A DNA stretch of 49,714 bases from Candidatus Omnitrophota bacterium. GTDB taxonomy: Bacteria; Omnitrophota; Gorgyraeia; Velamenicoccales; Velamenicoccaceae. The stretch's first letter is position 1, and every line of letters starts with the position of its first letter. Shown piece by piece: positions 1 through 49,714 of this stretch. The notes under the pieces are model-generated. The model was not told the DNA's origin and searched no databases. It worked only from the letters and a program-made list of their open reading frames with translations. The stretch spans positions 1-49,714 of the forward strand of contig JAGVOQ010000007.1 of the NCBI GenBank assembly GCA_020052645.1, given 5' to 3'. The translations under genes and the position numbers were made by a program.

Positions 1-7
1 TTCGTCA

Positions 8-53
8 CAGGGCTGGCACGTGATCGCTTCAGCTCTTCCTGCGTGCTGCCCTG
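8..53. repeat. Imperfect inverted repeat
   Basis: The arms at 8-20 and 42-53 are imperfectly complementary (CAGGGC...CACG against CGTG...GCCCTG). A similar unit follows at 77-115, and both contain CACGTGATCGC, so this is probably one repeat family. Since the two tRNA genes read toward it, it could serve as the 3' boundary of the minus-strand operon. No T-run supports an intrinsic terminator. Confidence 0.4.
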
Positions 54-76
54 TAAAATTCACTTTTTTTTCAAAA

Positions 77-115
77 GGCTGACACGTGATCGCCTTGGCG
101 ATTTTACGTGCCGCC
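77..115. repeat. Second copy of the imperfect inverted repeat
   Basis: GGCTGACACGT at the left pairs imperfectly with ACGTGCCGCC at the right around an inner GATCGCC/GGCGAT stem. It shares CACGTGATCGC with the unit at 8-53. The stretch between the two (GTAAAATTCACTTT, 53-66) reappears in reverse complement just upstream of tRNA-Glu near 18459-18472. Confidence 0.4.
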
Positions 116-140
116 CGAAAAAAACTATTTAATTCTACAA

Positions 141-224
141 TGCCGGGAGAGGGACTTGAACCCTCAAGGCCTTGCGACCGACGGATTTTAAGTCCGTTAT
201 GTTTGCCAATTTCATCACCCCGGC
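141..224 (-). tRNA. tRNA-Leu (anticodon TAA)
   Basis: The reverse complement folds as a class II tRNA. The acceptor GCCGGGG pairs with CCCCGGC-like 3' sequence, the anticodon loop lies in GGACTTAAAATCC (TAA), there is a long variable arm, and the T-loop is GGTTCAAGTCC. The discriminator is A. No CCA follows in the genome, unlike tRNA-Cys next to it, so CCA must be added after transcription. Confidence 0.93.
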
Positions 225-261
225 GTTTATTCGAAATCAATTAAATCTCAAAAAATAAAAT

Positions 262-337
262 TGGAGGCGTGGAGCGGATTTGAACCGCTGCATAGAGGTT
301 TTGCAGACCTCTGCCTTAGCCGCTTGGCTACCACGCC
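262..337 (-). tRNA. tRNA-Cys (anticodon GCA)
   Basis: The reverse complement begins GGCGTGG, carries the anticodon loop CTGCAAA (GCA) and the T-arm GCGGTTCAAATCCGC, and ends in T-CCA. The U discriminator is the identity element typical of tRNA-Cys, and CCA is encoded. It lies just beyond the coaC stop codon on the same strand, so it could be co-transcribed with the operon. Confidence 0.94.
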
Positions 338-347
338 ATAAAATCTG

Positions 348-887
348 CTATTTCAAATAGCCTAAAACCGTGCGTACCAACAGATCGATATCGCACATGC
401 GGCCAATAGAAATTTTCCCGCACGCCAAGGGCCCTTTGTCAGGACCGATAAATTTATAGCCTATTTTTTTCAACCGCGCCACATTTTCCTGGTTGATCTT
501 ATTCAAATACATCCTGTCATTCATGGCCGGAGCTAAAACAACAGGAGCCGCTGTCGCAGCCACAACGCATGTCAAAAGATCATCGCATAATCCTGCGGCA
601 AGCTTCGCAATCGTATTCGCCGTCGCCGGAGCGATCAAAACAAGATCCGCGCTTTCAGCCAAACCCACATGTTCTACATCCCAGACATCCTGAACTTCAA
701 ACATATCCTTATACACTTTATTCCCGGAAACAGTTTGCAGTGTGAGTGCGGTTACAAAATGCTCTGCCTCAGGCGTCATGACAACAGTCACATCTACTCC
801 TGTGTCTTTAAGCCTGCGCACTAAATCCGGCGTTTTGTAGGCCGCAATACCGCCCGTGATTCCTAATAAAATTTTCCTGGATTTCAT
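348..887 (-). CDS. coaC: Phosphopantothenoylcysteine decarboxylase (CoaC-only flavoprotein)
   Basis: This 179-residue flavoprotein should decarboxylate 4'-phosphopantothenoylcysteine to 4'-phosphopantetheine in coenzyme A synthesis, using FMN. Visible family motifs are GGIAAYK near residue 11, the FMN-contacting PATANTIAKLA stretch near 87, PAMN near 120 and the substrate-clamp cysteine in GPLACG near 152. In many bacteria CoaC is fused to the synthetase CoaB. Here the frame stops after the decarboxylase domain and tRNA genes follow, so coaB must be encoded elsewhere. The start codon overlaps the rpoZ stop by four bases, suggesting translational coupling. The gmk-rpoZ-coaC order is a common bacterial arrangement and supports the call. 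Other HFCD flavoproteins (Pad1/UbiX) are less likely because of the PAMN and ACG motifs. Confidence 0.85.
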   Translation of the reverse strand: MKSRKILLGITGGIAAYKTPDLVRRLKDTGVDVTVVMTPEAEHFVTALTLQTVSGNKVYKDMFEVQDVWDVEHVGLAESADLVLIAPATANTIAKLAAGLCDDLLTCVVAATAAPVVLAPAMNDRMYLNKINQENVARLKKIGYKFIGPDKGPLACGKISIGRMCDIDLLVRTVLGYLK

Positions 888-1114
888 GCCTCGCTCGTCT
901 TCTCCTCTTTCACCTCGCTACCACTCACCAAACGAAGTTTCCCTAAAGAAATCTCCATCATGGCCAACGTCGTCACTTTTGTATCCGCAGGCACCTCAAT
1001 ATAACGAGGAGCTCCCTCAGCCAGCTCTAAAGCGCGCTTTGAAGCAAGCGTCACCAGTTTGAACAAGCTCCCATTCGACTTATCGATCAACTTCTCCAAC
1101 GGAACGTACGACAT
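884..1114 (-). CDS. rpoZ: RNA polymerase omega subunit
   Basis: This 76-residue protein matches the omega subunit, which helps assemble and stabilise the beta' subunit of RNA polymerase. The core is PLEKLIDKSNGSLFKLV followed by ASKRALELAEGAPRYIEV, the usual helical omega signature. The C-terminus is short, acidic and lysine-rich. It lies 17 bases downstream of gmk and overlaps coaC, in the familiar gmk-rpoZ-coaC cluster. Confidence 0.88.
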   Translation of the reverse strand: MSYVPLEKLIDKSNGSLFKLVTLASKRALELAEGAPRYIEVPADTKVTTLAMMEISLGKLRLVSGSEVKEEKTSEA

Positions 1115-1131
1115 AATTCCCTCGTTTCATT

Positions 1132-1707
1132 TTAGGTTAACAGCGATTTTAATTTTTCCAAAGCCTTGTCAATATGATCATTAACCACCACATGATCATA
1201 TTTTTTACTGTAAGAGAGCTCTATTTTAACACGCTTCAATCTCTTTTCTATCTCTTTTTTATCCTCGGTGCAACGCTTTTTTAACCTCTCGCTTAACGTT
1301 TTTAAATGCGGTGTTTTGATAAAAATAGAAGTCGCCTTTTTACCAAAAAACTTCCTAATTGTTTGGGCGCCTTTTACATCAACACACAAGAGGACGTCTT
1401 TCCCCGCTGCTTGCGCGTCCACAATGATCTGTTTAGGCGTCCCATAATAAAACCCAAAAATATTTTCATATTCCAATAGGGCCTTGCGACGGATCAGGCT
1501 TAAAAATTTCCTTTCACTGACGTGGTGATAATCCCGTCCTTCTCGCTCCCCTGGACGCAAAGCCCTTGTTGTTACAGAAACTGACCTCAAGAGCCTGTTT
1601 TTAAACGCTTTGTCTTTCAAAACCGCTTCACAGAGCGTCGTCTTGCCTGATCCCGAAGGACCGGAAACAATCCAGATCCTAAAAGGCCTACACTCCTCAT
1701 TCGACAT
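1132..1707 (-). CDS. gmk: Guanylate kinase
   Basis: This 191-residue enzyme should phosphorylate GMP to GDP with ATP. The P-loop GPSGSGKTT is at residues 16-24, followed by the GMP-binding region with SVTTRALRPGEREGRDYHHV, where canonical enzymes have SxTTRxPRxGExxGxDYxF. The length matches the family (about 190-210 residues). The start overlaps the end of yicC by 11 bases. Pairing with rpoZ is widespread and may reflect coordination of guanine nucleotides with transcription. Canonical proline in TTRxPR is replaced by leucine here (TTRALRPG), which is a minor variation. Confidence 0.93.
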   Translation of the reverse strand: MSNEECRPFRIWIVSGPSGSGKTTLCEAVLKDKAFKNRLLRSVSVTTRALRPGEREGRDYHHVSERKFLSLIRRKALLEYENIFGFYYGTPKQIIVDAQAAGKDVLLCVDVKGAQTIRKFFGKKATSIFIKTPHLKTLSERLKKRCTEDKKEIEKRLKRVKIELSYSKKYDHVVVNDHIDKALEKLKSLLT

Positions 1708-2518
1708 TCTGAACCTGCTCGCGAATTTTTTCGATTTGATCCTTAACCATGATCACCTGATAAGCGACATGCTTGTCCTGAATCTTGGCGCCTAAAGTAT
1801 TGATTTCCCTCTGAAGCTCCTGCCCGACAAAATCCAAGACCTTACCCTTGGGTTCAATGGTCTTCATCTGTTTTAAAAAGCTCTTCAAATGAAAATCAAT
1901 GCGCGTCAATTCTTCCGACACATCCGTCGAACGTAGAAAACTTTCAAATTCTTCCGCGACGAGAGCCTTCTTCTTTTCACTTCTGGTCCGAGCCACAATT
2001 TTTTTAATCGAAACGATATGTGTTGCGATATACCGGATACGCTGTGATAGATCTAATGCCAAAGCCTGCCCCTCACGCTTTCTCATGTTGATAAGCTTAA
2101 CCAAAGCTTCTCCCATCGCTTTTTTTAAACAGACTTCCCGCTCCTCTATTTTCAATTCATCTTTTTTGGAGCTGATAACACCCGGCAGGTTAATCAAATC
2201 AGAAACATGCAGAGGCTCGTCAAGCTTTAGCTTCTTTTTTGTCTTTTCCATAACAGTAAAATACTTCGCCATCAAAGCTTCGTTAAGAACCACAACGTCC
2301 GGCGATTCATTCATATGAACGATAGTGATATTGATGCGGCCTCTTTTTATTTTTGTCTGGATTTTCGAACGAAAGAACGCTTCGAGATAATCAATCCCCA
2401 AGGGCAGATGAAACATAGTTTCAAAATATTTATGATTGACTGATTTTAGCGTAACAAGAAACCTCTCGCCTTTCTTCTCAGTCTGCGCCTGTCCAAATCC
2501 TGTCATTGAAATCATCAT
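1697..2518 (-). CDS. yicC: YicC family endoribonuclease
   Basis: The 273-residue product begins MMISMTGFGQA, the near-invariant YicC N-terminus, and ends with the family's C-terminal DUF1732 segment (VGQELQREINTLGAKIQD, then a VKDQIEKIREQVQN tail). YicC proteins are reported as oligomeric endoribonucleases that affect small-RNA and mRNA turnover. I place the start at the ATG overlapping the ndk stop (ATGA). A GTG two codons upstream is also in frame. The middle part is rich in lysine and predicted helical. The neighbours gmk and rpoZ downstream match the common yicC-gmk-rpoZ order. Confidence 0.88.
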   Translation of the reverse strand: MMISMTGFGQAQTEKKGERFLVTLKSVNHKYFETMFHLPLGIDYLEAFFRSKIQTKIKRGRINITIVHMNESPDVVVLNEALMAKYFTVMEKTKKKLKLDEPLHVSDLINLPGVISSKKDELKIEEREVCLKKAMGEALVKLINMRKREGQALALDLSQRIRYIATHIVSIKKIVARTRSEKKKALVAEEFESFLRSTDVSEELTRIDFHLKSFLKQMKTIEPKGKVLDFVGQELQREINTLGAKIQDKHVAYQVIMVKDQIEKIREQVQNVE

Positions 2519-3018
2519 GTCCACGACCTTTTCTCAACTGTTTCAACAACGATTTGCGTCGGATACAAATCCACGATAATCTCGTCCGGTTGAAACCATA
2601 ATTTAATTTCCCTGTCGGCATCGGCGACATTGGCCGAAACATGAATGCAGTTTTCATACACCCCGCGCGTCGTGATGCGTCCATAGGAACCACGGATCGA
2701 TACCGGGTCAGCCTCTTCGGGATTTGTCGCGCCAGCCAAAGCACGGCACTTCACGGCAGCGCCTTCCCCGTAATACACCAGGGCCATGACTTTGCGCCGG
2801 TCATGATACTCGCCCATCAAATACTGAAGGACGTCTTCAAAAAAAGGCTTCTCTTTCAAATGTTGATAATGGACTGCGGCCAACGCATGAGAAACCCTGA
2901 CCATCTTAGCAGCAACAATCTCAAGCTTTGTTTCAGAGAGACGCGTTAAAATATTCCCAGTCAAAGATTTTTTTAACCCGTCGGGCTTAATCAAAATTAG
3001 CGTTGCTTCCATAGCCAT
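2515..3018 (-). CDS. ndk: Nucleoside-diphosphate kinase
   Basis: This 167-residue enzyme transfers the gamma phosphate of NTPs to NDPs through a phosphohistidine. The N-terminus TLILIKPDGLKKSLTG contains the conserved KPDG. The region ATNPEEADPVSIRGSYG corresponds to the usual AxPGTIRGDFG, and ENCIHVSAN carries the catalytic histidine. Bacterial enzymes usually read NxxHGSDS there, so the G-to-V and D-to-N changes beside the histidine are unusual. The protein is also longer than typical bacterial NDK (about 140), with an insert around residues 70-95. The first ATG is preceded by GGAGGATGATTT, which fits a ribosome binding site. The gene overlaps yicC by four bases. Confidence 0.86.
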   Translation of the reverse strand: MAMEATLILIKPDGLKKSLTGNILTRLSETKLEIVAAKMVRVSHALAAVHYQHLKEKPFFEDVLQYLMGEYHDRRKVMALVYYGEGAAVKCRALAGATNPEEADPVSIRGSYGRITTRGVYENCIHVSANVADADREIKLWFQPDEIIVDLYPTQIVVETVEKRSWT

Positions 3019-3034
3019 AAATCATCCTCCGTTT

Positions 3035-3925
3035 TCAACCACGCTTTAAAATTTTTAAAATTCTCTCTCTGTCTTCATTAGAATAGTATTCGATCTCTAT
3101 CTTGCCGCGTTTTTTAAAAGCGAATATTTTAACCTTTGTACCAAAAACCTTTTGCAGTTGATTTTCCAAATCAGCAACATAAGGATCTTTATCTTTTGCG
3201 ATCTTTTTTTTCTTTAGCGAAGTAACATTGTGCGATTGTATATACGTCTCTAACTCTCTGACAGACAACGACTTAGACAAAACCAACTGAGTGAGCTTAA
3301 TCTGCTGGGGGATATTATCTAAACTCAAAAGCGCTTTGCCGTGCCCGAAAGATAAACGGCCACTAGAAATCATTTTCTGGATCTCAAGCGGCAAATTTAA
3401 AAGACGAAGCGTATTAGCAACGGTCGTGCGATCTTTACTAACCGCCTGGGCGATAGCTTCCTGTGTTAACGAAAATTCGTTGACCAATCTTTGAAAAGCC
3501 TTGGCCTCTTCCATCGCGTTTAACTCCTGACGCTGAATATTTTCGACGATGGAAAGCACAAGGGCTTCCTTATCGTCGACGTTGCGAATCACAACAGGAA
3601 TGCGATCCAGCTTTAATTGACAGGCCGCGCGGAACCTGCGTTCTCCGGCGATGATTTCATATTTATCGCCAATCTTGCGCGCCAGAATCGGAGCAAGCAC
3701 TCCCTTTTCTTTAACAGAAGCTACCAGCTCTTTCAATTGATCTTCGTTAAAATCTTGACGAGGTTGAAATTTATTGGGAACGAGTTTATGCATTTCTACA
3801 TACAGAACGCCTTTTTCTGGATTAGCCCCTGACTCAAAAGGAATCTCTTTCCTTAAAACTTCCTCGATATGATTGCCTGAAGAAATCAACGCGGACAATC
3901 CTCTGCCCAATGCTTTTTTTTCCAT
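3035..3925 (-). CDS. parB: ParB/Spo0J chromosome partitioning protein
   Basis: This 296-residue CTP-dependent DNA clamp nucleates on parS and works with ParA to segregate the origin. It starts with the short ParA-contacting tail KKALGRGLSALIS. The N-terminal CTPase domain contains NKFQPRQDF and the GERRFRA motif (about residues 115-122), followed by ENIQRQELNAMEEA. The central HTH runs near SLTQEAIAQAVSKDRTTVANTLRLLNL (described here in parts: TQEAIAQAV, then TVANTLRLL). A basic C-terminal dimerisation domain follows. It lies 21 bases after parA. Candidate parS-like repeats are upstream at 5246-5297. Confidence 0.94.
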   Translation of the reverse strand: MEKKALGRGLSALISSGNHIEEVLRKEIPFESGANPEKGVLYVEMHKLVPNKFQPRQDFNEDQLKELVASVKEKGVLAPILARKIGDKYEIIAGERRFRAACQLKLDRIPVVIRNVDDKEALVLSIVENIQRQELNAMEEAKAFQRLVNEFSLTQEAIAQAVSKDRTTVANTLRLLNLPLEIQKMISSGRLSFGHGKALLSLDNIPQQIKLTQLVLSKSLSVRELETYIQSHNVTSLKKKKIAKDKDPYVADLENQLQKVFGTKVKIFAFKKRGKIEIEYYSNEDRERILKILKRG

Positions 3926-3946
3926 AGCCTCTCCTTAAAATAATAT

Positions 3947-4753
3947 TTAAGCGGTTGATTCTTCCTGTTGAACTTCAAGTTGTGGCTCAGGGTTGATCTG
4001 GCCTAAAATTTCTTTGGCTAACGCCCCGTATTTTTGAGCACCAATAGAATTTTTATCATATTGATAAATCGATTTCCCAAATCCGGGCGCTTCAGACAAA
4101 CGTATGCTGCGCGGGATAATTGTTTCGAATACCCTATCTTGGAAAAAACTTCGCGTCTCTTTAATAACTTCAGAAGTCAGGTTCGTCCTAAAATCAGCCA
4201 TGGTCAACAACACACCTTCAATTTTTAAACTTGGATTAAGATTATCGCGGATAAGATTAATGGTCTTTGTTAGCTGACCCAACCCCTCTAGCGCATAATA
4301 TTCACACTGAACAGGAATTAGTACGGAACTCGCTGCTACCAAAGAGTTTAGAGTAAGTATACCCAACGATGGCGGACAATCTAAAAGAATATAATCAAAA
4401 TCATTTCGTATTTTTTCTATAGCGCCATGAAGCTTCTGTTCTCTTTGTGCGGTTTCAACAAGCTCAACCTCAGCACCGATTAAATCAATATTGGAAGGAA
4501 TTAGTTTTAGATTCTCAATTTCAGTTTTTATAATAACATCCTGGGCAGACGCTTGGTTGATCAAAATATCATAAAGAGATTTTTCAATCGTATTTTTATC
4601 TATGCCCAAACCACTTGTTGAGTTTCCTTGAGGATCAGCATCGATTAACAATACCCTAGAACCTTCAACAGCCAAGAATACAGAAAGATTAATAGCTGTT
4701 GTCGTCTTCCCTGTCCCGCCTTTTTGATTACAGATAGCTATAACTTTAGACAT
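3947..4753 (-). CDS. parA: ParA/Soj chromosome partitioning ATPase
   Basis: This 268-residue ATPase has the deviant Walker A motif KGGTGKTTT at residues 10-18, the switch I/Walker A' segment LLIDADPQGN near residue 36, and Walker B YILLDCPPSLG near residue 121. It binds DNA non-specifically in the ATP state and moves ParB-parS complexes. The length and the lack of an N-terminal HTH indicate the chromosomal (Soj) type. The start codon overlaps the end of the upstream homing endonuclease by eight bases. That is odd, because rsmG usually occupies the upstream position. Confidence 0.94.
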   Translation of the reverse strand: MSKVIAICNQKGGTGKTTTAINLSVFLAVEGSRVLLIDADPQGNSTSGLGIDKNTIEKSLYDILINQASAQDVIIKTEIENLKLIPSNIDLIGAEVELVETAQREQKLHGAIEKIRNDFDYILLDCPPSLGILTLNSLVAASSVLIPVQCEYYALEGLGQLTKTINLIRDNLNPSLKIEGVLLTMADFRTNLTSEVIKETRSFFQDRVFETIIPRSIRLSEAPGFGKSIYQYDKNSIGAQKYGALAKEILGQINPEPQLEVQQEESTA

Positions 4754-5246
4754 TCTTTACTCTTTGCTTAAAAGCACGGCTTTTTTGATTTAGACCAGAC
4801 AGCTTTTCAGAAAAGATTTTAAATTTGTCGTCGCTACAATTAGTATAATATTCAAGCTTATACTGGACCATTTCTTTCCAGGCATTATAAGCTTCTTTCT
4901 TTTTGCTTTGCAAGGGAAATTTATCAAAGTGCTCGATGATCCTGGGCAGCTCGCTCTGACGGCAAACCCTAAAATAAACATTTGGCCTGGTATGCCCGCT
5001 ATTTTTTGTAGGAAGCTGTTCTTTACGCCAATAAATTTTACCAATACTGCCAAAATATTTCTGAATTTTCTCGAGGATGTCTCTATTGTCTTCTCTTTGA
5101 GTAATCGAAAAATACATCGAAAAAGCATTCCCTGACCTGCTGAATGTAAAAGCCGCCTCCCCGTCAGAAAACCCTGTAACAAACCATGGATCTATATCTG
5201 GGATTGAGCCAATCAATTCTTCCTTGATATCTGTTTTATCTTTCAT
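4746..5246 (-). CDS. Free-standing LAGLIDADG homing endonuclease-like protein
   Basis: The 166-residue protein carries one LAGLIDADG-type helix, WFVTGFSDGEAAF, at about residues 21-33. This resembles the WFVxGFxDGEGxF variant of the LAGLIDADG_1 family found in group I introns. A second region, NVYFRVCRQSELPRIIEHF, fits the DNA-binding saddle. A single motif suggests that a homodimer cuts a pseudo-palindromic site. It is not inside an intron or intein; it sits in the replication-region operon between jag and parA and overlaps parA by eight bases. Its start ATG directly follows a 17-bp repeat whose GGGGA could act as its ribosome binding site. It may be a selfish gene, or a domesticated DNA-binding protein such as a WhiA-like regulator. 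The acidic D and E of the motif are present, so catalysis is possible. Confidence 0.72.
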   Translation of the reverse strand: MKDKTDIKEELIGSIPDIDPWFVTGFSDGEAAFTFSRSGNAFSMYFSITQREDNRDILEKIQKYFGSIGKIYWRKEQLPTKNSGHTRPNVYFRVCRQSELPRIIEHFDKFPLQSKKKEAYNAWKEMVQYKLEYYTNCSDDKFKIFSEKLSGLNQKSRAFKQRVKNV

Positions 5247-5262
5247 GTTTCCCCGTAGAACA
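5246..5262. repeat. 17-bp direct repeat, copy 1 (parS-like)
   Basis: TGTTTCCCCGTAGAACA here and TGTTTCCCCGTGGAACA at 5281-5297 differ at one base. The reverse complement TGTTCCACGGGGAAACA resembles the bacterial parS consensus (TGTTNCACGTGNAACA) but has one extra central base and an imperfect dyad. The spacing between copies is 35 bp, and parA/parB are immediately downstream. It could be a divergent parS site or an operator. Confidence 0.45.
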
Positions 5263-5280
5263 TTGTTCAGCTATGCACAA

Positions 5281-5297
5281 TGTTTCCCCGTGGAACA
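5281..5297. repeat. 17-bp direct repeat, copy 2 (parS-like)
   Basis: This is the second copy of the unit at 5246-5262. Between the copies, ACATTGT (5260-5266) and ACAATGT (5277-5283) form an additional inverted repeat, so the block could bind a dimeric protein or form a hairpin in the leader of the homing endonuclease gene. Confidence 0.45.
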
Positions 5298-5320
5298 TTC
5301 TACCAAATCAACAAAAAAAA

Positions 5321-5536
5321 TCAAGCTTTTTTCTTTAAAGAAGCAGCTATAATAGTGGCCCTTACTCTGGCAGGACGCGCACCTTCCATTCCAAACAACC
5401 CCCTGCTCTCTTCAGATAAAACCTTAATTTTAATCTGGCTTTTCGGAACCTTTAAAAGAATTATGGCCTTTTTAACAGCCTCTTCAACAGTCCCTCCTTC
5501 AACCTCAACCTCTATTTTGCCTTTGATATTTTCCAT
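5321..5536 (-). CDS. Stand-alone Jag/KhpB N-terminal domain protein
   Basis: The 71-residue product matches the Jag_N domain: VEVEGGTVEEAVKKAI then KVLSEESRGLFGMEGARPARVR, with the diagnostic GLFG. Full-length Jag (KhpB) carries KH and R3H RNA-binding domains after this. Here translation stops after ASLKKKA and no KH or R3H sequence follows before the homing endonuclease gene. It overlaps the 3' end of yidC by 25 bases, the usual jag position. Either the domain works alone in a YidC-linked role, or the remainder was lost, perhaps when the endonuclease gene arrived. Confidence 0.75.
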   Translation of the reverse strand: MENIKGKIEVEVEGGTVEEAVKKAIILLKVPKSQIKIKVLSEESRGLFGMEGARPARVRATIIAASLKKKA

Positions 5537-7104
5537 TGAAAGAGAAACATTAATAAACTATTAATAGACCAGTACAGGACTAATCCTGAAGACATCTTGT
5601 AAAAAAGAACACCAAAGATAACAGGCATAAGCATAGTCATTATCTTTTGCTGCTGTTCCATTTCCGGGGAAGAACTTGCGGGTTTAACGGTGAATTTTTG
5701 CTGGAAAAACATAATAATAGCCATCAGAATAGGCAAAATATTAAAATCATTCCCGATAAATGGTATATTTTGATTGAAAACAAATAATCTGTCAGGTTCT
5801 GAAAGATCTTTGATCCACAAGAATGAAGCACCTTTTAGGCTGATAAATCTCATAAGAAGCTGGTAGAGCGCAAAAAATACAGGTATCTGCAAAATCATGG
5901 GCAAACATCCTGCAAATGGATTTGCTTTCTCCCGCTTATACAACTCCATTATTTCAATATTTAATTTCTTAGGATTGTCTTTATATTTAATTTTTAACTC
6001 TTCCATTTTGGGAGCAAGAGCCTGCATCTTTTTCATGGATACCATGCTTTTCAAAGAAAGAGGGAAGAGGACAATATAAACAAGAATCGTAACCAGTAAA
6101 ATTGCTAAACCCCAGCTATTGCTTAACTTATGAAAAAACCGAAGACAAACAAGGAGAACCTTGGAGATAGAATCAAAAAATCCATAATTGATGATTTGTT
6201 CGGTTCCATTGCTAAAATCTTTTATGCGCTTTTCTTCTTGAGGGCCTAAATAAATCTTGTAGACGTCTTCAATGCTTGACTCACCTTTTGGAATTGATCT
6301 TTGAGGCACCACCAGGGATAAGGTGACAATTTTATCAAGAAATTCTACATCTGCTTTATTTACAAATAGTTCTGGAACAACAATTGAACAAAAATACCGA
6401 TCGCGCAATCCAATCCACTGAATACGGCCATCTAAGGAGTAATTATTTTTCTGGCCTAAAACAGGTTTTCTAACCACTAGGTCTTTGGCAAGGGAACAGA
6501 TCTCAAAATACCTTTGATCCATAGGATCCTTCTGCTCCAAAGGATTGGCAGACCCAGCTGAAATTATATAACTATTTATACTAGAACCATTTACGTTATA
6601 AAAAACGACTGTTAACTCCAGAGAATTGTCTGATTTAATCCGAAAAACCTTTTTTAGAGAAGATCCGTCTTCAAAGGTATACTCAAAAGAAACTCCCCGA
6701 GGAAGCTCAACAGTCTTAAAAACGATCTCTGACCACTCTTTAATAATTCCTATATTTTTAAAAGCAAGGGGGAATTTACGTTCTTTGTCAAAACCTTCGG
6801 CTAAATAGCCTCCGCGCTTTGAAAATTTTAGCTCCAAGCCATCCGTATTTATTTTATATAAGTCCTTTTCTTCCAATACATTAGAAACACATTGTTCAGC
6901 TGGAGCCGGTTTTTCTATAGGCTTTCCAACCAAAACTGAAGCATCTGGATTGATATTTTCCGCTTGACCCGAAATTGCTTGCGAATTATTTAGATAAGCT
7001 GTAACATTTTTATTTTCAACAGGATACAGTTTTTTAGCAACCGAGGAATAGGCAGCGAGAAACAAAAATGAAATCGTTATAGCTAAAATCAGTCGTTTAT
7101 CCAT
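5512..7104 (-). CDS. yidC: Membrane protein insertase YidC
   Basis: This 530-residue protein inserts and folds inner-membrane proteins, alone or with SecYEG. An N-terminal anchor (about residues 4-20) precedes a large periplasmic beta domain (about 60-300), the Gram-negative arrangement. The conserved C-terminal insertase core follows from about residue 330, with the cytoplasmic helical hairpin MVSMKKMQALAPKMEELK and the NPFAGCLPMILQIPVFFALY membrane segment. The short C-terminal tail lacks a long basic extension. It lies between yidD and jag, the canonical order, and its Gram-negative architecture indicates a two-membrane cell. Confidence 0.95.
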   Translation of the reverse strand: MDKRLILAITISFLFLAAYSSVAKKLYPVENKNVTAYLNNSQAISGQAENINPDASVLVGKPIEKPAPAEQCVSNVLEEKDLYKINTDGLELKFSKRGGYLAEGFDKERKFPLAFKNIGIIKEWSEIVFKTVELPRGVSFEYTFEDGSSLKKVFRIKSDNSLELTVVFYNVNGSSINSYIISAGSANPLEQKDPMDQRYFEICSLAKDLVVRKPVLGQKNNYSLDGRIQWIGLRDRYFCSIVVPELFVNKADVEFLDKIVTLSLVVPQRSIPKGESSIEDVYKIYLGPQEEKRIKDFSNGTEQIINYGFFDSISKVLLVCLRFFHKLSNSWGLAILLVTILVYIVLFPLSLKSMVSMKKMQALAPKMEELKIKYKDNPKKLNIEIMELYKREKANPFAGCLPMILQIPVFFALYQLLMRFISLKGASFLWIKDLSEPDRLFVFNQNIPFIGNDFNILPILMAIIMFFQQKFTVKPASSSPEMEQQQKIMTMLMPVIFGVLFYKMSSGLVLYWSINSLLMFLFQWKISKAK

Positions 7105-7113
7105 AAGAATGTT

Positions 7114-7323
7114 TTATTTAACAGGGTCAAAACCGCCCTTGCTAAAAGGATGGCATCTTGCGATCCTTTTTAAACCTAGGAAGCTGCCTTTAAATATGCC
7201 GTGAACAACAATTGCTTCGGCTAAGTAGGAAGAGCAGGAAGGCGTAAATCTGCAACATGAGGGCATAAAAGGAGATATAATCCTCTTATAAAATTTTATT
7301 AACCCAACAAGCGCTTGTTTCAT
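7114..7323 (-). CDS. yidD: Membrane protein insertion efficiency factor YidD
   Basis: The 69-residue product has the YidD signature: [20 protein letters not shown], then [27 protein letters not shown] at the end. It is a small amphipathic membrane-associated protein thought to assist YidC. I prefer the ATG at 7323, preceded by AGG in the overlapping rpmH end, over an in-frame GTG at 7335. The usual rnpA gene between rpmH and yidD is missing: the rpmH stop lies only four bases before this start. Confidence 0.92.
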
Positions 7324-7327
7324 TCGC

Positions 7328-7465
7328 CTAAACACTGAGTTTGCGTCTGCCTTTTTGGCGTCTGGATTTTATTACGTCTCGACCGCCTTTTGTCTTCATC
7401 CGACGACGAAAACCATGCTTGCGCTTGCCTACAATATGAGTTGGTGTCTTTAAATGAAATTTCAT
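7328..7465 (-). CDS. rpmH: Ribosomal protein bL34
   Basis: This 45-residue, very basic protein reads [19 protein letters not shown] and continues [20 protein letters not shown], ending RRKLSV. This is the bL34 family of the large ribosomal subunit. The strong promoter on the minus strand (-35 TTGACT 7502-7497, -10 TATAAT 7480-7475) places the likely transcription start only a few bases from the ATG. No Shine-Dalgarno sequence is seen, so the mRNA may be nearly leaderless. Confidence 0.95.
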
Positions 7466-7474
7466 AGTTCAGAG

Positions 7475-7502
7475 ATTATAACATAGAGCATTTTTAAGTC
7501 AA
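7475..7502 (-). promoter_or_regulatory. Sigma-70-type promoter for the rpmH operon
   Basis: On the minus strand TTGACT and TATAAT are separated by 16 bp. The expected transcription start is near 7468, about three bases before the rpmH ATG at 7465. Confidence 0.75.
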
Positions 7503-7537
7503 GAGATTCCTGCGCAATGTCTATAAATAAAATTTTC

Positions 7538-7566
7538 TTGCAATATGAAAAAACGCTTAGTATAAT
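7538..7566 (+). promoter_or_regulatory. Sigma-70-type promoter for dnaA
   Basis: TTGCAA (7538-7543) and TATAAT (7561-7566) are separated by exactly 17 bp. The resulting leader of about 125 bases includes the DnaA box at 7622-7630, which would allow DnaA autoregulation. Confidence 0.75.
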
Positions 7567-7621
7567 GAATCCCCTAAAGGAACAATCCGGCTTTTTTAAA
7601 AATGGTTAAAACGAACGCGCC

Positions 7622-7630
7622 TGTGGATAA
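7622..7630 (-). promoter_or_regulatory. DnaA box
   Basis: TGTGGATAA is the exact reverse complement of the consensus TTATCCACA. It lies between the dnaA promoter and the dnaA start codon. Confidence 0.8.
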
Positions 7631-7698
7631 CTTGTGAACTTTGTTAATTAGCCTCTTTCTCTCGAAGAAGAATTCTTTTTATACCGTCGAGCTCTCAT

Positions 7699-9027
7699 AT
7701 GACATCTACAAAAACCCTCTGGGAACAAATCTGTTCGGCCATTAAACCAAAAATAGGCGAGAGCGCTTTTGAAGCGTGGATCAAACCTATCCAGCCGAAG
7801 TGCGACGAATCGACGCATGCCCTTGTTTTAGAAGTCCCTAATGAATTCTTCAAAGACTGGGTGGCCGAACATTACGGCCTTTTGATCAGCGATTCTTTGA
7901 AAAACTTAAAAACTGACTGCTCCGTACGTTACCATATCAATAATAAATTAGACACGCCTCCCAAGCAGAAGGAAGCCCGAGGCCCGGTAAAAGAGAAGAC
8001 GCTCGATGGTTTTTTCTTAAACCCCAAATACACTTTTGAAAACTTTGTTGTCGGACCGTCTAACCGCTTCACGCACGCCGCCTGTGTAGCCATCGCGGAG
8101 TCACCGGCAAAAGCCTATAACCCGCTTTTTATCTATGGGCGCGTAGGGCTTGGCAAAACCCATCTCATGCAGGCCATATGCCACAAGATTAAAAAAAACA
8201 ACCCGCAAACAAAATTTTATTATACGCCGTCGGAAAAATTCACAATTGAACTCATAAGCGCGATTCAACATCGATCCACCCAAGCATTCCGCGATAAATT
8301 CCGCCACGTGGATGTTCTTTTAATCGACGACATTCATTTTATTGCCAACAAAGAAGCCACCCAGGAAGAATTCTTTCATACATTTAACGCGCTCTACGAC
8401 GCCCATAAACAAATTATAATTTCTTCAGACCGTTCGCCCAAAGAAATCGCGCATCTTGAAGAGCGGCTCGTTTCCAGATTCAGCTGGGGGTTGGTTACAG
8501 ACATCCAGCCGCCAGACGTTGAAACACGCATCGCTATTTTAAAGAAAAAAGTGGAAAACGAATCTATCGCCATACCGGATGAGGTTATTTATTTTATAGC
8601 CGAGATCATCAAGAGCAACATCCGCGAACTGGAAGGGGCCCTGGTCAGGGTGATCGCATATTCATTGCTTCAGGACGAACCCATTAACATCGAAACCACG
8701 AAAAACGTACTAAAAGACCTCCTTAAAGAAGCCTCCCGGCAAATTTCTGTTGAAGAAATACAAAAAAAAGTTGCTGATTATTATAAAATCCTGGTTTCTG
8801 ACCTTAAAACCAAAAAACGAATTAAAAATGTGGTTTTGCCGCGTCAAATCGCCATGTTTTTGGTGCGAGAACTCACAAGCTTGTCTTTGCCTGAGATCGG
8901 ACAGCAGTTTGGGGGCAAAGACCATACCACTGTTTTGCATTCTTATAAAAAAATCAAACTTGAGATCACGCACCACCAAAATTTAAAGAATATCGTTGAA
9001 GAGATTAAACTTAACCTTCAACACTAA
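7699..9027 (+). CDS. dnaA: Chromosomal replication initiator DnaA
   Basis: This 442-residue protein opens the origin and recruits the helicase. Domain I (residues 1-75) contains FEAWIKPIQP. The AAA+ domain begins near YTFENFVVGPSNRFTHAA, with Walker A GRVGLGKTHL at about 149-158 and Walker B LLIDDIHF near 211. The Walker A second residue is R where most DnaA have G (GGVGLGKT), but the GxxxxGKT pattern is intact. Domain IV ends with the DnaA signature GGKDHTTVLHSYKKI. The short linker is consistent with a compact DnaA. It follows its own promoter and a DnaA box. Confidence 0.97.
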   Translation: MTSTKTLWEQICSAIKPKIGESAFEAWIKPIQPKCDESTHALVLEVPNEFFKDWVAEHYGLLISDSLKNLKTDCSVRYHINNKLDTPPKQKEARGPVKEKTLDGFFLNPKYTFENFVVGPSNRFTHAACVAIAESPAKAYNPLFIYGRVGLGKTHLMQAICHKIKKNNPQTKFYYTPSEKFTIELISAIQHRSTQAFRDKFRHVDVLLIDDIHFIANKEATQEEFFHTFNALYDAHKQIIISSDRSPKEIAHLEERLVSRFSWGLVTDIQPPDVETRIAILKKKVENESIAIPDEVIYFIAEIIKSNIRELEGALVRVIAYSLLQDEPINIETTKNVLKDLLKEASRQISVEEIQKKVADYYKILVSDLKTKKRIKNVVLPRQIAMFLVRELTSLSLPEIGQQFGGKDHTTVLHSYKKIKLEITHHQNLKNIVEEIKLNLQH

Positions 9028-9172
9028 ATAGATTTTATTAAACAAGTTCTTAACAATTTTTTTTGATGTTAGTTAATAATTTACCCCTTGTTACAATGTT
9101 TTCAACAGAATCCAAACACACTGCTACTACAACTATTTATCTTTAAAATTATTAGTACTTAGGAGGATCGCC
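9028..9172 (+). promoter_or_regulatory. dnaA-dnaN intergenic region
   Basis: This 145-bp AT-rich gap ends in a perfect AGGAGG ribosome binding site seven bases before the dnaN ATG. TACAAT near 9099 could be a -10 box but no good -35 is evident. I see no consensus DnaA box. Confidence 0.35.
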
Positions 9173-10288
9173 ATGAAGATTAAAGTGAGTAAAGGAGAGT
9201 TGCTTAAAGGAGTCCAGGTTGTAGGAAATATTATAACTCCTAAAAACATGTTGCCTATTCTTTCAAATATTTTATTTGAAACAACCAAGAATAAACTGCG
9301 GTTAACCACTACGGATTTAGACATCGGAATCTCCGTAACCCTTGATGCTGAAATACTTGAAGCAGGCGCCATTACTATTCCAACCAAAAGGCTTAGTGAT
9401 GTCATTAAAGAATTGCCAGAAGGGAGTGTGGGAATTAGCACTAAAAAAAACAACATTGTGGATATTCAGTTAGGAACCTGTGAATTTAAGTTGATGGGGT
9501 TGCCTAAAGAAGAATTTCCAAAACTTCCCGAGTTTAAAGATAAAGAGGTTGTCACTTTAGAGCAGCAAGTTTTAAAAACAATGCTCCAATTAACCTCTTT
9601 TGCTATTTCTCATGAAGAAACAAGGTATGTTTTAAATGGTTTGTTGTTTGAGCTTAAAAGTGGGTCCGGAGAGCAAGGGGCTGAGTCTAGTGTCAAATTT
9701 GTGGGCACAGATGGCCGGAGATTGGCCGTGGTTGAAAAGAAACTAAAAACAAAAACACACAAAGACATTAAAATCATCCTTCCTTATAAAACAGTTCAGG
9801 AGTTGTTGCGTAATTTAAAAGAAGAAGGGGAAGTCTTTTTGGTTATCGGCAACAATCAGGCTTTTTTTGAAATGGACGGCATTGTGATTATTTCTCGTCT
9901 CATTGAAGGAGACTTTCCTGATTATCAAAAAGTCATTCCTCATTCTTCAGCCACAAAGATTCGATTGAATAAGGAGGATTTTATCCTTGTTTTGCGCCGG
10001 GCTAATTTGTTTACAACGCCGGATTTTCAAGCGGTCCGTTTTGAATTATTTAAAAACAAGCTTGTTGTTTCTAAGTCAACGCCGGATGTGGGAGAGTTTA
10101 GGGAAGAAATTGCTATTGAGTATTCCGGCAAAGAGCTGGTGATCGGGTTTAATCCGGGTTATTTGCTGGACATGTTAAAACATTGGCGTGAGGACGAGGT
10201 CTTGTTGGAATTGTTTGACACTGAAAAACCGGGTGTTGTGCGCACGGCTGAGTATACCTATATCGTTCAACCTATGAGATTGGCGTAA
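9173..10288 (+). CDS. dnaN: DNA polymerase III beta sliding clamp
   Basis: The 371-residue clamp encircles DNA and tethers polymerases. The N-terminal KIKVSKGELLKGVQVVGNII, the LTTTDLDIGI segment near residue 45, the FVGTDGRRLAVVE stretch near 176 and the C-terminal YIVQPMRLA (family YxVMPMRL) are typical. Three homologous domains of about 120 residues fit the length. It follows dnaA and precedes dciA and gyrB, a standard origin order with recF absent. Confidence 0.96.
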   Translation: MKIKVSKGELLKGVQVVGNIITPKNMLPILSNILFETTKNKLRLTTTDLDIGISVTLDAEILEAGAITIPTKRLSDVIKELPEGSVGISTKKNNIVDIQLGTCEFKLMGLPKEEFPKLPEFKDKEVVTLEQQVLKTMLQLTSFAISHEETRYVLNGLLFELKSGSGEQGAESSVKFVGTDGRRLAVVEKKLKTKTHKDIKIILPYKTVQELLRNLKEEGEVFLVIGNNQAFFEMDGIVIISRLIEGDFPDYQKVIPHSSATKIRLNKEDFILVLRRANLFTTPDFQAVRFELFKNKLVVSKSTPDVGEFREEIAIEYSGKELVIGFNPGYLLDMLKHWREDEVLLELFDTEKPGVVRTAEYTYIVQPMRLA

Positions 10289-10361
10289 AAAGCGCAAAGG
10301 CTTTAGTTAGCGCATCATGCGTAGCTGTTTAAGTGTATTTTTGCCTGCGCGGGAATTTGAC

Positions 10362-10643
10362 ATGGAAAAGATCAGAGATGTTTTAAAAAGTGTCCTGCAT
10401 GATATAGAAAAGAAACAAAAAGCTAAGGGTTTGGATAAGGTCCTTGGTGTCTGGAAGAGGGCTGTGGGCGAGGCTGTTTATCCGCATACAAAAATTGTCC
10501 ATTTGACAAAAGATCGAATTAGGGTTAATGTAGATAATTCAGCAAGGCTTTATGAATTGAATTTAAAGAAAAAAGCCGTTTTAAGAGAGTTAACAAAGGG
10601 TTGTGGGATCGAAGAAATTGTCTTGCGGTTGGGCGGTGTTTGA
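10362..10643 (+). CDS. dciA: DciA-like DUF721 protein (probable helicase-loading factor)
   Basis: The 93-residue product matches the DUF721 family, in which DciA helps load the replicative helicase DnaB in bacteria lacking DnaC or DnaI. Visible features are VLGVWKRAVGEAVYPHT (family pattern WxxxVGxxxxxHT) and the KDRIRVNVDNSARLYEL strand-helix segment. I place the start at ATG 10362, preceded by GGGAATTTGAC. An in-frame upstream ATG at 10317 lacks a ribosome binding site. Location between dnaN and gyrB, where recF often lies, fits a replication role. Confidence 0.8.
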   Translation: MEKIRDVLKSVLHDIEKKQKAKGLDKVLGVWKRAVGEAVYPHTKIVHLTKDRIRVNVDNSARLYELNLKKKAVLRELTKGCGIEEIVLRLGGV

Positions 10644-10657
10644 AGCGAGAGGGGTAA

Positions 10658-14389
<3,732 letters not shown>

Positions 14390-14395
14390 GCAAAT

Positions 14396-14424
14396 CCCGT
14401 TAGAGAACAAAGTCCTCTAACGGG
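14396..14424 (+). other. Perfect 10-bp hairpin after gyrB
   Basis: CCCGTTAGAG (14396-14405) and CTCTAACGGG (14415-14424) are perfectly complementary around a nine-base loop. No T-run follows (GCAAAAGG), so it is not a standard intrinsic terminator. It may stabilise the gyrB transcript end. Confidence 0.6.
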
Positions 14425-14508
14425 GCAAAAGGCAGAGGATTTATTTAATGCAAAAAGCTGGATGTTCGTTTTAGTGTGGGTTGTAAAGAAGGACACAGGG
14501 AGGAACTC

Positions 14509-15339
14509 ATGGATAAAAACGCAAGTACCACTATAAGCATGTTTGGAATTTTGAGCGACGCGTTTAGGGCTTATAGGCGAAGATTTCTTTCTATCGTGGC
14601 CATCTGTAGTTTAAATGTTTTTTTCTTTAAACTCTTGCAGTTGGCGCTGCCGTTAAGCAAGTCTGAAACACCCGTACCTATTCAGATTTTCTTTTCGCTT
14701 TTATTTTTTTGCGCGTGGCTGGTGGTGCTCGGGTTGGGGGCTTTTTTAAATATTCTGATCATAAATAATATTAGATCTCAGGAAAAAAATCTTTCGTTCG
14801 CAGCGTCATTTGATGACGCGCGTGGACGCATCATTCCTTATTTAAAGGCGTATTTTCTCCAAGTAGCTATGGTCTTGGCTTTTCTGGTGCCGGCTTTTTT
14901 CGTTCAGACATTCGGCCGTTTTGTTTATTTGTCGCAGCAGCCTGTTTTCTCTCCACATGCGCGCATGGTGGTTCTTTTGATCACCAGTACGATTTTTGTC
15001 ACATTGTTGATCGCGGCTTTTTGGTATCTTTTCTTTTTTTCACTCAGCCCCCTTGTTAATGCCTTTGAGAATGTTGGGGCTCGACGAGCTTTGCGGGAAA
15101 GCCGACTGCGTGTCAAGGGGAATGCTTTGCGTTATTTAGGAGTTTTTTCAATTATTGTTTTAACCTACTTTTTCGTCGGGTTAGTGGCTTTGGCCATTGT
15201 CATGATCTTTACTAAAGATCCTTTTATTTTTCGTAAGATTGATCCTGTGTTGATGACGCTTTTTATCCCCCTGGGGATTTCGGCCTGGTGGATGAGCTAT
15301 CAACGGCTTACAGAAATATCAAAAGATCGGCATGTTTAA
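14509..15339 (+). CDS. Six-helix integral membrane protein of unknown function
   Basis: The 276-residue protein starts at ATG 14509 behind GGGAGGAACTC, a strong ribosome binding site. About six hydrophobic segments are visible (residues near 28-50, 65-95, 120-145, 155-185, 205-230 and 245-265). After the first helix comes an SFDDARGRIIPYLKAYF amphipathic region. The pattern (polar FxDAFxAYRRRF start, paired helices, ARRALRESRLRVKG loop) resembles DUF-type membrane proteins related to the GPDPase membrane domain, but I do not assign a function. It lies between gyrB and gyrA. Confidence 0.72.
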   Translation: MDKNASTTISMFGILSDAFRAYRRRFLSIVAICSLNVFFFKLLQLALPLSKSETPVPIQIFFSLLFFCAWLVVLGLGAFLNILIINNIRSQEKNLSFAASFDDARGRIIPYLKAYFLQVAMVLAFLVPAFFVQTFGRFVYLSQQPVFSPHARMVVLLITSTIFVTLLIAAFWYLFFFSLSPLVNAFENVGARRALRESRLRVKGNALRYLGVFSIIVLTYFFVGLVALAIVMIFTKDPFIFRKIDPVLMTLFIPLGISAWWMSYQRLTEISKDRHV

Positions 15340-15434
15340 TTTTCAATCATCAATTTCTAAATTCAAGATAATATTTCAGGAATCAATGAACAAAGCTTCT
15401 TAGGAGCAAAATTAAGGAAAGACTCCTTGTTTAG

Positions 15435-15485
15435 CACAGAAAGTGTAGGCCTACCTAATTCCATATAAGGGTAGGGCCTAAGCAC
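15435..15485 (+). ncRNA. Stem-loop module M1 (partial leader element)
   Basis: CACAGAAAGTG precedes TAGGCC (15446-15451) pairing with GGCCTA (15475-15480). The same architecture with compensatory base changes occurs at 15564-15598 (TAGACC/GGTCTA), 15611-15690 (TAGCCC/GGGCTA) and 35766-35800 (TAGCCC/GGGCTA). It appears to be a duplicated module of the leader element described at 15488-15723. Confidence 0.5.
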
Positions 15486-15487
15486 TT

Positions 15488-15723
15488 GGTATTTTCCTGC
15501 CATGGTAAACCGGCATGAAATTACCTGCGTAAACTGCGGAGTTAATTTTGTAATCCAGAAGGATAGACCTAACCCAATCCAAATAAGGGTAGGGTCTAAC
15601 ACAGAAAGTGTAGCCCTGCCGCAGAAAGCGGCATACCGGCCTGTCCATAAAGGCCGGGTATAGAAAGATTCCGAATAGAGGAAGGGGCTAAGGAAGAAAC
15701 ACCATTAAGAGAGGCAAAGTTAA
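15488..15723 (+). ncRNA. Structured leader element A, upstream of gyrA
   Basis: The 5' stem GGTATTTTC/GAAATTACC encloses a GCC..GGTAA..CCGGC loop. It is followed by a core stem TTAATTTTG (15542-15550) with CAAAGTTAA (15715-15723) that includes the A of the gyrA ATG. Between the core arms lie several stem-loops, including TAGACC/GGTCTA, TAGCCC/GGGCTA and a strong ATACCGGCCT/AGGCCGGGTAT hairpin. Related elements lie directly upstream of the lipoprotein gene (35843) and tadB (36752). The same strand and position in all three argue for a cis-acting RNA that masks the translation start. It matches no riboswitch class I can recognise. Confidence 0.6.
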
Positions 15724-18170
15724 TGTACGCGCAAAATGAAAAAATAATTCCGGTTTGCATTGAAGAGGAAATGAAGAGCTCGTATCTTTCTTACGCGATG
15801 AGCGTTATTGTCGGTCGCGCCCTTCCTGACGTCAAAGACGGTCTTAAGCCCGTACATCGCAGGATCCTCTATGCGATGCATGAGCTTAATTTAGATCATA
15901 GCAAGCCTTATAAAAAATCAGCTCGTATCGTCGGTGAAGTCTTAGGTAAATATCATCCGCACGGTGACACCGCGGTTTATGAAACTCTTGTGAGGCTTGT
16001 TCAGGATTTTTCGCTTCGCTATCCCTTGGCCGAAGGCCAGGGGAACTTTGGTTCTGTGGACGGCGATGCTGCGGCAGCCATGCGTTATACAGAAGCGCGC
16101 CTGGCCGCTATCTCCAATGAGATGCTGGCGGATATCGATAAAGATACAGTTGATTTTGTTCCTAATTTTGATGCGTCTTTACAAGAACCCATTCTTTTGC
16201 CTTCTGCGCTCCCTAATCTTTTGGTTAATGGATCCAGCGGTATCGCGGTTGGTATGGCGACCAATATTCCCCCGCATAACTTGACGGAAGTTGTTGACGG
16301 TATCGCATACTTAATCGATCATCCGGATGCCGAGATTAAGGAATTGATGAAATTTGTCAAAGGGCCTGATTTTCCGACGGGCGGAATTATCTGCGGCCGT
16401 AGCGGCATCAAAGACGCCCTTGAAAGCGGGCGGGGAAAGATAATGCTTCGCGCCCGTGTTTCCATCGAGCGCCAGAAGAGCGGCAAAGACAATATTCTGA
16501 TCACGGAAATCCCATATCAGGTCAACAAGACCACTTTGATTGAAACCATCGCCGATTTAGTTCAGGAAAAGAAAGTTGAAGGCATCAGTGACCTGCGCGA
16601 TGAATCCGATAAAGACGGTATGCGCATTGTTATTGAGCTTAAGCGCGATACCGAACCCCAGATCATCCTCAATCAGCTTTATAAACATACGCAGATGGAA
16701 ACAACATTCGGCATTATAACGCTGGCCTTGGTCGATGGGCGTCCTAGGGTTTTAAACCTTAAGCAGGTGATGCGTTGTTACGTGGACCATCGTAAGGTGA
16801 TCGTTCGTCGACGGACACAGTTTGAATTGGATAAGGCTTTAAAACGCGCCCATATTCTGGAAGGGTTGAAGATCGCGTTAAAATATCTTGATAAAATTAT
16901 TAAGACCATCCGTGAATCCAAAAATACGCTGGAAGCGAAAAAGGCGTTGATGAAAAATTTTGATTTATCGGATATCCAGGCCCAGGCAATTCTAGAAATG
17001 CAGTTGCAGCGCTTGACGGCCCTGGAGCGGGATAAGATTGAAAGCGAATACTTAGACCTTTTAAAGCAAATTGAGAAATACCGGGCGATTCTGACATCAG
17101 AAAAAATGGTCGAAGAGATCATTAAGGAAGAGCTGGCCACTTTAAAAAAGAAATACGGCGATGAGCGTCGCACGGAAATTATCGGCGAAGTGGAAGATAT
17201 TGAACTCGAGGATTTGATTGCTGAAGAAGACATGGTGATCACGATTTCTCATGAGGGTTATATCAAGCGTTTGGCCATGAGCGCCTATCGTAAGCAAAAG
17301 CGAGGCGGCAAAGGTGTTTCGGCCATGGAGACGCGCGAAGAAGATTTTGTCGAGCATCTATTTATTGCCTCGACCAAAGATTATCTTTTAGTGTTTACGG
17401 ATCAAGGTCGCCTGCACTGGATCAAAGTTTATGAAATCCCTCAGGCATCGCGCCAGTCCAAGGGCAAAGCTATTATTAATATTTTGCAGTTAGCGGCTAA
17501 GGAGAAACTCGCGGCTGTTTTGCCGGTCAAAGAATTCTCCGACGATAAATCAATTGTTTTGTGCTCAAAACAGGGCGTTATCAAGAAGACGGTGCTTTCT
17601 GCGTTCGCAAATCCCAGGAAAGGCGGCATTGTCGCCATGGGGTTGGATAAAGATGACGGTGTGATGGGGGCAAAACTTACAGACAGCAATCAAGATATTC
17701 TGTTGGCGACATCTCAAGGGAAAGCTATTCGTTTTCAAGAAAAGCAAATCCGAGAAATGGGTCGTCAGGCCAAAGGTGTCAGGGGCATTTCTTTAGCGAA
17801 AAAAGACGAAGTTATTGGTATGGAGATTGTTTCTGCTGATTTGACCAAGACAGGAGCGACCATTTTAACCGTTACGTCTTCAGGTTTTGCAAAGCGCACG
17901 GTTATCGATGAGTACCGCATCCAGTCGCGCGGCGGCAAAGGCGTTATCAACGTGAAGGTGACAGCAAAAAATGGCGCAGCTGTGGCTTTGAATTGTGTTT
18001 TGCCAGACGACGAATTAATGACAATCACGCAACAGGGCATGATGGTGCGTTGTCCTGTGAAAGATATCCGCGAAACAGGGCGTAACGCTGTAGGCGTGCG
18101 TTTGATTGCTTTGGATAAGGGCGATGTTGTTACATCTGTTGCCAAGATTATTGCAAAAGAAGAAGAATGA
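15723..18170 (+). CDS. gyrA: DNA gyrase subunit A
   Basis: This 815-residue subunit performs DNA cleavage and strand passage with GyrB. The catalytic tyrosine is Tyr122 in [10 protein letters not shown], at the same position as in E. coli. The quinolone-contact region reads [11 protein letters not shown], giving Thr83 and Glu87. The C-terminal beta-pinwheel carries a GyrA box variant, QKRGGKG, near residue 523, so true gyrase wrapping activity is expected. The ATG is chosen because a GAGG lies eight bases upstream and the N-terminus [20 protein letters not shown] aligns with the family. The start codon lies within the 3' arm of leader element A. Confidence 0.96.
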
Positions 18171-18403
18171 TTCAGTCGATAGCTGATAGACAATAGTCTA
18201 TAGGCTAAAAATAATAAATTAATATTTTTTCTTCTTTGACTTTGTTCTTAACTATTGTCTATCGACTATAGACTGATTCGGCGGATAGCCTGTTCGGAAA
18301 ATGCGGGCACTAACATAAAAATAGTAAATTAATATTCTTTCTTTTTATTTTGTTCTTATCCATCGTCTATTGTCTATAGACTATCGACTATAGACTGATT
18401 CGG
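18171..18403. repeat. AT-rich direct and inverted repeats after gyrA
   Basis: Two direct copies (about 18204-18282 and 18311-18404) share an AATAAATTAATATT...TTTGTTCTTA region and end in GACTATAGACTGATTCGGC. The preceding stretch (18173-18205) is an inverted version (ATTCAGTCGATAG...GACAATAGTCTATAG). No open reading frame is present. The block could form a long stem at the gyrA 3' end. It looks like degenerate repeats rather than a gene. Confidence 0.5.
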
Positions 18404-18474
18404 CCCCATCCCGTAAAGCGCCTTTTAGGCGCCACGAGATAGGTGCCGCGTGATGAACAAAGTGAATTTTACGC

Positions 18475-18552
18475 GGCCCCATCGTCTAGCCTGGTCTAGG
18501 ACGTCAGCTTCTCAAGCTGTAGACACCGGTTCAAATCCGGTTGGGGCTACCA
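18475..18552 (+). tRNA. tRNA-Glu (anticodon CTC)
   Basis: The acceptor GGCCCCA pairs with TGGGGCT (one G-U pair). The anticodon loop TTCTCAA gives CTC, the T-arm is CCGGTTCAAATCCGG, and the genome encodes ACCA at the end. Two further partial copies of its 3' end follow at 18648-18667 and 18788-18801, a pattern typical of integration at tRNA genes. Confidence 0.94.
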
Positions 18553-18647
18553 ACTAGCTTTATCGGTTCTCCCGCCAAAAATCGGCGGGATTAATTCCGG
18601 CATAAAAGTTATGTTCACTGGCGTTCCATAACTTTTGCCGTCATTAT

Positions 18648-18667
18648 AAATCCGGTTGGGGCTACCA
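18648..18667 (+). repeat. Partial tRNA-Glu 3' end, copy 2 (att-like)
   Basis: AAATCCGGTTGGGGCTACCA is identical to the last 20 bases of tRNA-Glu (18533-18552) and has no tRNA body before it. The 95-bp segment between the copies holds two hairpins (18570-18590; 18599-18639) and no gene. Confidence 0.75.
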
Positions 18668-18787
18668 GAATTCTTCTCGGTAAATCTCAAACAAATATTC
18701 CGCAACAACATCGAGACAATCCGTCCTTGTTCGCTTCGCTCACAAGGACTTCGCTGTATGCGCCTAAAGGCGCACAATGTGGTGCTT

Positions 18788-18801
18788 GGTTGGGGCTACC
18801 A
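18788..18801 (+). repeat. Partial tRNA-Glu 3' end, copy 3 (att-like)
   Basis: GGTTGGGGCTACCA again matches the tRNA-Glu 3' end. Copies 2 and 3 both continue GAATTC, so a roughly 134-bp unit is flanked by 20-bp direct repeats. That unit holds hairpins GTCCTTGT/ACAAGGAC (18723-18749) and TGCGCCTAAAGGCGCA (18759-18774) and no convincing gene. Confidence 0.65.
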
Positions 18802-18869
18802 GAATTCCTTCCCTGCGCAAGAGTAATTGTTTTTCCTCACAGTGTCATACCCCCAGAGTCATTTTTTGT

Positions 18870-18898
18870 TTGCTTTTTAGAAACGGAAATGGTAAACT
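18870..18898 (+). promoter_or_regulatory. Candidate promoter of the HTH/Doc operon
   Basis: TTGCTT (18870-18875) and TAAACT (18893-18898) are separated by 17 bp. The -10 box lies inside a perfect 19-bp palindrome (18892-18910), which fits repression by the operon's own HTH protein. Confidence 0.45.
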
Positions 18899-18980
18899 AA
18901 GTTAGTTTACATATGTTAATAATAGGCATGAAGATTAACTTACGTTAAGCGAATAAATTAAGTTAACAAAAGTTAATAAC
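18892..18980 (+). promoter_or_regulatory. Operator array with GTTAA motifs
   Basis: GTAAACTAAGTTAGTTTAC (18892-18910) is a perfect palindrome with nine-base arms. Further dyads are TTAACTTACGTTAA (18935-18948) and AGTTAACAAAAGTTAA near 18961. The shared GTTAA half-site and the position upstream of an HTH gene suggest autoregulation. Confidence 0.6.
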
Positions 18981-19009
18981 ATTTTCATAACTTATTTGAG
19001 GGGTGTCGG

Positions 19010-19279
19010 ATGGAAAAAATCGAATATTTTAGCATAGCCCAAGTAGCGAAGATATTAAAAATAAGCAGGGTAGCTGTTTATCAGAAAGTAAAAAAAGGAC
19101 AATTGCCTGCTATAAGGATTGGGAAGATTTACGCAATTCCCAAGGAGAGTATTATATTAAAAATTAGAAGAATAAAAGGGCATTCTTTGAAGCCTGAAGA
19201 AAAAGATAAGATAAAGATGGCCGTAGACAGAACCATGAAAGAGTATGGTGAAGTGATAAAAATGTTGGGGGCAGAATAG
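19010..19279 (+). CDS. Excisionase-fold HTH protein, probable antitoxin
   Basis: The 89-residue protein carries an N-terminal MerR/AlpA-type helix-turn-helix: YFSIAQVAKILKISRVAVYQ, then KKGQLPAIRIGKIYAIPKES, the layout of the helix_turn_helix_17/excisionase family. The remaining C-terminal helix (about 55-89) is charged and could bind the toxin. It is followed immediately by a Doc-like gene overlapping by one base (TAGTG), an arrangement typical of toxin-antitoxin pairs. A palindromic operator array lies upstream, supporting autoregulation. GAGGGGTGTCGG precedes the ATG as ribosome binding site. Confidence 0.75.
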   Translation: MEKIEYFSIAQVAKILKISRVAVYQKVKKGQLPAIRIGKIYAIPKESIILKIRRIKGHSLKPEEKDKIKMAVDRTMKEYGEVIKMLGAE

Positions 19280-19701
19280 TGCGTAGAATTACGGTAAAGG
19301 AGGTCGAAGAGATAGCATTTCTTGTCGCACAAAAGAAATTTTCTTTTAATGAGCCGATACCTGCTTTTGCGACGAGGTTCCCCAATGTTTTGGAAAGTTG
19401 CCTAGAAACTCCTTTCCAAACTTTTGATGGAAAGAATTTTTATCCCACCTTTACTTCAAAACTAAGCATATTGTTTTATTTGATGAACAAAAATCGTCCC
19501 TTTCAAAATGGAAACAAAAGAGTTGCAACGACGACATTATTTTTTGCATTATATGAAGCAAAAAAGTGGGTAAAAACGGATACGCAAACTCTGTATAATT
19601 TCGCGGTATGGGTAGCCGAAAGTCCGCCTAATGCAAAAGTCGAAGTGGTGCAGTACATAGAAAGATTTATTAAAACTCACATGGTTCTTTTAGAAGAGTA
19701 G
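19279..19701 (+). CDS. Doc/Fic-family toxin-like protein lacking the catalytic histidine
   Basis: The 140-residue product has the compact Doc fold pattern, with the loop NRPFQNGNKRVATTTLFF near residues 76-93. The family consensus is HPFxDGNKR; here the histidine is Arg and the aspartate is Asn. The anion-binding GNKR is intact. Doc phosphorylates EF-Tu and Fic proteins AMPylate targets, both requiring that His, so this protein either is inactive, uses other chemistry, or belongs to a divergent subfamily. It starts with GTG overlapping the stop of the HTH gene. The pair is probably a type II toxin-antitoxin module carried in an accessory patch next to tRNA-Glu att remnants. Confidence 0.72.
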   Translation: MRRITVKEVEEIAFLVAQKKFSFNEPIPAFATRFPNVLESCLETPFQTFDGKNFYPTFTSKLSILFYLMNKNRPFQNGNKRVATTTLFFALYEAKKWVKTDTQTLYNFAVWVAESPPNAKVEVVQYIERFIKTHMVLLEE

Positions 19702-19828
19702 TTTTAAAAAAGCGAGAACGTCTTTTTGTGTTATCTTTAACAATTTTTTGGTTTATCTAAAAATGTATTTGGCTGTCATTTTTTTAATCTTCTCTTTGCA
19801 AAAGACGCAATGAGCCAATCATTTTTTA

Positions 19829-19857
19829 TTGATTTACAATTTTAATTGTGTTATAAC
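19829..19857 (+). promoter_or_regulatory. Candidate promoter of the Tad locus 5' end
   Basis: TTGATT (19829-19834) and TATAAC (19852-19857) are spaced by 17 bp, 38 bases upstream of the ATG at 19895. The same gap (19702-19894) also holds a weak AAAAAGCG...CTTTTT hairpin after the Doc gene. Confidence 0.5.
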
Positions 19858-19894
19858 TAATTTAATATCTAGGGGTTTATAGAAAAGGAGAGAA

Positions 19895-20836
19895 ATGATG
19901 AAAAATCGTTATCGTTTATTTTCGTTATTTTTTATTATGGGTTTGATTTCGATTTTTTCAGGGTGTGACCAGATAAAAAATATTTTTTGGCCGACAGCTC
20001 CGATTGTTGCTACGGCGACTAAGGAGAAACTCCAAGAAACGCCGGCCCCTGTGCACGGGACAGTGTTGGCAAAAATTAATAATGAGGTTATTACGCTAGA
20101 AGATTTTGATGAAAAAGTCAAGGCGATGCAGTCGGCATCTGCTGAAAATAAGACTCTGACGCGCGAGGAGAAAAAAACACTGTTGAGTAATTTAGTTACC
20201 CGGGAATTGATCGTCCAGGATGCCAAGGCTCGGGGTATTGATAAGAAAAAAGAAGTCAGGGACGCTGTTGTCGAGGTGCAGAAAAACGTGTTATTCGCCG
20301 AGCTGATTAATGATGAAACCAAGGGCATCACCATCGACGCGCAGGAGATAGAAAATTTTTATAATCAGAATCCTAAGGAATTTTTGACACCGCAGGAAAT
20401 CCGGGCTCGCGAAATCGTCGTGTCTTTGGAATCAGAAGCAAAAGAAATTATGATTGCGCTTTTGCAGGGGGCTGATTTTGTGGCGCTTGCAAAAGAAAAA
20501 TCTTTAGGTTCCAGCGCTGCCAATGGCGGCGACATCGGGGTTGTGGATAAAAACACCAAGTTTGATAAATTCCGCGATGTGGCGTCGTCTTTAGACAAAG
20601 GGCAGATCAGCCAGATTTTTAAAGGGCCGGATGGAAAATATTATATTGTTAAAGTAGATGATAAAAAAGGCGGAGGAGTGCTGCAGCTGAATGATAAGAT
20701 CCCAGGCTACAATACTACCGTCTATGATCAGATTAAATCATGGTTGTTGCAGCAGAGGCAGACGCAGCGTGTGCAGGAGTTGGCGGATAGGCTTAAGAGA
20801 GAAGCCAAGATTGAGATTAAAGAAGAGTTGTTGTAG
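19895..20836 (+). CDS. PpiC/SurA-type peptidyl-prolyl isomerase lipoprotein
   Basis: The 313-residue protein has a lipoprotein signal ending in IFSGC (Cys near residue 24), so it is probably anchored in a membrane facing the periplasm. A SurA_N-like helical domain spans about 55-150 (VLAKINNEVITLEDFDEKV). A parvulin-type rotamase domain follows (EIRAREIVVSLESEAKEI, then GSSAANGGDIGVVDKNTKF near 205, then PDGKYYIVKVDDKK). The domain is short and the usual FHARHILV start is changed to IRAREIVV, so isomerase activity is uncertain and a chaperone role is plausible. AGGAGAG precedes ATGATG. It heads the Tad locus and could assist folding of the secretin or pilins. Confidence 0.82.
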   Translation: MMKNRYRLFSLFFIMGLISIFSGCDQIKNIFWPTAPIVATATKEKLQETPAPVHGTVLAKINNEVITLEDFDEKVKAMQSASAENKTLTREEKKTLLSNLVTRELIVQDAKARGIDKKKEVRDAVVEVQKNVLFAELINDETKGITIDAQEIENFYNQNPKEFLTPQEIRAREIVVSLESEAKEIMIALLQGADFVALAKEKSLGSSAANGGDIGVVDKNTKFDKFRDVASSLDKGQISQIFKGPDGKYYIVKVDDKKGGGVLQLNDKIPGYNTTVYDQIKSWLLQQRQTQRVQELADRLKREAKIEIKEELL

Positions 20837-20855
20837 CTTAAGAAAGGGTTAAGCC

Positions 20856-21749
20856 GTGGATAAACGGAAATTGAGCATAATTTTGGCAGTTGTTTTGGCA
20901 GTGACAGCAGTTGTTATGGTTCGGGGTTATATCAGCCAGACAGAAAAGCAATTTATTAAAGAGGAAAGAAAAGCTTATGTTGTTGTTGCAACAGCCAACA
21001 TACCAACAGGCGCGACCATTGATGAGAGCATGATCACGATCGCTGCTGTGCCTGAGAATTATGTCCAGCCCAAAGCGCTTTCTTCTACCAGCATGGTTGT
21101 TGGTAAGCGTGCCATCGCCGATATTTTCCCTGGCGAACAGCTTATGTCGACGAAGTTGACGATCGCAACAAAAGATACAAGCCTGGCCATGCGTACGCCT
21201 CAAGGTAAGCGTGCCATCACCATGACCATTCCTTATCTTTCAGCTGTTGGAGGAAAAGTAAGACAGGGCGATTACGTAGACGTTATGGGGACATTCCCAT
21301 ATAACCAACAGGTGGGGGGCCAGACCACAACGGAATTAGTCAGTGTTACCCTATTTCAAAATATACAGGTCTTGGGGATAGAGGGCGGGGCTCCGCCTGA
21401 GCGCGGCCAAGCAGTTTCTTTACCGACGGATTTGGCCTTGACTTTGGCGCTCAACCCGAAAGAAATCGCTATTTTGACCTATGCTTTGGATCAAGGAGGT
21501 AAAATCCGACTTGTCTTAAGGCCTCCGCTAGAAACGACGGTAGAGCCGGTTCCTCCTGTGGAAGTTAATACGCTTTGGCGTTATGTTTTCAGCAATCTTG
21601 GTCAGGAGTTTATGCAGCCTAGGGAAGAAGTATCTCCGGTTGTGGTGCAGCAAAAGCCGCAAGAAAAACCGGCGCCTCCGGAGCCGCCTCCTCCTCAGAC
21701 CGTTGAGATTTACCGAGGGACTGAAAAATCCGACATGATCGTGAAATGA
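20856..21749 (+). CDS. cpaB: Flp pilus assembly protein CpaB (RcpC)
   Basis: The 297-residue protein begins with a single membrane segment (residues 5-24) and then a SAF domain: VVVATANIPTGATIDESMI and PENYVQPKALSSTSMVVGKR. CpaB lies in the periplasm and helps the Tad secretin. The middle part contains RAITMTIPYLSAVGGKVRQG DYVDVMG-like sequence, characteristic of the RcpC/CpaB family, and a proline-rich tail (KPAPPEPPPPQT). Start is GTG 20856, 19 bases after the preceding gene. It lies directly before cpaC, the usual order. Confidence 0.9.
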   Translation: MDKRKLSIILAVVLAVTAVVMVRGYISQTEKQFIKEERKAYVVVATANIPTGATIDESMITIAAVPENYVQPKALSSTSMVVGKRAIADIFPGEQLMSTKLTIATKDTSLAMRTPQGKRAITMTIPYLSAVGGKVRQGDYVDVMGTFPYNQQVGGQTTTELVSVTLFQNIQVLGIEGGAPPERGQAVSLPTDLALTLALNPKEIAILTYALDQGGKIRLVLRPPLETTVEPVPPVEVNTLWRYVFSNLGQEFMQPREEVSPVVVQQKPQEKPAPPEPPPPQTVEIYRGTEKSDMIVK

Positions 21750-21774
21750 CGATTTATTAAAAAAGCGAGGACGC

Positions 21775-23358
21775 TTGTTTATTCCCAGATTTAGAAAGAT
21801 CGTTTTGGTTGTTTTTTTTCTCATCACGAGTTCTTTTATCCCTTCTTCTGTTTTCCCTGAATTTTTTTCCGATAATTACGGCATGGCTCATAATGTGGAT
21901 GTTGTTGTCGGAGAATCTAAAGTGGTTACAGTTTCCAAGCCTACACGCATCGCCATAGGCAACCCTGTGGTAGCTGATGTTGTCGGCGCTGGCAATACGG
22001 AAATTATTATTTCGGCAAAATCTGAAGGAGAGACGAATCTTCAGATTTGGGATGAATTGGGCCAGCGCGAATTGGTGATCAGGGTCTTTAAGGAAGACCT
22101 TGGGAAATTAAAAACGAGGCTTGAAGAATTATTTAGGACCGCTGGTTTGCGCGGCGTCACTTTTCAGGTAGGCGATCAAGAACGAAAAGTTTTTGTTTTA
22201 GGGGAAATGCCTACGCGGCAAAAAGAACTGGTGAATCAGCTCTTAGGGAATTTTAAGGAAAAGATTATTGATCTGGTCGTTTATAAAGAAGATAACCCTG
22301 TTGTTGAAATCGACGTGCAGTTGATAGAAATCGCTAAGACCGCTGTGGATAAGCTGGGGATTCAGTGGTCATCTTCATTGACGCTTAATGAATTGACACC
22401 TGCCGCGCATACTTTTAACAGGCAGGTTGGTGATGCGATCAAGGCCATCGGTCAATCAAGGTTTGATAGGACCGCTTTGACAGCGACTATTAATTTTCTT
22501 GAACAGGACAATTTAGCGCGAACATTGGCCAGGCCAAAGTTGATGGCTTTAAGCGGCAAGGAAGCGAAATTTTTAGCCGGCGGTCAGGTCCCGATTTTAT
22601 CTGATGTCAGTGTTTCCGGCGGATCGACAACAACCTCAGTGCAATATGTTGATTACGGCATCAAGCTAAATATAAGGCCAGAGGTTAAAGAAAATGGCGA
22701 TATCGTCTGCCAGATGGAAGCGGAAATAAAAACCATTGACACTTCAACGGCCTTGACTGTGCAGACCGGGACGAGCATTTCAACGTCGACTCCGGGTTTT
22801 AAAACCCGCAATGTTACAACGGAATTATACCTGAAAAATAATGAAACAGTATTTATGGCAGGGCTGATCGATAATAAGGAGTCTAACAATCTTCAGCAGG
22901 TACCGGCCATAGGCAACTTGCCTATTATCGGGGCCTTGTTCAGATCCAAGGATTTCCAAATCGGAGCCACGGAGCTTATTGTTTCAATAACTCCAAGGGT
23001 TTTGCGATATGGGGATATGAAACAGGATGCGCAGGGGGCTAATATCCCCCGCAGGAGCGCTGATGAAGATCCCGCTGAAGCTTATAGCCGCGCGGTGCAG
23101 GAGATCATTTTAAAAAATGTGGGTTATCCGCTGGAGGCTCAACGCGCCAATTTGTCAGGTGAGGCTGTATTGAGCTTGCATCTTGCTTCAAGCGGCCAAC
23201 TCCTCGGCGTTGTGGTAACCCAATCGTCGGGGCATAAACTTTTGGATGGCGCAGCGCTCTATACGGTTAAAAGACTTACGCCTTATCCGTCCTTCCCCAA
23301 AGATCTGATGCTTCGAGAAATTTGGGTCGAGGTGCCGATTAATTACCAATTAAGTTAA
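21775..23358 (+). CDS. cpaC: Tad secretin CpaC (RcpA) with C-terminal TonB-like domain
   Basis: The 527-residue outer-membrane channel has a signal peptide (about residues 1-28), the pilus N-terminal domain (VVVGESKVVTVSKPTRIAIG), a BON-like region, and the secretin core with VEIDVQLIEIAKTAVDKLG and the terminal VPAIGNLPIIGALFRSKDF plus ELIVSITPRVL. After this, residues about 430-527 match a TonB C-terminal-type domain (GEAVLSLHLASSGQLLGVVV, DGAALYTVKRLTPYPSFP). Canonical CpaC ends shortly after the secretin core, so this tail is an unusual fusion. The start codon is TTG preceded by GCGAGGACGC. It is followed by a 99-bp gap before the ATPase gene. Confidence 0.9.
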   Translation: MFIPRFRKIVLVVFFLITSSFIPSSVFPEFFSDNYGMAHNVDVVVGESKVVTVSKPTRIAIGNPVVADVVGAGNTEIIISAKSEGETNLQIWDELGQRELVIRVFKEDLGKLKTRLEELFRTAGLRGVTFQVGDQERKVFVLGEMPTRQKELVNQLLGNFKEKIIDLVVYKEDNPVVEIDVQLIEIAKTAVDKLGIQWSSSLTLNELTPAAHTFNRQVGDAIKAIGQSRFDRTALTATINFLEQDNLARTLARPKLMALSGKEAKFLAGGQVPILSDVSVSGGSTTTSVQYVDYGIKLNIRPEVKENGDIVCQMEAEIKTIDTSTALTVQTGTSISTSTPGFKTRNVTTELYLKNNETVFMAGLIDNKESNNLQQVPAIGNLPIIGALFRSKDFQIGATELIVSITPRVLRYGDMKQDAQGANIPRRSADEDPAEAYSRAVQEIILKNVGYPLEAQRANLSGEAVLSLHLASSGQLLGVVVTQSSGHKLLDGAALYTVKRLTPYPSFPKDLMLREIWVEVPINYQLS

Positions 23359-23457
23359 ATCAGTTAATCTGTTTGCTGGTTTGTCTGTTAATCGGTTGAA
23401 TGTTTTTAACCCAATAACAGGTTAACTGGATAACCGGATAACATTTTTGAACAAGCC

Positions 23458-25668
23458 ATGGTTGACAATCTTGAGAAATCTGAAAAAAATGTAGTGACAG
23501 GGAATGTCATTTCTATTTTTAGCACCAAGGGCGGCGTGGGCAAGACCATGATCGCCGTTAACTTGGCTATTTCCCTGGCGCATGAAGGTAAGCGTGTCGC
23601 TTTGATTGATCTGGATCTCCAAGCGATCCAGGATATGGCGCGCATGATCGATACCACCCCCCAATATTCCATCTTCGATGTAGTTTCCATTATTGACAAA
23701 GTTGAGCAGGCCGGAAATATCAAAAATTACATGACCCTTGTTCCTCTGGGGATTGATTTTTTACCTGCCATCACGCGGCCTAAACAATCGCCTCACATCA
23801 CCGGAGAACGCATCGGCAAAGTGATCGGTATGCTGACGCCTTTTTATGATTTTATTATCGTCGATGGCGGAAGGGCTTTTACGGATAGCCTTATCAGCAT
23901 ATTCAATCGCTCCAACCTCATTCTTTTTTTGGTCACGCCGGATATTCTGTCCGTCTATGAAACGCGTTGGGGGTTGGATGTTTTGCAGAGTCTTCATTTT
24001 CCTCTGCGCATGGTGAAACTTTTGCTCAACAGGGCTGAAAGCAAGTCAGGCCTTTCTTGGCAAGAGGTCAAGTTGGCATTGCCTTGTGAAATCATCGCCA
24101 GTATTCCTTCAGACGGACGTGTCGTCGGGTTGGCTTTAAATCGTGGCGTGCCTGTTGTGGTGGACAATCCTTCCAGCCGCGTAAGCGCCTCGCTTAAGAA
24201 ATTAGCCCAGGATCTGATTTCTAACTCAGCTTTATTTATCGCGCACAAAGAAGTTGAGGATCTGCGTTCTATCAAAAAAGAAGAACTGCCCACCGCTGGC
24301 GCATTCTGGGACATGATGGGCATGTCGGATAAGGTTAAGTGGATAAAGCCTATTGAAGAAGAAGACGAGGTTATTAAGTTAAAACGCCGGATCCACGCGC
24401 GCCTGATTGAAGAGTTAGATTTAAAGCGCCTGGATATGGAGCTCATCAATAATCCGAAAAAAGCCAAGGAACTGCGCGAGAAAGCCGAAAAAATCGTTAC
24501 GAATTTATTGGCTGAAGAAACCGGTGCTTTCTTGTCTTCCTTTGAGGTTCGCGAGAAACTTGTTAAGGAAGTGGCAGATGAAGCCTTGGGGTTAGGCCCC
24601 TTAGAAGGGCTTATCCGCAATCAGGATATTACCGATATCATGGTGAACAATAAAGATCAAATTTACGTGGAAGAGCATGGGAAGATTATTTTAACAAGTA
24701 AAAAATTTATTTCAGACGATCAGGTCAGGGTCGTTATAGAAAGAATCATCGCGCCACTGGGCCGGCGTATCGACGAATCCGTGCCTATGGTGGACGCGCG
24801 CCTGGCCGATGGTTCCCGTGTTAATGCCATCATCCCTCCCTTGGCGCTTACAGGGCCAACATTGACCATCAGAAAATTTTCAAGAGAACATTATACCGTC
24901 GACGATTTGATGACGCGGTTTGGCAGTCTTAACCGTCCGATGGGTGATTTTCTGTCAGCTTGCGTTTCGGCAAGAAAAAATATGATCGTTTCCGGAGGAA
25001 CCGGTTCAGGTAAAACGACATTTTTAAACGTCTTGTCCGCTTTTATTCCCAATGATGAGCGCATCATCACCATTGAAGACGCCGCTGAGTTGCGATTAAA
25101 CCAAGAGCATTGGGTGAGGCTTGAGTCCAGGCCGCCTAACATTGAAGGCAAAGGGCAGATTTCCATTCGCGAGCTTTTTAGAAACTGTTTGCGTATGAGG
25201 CCGGATCGTATAGTTATCGGTGAGTGCCGTGGTGAAGAAGTCTTGGATATGCTCCAGGCCATGAACACGGGTCATGATGGTTCCATGACAACGATCCACG
25301 CCAACTCCACGCGCGATGTGTTGAGCCGCTTGGATTCCATGATCTTGATGAGCGGTGTTGAATTGCCTATACGTGCTATTCGCGAGATGACCGCGTCCGC
25401 CATAGATGTTATTGTGCAAACCGCCAGGCTCTCCGACGGTACCAGAAAAATTACCCAGATCACAGAAATAACCGGCATTGATGACGACATGCATATTAAA
25501 ATGCAGGACATTTTTCGTTTTAAGCAACTTTCTATAGAAAAAGAAACTAATAAAGTTATCGGTGATTTTATCGCCACAGGCTATGTCCCTACTTTTTATG
25601 ACGAATTGATCACTCGCGGCATCCATCTTTCCAAAGAATCCTTTTTGCCCCCAGAAGAAAAGTCTTGA
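23458..25668 (+). CDS. Fused CpaE (TadZ) and CpaF (TadA) ATPase
   Basis: The 736-residue protein combines two Tad functions in one chain. Residues about 17-260 are a ParA/MinD-like CpaE/TadZ domain with deviant Walker A FSTKGGVGKTM and VALIDLDLQ. Residues about 310-736 are a CpaF secretion ATPase: TDIMVNNKDQIYVEEHGKI, VDARLADGSRVNAIIPPLA, Walker A SGGTGSGKTTFLN, the RMRPDRIVIGECRGEE Walker B region and the GHDGSMTTIHANS histidine box. TadZ normally localises the machine and CpaF powers pilus assembly as a hexamer; fusion would impose equal amounts. A single ATG start with no internal stop or ribosome-binding site argues against a sequencing artefact. TadB and TadC are distant at 36752. Confidence 0.92.
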   Translation: MVDNLEKSEKNVVTGNVISIFSTKGGVGKTMIAVNLAISLAHEGKRVALIDLDLQAIQDMARMIDTTPQYSIFDVVSIIDKVEQAGNIKNYMTLVPLGIDFLPAITRPKQSPHITGERIGKVIGMLTPFYDFIIVDGGRAFTDSLISIFNRSNLILFLVTPDILSVYETRWGLDVLQSLHFPLRMVKLLLNRAESKSGLSWQEVKLALPCEIIASIPSDGRVVGLALNRGVPVVVDNPSSRVSASLKKLAQDLISNSALFIAHKEVEDLRSIKKEELPTAGAFWDMMGMSDKVKWIKPIEEEDEVIKLKRRIHARLIEELDLKRLDMELINNPKKAKELREKAEKIVTNLLAEETGAFLSSFEVREKLVKEVADEALGLGPLEGLIRNQDITDIMVNNKDQIYVEEHGKIILTSKKFISDDQVRVVIERIIAPLGRRIDESVPMVDARLADGSRVNAIIPPLALTGPTLTIRKFSREHYTVDDLMTRFGSLNRPMGDFLSACVSARKNMIVSGGTGSGKTTFLNVLSAFIPNDERIITIEDAAELRLNQEHWVRLESRPPNIEGKGQISIRELFRNCLRMRPDRIVIGECRGEEVLDMLQAMNTGHDGSMTTIHANSTRDVLSRLDSMILMSGVELPIRAIREMTASAIDVIVQTARLSDGTRKITQITEITGIDDDMHIKMQDIFRFKQLSIEKETNKVIGDFIATGYVPTFYDELITRGIHLSKESFLPPEEKS

Positions 25669-25670
25669 GG

Positions 25671-25780
25671 TTTTAATCCTCCGCAGAAATCCTCGGGCTT
25701 TAGCCCGTTAAGATGAATGGCGTTGTGCATTTTCTGCTAAAGGAGGAAGCCTTAGGACTTAAAGTCCTAAGGAACTTCAC
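25671..25780 (+). repeat. Hairpin-bearing repeat, copy 1 (REP/MITE-like)
   Basis: A 110-bp unit with hairpin CGGGCTTTAGCCCG (25694-25707) and an 11-bp perfect stem CCTTAGGACTT/AAGTCCTAAGG (25750-25772). CCTCCGCAGAAA and TTTCTGCTAAAGGAGG pair as an enclosing stem. The same sequence occurs in reverse complement at 32971-33082. Such elements resemble IS200/IS605-type or RAYT-dependent palindromic repeats. No transposase of that class is seen in the window. Confidence 0.75.
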
Positions 25781-26035
25781 TTTACACAATATGTTTAGGT
25801 TACTTTAAGTTTCTTTAAGTTCCGTTATGTTTCTTCATGCTGCTTTTTGCAACCTTAAGGAACCCCATGAAACATTTTTAAAATTGCTCTAAAACCGCCT
25901 ATCATCCCCAAAAAAAGAGATAACTTTTTGCAAATTTTTCATAGACTCTCAAAATCAGAAATTTGGCATTTTTTGTTATTAAAAAGAGGCCATCATTTTC
26001 TTTAAATTTATTTGTCCAAAATGGGCATAAAAGCC
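25781..26035. other. Intergenic region after tadA with no gene
   Basis: This AT-rich stretch contains tandem-like TTTAAGTTTCTTTAAGTTCC sequence near 25800-25830 and no credible coding frame. It separates the ATPase gene from the DUF192 gene and its promoter. Confidence 0.5.
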
Positions 26036-26065
26036 TTGATAGAATGCAGGCAAGTTTGCTATAAT
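26036..26065 (+). promoter_or_regulatory. Promoter upstream of the DUF192 gene
   Basis: TTGATA (26036-26041) and TATAAT (26060-26065) are spaced by 18 bp. The predicted leader is about 90 bases. Confidence 0.6.
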
Positions 26066-26163
26066 TAAAGTCCAGTAAGAAAAGACTGTCAAGTTTATAG
26101 TGAGGCGGTCTGATCATTAGTCAGGGTGTTTTTAAGACGCAAGTTTAATTGACCTAATCTAAC

Positions 26164-26526
26164 ATGGAAAACGTATACTTCAAGGCTATAAATTTGGCTA
26201 CCGGACATGTTATTGCGGACAAGGTTAAAATCGCCCAAGATTACAGGTCAAGATCCATAGGCTTGCTTAACAGGACGTCCTTTTCTAGGGAGGAAGGCCT
26301 GCTGATTAAGCCCTGCAATTCAATCCACACTTTTTTTATGAAATTCCCCATTGATGTCCTATTTTTAGATAAGAAAGGCAAGGTTGTTAAAATCCGAAAA
26401 TCCCTTGTGCCCTGGAGGCTTTGTGCAGCTACCAAGCGCGGGTATATGACTCTGGAACTAATGGATAAGGCATTAGATGCTGTTCAAGTTAACGTTGGTG
26501 ATCCAATAGGAATTATGAAGATGTGA
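26164..26526 (+). CDS. DUF192 family protein
   Basis: The 120-residue protein matches DUF192 (COG1430): RSRSIGLLNRTSFSREEGLL, then IHTFFMKFPIDVLFLDKKG, corresponding to the family pattern of RxxGLM and FWMxxxxxPLDxxFxD. There is no clear signal peptide. Function is unknown, although DUF192 genes often neighbour pilus or secretion genes. It has its own promoter and lies between the fused ATPase and the transposase-like gene. Confidence 0.8.
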   Translation: MENVYFKAINLATGHVIADKVKIAQDYRSRSIGLLNRTSFSREEGLLIKPCNSIHTFFMKFPIDVLFLDKKGKVVKIRKSLVPWRLCAATKRGYMTLELMDKALDAVQVNVGDPIGIMKM

Positions 26527-26599
26527 GCTTAGTTACAATGTCCATTTTATATATTTTATTGCTATAAGTTGTTATATTTAAATATATTATAAAAAATAA

Positions 26600-28171
26600 A
26601 TGTCCAATATAAAGAAACGGTCAAAAAAGATAGACTTAACGATTAAGAGTTATATTCTTCGTAGAAAAAAGCAACAGCCTGACATAGCCTGCCGAACACT
26701 CTCCATTGAAGCCAGTGCCAAATTCAATATTAAAATATCTAAATCATCTGTCAATTCTTTGTTAAAAGCAGAACTGTTAAGCAGCCCAAAAGGACGCAGG
26801 GTTCAGTTAATATTTCAGCCTTGTGGTGTTTCGTCAAATGTCGGTTTTTCTTTTCTTTACGGAGCTAGTTTGTTGCTTGGATTGCCTAAAATTTTGAGCG
26901 AAATCATCGTTGAAAATCATCCTGCAATTAAGCTAAAGCGCGCGAGTTTAGAGGCTATCTGCGAAGCCTGGATTTTGGCTAAAGCCATGTACAATGTTCC
27001 ATTGGAAAGGATTGAAAATTATTCAAAAAATGAGATATGGTTTATCTTAGGCAGAAAGTCGAATAAGGCCCATTTAAAATACTTTATTGATACGCTGAAA
27101 TTATTACAAGTCATTAATAATCAACTAGTTACAAGATTACTGGAAGGTTTTCAAGATGTCCATTTTTTAAAGTTTACTCTCGCTGATGGCTCTCAATTTT
27201 TCTTGGATGGTCAGCTAAAAAGCGTATGGAAAGACAAGAATATCCCATTAAATTTTTGTGTAACCATAGATAAAATAGAAGGTTACGTCAAATTTTCTTT
27301 TTCTGGTTCTGATCCTTTGCTAATTTTTAGCGCAAGACCTGAAACCATGCTTTCTGAAGAAACCAACAATTTTATTTTTGGTTTGGATGGTTCATCACCT
27401 TCAAAAAGAATCCGGAAAATTGAGGTTTTTTCACCCAACGGAGAGGTGGTCAATGAGGCTTCATTTGTGATGCCCCAAAGAAGGCGATTTATCATCGGTG
27501 TTTGGCCTTGGCAGTATAAGGCCATTGCAGAACTTGAAAAAATACCTGCCCAGGGTTCGGTCACCTGCGAGGTGAGAAATAGCAATATCCATTACTTGGA
27601 AGATGTGGCTTTATATTTGCAACATGCTGAAAACAATGAAGTTGTGTTAAGAGTAATTGTGCTTAAAGCGACTAAAAACGGTCCTGCGAGGATTGCGCTT
27701 TTGACGAATCTTGAAGCAAGGGAATGGGATACGGAAAAAGTGGTGAGGGAATATCTTAAGAACCATTTTGATTTTGAGACTGAACATAAGTTGTTTCTTG
27801 AAACAGTAAAGACGCCGCTCTATTTTGAAGATTTTCTTTCATGTGAAAAAATCTCAAAGGTGGTTAAGAGACTTGGCGAGGCAAAAGAAACAGACGATTT
27901 CTTTTCAACTCTCGTCGATATTTTGAATATTTACGCCCAAAGATTATTCTTTCCTCCAGAGTGTTGTCGATGGAGTTTGTTGAAGATGAAAGAATTGTTT
28001 TACAAGAAAAAAGGCCATGTTAAGCGAGATATGGCTGAGGATGTTTTATATAAGTTATTTATTGACAACGTGTTAGATGAAAAGAAGGTGATGGAATACG
28101 CAACAGAAAAGTTTAACGAGTTGAATATCCAAGATCCATTTTCTAAGAAGCTTTGGTTGGTCACGCAATAA
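26600..28171 (+). CDS. Transposase-derived DDE-like protein
   Basis: This 523-residue protein is not confidently assigned. The N-terminus is basic and HTH-like (RKKQQPDIACRTLSIEASAK then ISKSSVNSLLKAELLSSP). The middle holds FTLADGSQFFLDGQLKSVW, resembling the first acidic strand of an RNase-H-like DDE fold. A later segment, ARIALLTNLEAREWDTEKVV then YLKNHFDFETEHK, mirrors the LLTNxxxxxxxxvvxxYxxRWxxE end of IS-family transposases. The terminal Arg-Trp is not preserved, so it may be inactive or domesticated. No terminal inverted repeats were found next to it. It separates the ATPase region from the pilin cluster. Confidence 0.5.
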   Translation: MSNIKKRSKKIDLTIKSYILRRKKQQPDIACRTLSIEASAKFNIKISKSSVNSLLKAELLSSPKGRRVQLIFQPCGVSSNVGFSFLYGASLLLGLPKILSEIIVENHPAIKLKRASLEAICEAWILAKAMYNVPLERIENYSKNEIWFILGRKSNKAHLKYFIDTLKLLQVINNQLVTRLLEGFQDVHFLKFTLADGSQFFLDGQLKSVWKDKNIPLNFCVTIDKIEGYVKFSFSGSDPLLIFSARPETMLSEETNNFIFGLDGSSPSKRIRKIEVFSPNGEVVNEASFVMPQRRRFIIGVWPWQYKAIAELEKIPAQGSVTCEVRNSNIHYLEDVALYLQHAENNEVVLRVIVLKATKNGPARIALLTNLEAREWDTEKVVREYLKNHFDFETEHKLFLETVKTPLYFEDFLSCEKISKVVKRLGEAKETDDFFSTLVDILNIYAQRLFFPPECCRWSLLKMKELFYKKKGHVKRDMAEDVLYKLFIDNVLDEKKVMEYATEKFNELNIQDPFSKKLWLVTQ

Positions 28172-28230
28172 GCCCGTTTTTCCTTTCCCCATTTTTTATT
28201 AATGCCTGCAAAATATCCTAGTTACGAAGG

Positions 28231-28261
28231 AAAGCGCTTTCTTTTGAGGGTGCTTTTTTTA
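28231..28261 (+). terminator. Candidate intrinsic terminator
   Basis: AAGCGCT (28232-28238) can pair with GGTGCTT (28249-28255) including G-U pairs, followed by a T-run to 28260. It lies 60 bases past the transposase-like gene and just before a strong promoter. Confidence 0.45.
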
Positions 28262-28291
28262 TTGACATATCTATATACTATATGCTATATT
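28262..28291 (+). promoter_or_regulatory. Promoter of the pilin cluster
   Basis: TTGACA (28262-28267) and TATATT (28286-28291) are spaced by 18 bp, giving a leader of about 190 bases before the first pilin ATG at 28488. Confidence 0.65.
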
Positions 28292-28487
28292 TTACATGCA
28301 AGATAAGGCGGTATCGAATCGGCGAAACGAAAGAAGAATGTTAAAAGCCACGGCCACGGTGAAAAAGATTTTTTCTATTTTCGTTGTATTTATTTTTTTG
28401 CGTCCATTTTCTTTTTTAACCGGATTGCCGGATACCGATTTTAAAAATTAGTATTCGCGATCCGGTAATTTTTTGAGGGGGTTCATA

Positions 28488-28706
28488 ATGAGTTTAAAAA
28501 AGTATTTTAAAAGTTGTGGACTGAACAAAAAATTGTCCAAAAATTATTTTTTGAACTGCAAAGGACAATCAACGGTTGAGTATTTTATTTTGTTTTGTGT
28601 TTTTGCCGCTCTCTCTATTTTTGTAACATCGTCTTTTTTAGGTGGGGCTCGTGCGCAAATCCAGGGTTTTGCAAGTAGCGCGTGTTCTCGTATAATTTCG
28701 CCGTGA
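28488..28706 (+). CDS. Class III prepilin, Tad/Flp type (pilin 1)
   Basis: The 72-residue product has a basic leader ending CKG and then QSTVEYFILFCVFAALSIF. Cleavage after Gly gives Gln at +1 and Glu at +5, the residue needed for pilin assembly. A hydrophobic alpha-1 helix follows and the tail is short. ATG 28488 is preceded by GAGGGGG. It is the first of a run of paralogues in the pilin cluster and has its own upstream promoter. Confidence 0.82.
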   Translation: MSLKKYFKSCGLNKKLSKNYFLNCKGQSTVEYFILFCVFAALSIFVTSSFLGGARAQIQGFASSACSRIISP

Positions 28707-28728
28707 CCGGTTTTATAGCGGAGTGAAA

Positions 28729-28905
28729 ATGACCAGTATTCTTAACGCAAAATCGTTGAACAAAAAAGGACAGGCTGTGATTGAGTATGCGGTTTTGCTG
28801 ACAGCTTTATGCCTGGTTTTTTTATCGATGTTTGTTTATATGCAACGGTCTGCTAATGCCAAGCTTTTTAGTGTGCAAAATCAGATCAATGCCGCGATGC
28901 GTTAA
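28729..28905 (+). CDS. Class III prepilin (pilin 2)
   Basis: The 58-residue product has leader ending KKG and then QAVIEYAVLLTALCLVFLS with Glu at +5. It is barely longer than the hydrophobic helix, ending QNQINAAMR, the typical size of a Flp major pilin. I choose ATG 28729, preceded by GGAG at a good spacing, over GTG 28723. It is 22 bases after pilin 1. Confidence 0.84.
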   Translation: MTSILNAKSLNKKGQAVIEYAVLLTALCLVFLSMFVYMQRSANAKLFSVQNQINAAMR

Positions 28906-28917
28906 CGTGAGGTTAAA

Positions 28918-29139
28918 ATGAAGAATAAAAAAGGACAGTCCGTTTTGGAATACGCGATCGTCTTATCGCTGGTGGGCGCTGCGTGCGCGGCCATGGGGAT
29001 GTATGTGAACAGGGCTGTTAATAGTAAGTTGATTGACATCGTCGAACAGATTTCTCCGGTTCAAAATAAAACGACGAGCGCGTTTGATCCGTTGAATTCT
29101 CGCGGGGGAGGCACAAGCTGGTATCCATGGATTCGTTAA
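28918..29139 (+). CDS. Class III prepilin (pilin 3)
   Basis: This 73-residue prepilin has a short basic leader, MKNKKG, then QSVLEYAIVLSLVGAACAAM with Glu at +5. A polar tail contains SRGGGTSWYPWIR. GAGG lies six bases before ATG. Its small size and close spacing to pilin 2 (13 bases) suggest co-translation. Its relation to the other paralogues is by sequence pattern only. Confidence 0.84.
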   Translation: MKNKKGQSVLEYAIVLSLVGAACAAMGMYVNRAVNSKLIDIVEQISPVQNKTTSAFDPLNSRGGGTSWYPWIR

Positions 29140-29160
29140 TCAAATTTTTTAGGAGGGCGT

Positions 29161-29385
29161 ATGAGATTTTTTAAAAAAGTGAAGAAAGAAACGAAGCGGT
29201 TGAAAGAAACACGCGCGCAAATGACGATCGAATACGCGGTGATGTTTACAGTGATTTGCTCTGTGATCATTTACGCGTCAACGGCTTTTATACGTCCGGC
29301 GGTGAATAGATTTTACAACTCAACCCAGGTTATTCTTGACAACGCGACAACAACGGTGCAGGAGAGGTTTTCTTTTAGTGGATAA
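29161..29385 (+). CDS. Class III prepilin with alanine at the cleavage site (pilin 4)
   Basis: The 74-residue protein has a long basic leader and QMTIEYAVMFTVICSVIIY, where the residue before Gln is Ala (ETRA|QMTIEY) instead of Gly. Prepilin peptidases tolerate Ala poorly compared with Gly, so processing may be slower. Glu at +5 is present. An AGGAGGGCGT sequence precedes ATG. The tail is rich in Thr and Asn (NSTQVILDNATTTV). Confidence 0.78.
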   Translation: MRFFKKVKKETKRLKETRAQMTIEYAVMFTVICSVIIYASTAFIRPAVNRFYNSTQVILDNATTTVQERFSFSG

Positions 29386-29415
29386 TTCAAAGAGGGAGAG
29401 AGGGGGTGAGAAGAG

Positions 29416-29652
29416 ATGAAGAAGGTGTTGAACAGAGTGGGTCAAAGCACGATGGAATACGTTATAGTGTTGACAGCAATCGTGGCTGCTATTTTATTTG
29501 CAGCGACGCAGTTTATCAGGCCGAGTATGAACAAGGTTATGCGTGATGCCAGCGTGTCAATGAACGCCAGCGGCGGTTTGTTGCAATTAGCCGGCGGCAA
29601 TGTTGTGGGCTATGTAGGCACTACGACGGGTGGTTCAACCATAACACCATAA
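29416..29652 (+). CDS. Class III prepilin (pilin 5)
   Basis: This 78-residue prepilin has a leader ending NRVG and then QSTMEYVIVLTAIVAAILF with Glu at +5. The tail ends in a glycine-threonine-rich segment (NVVGYVGTTTGGSTITP). GGGGTGAGAAGAG precedes ATG. RPSMNKVM after the helix resembles RPAVNRFY in pilin 4, so pilins 4 and 5 are probably closest paralogues. The gap after it, 29653-29715, holds the AGGAGG ribosome binding site of the next gene. Confidence 0.83.
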   Translation: MKKVLNRVGQSTMEYVIVLTAIVAAILFAATQFIRPSMNKVMRDASVSMNASGGLLQLAGGNVVGYVGTTTGGSTITP

Positions 29653-29715
29653 GCGAAAGAAATGAATTGCTTGTTAGATTTTAAAAAAAATCTTTAAGAG
29701 GAGGTGAGTAAAGAG

Positions 29716-30069
29716 ATGTATATAAGATTGAATAGCAGGAGAGGTCAGAATACGGCTGAGTACGCGATCCTTATCGGGGTTATCGTCGCTGCGGCTATCG
29801 CGATGCAGGTTTATGTCAGGCGCGGTGTGCAGGCCAGGATCAAAGAGTCTGTTGATTTTAGTAGGACAGCTGATGATCAGGCAGGCAATGCGATATTCAC
29901 TCAGACACAATACGAGCCTTATTATTCAGCGCAGAACACGACGCAGAGCCAGAGCGCACGTCAATCCGAATCGATGGCGTTCGGCGGTGTTACGACGAGA
30001 AATACGATTGAACAGATCGCATCAGTGCGCGGTAACCAGACAGCGGGTAACTACATGATGGGCAATTAA
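29716..30069 (+). CDS. Class III prepilin with long polar tail (pilin 6)
   Basis: The 117-residue product starts MYIRLNSRRG and continues QNTAEYAILIGVIVAAAIAM with Glu at +5. The exported part is rich in Gln, Ser and Asn (TQTQYEPYYSAQNTTQSQSA). ATG 29716 lies 11 bases after AGGAGG; GTG 29704 in the same frame overlaps that site and is less likely. It resembles the next prepilin in VYVRRGVQARIKES. Confidence 0.82.
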   Translation: MYIRLNSRRGQNTAEYAILIGVIVAAAIAMQVYVRRGVQARIKESVDFSRTADDQAGNAIFTQTQYEPYYSAQNTTQSQSARQSESMAFGGVTTRNTIEQIASVRGNQTAGNYMMGN

Positions 30070-30118
30070 TCATAAGGATCTTATTTCAACAGAATCTTTT
30101 AGAGGAGGTGAAAAGTAA

Positions 30119-30436
30119 ATGTTTAAACGGTTGGGAAAAAAAGGTCAGAGCACTCTCGAATATGCAGTTTTGATCGTGGTTATCATCGCTGCCCTTATCG
30201 CGATGCAGGTTTATTTAAAACGCGGCATCCAGGGCAAAATGAGAGAGTCTGCTGATACGATTGGCGAACAGTTTTCACCTGGGATCACACAAGGCAACAA
30301 GTACACACAGTCATGGATGAATCAGACGTCGACATCAGATCGCTGGAGCGAATCAACGATCATCCAGAACCAGTGGCAGAATAGAAGCGGATACGAGAAC
30401 GTTATTAACGCGTCCAACGAATATTGGGGCCATTAA
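30119..30436 (+). CDS. Class III prepilin (pilin 7)
   Basis: This 105-residue prepilin has leader MFKRLGKKG and then QSTLEYAVLIVVIIAALIAM with Glu at +5, and VYLKRGIQGKMRES, matching the neighbour. The polar tail has several Trp and Asn residues (SDRWSESTIIQNQWQNRSG). AGGAGGTGAAAAGTAA precedes ATG. High similarity to pilins 6 and 8 suggests recent tandem duplication. Confidence 0.83.
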   Translation: MFKRLGKKGQSTLEYAVLIVVIIAALIAMQVYLKRGIQGKMRESADTIGEQFSPGITQGNKYTQSWMNQTSTSDRWSESTIIQNQWQNRSGYENVINASNEYWGH

Positions 30437-30498
30437 TACGTTGATTGTTTTTTAAAGACAAGCCTCGCTTGAGAAAGCGGGATACGAAAGAAAAAGTG

Positions 30499-31029
30499 AT
30501 GTTAGAAAAAGCGAGTCAAAAAACGAAAAAAAGAAACGGGCAACTCGTCCAAGAGATTGGTACCCTCCCTTTATCAGGGACGAGTTGCCCTGCTTGTCCT
30601 GAGGTTCATTCAGAAGTTTTTGAGAATCGCAGGGCTTGTCCTGAGGCTTACGCAGAAGTTTTTACAGGACGAAGGCATAGCCTAAAAATTTTTTCACAAC
30701 GCGGCCAGCAAATTTTGGAATACGCGGCTGTCATGCTGGCGATTGTGGCTGCTTTTGGTGTGATGAGAATTTATGCAGAGCGTGGACTGCAGGCACATAT
30801 CAAGAGCCAGGCAGACCAGATAGGCTTGCAGAACGAGAGCTTTGAGCAATCCTATGACGACGGGTATGATAGAACTACGGTCACAAAAGATATGGGCGTA
30901 TTAAGCGATGGTGTATCAAGAAAAAATTCAACAGGTTTGGCGAGCTCGTATAATTCGTTAACCACGGGTGTGTCAAAAGGCGTTGTGGATGTCAATAAAA
31001 CGGAATTAATAAGCGTGGGTTATTACTAA
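30499..31029 (+). CDS. Class III prepilin with inserted repeat in the leader (pilin 8)
   Basis: The prepilin core is QRGQQILEYAAVMLAIVAAF with Glu at +5, then a Ser/Thr/Asp-rich tail. The leader is abnormally long. It contains a 13-bp inverted repeat (30538-30550, 30578-30590) and a 14-residue direct repeat, ACPEVHSEVFENRR then ACPEAYAEVFTGRR (30592-30675). This indicates insertion of a repeat element in frame. ATG 30499 is chosen; an earlier TTG at 30445 lacks support. The reading frame is kept, so an elongated leader is presumably tolerated, or translation begins inside the element. Confidence 0.68.
   Translation: MLEKASQKTKKRNGQLVQEIGTLPLSGTSCPACPEVHSEVFENRRACPEAYAEVFTGRRHSLKIFSQRGQQILEYAAVMLAIVAAFGVMRIYAERGLQAHIKSQADQIGLQNESFEQSYDDGYDRTTVTKDMGVLSDGVSRKNSTGLASSYNSLTTGVSKGVVDVNKTELISVGYY
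30538..30675 (+). repeat. Inverted repeat plus 42-bp tandem repeat inside a pilin leader
   Basis: GGGCAACTCGTCC (30538-30550) pairs perfectly with GGACGAGTTGCCC (30578-30590). Two 42-bp repeats then follow (30592-30633, 30634-30675), each containing CTTGTCCTGAGG and CAGAAGTTTTT. Since 42 bp equals 14 codons, the frame is preserved. The unit resembles the short TCCTGAG...CGAAGG palindromic repeats scattered in many genomes. Confidence 0.7.
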
Positions 31030-31057
31030 TAAGCGCGAATTATGAAGGGGTATGTTA

Positions 31058-31438
31058 ATGACGGCAAAAGAGTATTTAAAAGCTGTTGAAAGAAAAGGGC
31101 AATCTATTATGGAGCTCTCTATTCTTTTTGTTGTTATTGTTTTTGCCCTGATCTCCATGCAGACCTATATCAAACGGGCGATCCAAGGGGCCTGGAAGAG
31201 CGGCGTTGATGAAATAGGAGACCAGTATGATCCCAATACCACAACATCTGATTATACCTCGCGGCGTTATTTCAATGCGAGCACGACGAGTACAACGCAA
31301 CCGGAAAACAGGCTTTTAGCAGGCCGGCCTGGTACGTCCAGCGCGCGGTATGCGAACGTAATATTGACGATATCAAACACGCAGGTTCATTATGACAACA
31401 CCATAACAAATGGTTATGAGCAGGTTGCTGCTTTTTAG
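31058..31438 (+). CDS. Class III prepilin-like protein (pilin 9)
   Basis: The 126-residue product has leader ending ERKG and then QSIMELSILFVVIVFALISM, with Glu at +5 and Leu instead of Tyr at +6. The tail is rich in Thr, Ser and Asn. ATG 31058 is preferred because AAGGGG lies at suitable spacing; an ATG two codons upstream is possible. It overlaps no neighbour and is followed at 31458 by the large TadE-like gene. Confidence 0.78.
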   Translation: MTAKEYLKAVERKGQSIMELSILFVVIVFALISMQTYIKRAIQGAWKSGVDEIGDQYDPNTTTSDYTSRRYFNASTTSTTQPENRLLAGRPGTSSARYANVILTISNTQVHYDNTITNGYEQVAAF

Positions 31439-31457
31439 CAAATTAGAGGATTTTGTC

Positions 31458-32951
31458 ATGGGAGAAATTATGTTGAATATAGCGCAAAAGACGATGATTG
31501 TTAAGATGCAGCCTTCTACAGGGCAGGCATTGATAGAACTTGCTGTCTTTGGCGCGATTTTTCTTGTTGTTCTTTCTGTGCTTGTGCGCTATGGCATAGA
31601 ATTTAACCTTCAGCAGAAAGCTGAGATGACGGCGCATCGCAGGGCATTGGCTATTGCGTCAACCTCTGTCAGCGATGTTGGTTCTCCGGCTGTTCCTATG
31701 GGCAGTGGAGGATATAGTTCCAGGCAAGATGTGTTTATTCCGGATGTTGCGGAATCCATGGGGCAGGGGTCTGCTTCGTTAATAGGAGCGTCAGCCAGTG
31801 TAACGCGCAATCCTGTAGCGCACCTAACGACCGGGACACCTTCTCCTTATGTCGTGGATTCGCAGAATTATCTGCGCATAAATAGCAGCGGAGCAACAAA
31901 AGATTTCAGGAGAAAGAAGACTTATGGAAGCGGCTTTAGGATTGAGAACAGTGTTTCACAGTTTTCAATCCCTAAATACGAGGAATTTTATAGTATTTTA
32001 GTTCAAGCATCTGATCTTAGTTGGAGGTTTTGGGATGCCGGCGCCGAAGACATGGAAGCCGCTTATAAGACAACGTGTCTTACAGGTGCATGGGTGCCAA
32101 ATCCTTCTTATGACGCCACTTCTTCCGGTTATGGTACTGGCGGTTCTGGTGGTGAAGGCGGTTCTGGTGGTTCTGGCGGTTATGGCGGCGGAGGTTCTGG
32201 TGGTGAAGGCGGTTCTGGTGGTGAAGGCGGTTCTGGTGGTGAAGGCGGCGGAGGTTCTACTGGTCCGGAGGGGAATACTGATTCTGATGGTGATACTCAG
32301 TATGTCTATGCTTGTTCGGAGTATGGCCTTACTTTGCGCATTGACGATCCTTGTCTTGCAACAACTCCGGAGTATGATACTTGTTATGAACAGGCGCGCG
32401 TGATTGTTGATGTGGATTACTGCAAATTAAAATGCACTAAGACTAATAACTGCGCATATATTGCGACAAGGACAGCTTGTGTAAAGAAATGTGATGATCT
32501 TTGTGTGTTGGAGACAAATCCGCCTCATCAAACCAATACTTCGTATGATCCGGCTTTAGGGGGCGCTTGGTATGCGGCAGATTATGCTTATTACAATCAT
32601 GCGTTTCTCGATAATACTCGTCGGGTTTATACATTTCCATACCTGGATCGATTTTTTAATAAGTCTCTTTCAAAAAAATTCGGGCTTGGAGCTGATGGAG
32701 CGAAAACAACCGGCGATTTTCAAACCCAGGCTTTTGATAAACAGGAAACACCTACGCGGGTGGTGACAGGAGAAGCAGCCGTGTGGAATGAGACCTCTAA
32801 CAGTAATACTCTTTATCAGAACAATCTGGATGAATATGGTTATCAGCTTGAGGATAGAAGGCCTGATGAATACGCTGATAATGTTACAGTGATGTCTATT
32901 CCTTCAGAGGTTTCAGTAAGGTTGAATCAGACGTGGCAGACAGATAAATAG
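31458..32951 (+). CDS. Large TadE-like pseudopilin with Gly-rich linker and Cys-rich region
   Basis: The 497-residue product has a class III leader ending STG, then QALIELAVFGAIFLVVLSVL with Glu at +5. The exported part carries a tandem SGGEGG/SGGYGG linker at about residues 224-268, encoded by an 18-bp-type repeat (32131-32260). A following segment (about 280-360) has around ten cysteines (CSEYGLTLRIDDPC, CKLKCTKTNNCAY, CVKKCDDLCV). Disulfides in the periplasm or on the surface are likely. TadE/TadF proteins are minor pseudopilins of about 150-200 residues, so this is an expanded version. ATG 31458 is preceded by AGAGGA; 31470 is an alternative. Confidence 0.7.
   Translation: MGEIMLNIAQKTMIVKMQPSTGQALIELAVFGAIFLVVLSVLVRYGIEFNLQQKAEMTAHRRALAIASTSVSDVGSPAVPMGSGGYSSRQDVFIPDVAESMGQGSASLIGASASVTRNPVAHLTTGTPSPYVVDSQNYLRINSSGATKDFRRKKTYGSGFRIENSVSQFSIPKYEEFYSILVQASDLSWRFWDAGAEDMEAAYKTTCLTGAWVPNPSYDATSSGYGTGGSGGEGGSGGSGGYGGGGSGGEGGSGGEGGSGGEGGGGSTGPEGNTDSDGDTQYVYACSEYGLTLRIDDPCLATTPEYDTCYEQARVIVDVDYCKLKCTKTNNCAYIATRTACVKKCDDLCVLETNPPHQTNTSYDPALGGAWYAADYAYYNHAFLDNTRRVYTFPYLDRFFNKSLSKKFGLGADGAKTTGDFQTQAFDKQETPTRVVTGEAAVWNETSNSNTLYQNNLDEYGYQLEDRRPDEYADNVTVMSIPSEVSVRLNQTWQTDK
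32131..32260 (+). repeat. In-frame Gly-rich tandem repeat
   Basis: GGTTCTGGTGGTGAAGGC and close variants repeat about seven times, encoding Ser-Gly-Gly-Glu-Gly-Gly units between two parts of the TadE-like protein. It is a flexible linker prone to copy-number change. Confidence 0.75.
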
Positions 32952-32970
32952 AGGGACTGTATATAGGATA

Positions 32971-33082
32971 GTGAAGTCCCTTAGGACTTTAGTCCTAAGG
33001 GACTTCCTCCTTTAGCAGAAAATGCACAACACCATTTATCTTGACGGGCTAAAGCCCTAAGGATTTCTGCGGAGGATTAAAA
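32971..33082 (-). repeat. Hairpin-bearing repeat, copy 2 (inverted)
   Basis: This is a reverse-complement copy of the unit at 25671-25780. The AAGTCCC...GGGACTT arms extend the stem to 15 perfect base pairs (32974-33005), and GGGCTAAAGCCC (33046-33057) is the second hairpin. Its GGAGG at 33071-33075 provides the ribosome binding site of the next gene (ATG 33085). Confidence 0.75.
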
Positions 33083-33084
33083 TA

Positions 33085-33459
33085 ATGACGGATATGATCA
33101 TGATCATGGAAAAAATGATAAGAACGCATATAAAAGGACAGGCCCTTCGACTCACTGATGTTCGCTCAGGACAGGCCACCTTAGAGCTGACGGTAGCTTT
33201 GATTTTTGTCATGATATTTTTAGTAGGCGCTATCAGGATTTTTCTCTGGCTGAATGAGAGCATTGTGAATAGGCAGGTGGATTATGAAGCCACCCGGGCT
33301 ACAGCAGCGAGCACGGATTTTACGCCTATGGATGTGTCTCAGATTCAGGATGATGATTCAAAGACAGAGGCAGAGCTGGCAATTCCCGGAGAGGTTTTAG
33401 TTGATGAATCTGACAAGACGCGTTATCCGGAGTTGAATCTTTTTAAGTCAACCTGGTAA
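33085..33459 (+). CDS. TadE-like prepilin with an in-frame insertion
   Basis: The 124-residue protein has leader ending RSG and then QATLELTVALIFVMIFLVG with Glu at +5. The leader contains KGQALRLTDVRSGQA, where GGACAGGCC is repeated 33 bp apart (33136 and 33169), as if a 24-bp sequence was inserted with target duplication. The inserted CTTCGACTCACTGATG...CTCA resembles dispersed palindromic repeats. The exported domain is short and acidic (DDDSKTEAEL). It is a minor pseudopilin candidate. Start ATG 33085 uses GGAGG from the preceding repeat. Confidence 0.72.
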   Translation: MTDMIMIMEKMIRTHIKGQALRLTDVRSGQATLELTVALIFVMIFLVGAIRIFLWLNESIVNRQVDYEATRATAASTDFTPMDVSQIQDDDSKTEAELAIPGEVLVDESDKTRYPELNLFKSTW

Positions 33460-33471
33460 AAAGAGGATGTT

Positions 33472-35622
33472 ATGAAAGGTTTTTTGCAGCGCTTAACGTA
33501 TTTACGCCAATTCAATAGGGCAAAAGGCGTCAAAGGACAGGTTACGACGCTTATGATGCTTTTATTGGTTGTGATGCTTGTTTTTGTCATGGCGACGTTT
33601 GAGATCGGCGATACGAGTATTCGCGCGACAAAGATGGTTAATGCTGCGGACCAGGCAGCGCTTGGATTAGCTTCTAATTTAGCCACGCGCGCCCGTATGA
33701 TGGCAGAAGCTTTGCCTTGTGATGATCCTGGTCTTAATTGTTGCGAGAAAAAAAATTTTTGGGTCTATGTTTTTCCAATAATAGCCTCTTTTGGACTCGC
33801 TGGTCCCATAGGTCCTTTAGAAGCAGTTCTTATAGGCAATTGGTTAGATGGAAATCCGCAAGGATATGACACTGCGCTTGTGAATGCGTTTAGAATTCTT
33901 GTAAATATTGTGATATGTGTTGTAGGAGTTTTAATCATGATAGTTTATGGGCCTGTTGGTTGGGTTGTAGGAGGATTAATTGTTGCCGTAGGTGTTTATG
34001 GCATTTACCAAACCGCGTTTGGGTATAATAATGCATTGCAAGACACGATTGATGAGATTGCAAAGACATTTGGTGACTTAGCCGATGATAGGCAGCGTTG
34101 GAAAGGGATGGCTGAGTTTACGGTTTTAAATGCATTAGTTGATAATCAAAAAATGTCGCGGGACCTAGAAGATGTTAATGCTAATGGTGACACCGCTGAG
34201 CTAATCCCTGATTTTAGCTATTGGTGGGCTCGAAGATTGCGTGCTCTTGCATCTAACGAAGCCAGTAAGGCGGTATCGGCAAAAAGATTAATTCAGTTGA
34301 TGGAAGGCCATCGGAATAGGATTCGTTGTGCTTACGAAGGCAGTGCTTGGTGCGCTTCGAATGAAGGGCAATTGGATCCCACAGAGATTGTTCCTGGGTA
34401 TACAGCTCGCGTAGCTGTGCCTGTTTTTCAAAGTTCTGATTATGCGTGGACCGTTAACGATGATGGTGAAAATGAGGCAGTGGATACCATTAATGGTGCG
34501 CCTATTATAGACGGTAGGATTGTTCGTTTGATGCGCGCTATGTATGGTATTGGATCTTCCGCGGGTTCTTATTTAGCTTTGCCGATATGGGAACCAGGCC
34601 CTTCAGCTGCGGATATGAATAATTATGCTGCCATGGATTGTTGTCCTGAAGGTTCAACGCGCACAGATTGTTCTCCAGCGTGTCCAACGCCTGCAGGATA
34701 TGATTGGTTTGACGATCTTACGAATGGTTTAAGAGAAATAACTGCTCTTGTTGATGAAGTTGTGAACATGGCTTCTGCGGATACTTCATGGCCTATGTGG
34801 ATCAGTTTCTTTTATAATCCAATTGATTTATTAGACCAGGATACTGTTTATGGCCAATTGGGGATGTATGCGGATATGTTGAGGAATTTAAAGACTGCGG
34901 TGTTGTTCCCGAGCGCGCCTGCTTGTGTGGGAGGATGGTATTCAAGAGTTTGTGCTGCGGGGGTTTGTTCGAATGTTTGCGGAGATTGTCCTACAGCGTC
35001 ATGTCGTTGGACTTATCGAAATGGGACGGCTATGTGTATTCCTTATTGCGGGAATTGTGTTGATAGTCGTTCTCCGAACCCTCTCTGGCCTTGTCGCTTG
35101 ACTTGGGCTGGGGGGTTTTTTGTAAGTCGAGATGGCATAACCTTGACAGAGCAACCCACGGATGTTTTGCCTCTTGTCCAGCGGTCTATTGATACGTTGA
35201 TTGCGCGCATAGAAGCATTTCGTAGGGATATAGCATCTCAAGCCAGATTTTTAACCTCTGCAACGAATTTGGAAGCGACATTAAGGAATTATGGCGGCGT
35301 AAATCCGATTTATTCTTGGAAGGATTCCAGGGGCCAAAGAGCAGTAAGTGTTGAGGTCGGGCCGTTTAATATGCCGGAATGGAAAAAGAAAAACAATTGG
35401 CGCAAGACCTGTATTGGGGTAAGAAATTATTCAGACGATGGATCTTCTGGTGGTCGTTGCTGGATAAAGGTAACGCAAACAACAACGCCTGCAGTCAGCT
35501 TGGGAGTATTAGGGGCATGGAATCCATTTCGTCGCTCAATAACAAAAACGTCAAAGGCTTATTATACAGTGGACAAGTCTAACAATACGGCGAATGCTGT
35601 TGGTATCAGGAATACGGAATAA
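33472..35622 (+). CDS. TadG-like protein with additional membrane segments
   Basis: The 716-residue product starts with TadG_N-like VKGQVTTLMMLLLVVMLVF then EIGDTSIRATKMVNAADQAAL, as in TadG proteins tethering the pilus to the wall. Unlike TadG, it has a second hydrophobic region at about residues 145-190 (VNIVICVVGVLIMIVYGPVG). A cysteine-rich stretch lies near 482-545 (CAAGVCSNVCGDCPTASC). Glu at +5 is replaced by Leu, so it is not a prepilin. GAGGATGTT precedes ATG. The C-terminus is rich in Ser/Thr/Asn. It follows the TadE-like gene by 12 bases. Confidence 0.68.
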   Translation: MKGFLQRLTYLRQFNRAKGVKGQVTTLMMLLLVVMLVFVMATFEIGDTSIRATKMVNAADQAALGLASNLATRARMMAEALPCDDPGLNCCEKKNFWVYVFPIIASFGLAGPIGPLEAVLIGNWLDGNPQGYDTALVNAFRILVNIVICVVGVLIMIVYGPVGWVVGGLIVAVGVYGIYQTAFGYNNALQDTIDEIAKTFGDLADDRQRWKGMAEFTVLNALVDNQKMSRDLEDVNANGDTAELIPDFSYWWARRLRALASNEASKAVSAKRLIQLMEGHRNRIRCAYEGSAWCASNEGQLDPTEIVPGYTARVAVPVFQSSDYAWTVNDDGENEAVDTINGAPIIDGRIVRLMRAMYGIGSSAGSYLALPIWEPGPSAADMNNYAAMDCCPEGSTRTDCSPACPTPAGYDWFDDLTNGLREITALVDEVVNMASADTSWPMWISFFYNPIDLLDQDTVYGQLGMYADMLRNLKTAVLFPSAPACVGGWYSRVCAAGVCSNVCGDCPTASCRWTYRNGTAMCIPYCGNCVDSRSPNPLWPCRLTWAGGFFVSRDGITLTEQPTDVLPLVQRSIDTLIARIEAFRRDIASQARFLTSATNLEATLRNYGGVNPIYSWKDSRGQRAVSVEVGPFNMPEWKKKNNWRKTCIGVRNYSDDGSSGGRCWIKVTQTTTPAVSLGVLGAWNPFRRSITKTSKAYYTVDKSNNTANAVGIRNTE

Positions 35623-35689
35623 GATTAAGGAAAAGAAATCATTGTGAGAAGTAAAATAAATGAAAAGTTGCCCCTGGCTCAAGCACTCA

Positions 35690-35838
35690 GTCATTTCATA
35701 CCAGCACGGTTGGGCATGAAATGACCTTCGTAAGCTGCGGGGTTAATTTTGTAACACAGAAAGTGTAGCCCTGCCTAATTCCTCATAGAGGAAGGGGCTA
35801 AGGAAAAAGTACCATTATGTGAGGCAAAATTAAGGAGA
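35690..35838 (+). ncRNA. Structured leader element B, upstream of the lipoprotein gene
   Basis: The 5' stem is GTCATTTCAT (35690-35699)/ATGAAATGAC (35716-35725). The core stem is TTAATTTTG (35743-35751)/CAAAATTAA (35825-35833), ending next to GGAGAG. Inside lies the module TAGCCC (35766-35771)/GGGCTA (35795-35800). It is homologous to elements A (15488-15723) and C (36642-36743), with the 5' arms varied but still complementary. It lies on the same strand as its gene and ends four bases before the ATG at 35843. Confidence 0.65.
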
Positions 35839-35842
35839 GTGT

Positions 35843-36433
35843 ATGAAGAGCGTGTTGCGTAAATTGATGTTGGTTTTTTTAAGCGTTTGTCTGTTGGCGG
35901 GGTGTTCTTATTTTCAAGAGGATGATGTGGCTTTTGCCCGAAGGTTTTGGAAGTTGTTTTGCGCCGGGGATTATGCGGCGATAAGCATGGTAGACTGGTC
36001 AAAAGCAAACTTTTTCGGGCAGGATATTGCTAAAGAGTACAATGCTTTGCCGGATAACGATAAAAAATCAGCTTATGCCAAGCTTTTGATCGATGTTTTT
36101 TCACAAGGGTATAAACAGATGTCATATTTTTTTAAAAATGTCAAAATTTTCAATTGGAGGGTTGTCAAAAGCGAATCAAACTTAAAAGTTGTTGCTGTTA
36201 ATGTTGTTGATTTAAGCCGTACGTTTTTTTTCCACATTAGTCATGAAAATATGGGCAAAAAAATCGTCGGCATGTTGGCAGTAGCTCCGGGCTATAGTCC
36301 GGAATTAGCTGTAAAAATGGCGAATTATTTTGAACAAGGCGGCACCCCGGAAGGTTTGCTTAAGGCAGCGCAGCAAGGCAAGCAACCAGATGACATTTTT
36401 AAACAGGGTGGTCAAAATGTTACGCAGCAATAA
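35843..36433 (+). CDS. Lipoprotein of unknown function in the Tad locus
   Basis: The 196-residue protein has a lipoprotein signal with LLAGC (Cys near residue 21), so it is probably lipidated. The rest is soluble and mixed alpha/beta, with no recognised domain. It could be a pilotin-like or TadD-like component, but no TPR pattern is visible. GGAGAGTGT precedes ATG 35843, whose region is enclosed by leader element B. The next pilin overlaps its 3' end. Confidence 0.68.
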   Translation: MKSVLRKLMLVFLSVCLLAGCSYFQEDDVAFARRFWKLFCAGDYAAISMVDWSKANFFGQDIAKEYNALPDNDKKSAYAKLLIDVFSQGYKQMSYFFKNVKIFNWRVVKSESNLKVVAVNVVDLSRTFFFHISHENMGKKIVGMLAVAPGYSPELAVKMANYFEQGGTPEGLLKAAQQGKQPDDIFKQGGQNVTQQ

Positions 36434-36620
36434 AAACACAGGTGTTTCTATCATGGAATATGCTGTTTTAATAAGCATATTGGTGCTTGCCATGATGGCG
36501 TTTCAGACGCCTTTAAGAAGGGCTATTAATTATAAATGGAAGCAGTCGATTGACAGTGTTTTTTCAACAGACGGCAGGCAGTATGAGCCAGGAATTACAA
36601 CAGTGACGGTCAATGAATAA
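36417..36620 (+). CDS. Class III prepilin-like protein (pilin 10)
   Basis: The 67-residue product MLRSNKNTG then VSIMEYAVLISILVLAMMAF has Val at +1 and Glu at +5. Its start overlaps the end of the lipoprotein gene. It resembles pilin 7 and 9 in the QSIDSV and GRQYEPGITT region. The low-conservation +1 residue is unusual but the class III pattern is kept. Confidence 0.68.
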   Translation: MLRSNKNTGVSIMEYAVLISILVLAMMAFQTPLRRAINYKWKQSIDSVFSTDGRQYEPGITTVTVNE

Positions 36621-36641
36621 TGATCCCTTATCTGAGCGCTT

Positions 36642-36743
36642 GAAAATATTCTTGCCAGGGTAAGCCGGCAGAATATTCTCTTCGCAGATTTCGGGATTAA
36701 CTTTGTAAGGAAGAAAAACCATTATATAGGCAAAGTTAAGGAG
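36642..36743 (+). ncRNA. Structured leader element C, upstream of tadB
   Basis: The 5' stem GAAAATATTCTTGCC pairs with GGCAGAATATTCTC (36667-36680) around a GCCAGGGTAAGCCGGC loop. The core stem is TTAACTTTG (36697-36705)/CAAAGTTAA (36731-36739), next to GGAGAGG. C lacks the internal stem-loop modules of A and B, leaving GGAAGAAAAACCATTA, which A and B share. This is the shortest version. Confidence 0.65.
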
Positions 36744-36751
36744 AGGTTAAA

Positions 36752-37606
36752 ATGTTGGTGTTGCAGGGTTTGATCTTCATATTTATCTTTGTTTCGGTAA
36801 CGCTGGCGTGTTTCCAGTTAGTGCCGATGGCCTTTGATAAATTTTATAGCTGGCGCGTGCGGGGCGTTGAAACGCAACGCACCAGGCTCAAAGAAATGTT
36901 TTTGGACCTTGACCCACAGAAATTATTTCTTTTAAACGTAGGTTCGCCGGCTTTATTGTGCGGCATAGCTCTTTTGATAACAAAGAGCGTGATCGGTGCT
37001 TTAATAGGTTTGGCTGTTGGTTTTGCTATTCCGGCGCTAATTGTTAAAAACCTTATTCTTGCGAGGAAATCAAAGTTTCAGTCTCAGATTACAGACGGCC
37101 TGATGATTCTTTCAAGCTGTTTAAAAGGTGGTTTAAGTTTGTTGCAGTCAATTGAGGCTCTTGTGGAAGAGCTTCCGCCGCCTTTAAGCCAGGAGTTTGG
37201 ATTGATTTTACGCGAAAATAAGATGGGTATTTCTTTGGAGGAATCTTTTGAGAATTTGAACAAACGCATGCCATCAGAAGAACTTAATCTTTTGACAACG
37301 TCTATCCTGGTGGCGCGCGAAACAGGCGGCGATATCACGTTGTTGTTTGACAGACTCGTGGATACGATCCGCGCCAAAATAAAAATTAACGACAATGTTA
37401 AGACATTGAGCATGCAGGGAAAAATCCAGGGCGTGGTGATGTCCATGTTGCCTATAGCGTTTGCGATCCTTGTTGTTTCGTTTCAGCCGAATTATTTTGA
37501 CATCATGCTTTCAAATGCCACGGGACGTGGGTTGATGATTTATGCGCTTATTTCAGAAGTTATGGGGATATTTTTGATCAAGTCATTTAGCAGGGTGAAT
37601 GTGTAA
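36752..37606 (+). CDS. tadB: Tad inner-membrane platform protein TadB
   Basis: The 284-residue protein has the T2SSF fold of inner-membrane platform proteins: hydrophobic segments near residues 3-24 and 73-100, the GGLSLLQSIEALVEELPPPL cytoplasmic helix bundle, ARETGGDITLLFDRLVDTIR, and terminal membrane segments. TadB and TadC are the usual pair driven by CpaF. TAAGGAGAGGTTAAA precedes ATG. It is 28 bases before tadC. Confidence 0.9.
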   Translation: MLVLQGLIFIFIFVSVTLACFQLVPMAFDKFYSWRVRGVETQRTRLKEMFLDLDPQKLFLLNVGSPALLCGIALLITKSVIGALIGLAVGFAIPALIVKNLILARKSKFQSQITDGLMILSSCLKGGLSLLQSIEALVEELPPPLSQEFGLILRENKMGISLEESFENLNKRMPSEELNLLTTSILVARETGGDITLLFDRLVDTIRAKIKINDNVKTLSMQGKIQGVVMSMLPIAFAILVVSFQPNYFDIMLSNATGRGLMIYALISEVMGIFLIKSFSRVNV

Positions 37607-37634
37607 CTAGTTAACCACTTCGCGGAGCAAAGTC

Positions 37635-38522
37635 ATGACTGTTTATTTGTCACAGATATTATTGTTCGCCGGGCTCTTCCTGATCTTCATGAATTTCTTT
37701 TTGTGGTTCTTTTCGACCACAGAGCTGAGGCGTACGATCAAGCGAAGGCTTCGTTATGAAGTCGCGCAGGATAAAAAAAATATTTTTGTACGTATTTTTG
37801 ATGTTTTCGGGCCTTTGAATTATTTCGTGGTGCGTAAATTCGTGAAACGCGAAAATATGGATAATAAATTATTTGGGGCGCGCGTGGCAATGACAGCTGA
37901 GCAATTTTTTGGCTCAAAGGAATTTTTCGGGATTGGCGCATTTATGCTGGCCATGGGGTTTTTGCCTAAAGAAGCTTCTGCTCAGGCTTTTATAGCAGCT
38001 TTAGTTGGATTTTATTTGCCTGATCTCTGGCTTAATATTAAGCTTGCGCAGCGAAGAGCAGCGGTTGTGCGTTCATTGCCGGATACTGTGGATCTCTTAT
38101 CTTTGTGCGTGGACGCAGGCCTTGATTTTATCGCAGCTGCGCGTTGGATCGTTGAAAAATCAAAGACCACGGCTTTTATCGAGGAGTTATCGCTTATGTT
38201 GCATGAAATAAAGGTAGGCAAGCCGCGTCGGGAAGCATTAAAAGATTTGTCACGCCGTATCACAGCGCCGGATGTAACGGCTTTTTGCCGCACGCTTATT
38301 CAGGCGGATAGGATGGGAACGCCTATTGCTGAAGCGCTTGCAATATTGTCTGAAGATACGCGCGAGCGGTTTTTCAGGCGCGCAGAACGCGCAGCTCTTC
38401 AATCGCCGATGAAGATGCTCATCCCGCTTATATTTTTCATCTTGCCGGTGGTTGGTGTTATTGTTGGCGGCCCTATTGCTATACAGTTTATGAGCGGCAA
38501 TTTATTAGGAGGCATGCATTAA
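37635..38522 (+). CDS. tadC: Tad inner-membrane platform protein TadC
   Basis: The 295-residue protein is also T2SSF-like. Hydrophobic segments lie near residues 8-28, 95-130 and 260-290, with the cytoplasmic part SLPDTVDLLSLCVDAGLDF and QADRMGTPIAEALAILSEDT characteristic of TadC. It pairs with TadB as the platform. CGGAGCAAAGTC precedes ATG. It is followed by a small coding frame and the giant gene on the same strand. Confidence 0.9.
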   Translation: MTVYLSQILLFAGLFLIFMNFFLWFFSTTELRRTIKRRLRYEVAQDKKNIFVRIFDVFGPLNYFVVRKFVKRENMDNKLFGARVAMTAEQFFGSKEFFGIGAFMLAMGFLPKEASAQAFIAALVGFYLPDLWLNIKLAQRRAAVVRSLPDTVDLLSLCVDAGLDFIAAARWIVEKSKTTAFIEELSLMLHEIKVGKPRREALKDLSRRITAPDVTAFCRTLIQADRMGTPIAEALAILSEDTRERFFRRAERAALQSPMKMLIPLIFFILPVVGVIVGGPIAIQFMSGNLLGGMH

Positions 38523-38523
38523 T

Positions 38524-38658
38524 ATGCGTTCTATTATTGAGATGGTCGATGATCTTGTGGTCAGTATAATGATGATGATCGTGTTCTGTGGCGGAATGCG
38601 ATTCAGTGCCTCTGCTTATGCCGATGAGCAGAGAATTCTTGCGGAAAGGAGGATGTAG
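38524..38658 (+). CDS. Small 44-residue membrane-type protein
   Basis: The frame MRSIIEMVDDLVVSIMMMIV continues with FCGGMRFSASAYADEQRIL and ERRM. It has one hydrophobic segment and no known domain. ATG lies one base after the tadC stop, and AGGAGG 11 bases upstream could serve it. Length and lack of conservation evidence make this a weak call. Confidence 0.35.
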   Translation: MRSIIEMVDDLVVSIMMMIVFCGGMRFSASAYADEQRILAERRM

Positions 38659-38687
38659 GTGCATAGCCAAGCAACCAAACGTATAGC

Positions 38688-41600
38688 GTGTTAGATGTTC
38701 GCAATAAGCTTTGGGTTAAGGCTGTTGCGTGGTTAATAGTCCTGACCTTCCTGCCTGAGCAGGTAGCGTGGGCTGTTGACTATAATTGGCGCGGTGCGAT
38801 GAAACAAGAGATAACATCTCCTGTTCAATCAGCTTCCGTAGCGTCGGGGAGGTCTGTCTCCGAACAATCTCATGTTTCCAATAAAGTTTTAGCCACGGCT
38901 GTTAAGGAAGCCTTGAGTTCTTTGGTTAACAAGGAAGCCACGGATATTCGTTTATCCAATGACGTTATTATTCACAGGAATTATCCTTTATCTCTTACAG
39001 AAGAAAAGCTTAATGAATTGCACGCGTGGATGCTTGATCCTGCTCATAATCTTATGACTTGCGGTGCGTTGTCTCTGGCTGGATTGATGGAGCTTATGGG
39101 GCAGCGCGTTTCTCCTGTTGCTGTTGCGCATAGCGCGCTATTAATTGATATTTTGTCAGACTCGTTAAATATCTATACCTATAATAAAGATAAAAAACTC
39201 GAAAGTTCTTTATTCGCATTAGAAAAAACTGCGGCGTTATTTGGTCTTGCCTTAAAACCATTCCACTGGCTGGGTTTTGACCTAGATAATAAAGAGATTG
39301 CAAAAGCGCTGAATAAGCTAATTCCTTTTATTGCGTTCTTAGATGATGACCACATGGTGCTGGTCAAAGAACTTTCTAAAGATTCTTTGATAGTCCAGGA
39401 TAATGGAAGAGAAAATATTTTTACAAAAGAAGAATTTAGTCGTCGGTTTTCCGGATATGGATTAATGCTCGCCAGAAGTGATGAAAAAGATTCGAACATA
39501 GAAATCCTTTCTGATGAGGTTGCCAAGGCTGTGCGGGGGAGTGCCACTGATTTTAAAAGAACTTACGGGAAAACGAATCTTTATAATTTAAGCACAAAGA
39601 AGTATTTTGACGAGCTTCAAAATCCTGACCTTTCGACAGCGTATATTAGTATTGGTATTTCCGTTGTGATGGCGATTGCAACTGTGCTTTCCTCAGGCGC
39701 AACTGCTCCGGCCTGGGTAGGTTCATCGATGGCTGCGAACGCCGCCTATGCTTTTATAGTATCTCAAGCAGCCAGTCAGTTTGGAAGTAATGTAGCGCAA
39801 ATCGGTATGGATAAATGGGGATGGTCTCCTAGTACAGCTCAGGTCTGGGGCTCTGTTGCTGGAGCTGCATTTGGTGGCGCGATGAATCCTAACGTTTCTG
39901 CAGGCGCCTTGAATCCAGATAAGACCATTAACATGGATACTTTTATGGGGCGAATGTATAGCTCATACGGGCCGCATGTAGTCAATGCTTTTAAAGGAGG
40001 CATTACAGGTGGTTTGGTGGCTGGTGGGACATTGATGGCCAATAAACAGTTTGGCGACAAGAAAGATAATAGTTGGGTTACTTCTATTCTTTCTTCTTCA
40101 GCAGGCGCCGTAGCTGGTTATTATGCTTCCAGCGCGGTTTTTTCCGGCCTTGGTGAAGGGACATCTGCAACTCAAGGGACGTGGGACTGGTTTAAAAAAT
40201 GGGATTTGATAAAAGACGGTCAAGGTCCTGTATCCGGCGTGGCTGATCAAGCGCCGAGCCAATTTATGATTTCCCGGGATTCTTTTAATAATCAGTATTT
40301 GGGAACCTTGTTAACACCGCTGGCTGATAAAAATTTCCAGGCTTTTTTAGTCCAGAGTCTTGTGGGTTCTGCAGTTGAAACTTATGCGGTTAAAAAACAT
40401 CTTTTTGGGCAGAATTCATATATGTATGCTAAAGGTTTTGGCGCTGCGATGGGGAGTACTGTTTCAGGAACGTATTTTGAAGATAAAAGTTTTCCCGAGC
40501 TCTTAGGCTATTCTCTTTTAGATGCGAGCGTTGGCTTTGGCCTGACAGCCATGGGTGGTAAGTATGACAGGAAAACTGGTAAAAATAAATGGGGGCTGAA
40601 TACTTCAGAAATGGCACTTATTTCTTTTCAAGTCTCGGCTCTTGGAAAAGCCATTTTTGTGGATGATATAGGGGAGATGAATGATGGCCTGGATGATCAG
40701 GGTAAGCCAAAAACCAGGGATTCGACATGGCTGGATAGATGGCCTAATAATGTTAATAAGCTCGCAGTAGAATATGGCACCCTTCATGGGACAGCACCTG
40801 CTTATAATCCTCCTGGTGGTATAGATACTCGGGGTCTTTTTACGCAAGCCATGTATGTTTCCAATGTTCTTGATATGACAGGCATCTCCAGCATAAAAGA
40901 AGCTGTGGATTATTATCTAAAAACATTTCCTAACCGCTATACATCTTTTGATGTTTTTAAGGAAAAAGGCGGCTTGGCTTTAATATATCGGTCTATGGAT
41001 CAGGCGTTTTTGAGTGATTGGGTCAATACGAGTCATTCCATGGCTTCGAGTAATTTGATAAGCATGGTTGGTTCAGGGCTTAGCGGAAGTTTTAATAAAG
41101 ACACCGCTAAACAAGCCTGGCGTTCGATCGGAGAAGATGACCAAAAGGAAGTGGTAAAAAATTCAAAATTAAATGTGGAACCGGAGAAATTTGAGACGTT
41201 GCTGGATTCCCTTGAAAATAACAATGACGGGAATTCCCGAAGCATTTTAAATAATATCTATAAAAATCTGGCTTTAGCTCTTAATAAACCGGCTAATGCT
41301 GAAAAATGGCGCAACATGCCTTGGGCTTCAAGGCCTATCGGCGCTCCTGGAACATTGACAGGATGGATGTTGAAGCCATTGGGCAAGTATAAGTCTGATG
41401 GTTCTTCGAATTCTTCGACGGTAAAAAATTCTGCTTCGCTTGATTTCAGTTGGAAAGATTATGTAAAAGTCGGTTTTGGTTTAGGCTTGACAGATGATAC
41501 AGCAGCAAAATATCAAGCGGCCGGACAGGATTTAAATTATTTCTTAAAGCCCATAGGGTCTGAAGGAACAGCGACTAATTTTGTCGCTAACAAAATGGTG

Positions 41601-44600
41601 GCTGGCTATAAAGCTTGGGATAAAAGCATTATCCATGACGTGATGGGCATGGCTACGGCAGGCTTTTTAGGTTTTAGGCCAGAAACCTATAAGACGCTTG
41701 GTATTACTCCAGAGACTTTAAGAGACAATCCTTTGGCTTGGTGGTTTAGAACGCCGGGCATGTCTCCTGCAGGCCTTTCTCCAGTGCTTGGTGGTTTAGA
41801 AAATCCTTATGCCACCGGCGGTTCTACAATATTGGGTTGGCTTACAAATGATTTAGTGCATCCTAAGGCTGATGTTCAGAAAGTTCTTGCCATAAGGGCT
41901 AAATATTTTAATAGCATTACGGATCCGATAAAGAGATGGGGGGCTATATACAGTGTAATTTTCAGCGATGATGATCAATCGAAGGAAATAAGACAGAAAC
42001 TAATAGATGCTGGCGTGGAAAGCCTGTCTTTACCTGGAGGGGCCACGGAATATAGTTTAACGAATAAGTTGGTTGCCTCGGGCACCACGTTGTATAAACT
42101 TGATCAAGCAGGGGATCTTCATCAAACTACACAAAAGCCGGACCAGATAAAACTAAATAGTCTCGGACAAAAAATAATTCCTGTTAGCGCAACTGCAACC
42201 ATGCATAGATTCGGAGGAAACATTGCTGATTTTAGGAAAAATATTGAGAATAAAGCTATTGGGTATTTCTCTTCTCCAGGGGGAAAAATTGACGTCTACT
42301 TTGATCCCACTACGGAGAAAGTTGTTTATACCGAAGATGGAAATAATTGGTATTATGCAGACGAAACAAAGATTCAGGAATTTAAAAAAGATATTCAAAG
42401 TGGAAAATTAACGCGCTCAGGAGATTTAAGGTATGTTTATCTGAACAATGAACAGAATGGTAAAAAAGGATTTTATCTTATTGATTATAAAAAAGATGAG
42501 GTACGCGATATCAAAGGAAATGTGCAAGGAGCGCCATTGGCATTTTTGGGGAATGAGTTTGTGTTCAATATCCCGATTCCTGAAGGTCAAAGCATTGAAT
42601 CTTCTAACGCTCTTTTATTAAATTATGTCAAAGATGGCCAGTTGAAGATTGCGTTTATACCTGGCAGACAATTCGGATTAGATTATCCTCATAAGAATTC
42701 AGGTCATGTCACAGAAACACAAGATTTTGTTGATACCGTTGAGATTAACGGTAAATCCATTGATGTTCAGATACGCACAGTTGCTACGAAGGATGATGCT
42801 ATTGATGCGTTGAGTAACTTTGGGGTAGTTATTTATTCAGGGCACTCTGCTTTTGGGACTGGATGGTTATTAGCTAATGGCGAGCAATTGCAGATGAATG
42901 CTGGAGATGATGGGGAATATGCTATTCCGTCCGGAGGCTTTGAAGAATTAAAAAATTATAGCATCTTAACGTCTGACGATGCTGTAGGTAAGACAAAAGA
43001 CGGAAAAGTTTTAGTTAATGTTTCAGATAAAGATTTACAACAAGTAACTCCTTACGAAGGAAATCAGTTGATTATAGGAAGTTCATGTTCTGCTTGGAAT
43101 CATTATGGAAATGCTTTTATTGATACCATAGTTGCAAAAAAAGAAAAAGGAGAAACAGTTCTTATTTTTACAAATCAACCTGCTGTAGAGCCACCGCTTA
43201 ATTTAGTTGTTGGGGGCCTTTTTACAAAGGGATCTGTGGATGAGATAGCAGGAGATTTAAATCAACTCGATGAGAAGGCTCATTATCAAGTTAAAGCTTT
43301 TGGTGTAAAGGACAATCCCGATGCTTCCTCCTTGCCTTCTCCGCTGCTGGGTTCTTCGGTTAAGGAAAAAAATCCGCCTCTATCGGGTCAGCTAATAGGG
43401 GAATCGGTCGTTACGACGCCAGAAATTGCGTCAGAACCGAGGGCCATTGGCCCTCCGGCTAATACTGCTTTAGTTGTTGCTAGAGAGGAAATAAATAAGC
43501 CACCGAGTTCTTCGATTTTAAATGTTGATAAAAAGGAAATAAATACGTCGCAATCAAGTCAGCTAATTCCGGCTGATAAGGTGGCTCTAGTTTTTTCTAA
43601 AGAGGAAAAAAATCTGCCCTCATCGAGTCAGCCAACTCTTGATGTGTCAGAGAAACCGGCTGTCAAGACGCCGGAAATTACGCCAGCGCCAAAGAATGAT
43701 TACGCTCCAGTTAACGCAGCTCAAGTGGCTGTTATGAACTGGGCTGTTTCAGACATAGGCGATCCGGGGACATTGACAGGGTTGGTGAAACCTGGTTTAA
43801 CAGCAGGATATAATTACGCAGCTGCAGGAATTTCTTATGCAGGGGGTCTTGTTTTCGGCACACACGCAAAAAATTCCTTCAACACGCCTATTAAAATCGC
43901 AAGGAACGATATTGTTAATAATCTTAATATTTCTGAAAGTGTAAAATCTGCGCTTCTTGGCCATTTCGAAGATATTGAATTGAAATCCATTGATGAAGAT
44001 AAAAAAGAAGTGGTCGTGTCTTACTATGATAGCGAAAAGAAGATGGATGTTGATGTTTCGATTGCATTTTCCGAACTTTTGCCGTCGCGAACACTTGCAG
44101 AAAACGAGTGGATTTTAAAGACATCTGCCGATTCGAATTCTACGGGTAACCAAGAACTTATAACAGTCCATATGCCTAAAAATGTCTATATGGAGGAAAT
44201 CGGTGATTTGGGCGGTGGGTTGGGATGGTTGATGAGAAATATTGGTTTTAAGGATGAATCTATTGCAAGAGTTGTTAAATTGGACGTTCCATGGGCTTTT
44301 GATCCGGAAGTTATGACGGAAAATAAGGATCAGGATGTAGCCTTCAGTATCTTAAGCAGCAATAAGCAGAAAGATGTTGAGATGTCGCTGCATACTTTAT
44401 TTACGAATTTAAATGCGCAGCAACTCGGAATATTGTTAAGTGGAAAATCCAACGTAGATTTGACAAATGTAACCCGAAATGATTTGACCGCAACGTCTTA
44501 TTTATTATCTGCAAGTCTCATGGGTGAGGCTCCTGGCGTGGTGGGCGTTAAGGCTGTTGACGGGCAAATGCACGTGAAGCTTGGAATAGGTAAGCAAAAT

Positions 44601-47600
44601 GCTCCAATCTTTAATCTTTCTAAGGGTGGCGACAGCAAAATGACCACGGATTGGTCAGTTCTCAGAAATACTATTGTAGAGAAAGTGGACGATAATTCTT
44701 ACAGAGCCAGCGGGCTGGTTTCTTTTGATGTCGCGATCACCGAGAATTCTTATACATCGATGAAAGGGGCGCTTTCTCCCAATCTTCCACAGGAAAGAAT
44801 CAGCGCTATGGAAATCGGTAGTTCGGCGACGTTTAAAGGTTTTACAATGCCGTTAAGAATTGGTGATCAGGATATTAATTTTGATCTTACAGAAAACACT
44901 TTAAATAATCCTTTTGTAGTTGAAAAAGCCGCGCATTATGCGCCGTTCTATTCTGTTGAGCCTAATACGACGTCATTGTGGCAGATAACAAAGGGGATTC
45001 CGGGAGAACCGGGATTCTCTGTTTCTTCATCTGCTACTAGAAGAGGGGTTGGATTAGGTGCTCTTCTAAAAAATTCTTTAGCTATGAGTCCTGAAAATGC
45101 AGTCTCCGGCATTGGTATCGAAAAACTCAAGAATAGCGATTTGTTTACTCGGATATTTTTTAATAATGCGCTAGACAGCAATGTTCCTATGAGCATTTCC
45201 ATGCAGGATGTTTCTAAGAATGCTTCTGGTGCTTATGCAGTGGCAACTTCTGTTTTGATGGGAACGGGTGGCCGGGCTGGTGAGGGTTTGAAGCTTTCTT
45301 TTATCGCCAACCCAAATAATTTAAATCCAGTTTATGATAAAGATGGAAAAATGATTTCTTCGACGCCTGCGATAGCTGTGACGCATACTGAAAATTTAAA
45401 CAAGACAGAAGAACTTCAATTTTTTAATCCGAAGCAGGAAATTCTTAACGTTGGTGAAAAGGTGGCTGTTGGTGATGGTATCGTTACCGGTCAGATTGTT
45501 ACTTTGGATGATCGTGCCGATTTGTTGGCTAATCCGGCTAAGGCGCCTTTTGAGCAGACAACGTTTAAAGATGGCATAAAGGAAATAAAAAATATCTCTG
45601 AAGGTTTGGTTATTGCCGCGTCCGGAGAAAATAGCTTTACTGGCTGGGCACAGAACGGTGAAATTTATAATATTCGTACTTCTCAGATGCCTAAAGAACA
45701 ATCACCGCAAACAGCAAAAGGGATAAAAGGTTTAGAGAATAATGTTGCAGCGCCTCAATACGCTTCGAACGAAGCTTTTGCTTATAAGCTTATGGGCAAA
45801 GATGTTCCGGAAGTTGGAATGACAGGTTCCGATAAATTTCCGATTATTGATAACACGCCGAGTAATATGGCTGGCGGCACAGCGAGATTTGGATCTTCTG
45901 AGGTGCTTAGCTGGGATGGGAAGCTTAAGGTGTATTCTCTGGATTCATCCAAAGATGCTACCATCGCCTATGGCCGAAATAAAATGGAGACGTCTCTGGT
46001 GGGCTTGACGGGCTTTACAGGTGAATTTAAGAATATCAATGGTCATCAGGGTAGTTTTAGGGAGGTTGAGATAACCGCTGAAAAAGGTAAGATGGTTTTA
46101 ACCTCCAAAGGTGTTGAGTTAAAGTTGGATAAAGCGGAATTGGCGAATTTGAGACAAGGCAATAAAGATATCCAGGCTATTTTAAAAAATACCTATGGAC
46201 AGAATGAATTTTGGGTGAAGTTAGACAAGATTAATAAAGATCATTTTACAGCTAAAGGAGTTACGGTTTCAGGATATGAGGTTTCTTCTCTTCTCGGGGA
46301 ATCTCCCGATGGGAAAGTCAATGCCATTGATCCGACTTGGGCTCCTATCAGTGGGGCTTATGTTCGTGAGAATGGAATGAGGCAAGGGGCGCCCAGCTAT
46401 ACCGTAGCAACAGTGAGCCGCGGGGAACACTATGTGACGCCGGAATTCAGTTCCTTGCTCAAGCAAACATTGCCCGGGACCCAGGAGGCGGTTGGTTTTC
46501 AACCATCTGCGGTAAAACCTGATAAAAAATTAGGCGATGTTTCAGCCCGTCTTTCCATGACAGACATAAAAATTGCGCCTGTTAAGGATGCTGCGGGCCA
46601 GGAATACGCAGGCGTTTTAAAGGCCTCAGGCAAATTGGAGCTTATTTTAAATGGCCAGAATCTTACGGAAAATTACGGACGTTTTTCGCGTGTTACGGCT
46701 GCTGAAAATATAAATAACGACGTTGTGTTTGAGACATCGGGCTCTGAAAATTATCTGACTTCTAATATAAAGAGCATTGAAAGAGTTCAGGGCGGTTTGG
46801 AAAAAGGCGCACAGGTTGTTTTTGGAAGAACAACACCAGGCGGTTTATTTGGTAAAGGAGTTAAAGGTCTCGGTTTTGATAAGGAAGCTTATCGAAAAGA
46901 AGCATACATATATGATAAAAAAGGAAAAATAGAGGGCGTTAACCTTGTCAGTGAGAATATTGATGGAACGTTTGGTCTTGATACGACGCTAGGAAAAAAC
47001 CTTATTTTTACAGCGCCAAAGGCTTCTTTAAAAATGAAAGGCACTGGAGTGGCTGCTTTAGTTGATTCGAATGATCAGACCAATGCCGGCATTATGAGTT
47101 TGAAAGCTGAGAAGCTTCGGGATATGCAAAAAATCAACGGCGAGAAATATAATATTTATGAAGTAAAAGGCGAAGGGGTTGGACTTCGTGAAACTAATCA
47201 ATTTCTGCCAACGGAAGAGCAAAAACTTGGGGTGTCGCCGAAGGCCGAAGGTCCTAAAATTGTTAAGCAACGACAGGATCTTGTTTATTCAAAAAATGGG
47301 GAAATGGTTAAGTATGACGGTCTCGATAAGTTAAAACCGGACTTGGCTTTGGTTGCGAATACAAATACGAGATATCAGAAGTTTAACGATATTACTGTTT
47401 TTGCCGCACAAAATAATAATTTAGATGATCGTCAGGTAGGATTGCTTAAAGAAGCGCTTAAGCTTGATGCCCAGACAGGCATGACGGTTTTTGGTCAGGC
47501 TGTATCGCAGGACACGATAGCCAACTTGAACAATCTCTCTCCTACACAAACAGGGATTGTAACGACATCGAAAGAATGGAATGGACCGCTTGAGGCCGCA

Positions 47601-49714
47601 GGCATTAAAGATAATTCTTTCCGATTGGGTCAGAGCTTTCTGGTAAATGATATCGGTCCAGGGACACGCATGTTGGTTGCTCCAGCAGGCCGAGGCGCAG
47701 CCAGTGAATTTTTCACGCAGCATCTTGAAGTGAATGAAGCCGGAAAAGCTAATCAGGTCTGGAAAGTTAATATTATTAATTCAAATCAGAATAACAGAGT
47801 GTTGTCTTTTGTTTTAGGAAAACAGGGCGCAAGAGATTACAAGATGATAGATCCTGAAGGAAAGATGAAAGGCGCCGGCAGCAAAGATTATATCTATCGT
47901 AACAAAGAATATGTGGTGGATGAGTTTACATTGGCGAGAAAATTCGTTGTATCTGCGATTAATAAAATGAAGGCTGATAATGGAACTAAAGAATTTTCAG
48001 AACTTCCTGCCGAAATTCTGCGTGGCCGTAATATTGAGAAAATAAAGAGCGGAGAAAAATTAAGCCCTGCCTTAAAGAAAGCCGTTTTGGAGTTGGGAAG
48101 GAAATTAGGTAGTGCCCGAGGTATCGATATCTCTAAGCCGTTGAGCATTGATATTTCTATTAATGCCAAGTCCCCGAACAAAGGAACTCAAGTTTTTAAG
48201 TCAGGGACTGAAGGAAAAGACGAAATACGATTAGGTAAGTATGTTGTTGATTTGATTGAGAATAACGGCAATCCTCTTATTGCCGCAAATAGTGCGTTTG
48301 GCTGGCTTGCTTTTCCGTTGCCAAAGCCACCTTCAAAAGATTCGTCTAAGCCGCGCAAAGAACAAGGGCTAGATGTAACGGTTCGGGAATTCGGCGCAAG
48401 CCTCCCCAAAGGTTCTGTTTCGTCAAATTCAGCTACGAAGTTATTGAATGAATATAGGACAAATAAGGCAGCTATCGGATTCTTAAATATTGACCAGGAT
48501 TTATTCACCTTACCTAATTCATATACGATAGCGGGAAATGTTTTGTTTGATTCCGGACTTGGCGAAGGTCTAATGAATTATCGTTCCAATAGCGGCATAG
48601 ATATAAAAACGCAGAAGAATGAACAAGGATTACCGCAAGATACGGTTTTGTATAGAAAGGGTACACAATATTCTTATCCGTTTGGTGCGTATGAGTCAGT
48701 GAAATATGAAGGCACGGCCCAGAAGAAAATTTCAGGGGAAGTCACTTTGCATTATAGTTCTAATGTGATGTTCTTGGTTTATGCGGACTACAAGCAAGAT
48801 GCTAAAACAGGAAATTATGCACAGTCTATCAGGCTCTCTAATACAAAGCAGTTTTTGGCAGCTGCCAATGATTTAAAGGCTAAAGGAGATATCAGGGTTT
48901 CAGGGCTTTATGTCCAGGGCAAGGATGTTGCGGGCCAGCCGATTACACAACGCTTTGGCTTTGATGCGACCAAGAGTTTTATTGATCGAGACAGTAAGGG
49001 TGCTGACGCTATGGTGCTTTCTTTTATTAATCCGACTTTTGGGCAGGGGAATACATTCCCTGCAGAGTGGGCATACAGTATGAGTACGTCGTCTTCTGGC
49101 AAGGATGAAGAAATGGAGTTGAAACAAAATTTATGGAATACCATGAAAAACCAGGTATCTGTAGCCTATAAAAATTTTAGGTCGGAGGGAATTGTTAAAA
49201 CAAGTTCGCAAAATTATAACATTGGATCCGCAGATATATACAGAGAAGCGATTGTGTTGGCGCCTGATTCGACTAAGGCCAGGCCAGCGATCGGTACAAA
49301 TGGGGTGAAGACTTTGGTTTCGATTTCGAAAGAATCTCAAGGGCGACCGTTGGTCATAGGGGCCAAGCACTCTTTGTTATACGGCACTATGTATACGGAT
49401 GGTAACAAGGTGATTCTTGACGAACAAAGTTTTCTTAAGGATTTACAGAAGGTAAAAAAACAGGATGTAATTCAGGATTCACAGAAGGTGAAAGAACAGG
49501 GCGCAACCGTTTTTACGGATAGAAAAAATGATAAGCGAATAGGTTTGATAAACAGGCTTGTGAAAAATGTGAAAGACGATTGGAAAAATTTTAAGGATGA
49601 GACAACCAAATCTCGAGGGTATAAAGCCTTAGGTTCTGTTTTTTACGGCGACACAGCAAACAAATGGATAGGTGGCAATATTTATGATGCCGTTGATTTA
49701 GCTGGTAAAGCCAA
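38688..49714 (+). CDS. Giant secreted protein with C39-like and caspase-like domains (3' partial)
   Basis: From GTG 38688 the frame stays open to the end of the window (over 3,675 codons, no stop seen). The signal peptide ends near VAWA at residue 29. A C39-like peptidase domain covers about 110-265, with Cys125 in TCGALSLAG, His222 in DDHMVLV and Asp238/Asn239 in VQDNGRE. Hydrophobic, glycine-rich segments follow at about 317-480 (GITGGLVAGGTLMAN). A candidate clan CD domain holds His1386 (VVIYSGHSAFG) and Cys1467 (LIIGSSCSAW). Residues about 1545-1675 form a Pro/Ser linker, then long beta-rich sequence. No Shine-Dalgarno site is obvious, so the exact start is uncertain. Its place after tadC suggests a surface effector working with the pilus. 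Confidence 0.82.
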   Translation, partial: MLDVRNKLWVKAVAWLIVLTFLPEQVAWAVDYNWRGAMKQEITSPVQSASVASGRSVSEQSHVSNKVLATAVKEALSSLVNKEATDIRLSNDVIIHRNYPLSLTEEKLNELHAWMLDPAHNLMTCGALSLAGLMELMGQRVSPVAVAHSALLIDILSDSLNIYTYNKDKKLESSLFALEKTAALFGLALKPFHWLGFDLDNKEIAKALNKLIPFIAFLDDDHMVLVKELSKDSLIVQDNGRENIFTKEEFSRRFSGYGLMLARSDEKDSNIEILSDEVAKAVRGSATDFKRTYGKTNLYNLSTKKYFDELQNPDLSTAYISIGISVVMAIATVLSSGATAPAWVGSSMAANAAYAFIVSQAASQFGSNVAQIGMDKWGWSPSTAQVWGSVAGAAFGGAMNPNVSAGALNPDKTINMDTFMGRMYSSYGPHVVNAFKGGITGGLVAGGTLMANKQFGDKKDNSWVTSILSSSAGAVAGYYASSAVFSGLGEGTSATQGTWDWFKKWDLIKDGQGPVSGVADQAPSQFMISRDSFNNQYLGTLLTPLADKNFQAFLVQSLVGSAVETYAVKKHLFGQNSYMYAKGFGAAMGSTVSGTYFEDKSFPELLGYSLLDASVGFGLTAMGGKYDRKTGKNKWGLNTSEMALISFQVSALGKAIFVDDIGEMNDGLDDQGKPKTRDSTWLDRWPNNVNKLAVEYGTLHGTAPAYNPPGGIDTRGLFTQAMYVSNVLDMTGISSIKEAVDYYLKTFPNRYTSFDVFKEKGGLALIYRSMDQAFLSDWVNTSHSMASSNLISMVGSGLSGSFNKDTAKQAWRSIGEDDQKEVVKNSKLNVEPEKFETLLDSLENNNDGNSRSILNNIYKNLALALNKPANAEKWRNMPWASRPIGAPGTLTGWMLKPLGKYKSDGSSNSSTVKNSASLDFSWKDYVKVGFGLGLTDDTAAKYQAAGQDLNYFLKPIGSEGTATNFVANKMVAGYKAWDKSIIHDVMGMATAGFLGFRPETYKTLGITPETLRDNPLAWWFRTPGMSPAGLSPVLGGLENPYATGGSTILGWLTNDLVHPKADVQKVLAIRAKYFNSITDPIKRWGAIYSVIFSDDDQSKEIRQKLIDAGVESLSLPGGATEYSLTNKLVASGTTLYKLDQAGDLHQTTQKPDQIKLNSLGQKIIPVSATATMHRFGGNIADFRKNIENKAIGYFSSPGGKIDVYFDPTTEKVVYTEDGNNWYYADETKIQEFKKDIQSGKLTRSGDLRYVYLNNEQNGKKGFYLIDYKKDEVRDIKGNVQGAPLAFLGNEFVFNIPIPEGQSIESSNALLLNYVKDGQLKIAFIPGRQFGLDYPHKNSGHVTETQDFVDTVEINGKSIDVQIRTVATKDDAIDALSNFGVVIYSGHSAFGTGWLLANGEQLQMNAGDDGEYAIPSGGFEELKNYSILTSDDAVGKTKDGKVLVNVSDKDLQQVTPYEGNQLIIGSSCSAWNHYGNAFIDTIVAKKEKGETVLIFTNQPAVEPPLNLVVGGLFTKGSVDEIAGDLNQLDEKAHYQVKAFGVKDNPDASSLPSPLLGSSVKEKNPPLSGQLIGESVVTTPEIASEPRAIGPPANTALVVAREEINKPPSSSILNVDKKEINTSQSSQLIPADKVALVFSKEEKNLPSSSQPTLDVSEKPAVKTPEITPAPKNDYAPVNAAQVAVMNWAVSDIGDPGTLTGLVKPGLTAGYNYAAAGISYAGGLVFGTHAKNSFNTPIKIARNDIVNNLNISESVKSALLGHFEDIELKSIDEDKKEVVVSYYDSEKKMDVDVSIAFSELLPSRTLAENEWILKTSADSNSTGNQELITVHMPKNVYMEEIGDLGGGLGWLMRNIGFKDESIARVVKLDVPWAFDPEVMTENKDQDVAFSILSSNKQKDVEMSLHTLFTNLNAQQLGILLSGKSNVDLTNVTRNDLTATSYLLSASLMGEAPGVVGVKAVDGQMHVKLGIGKQNAPIFNLSKGGDSKMTTDWSVLRNTIVEKVDDNSYRASGLVSFDVAITENSYTSMKGALSPNLPQERISAMEIGSSATFKGFTMPLRIGDQDINFDLTENTLNNPFVVEKAAHYAPFYSVEPNTTSLWQITKGIPGEPGFSVSSSATRRGVGLGALLKNSLAMSPENAVSGIGIEKLKNSDLFTRIFFNNALDSNVPMSISMQDVSKNASGAYAVATSVLMGTGGRAGEGLKLSFIANPNNLNPVYDKDGKMISSTPAIAVTHTENLNKTEELQFFNPKQEILNVGEKVAVGDGIVTGQIVTLDDRADLLANPAKAPFEQTTFKDGIKEIKNISEGLVIAASGENSFTGWAQNGEIYNIRTSQMPKEQSPQTAKGIKGLENNVAAPQYASNEAFAYKLMGKDVPEVGMTGSDKFPIIDNTPSNMAGGTARFGSSEVLSWDGKLKVYSLDSSKDATIAYGRNKMETSLVGLTGFTGEFKNINGHQGSFREVEITAEKGKMVLTSKGVELKLDKAELANLRQGNKDIQAILKNTYGQNEFWVKLDKINKDHFTAKGVTVSGYEVSSLLGESPDGKVNAIDPTWAPISGAYVRENGMRQGAPSYTVATVSRGEHYVTPEFSSLLKQTLPGTQEAVGFQPSAVKPDKKLGDVSARLSMTDIKIAPVKDAAGQEYAGVLKASGKLELILNGQNLTENYGRFSRVTAAENINNDVVFETSGSENYLTSNIKSIERVQGGLEKGAQVVFGRTTPGGLFGKGVKGLGFDKEAYRKEAYIYDKKGKIEGVNLVSENIDGTFGLDTTLGKNLIFTAPKASLKMKGTGVAALVDSNDQTNAGIMSLKAEKLRDMQKINGEKYNIYEVKGEGVGLRETNQFLPTEEQKLGVSPKAEGPKIVKQRQDLVYSKNGEMVKYDGLDKLKPDLALVANTNTRYQKFNDITVFAAQNNNLDDRQVGLLKEALKLDAQTGMTVFGQAVSQDTIANLNNLSPTQTGIVTTSKEWNGPLEAAGIKDNSFRLGQSFLVNDIGPGTRMLVAPAGRGAASEFFTQHLEVNEAGKANQVWKVNIINSNQNNRVLSFVLGKQGARDYKMIDPEGKMKGAGSKDYIYRNKEYVVDEFTLARKFVVSAINKMKADNGTKEFSELPAEILRGRNIEKIKSGEKLSPALKKAVLELGRKLGSARGIDISKPLSIDISINAKSPNKGTQVFKSGTEGKDEIRLGKYVVDLIENNGNPLIAANSAFGWLAFPLPKPPSKDSSKPRKEQGLDVTVREFGASLPKGSVSSNSATKLLNEYRTNKAAIGFLNIDQDLFTLPNSYTIAGNVLFDSGLGEGLMNYRSNSGIDIKTQKNEQGLPQDTVLYRKGTQYSYPFGAYESVKYEGTAQKKISGEVTLHYSSNVMFLVYADYKQDAKTGNYAQSIRLSNTKQFLAAANDLKAKGDIRVSGLYVQGKDVAGQPITQRFGFDATKSFIDRDSKGADAMVLSFINPTFGQGNTFPAEWAYSMSTSSSGKDEEMELKQNLWNTMKNQVSVAYKNFRSEGIVKTSSQNYNIGSADIYREAIVLAPDSTKARPAIGTNGVKTLVSISKESQGRPLVIGAKHSLLYGTMYTDGNKVILDEQSFLKDLQKVKKQDVIQDSQKVKEQGATVFTDRKNDKRIGLINRLVKNVKDDWKNFKDETTKSRGYKALGSVFYGDTANKWIGGNIYDAVDLAGKA

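Follow-up and report, generated by a model that had tools for sequence, protein, structure and literature searches.

A probable family of fold-conserved, mobile-like repeats that lies 5' of SD sequences and accepts nested modules in an Omnitrophota genome and its relatives

The stem-loops that precede the gyrA-like gene in the window, the 49,714-nt stretch of DNA from Candidatus Omnitrophota bacterium analysed here, belong to a repeat system dispersed throughout the genome rather than to a leader dedicated to a single gene. They are modules, here termed B, of a larger structured unit, U, of which the window holds three copies: element A, element C and a bare copy at 36620-36742. U and its modules probably constitute a novel repeat family that is non-autonomous, mobile-like and conserved in structure, lies 5' of Shine-Dalgarno (SD) sequences and accepts nested modules.

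Architecture of U and its modules

Without inserts, U spans ~100-125 nt and comprises helices P1-P5 in the layout ACTCC TTG(C)TTAA..GC-CTTG, the P4 hairpin, CTGCGYAAGCTKC and GGAGT, followed by TTAATTTTG..CAAAATTAA. Across 17 full copies, 96.2% of the cells in its 30 pairs are paired and 14 of the 30 pairs have changed on both sides, a covariation matched by 0 of 500 shuffles; P1, for instance, alternates between ACTCC/GGAGT and ATCCC/GGGAT. With a covariance model (R2) we found 81 U matches at E≤0.1 in the genome to which the window belongs (G000), in which the stretches around matches were read. The apex of P4, and in distant families also P5, is swapped for unrelated hairpins with the pairing kept, and the core TCCCTTGCCTAAACGCTTG..CTGCGCAGGCTKCGGGA is retained in those families. 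Tandem arrays of 2-4 U also occur.

The preliminary description had singled out four stem-loops with a TAGnCC/GGnCTA stem, and all four are present where it placed them: TAGGCC 15446/GGCCTA 15475, TAGACC 15564/GGTCTA 15593, and TAGCCC/GGGCTA at both 15611/15685 and 35766/35795. This stem is real, but it makes up only half of module B, a ~47-nt double hairpin that itself lies inside U. The stem is the second half of B; the first is another hairpin, in which an AGAA(A) loop caps a short stem of CAC/GTG, TCC/GGA, CCC/GGG or CGC/GCG. The AGAAAG runs previously taken for spacers are indeed found before the stems, but they are the loops of this first hairpin, which immediately precedes each stem. 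Its variants at the window stems (CAC-AGAAA-GTG, TCC-AGAA-GGA and CGC-AGAAA-GCG) are compensatory as well, and the compensatory changes first noticed in the TAGnCC/GGnCTA stems are genuine, the fourth pair among B copies being A-T in 27, T-A in 20, C-G in 5 and G-C in 5.

The genome of the window contains about 100-120 B copies, with 121 matches to a sequence-only model (R1), and the 346-nt stretch 15380-15725 yields 80 matches across its 1.72 Mb (best non-self E=1.5e-51). The initial B copies were picked by pairing, and covariation was recounted on copies from the sequence-only model built from them. The resulting alignment (A4), its 79 copies recruited purely on sequence, has 93.9% of its cells paired and shows changes in both partners at 10 of 14 pairs; such double changes are found in 133 cells, as against 48 ± 8.5 in shuffles and ≤13 in slid controls. 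B is found in other genera too, with 69 copies in one distant family.

B recurs at three sites within U, all of them preceding a TA(A): one separates P1 from P2 on the 5' strand, one lies between P1 and P5, and one is in the P5 loop. B is also found head-to-tail behind another B, and these position classes accommodate 61 of the 67 near-complete copies, in a class split that loose regular expressions make approximate. Both ends of B most often carry the trimer TAA, which occurs just once at the corresponding junction of B-free U copies; the TA(A) flanking B on each side could be read either as a duplication or as a fixed end. A third double hairpin, module G (GCCGCAGAAAGCGGC-ATACCGGCC..GGCCGGGTAT), is found in the loop of some B copies.

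Element A (15420-15722, forward strand, as are all window features given below) has the composition U+B+B+B(G), one of its three B modules carrying a nested G, and ends at the gyrA start codon. The 5' strand of its P1, ACTCC (15422-15426), pairs with the 3' strand GGAGT (15538-15542). Module B1 (TAGGCC stem; 15432-15481) occupies insertion site 1, the P1-P2 position on the 5' strand, and is followed by the U core with P2, P3 and the P4 hairpin region (15482-15537). Downstream of P1, the 5' strand of P5, TAATTTTG (15543-15550), opens into a loop that at insertion site 3 holds B2 (TAGACC stem; 15551-15599) and, head-to-tail behind it with a TAA common to both, B3 (TAGCCC stem; 15597-15691). The loop of B3 contains G (15618-15661), composed of GCCGCAGAAAGCGGC and the ATACCGGCC/GGCCGGGTAT double hairpin. 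The 3' strand of P5, CAAAGTTA (15715-15722), is followed directly by the ATG of the gyrA-like ORF (15723-18170; 815 aa).

Element C (35667-35836) is a U with one B (TAGCCC stem; 35752-35801) in the P5 loop, an SD, AAGGAG, at 35832-35837 and a start codon at 35843. The bare U has ATCCC/GGGAT as its P1, with the SD AAGGAG at 36738-36743 and the start codon at 36752. The proposal that the elements grow by added modules holds: element A has three B, element C one and the bare copy none, and copies elsewhere have none to several. The composites are still predicted to fold (z=-5.6 for element A, z=-3.9 for element C) because the inserts occupy loops or the joints between helices.

Further repeats were observed beside these. 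Five B copies with identical scores in G000 (C4:45-93, C16:6497-6545, C17:27601-27649, C46:34-82 and C47:5580-5628) and a near-identical sixth (C43:88-136) include several very near contig ends, and this set probably belongs to a longer, multicopy element at which the assembly broke. Head-to-tail B arrays outside a complete U are present in G000 at C41:4704-6016 (L142, ~1750-3050 of C41:3000-8000) and at C8:5235-5406. Another repeat of similar style, TTACTCCGTATTTTnCTAAATTAGAGAAATTAAGGTAGAAAATCCGGAGTT, lies near U and B (L032 2550-2660, L041 2580-2770, L135 ~2131, L141 ~2161) and may be a fourth module type. The window also contains a 115-nt direct repeat in two neighbouring ORFs (29742-29856 and 30142-30256; 73% identity) and a Gly/Ser-rich coding repeat at 32120-32257.

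Genomic position and distribution of U

The 3' end of U mostly adjoins an SD, a start codon or the 5' end of a tRNA, and reads CAAAATTAAGGAG..ATG or ..TTAATG. On the 5' side, a co-directional upstream gene usually terminates within a few nt of U. In two genomes of the same family in which U is mostly single (G003 and G005), 53 of the 57 copies end ≤15 nt from a gene start; one U in these genomes adjoins tRNA-Ser by the tool's count, and a second tRNA-Ser case (L099) was recognized by eye. The corresponding share in G000 is lower (41 of 72 copies, while a further 11 have another U behind them), because the model match is shortened by inserted B modules and where copies are degenerate. In distant families U again ends in AGGAG or, judged by eye, in the opening bases of tRNA-Ser or tRNA-Ala. 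The genes downstream of U are unrelated and, judged from their start sequences, include groEL, dnaK, ssb, coaX, serS, infC, ilvC, ribH and gyrA. One U copy precedes an infC-like gene with an apparent ATT start (GGGAGGTGGGGTATTAAAAAATTC; L029, G000:C36, reverse strand, ~2560-2600). No convincing antisense copy of U was seen, the antiparallel matches (L078; C36:5213-5332) being weak.

Four genomes of the same family have 60, 91, 70 and 58 U copies, two others (G002 and G007) have 7 and 13, and U-like matches occur patchily, in 42 of the 292 genomes of the class. As G002 and G005 (7 and 91 U copies) belong to one genus, we used the flanks of 16 U-bearing junctions in G005 to locate the orthologous places in G002 and then aligned them. 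Ten of these are clearly colinear in G002 and have no U (for example, gctatagcaaaataaa[106 nt]..AAGGAGaagagATG in G005 versus gctatagcaaaataaGGAGaacaaATG in G002), and the ribH junction has U in both genomes, as it does in G003. The other five are ambiguous: they either do not align or have different short insertions or hairpins in G002. Across genera, about 10-12 junctions among the sampled positions of four genomes have U in common, which by our estimate is roughly the chance level if operon junctions are the eligible sites.

The closest relatives of the window's gyrA-like protein (73-75% identical) are found in Candidatus Omnitrophota MAGs. The gyrA junction of named Omnitrophota MAGs has no U, although these are distant. 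In two Omnitrophota MAGs (L195 and L198), a gyrB-like gene and a short spacer precede gyrA, whereas the gene before gyrA in the window (compare 14476-18170) is a 287-aa, membrane-protein-like ORF.

U thus shows no constant association with a defined orthologous gene set, given the low sharing between genera and the empty orthologous sites within a genus, and a conserved regulon was rejected on the low orthologous sharing of its positions. The RNA leader with site-specific growth that had been envisaged is not supported either, because the repeats are dispersed and precede unrelated housekeeping genes and tRNA genes; orthologous junctions without repeats in a same-genus genome and the scarcity of wobble pairing described below also speak against a leader of one gene. 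Of the two outcomes named in advance as telling against a modular leader, a failure of homologues to covary was not observed, and the modules are dispersed in the genome, yet their positions are not random.

We take U to be probably mobile or formerly mobile, though its presence/absence differences may be gains or losses. No target-site duplication was detected for U, the two flanks of a copy being no more alike than flanks from different loci in four genomes. A duplicated TAA around U, suggested by the empty sites, was rejected on this flank comparison, and classical transposition with target duplication, as by a MITE of a DDE transposase, was not seen.

Proposed mechanism of spread and alternative explanations

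If U and B are mobile-like repeats, U would insert in the orientation of the gene, immediately ahead of an SD, a start codon or the 5' end of a tRNA, in a manner that leaves the downstream signal intact. B modules would enter U at the TAA positions between helices or in helix loops, and G would enter the B loop, the fold surviving each time. The presence/absence differences would then be insertions and not losses, and the near absence of harm to translation would explain why copies persist. Conceivably, though we would not lean on it, the hairpins allow spread as folded single-stranded DNA by an HUH/Y1-like enzyme encoded elsewhere; a single-strand (HUH-type) mechanism could account for the missing duplication, the hairpin dependence, the constant orientation and the short 3' context rich in G (GGAG, GGGG).

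A different account, which we regard as unlikely, holds that U is a cis-acting RNA (a translational operator, insulator or leader) recruited before many genes, with B as tuning insertions. The ACTCCTT of the P1 5' strand is complementary to the SD AAGGAG and would be held by the internal GGAGT, giving an anti-anti-SD switch. Such a role would fit the invariable location of U on the gene's strand, directly before the SD, since strict co-orientation is also expected from RNA function, and it would fit the strong covariation and the conserved unpaired core nucleotides. It sits poorly, however, with downstream genes that are unrelated and include tRNA genes, with the lack of U at orthologous genes within a genus, and with a search of Rfam that returned no match of any kind to a described family.

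The pairing statistics bear on the same question. Locus-by-locus RNA selection on pairing should make G.U pairs common and A.C rare. In four genomes the pair cells of U comprise 3474 Watson-Crick, 71 G.T and 45 A.C, and G.T and A.C are nearly balanced (~47 versus 41) when the outermost pair is excluded. The tRNAs of the same loci, unlike U, have 534 Watson-Crick, 33 G.T and 0 A.C cells, a comparison weakened by the fitting of the U alignments to the model and by ARAGORN, which may under-report mismatches. These counts are suggestive, not decisive, in favouring recognition of DNA structure, or replacement through recent copying from a small number of perfectly paired masters, over locus-by-locus RNA selection. 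Predicted SD accessibility is higher with U (0.54) than with shuffled U (0.45), in keeping with a cis-acting RNA, but it is higher still when the flanks are joined (0.64); on these predictions U therefore seems tolerable to translation and not helpful. U may nonetheless have an RNA function.

It is improbable that resident RAYT-like Y1 transposases mobilise U and B in the manner of REP sequences, as a palindrome tagged with four nucleotides (GGAG ahead of P5 or GTAG in B). Y1 genes of this type are present in the window's own genome and in 23 of 30 relatives, GGAG lies directly 5' of P5, and the lack of target duplication at U would be in keeping with such a mechanism. The 14 Y1 loci examined are, however, flanked by other palindromes, and the single U present in the sequence around them is not linked to the gene. 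Nor does the number of Y1 genes track that of U (G007, a fragmented assembly, has 13 U and no Y1 match), and GTAG is not invariant in B, many copies having GGATAG. RAYT-like genes of ~310-315 aa (MARPYRLQ...) at L147, L149, L150 and L154 are flanked by GGGGTCAG../..CTGACCCC palindromes, which are a separate REP system in these genomes. As for other enzymes, IS110 is absent in ten genomes, and reverse transcriptase is absent from the window's own genome despite about 80 U and present in some relatives.

Old vertical inheritance, with U ancestral at many junctions and precisely lost in genomes such as G002, is very improbable: it would explain the few junctions common to two or three genera and the wide occurrence of U in the class, but this sharing is roughly what chance would give, the tandem arrays and nested B show gain, and the distribution is patchy.

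Beyond the probable family of mobile-like repeats, we tentatively raise the possibility of a bacterial class of mobile element that recognises the context of an SD or an RNA 5' end. It would insert without target duplication 5' of SDs and tRNA starts, conserve only its fold, exchange hairpins freely and host other mobile double hairpins within its loops, and it may have been co-opted as a portable translation-initiation module.

Significance and relation to known repeats

If our interpretation is right, a folded insert lies where the mRNA is most sensitive in up to about 5% of the genes of these uncultured bacteria, including many essential ones (an estimate from 60-90 copies and an assumed ~1500-1600 genes), and genomes of a single genus differ about tenfold in U load. 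They would offer a natural experiment on a mobile element that occupies ribosome-binding sites harmlessly, and the covariance model could be used to annotate intergenic regions of the phylum. The repeats would also counsel caution, as strong covariation among paralogous repeats alone is no proof of RNA function.

Among the papers searched, none dealt with Omnitrophota repeats or described the U/B family, but several known systems resemble it in part. Pneumococcal BOX and mitochondrial double-hairpin elements come nearest in form and behaviour; we propose common descent with none of the systems compared. The TAACTGA direct repeats of marine Beggiatoaceae (PMC4679880) are likewise abundant, patchy and located just upstream of the start codons of unrelated and essential genes, but they are short heptamer arrays and not structured composites. 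REP/BIME sequences with their RAYTs are also high-copy intergenic hairpins in Y1-encoding genomes, whereas U and B have no linked RAYT or invariant GTAG tag and form a larger multi-helix unit at SDs.

Module B is similar in form to the mitochondrial double hairpins of Allomyces and sponges (PMC2800124), in which two adjacent hairpins are also a dispersed unit with complementary substitutions, tandem growth and frequencies that differ in close relatives; a lack of flanking duplications has been reported for those of Allomyces (PMC2800124). B is bacterial, however, and lies mostly within a second structured repeat, U, and we claim no homology.

In architecture only, U with its none to several B modules is comparable to the BOX elements of Streptococcus pneumoniae (boxA-boxBn-boxC), which are deemed parasitic, non-autonomous elements (PMC3049150): both are high-copy, small, interspersed composite repeats with a variable number of an internal self-folding module between conserved outer parts. 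The sequence and fold of U and B appear to be different, and for U we found no target duplication and identified no related insertion sequence. Unlike BOX, moreover, U adjoins the SD or tRNA 5' end itself, its modules nest within modules, and its fold is conserved across genera.

Follow-up and report, generated by a model that had tools for sequence, protein, structure and literature searches.

The inverted pair of hairpin-bearing repeats in the Omnitrophota window (by which we mean the whole stretch of 49,714 nucleotides analysed here) belongs, very probably, to the PATEs (palindrome-associated transposable elements): transposase-free derivatives of the IS200/IS605 family that are moved in trans by a TnpA. 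The Omnitrophota element is, as such, a new instance of an already known class. As far as we know, few descriptions exist, in bacteria, of transposase-free IS200/IS605 derivatives that form families on the scale of a phylum, and a search of the literature found no account of this element in Omnitrophota.

The two units lie where a preliminary description of the sequence had placed them, at 25671-25780 and 32971-33082, and are indeed reverse complements of one another; they are 92% identical over the whole unit and 7.25 kb apart, with 28 nt as the longest exact block that they have in common. The hairpins described at that time are likewise present in each unit (a CCTTAGGAC...GTCCTAAGG-type stem and a GGGCTTTAGCCC hairpin), but a third, larger helix had been overlooked; unit 1 folds with a z-score of about -5 against shuffles, on either strand. 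The element proper of copy 1 spans 104 nt (25677-25780, forward strand), with boundaries set by the guide/cleavage rule discussed below and by the lengths of in-frame insertions, and begins 8 nt past the CpaE/CpaF-like ATPase gene, counted from its stop codon. Its left cleavage/target tetranucleotide (CL, TTAA; 25673-25676, forward), which is read directly from the sequence, stays in the left flank; TTAA or one-base variants of it stand directly 5' of nearly all copies. Then follow the left guide (GL, AAAT; 25687-25690, forward), assigned 5' of hairpin 1 by the rule of PMC5934647; hairpin 1 itself, the left-end palindrome (CC..GGGCTTTAGCCC..GAT; 25691-25715, forward), which adjoins a conserved ATGAATG; the right guide (GR, GAAG; 25746-25749, forward); hairpin 2, the right-end palindrome (CCTTAGGACTTAAAGTCCTAAGG; 25750-25772, forward); and the right cleavage site (CR, TCAC; 25777-25780, forward), with T at +1.

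Copy 2 is inverted with respect to copy 1, its element proper of 106 nt occupying 32971-33076 on the reverse strand and its TTAA target/cleavage site 33077-33080 on the same strand. On the gene strand, it presents a GGAGG (33071-33075, forward) as a possible donated Shine-Dalgarno sequence, 9 nt 5' of the ATG at 33085, such that donation of a ribosome binding site by the repeat, as had been proposed, is plausible here but is not a property of the family. That GGAGG-ATG spacing is found only in copy 2, and since other copies upstream of genes are spaced otherwise, the putative site looks like an accident of a single insertion.

Searching for the element elsewhere in the 1.7 Mb source genome, we found about 28 dispersed copies, amounting to some 0.18% of the sequence (E = 1e-61 for the unit itself and 1e-43 for the next copy). 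They are 104-106 nt long (around 105 nt), 74-98% identical in pairwise comparison and sharp at their ends; the consensus of the oriented and aligned genome copies reads (T)TTAA/T CC [TCC or TTTA] GCAG AAAT CC..GGGCTTTAGCCC..GG ATGAATGG .... TTTTCTGC TAAA GGAG GAAG CCTTAGGACTTTAAGTCCTAAGG AA CT TCAC/T, where a slash marks a boundary, here and below. Neither terminal inverted repeats nor a target duplication is seen in the alignment of 28 copies; palindromes, hairpins 1 and 2, sit close to both termini; and the element holds no gene, around 105 nt being too short for a transposase.

In the predicted fold the 5' part pairs with the middle in a long helix that encloses hairpin 1, and hairpin 2 follows at the 3' end. 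We aligned 60 copies, drawn from more than 20 genomes, under the guidance of this structure; the alignment is fitted to the model and hence biased towards it. All helices have compensatory changes, with two-sided changes at 23 of 29 pairs and none of 500 shuffles as good; in a sliding control, 43-68% of cells were paired, against 90% for the model. Counts of G.T and A.C mismatches (122 and 96) do not tell the acting strand apart. Some copies depart from the common plan: four (L129, L133, L140 and L151) are single-hairpin forms of about 47 nt, in which the left end is joined to the right end via one palindrome; one (L021, G000:C10:13318) is chimeric, its left half having given way to a hairpin of the other right-end class (guide GGAG, end CCAC); and another (L026, G000:C48:40591) has precisely lost hairpin 2 (GGAAG/GAACTTCACT), as by replication slippage.

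A fold that is conserved and co-varies so strongly, in copies that are mostly intergenic and often right behind stop codons, might also suggest a regulatory RNA with a defined structure, or a signal in transcription, that is retained by virtue of its function and has spread by duplication only. We regard this as very improbable: the copies have no gene context in common and are inserted at a fixed position beside TTAA, some lie within coding genes, orthologous sites are empty, and the occurrence across the class is sporadic. A comparison with Rfam gave no match to the element, and tRNAs alone in the window.

The assignment to the IS200/IS605 family comes from the ends. In IS608, the cleavage sites CL (TTAC) and CR (TCAA) pair with guides that lie 5' of each hairpin, GL (AAAG) and GR (GAAT), respectively (PMC5934647), and from this scheme we derived three Watson-Crick contacts (positions 1-2, 2-1 and 4-4). 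All three are satisfied at the left end of the element by CL TTAA and GL AAAT, the four bases before hairpin 1; GL and CL are near-invariant, so that pairing here is a matter of consistency and the test of co-variation is confined to the right end. There, CR TCAC (the last four bases) and GR GAAG (before hairpin 2) also satisfy the three contacts, and the guide/cleavage pairs co-vary between copies as GAAG/TCAC, GGAG/CCAC and GAAT/TCAA. All three right-end contacts hold in 32 of the 39 copies outside the source genome, compared with a mean of 16.5 and a maximum of 27 in 5000 shuffles, a comparison that is not a strict probability given that copies within one genome are related. Part of this co-variation could stem from the simple base of a hairpin, since the base of hairpin 2 overlaps both guide and cleavage site.

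After the right cut, T stands at +1 in 66 of 75 copies; +1 preferences have been reported for IS608 and ISDra2 too. A right-end motif of the same kind (GAAGCC-hairpin-GG..TCAC) occurs at intact TnpA/TnpB loci of the class, seven times in sense and once in antisense, with none in 77 kb of control loci; the loci with such an element-like right end are L153, L156, L157, L160 and L099. At L160 (in G198, with the end pair GAAG/TCAC), L163 (in G285) and L099 there is also a left-end AGAAA-CC hairpin followed by GGGGATGAA, similar to that of the element.

Movement of the element might be envisaged as follows. The left end consists of target TTAA, guide AAAT and hairpin 1 followed by ATGAATG, and the right end of guide GAAG or GGAG, hairpin 2 and cleavage site TCAC or CCAC, with the long helix tying left to right and no gene between. 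An HUH/Y1 TnpA acting in trans would attach to the two hairpins, both on the same strand of single-stranded DNA, as in the known mechanism of IS608, and the cut sites would be picked through base pairing between guide and cleavage site. A single-stranded circle would then be excised and inserted 3' of TTAA, preferably TTAA/T, without target duplication. Window copies 1 and 2 entered the Tad-type pilus locus of this lineage independently of each other. Our data show the dispersal of the copies, their ends and fold, the joint variation of guide and cleavage site, the empty sites in relatives and the in-frame insertions; the TnpA, the single-strand route of transposition and any present activity are what we infer.

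As to the enzyme, the source genome (completeness 90%) lacks both a classical TnpA and a TnpB. It does carry two RAYT-like Y1 genes, L031 and L032, flanked by palindromes of their own, of GGGGTCAGACCTC type and GAGGTCGAACCTCG type, respectively. Their presence, the detection of Y1 genes in 236 of the 384 class genomes at a threshold of E<=1e-12, and a RAYT guide logic similar to that of IS608 (PMC8266576) would fit a REP/BIME-like element that owes its movement to a resident RAYT/TnpA_REP; REPtrons (REP plus TnpA_REP) likewise combine short palindromic repeats, bearing guide-like tetranucleotides, with Y1 enzymes (PMC8266576). We consider this unlikely, however, as both RAYT genes bear other flanking palindromes and the element flanks neither, grounds on which we also reject these two genes as the driver. 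Furthermore, GTAG or GTGG tags are lacking at either hairpin, the guides being GAAG, GGAG, GAAT and GGAT; the two ends are unlike each other and match those of IS200/IS605 TnpA elements; and 27 of the 384 genomes have the element, against 236 with Y1 genes. The idea of a TnpA_REP-like system, as first put forward, is borne out in so far as the repeat is a mobile hairpin element for which a Y1/TnpA-like enzyme is the proper suspect, but a reading of the repeat as the REP of a resident TnpA_REP is not supported.

Returning to a TnpA acting in trans, other candidates were sought in the class. TnpB, with none in the source genome, occurs in 16 of 384 class genomes and, among the listed carriers of the element, in G274 alone; we reject it as the driver. 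In three carriers (G225, G006 and G274), the flanks of the classical TnpA genes do not contain the full element, and about 80 Y1/TnpB loci, scanned with a profile, gave no strong match to an autonomous copy with exactly these ends, the end motifs alone being in common. No Y1 gene is seen in 5 of 26 element-bearing genomes, which are incomplete assemblies. The mobiliser may be encoded in that tenth of the source genome which is missing, has perhaps been lost, or may be external.

The genes around the window copies run in the order secretin, CpaE/CpaF-like ATPase, DUF192, a gene for a 523-residue protein, pilins and downstream genes. The secretin (21775-23358) has a TonB C-terminal domain, and the ATPase (23458-25668) is a fusion of a ParA/CpaE domain to a T2SSE/CpaF ATPase; it matches relatives over nearly the full length. 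In four relatives of the same family (G003, G004, G005 and G006) the locus is fully covered, collinear and in the same orientation, and in G002 and G007 it is collinear over the available parts; none of G002-G007 has the element at either site or any sign of inversion. Because these relatives are without the element at either site, the window copies are lineage-specific insertions. The empty sites are those of other genera, in a comparison set of one genome per species; the second gap measures about 30-70 nt in relatives, which is near the 20 nt of the window minus the element.

It had been suggested that recombination between the two repeats could invert the pilin block, and the inverted orientation, 92% identity and 7.25 kb separation of the copies do invite such a reading. 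The collinear, uninverted and element-free locus of the relatives speaks against it, as do an exact identity of 28 nt only and block genes that are oriented like their neighbours. The spacing is as by chance: among the 28 copies, 4 neighbour gaps of at most 7.3 kb are observed where 3.0 are expected at random (P(>=4) = 0.36). We regard inversion as the least probable of the explanations considered, with hardly any likelihood left to it, and a tempting but unsupported pilin ‘switch’ is thereby removed. The pair does enclose, by position, the gene that was called transposase-like (26600-28171, forward), but we reject the reading of this gene as a transposase; lying outside the element, it is single-copy, has a sub-threshold HTH hit alone and is conserved as part of the pilus locus. 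Its 523-residue product belongs to no known family, and relatives have, at the corresponding position of their pilus loci, counterparts of 35-51% identity.

PATEs of Haloquadratum walsbyi (PMC3119063), among the closest known systems, are also without terminal inverted repeats or target duplication, are too short for a transposase, and have near-terminal palindromes, IS605-type ends and a greater distance from end to palindrome at 5' than at 3'; single-palindrome core deletions are found there too, comparable to the four short forms described above. The present element differs in its Omnitrophota host, its TTAA(T) target, its length of about 105 nt, the helix linking both ends and the occurrence of some copies in frame. 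Like IS608 and the IS200/IS605 family, it shows guide/cleavage pairing at both ends (the GAAT/TCAA variant being IS608's own pair), inserts 3' of one fixed tetranucleotide and has a preference at +1. Unlike IS608, it has neither tnpA nor tnpB, hence is a derivative and not an autonomous member, and uses TTAA/AAAT instead of TTAC/AAAG at the left and mostly TCAC/GAAG or CCAC/GGAG at the right. Its copies preserve, in nature, guide and cleavage sequences that have changed together, and lend support to the IS608 rule of recognition beyond the model elements.

In-frame copies within long ORFs number at least four, from three genomes: two in the source genome (L007 and L023), one in G201 (L059) and one in G260 (L091). 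L007 (G000:C21:7430-7538) sits mid-gene in a DsbD_2/CcdA-like protein and L023 (G000:C54:3321-3429) mid-gene in a B12-binding radical-SAM protein, both with the frame open, and orthologues of these genes in related genomes are without just the inserted stretch. The predicted insert peptides in the CcdA-like and radical-SAM proteins read FNPPQKSPGFSPWDEW... and LILRRDPKGLARGMNG...; counting the FN from TTTAAT as native, the insert comes to 34 residues (102 nt), the remaining lengths then match several orthologues, and this length agrees with the boundaries given by the guide rule. Three more copies (L025, L027 and L028) stand at N-termini. Net insert lengths are 102, 102, 99, 99, 96 and 87 nt for L007, L023, L025, L027, L059 and L091, all of them multiples of three, without any target duplication.

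Selection against frame-breaking insertions would, by itself, give the same in-frame pattern. We raise, tentatively and as somewhat doubtful, that a GC-richer subfamily keeps two forward frames free of stop codons and has, time and again, inserted beside TTAA in frame, adding expressed loops of about 30 residues to conserved Omnitrophota proteins (DsbD/CcdA-like, B12-binding radical-SAM and others). If true, this would be a protein-lengthening element akin to those of Rickettsia (RPE), with an identified, base-pair-programmed insertion chemistry. Rickettsia palindromic elements (PMC10969869) are similarly short, structured, mobile repeats found in frame within unrelated genes; by comparison, in-frame copies are a minority here and the transposition family is known from the ends, and the likeness does not come from sequence comparison. 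The in-frame copies tie transposase-free IS200/IS605 derivatives to an enlargement of proteins known mainly from Rickettsia.

Across the class, the 27 carriers detected with a covariance model among 384 genomes belong to scattered genera, with up to 10 copies scored; the named relatives are Omnitrophota. Collections of phages and plasmids gave no match to the element. A scan of 84,980 species for the exact left-end pattern returned 25 stretches, with labels that are nearly all Omnitrophota. Four copies (L133, L146, L148 and L151) lie on contigs of a metagenome-assembled genome labelled Patescibacteria (FK_Sedi_A_Bin.134), reflecting either a mislabelled bin or transfer between phyla.
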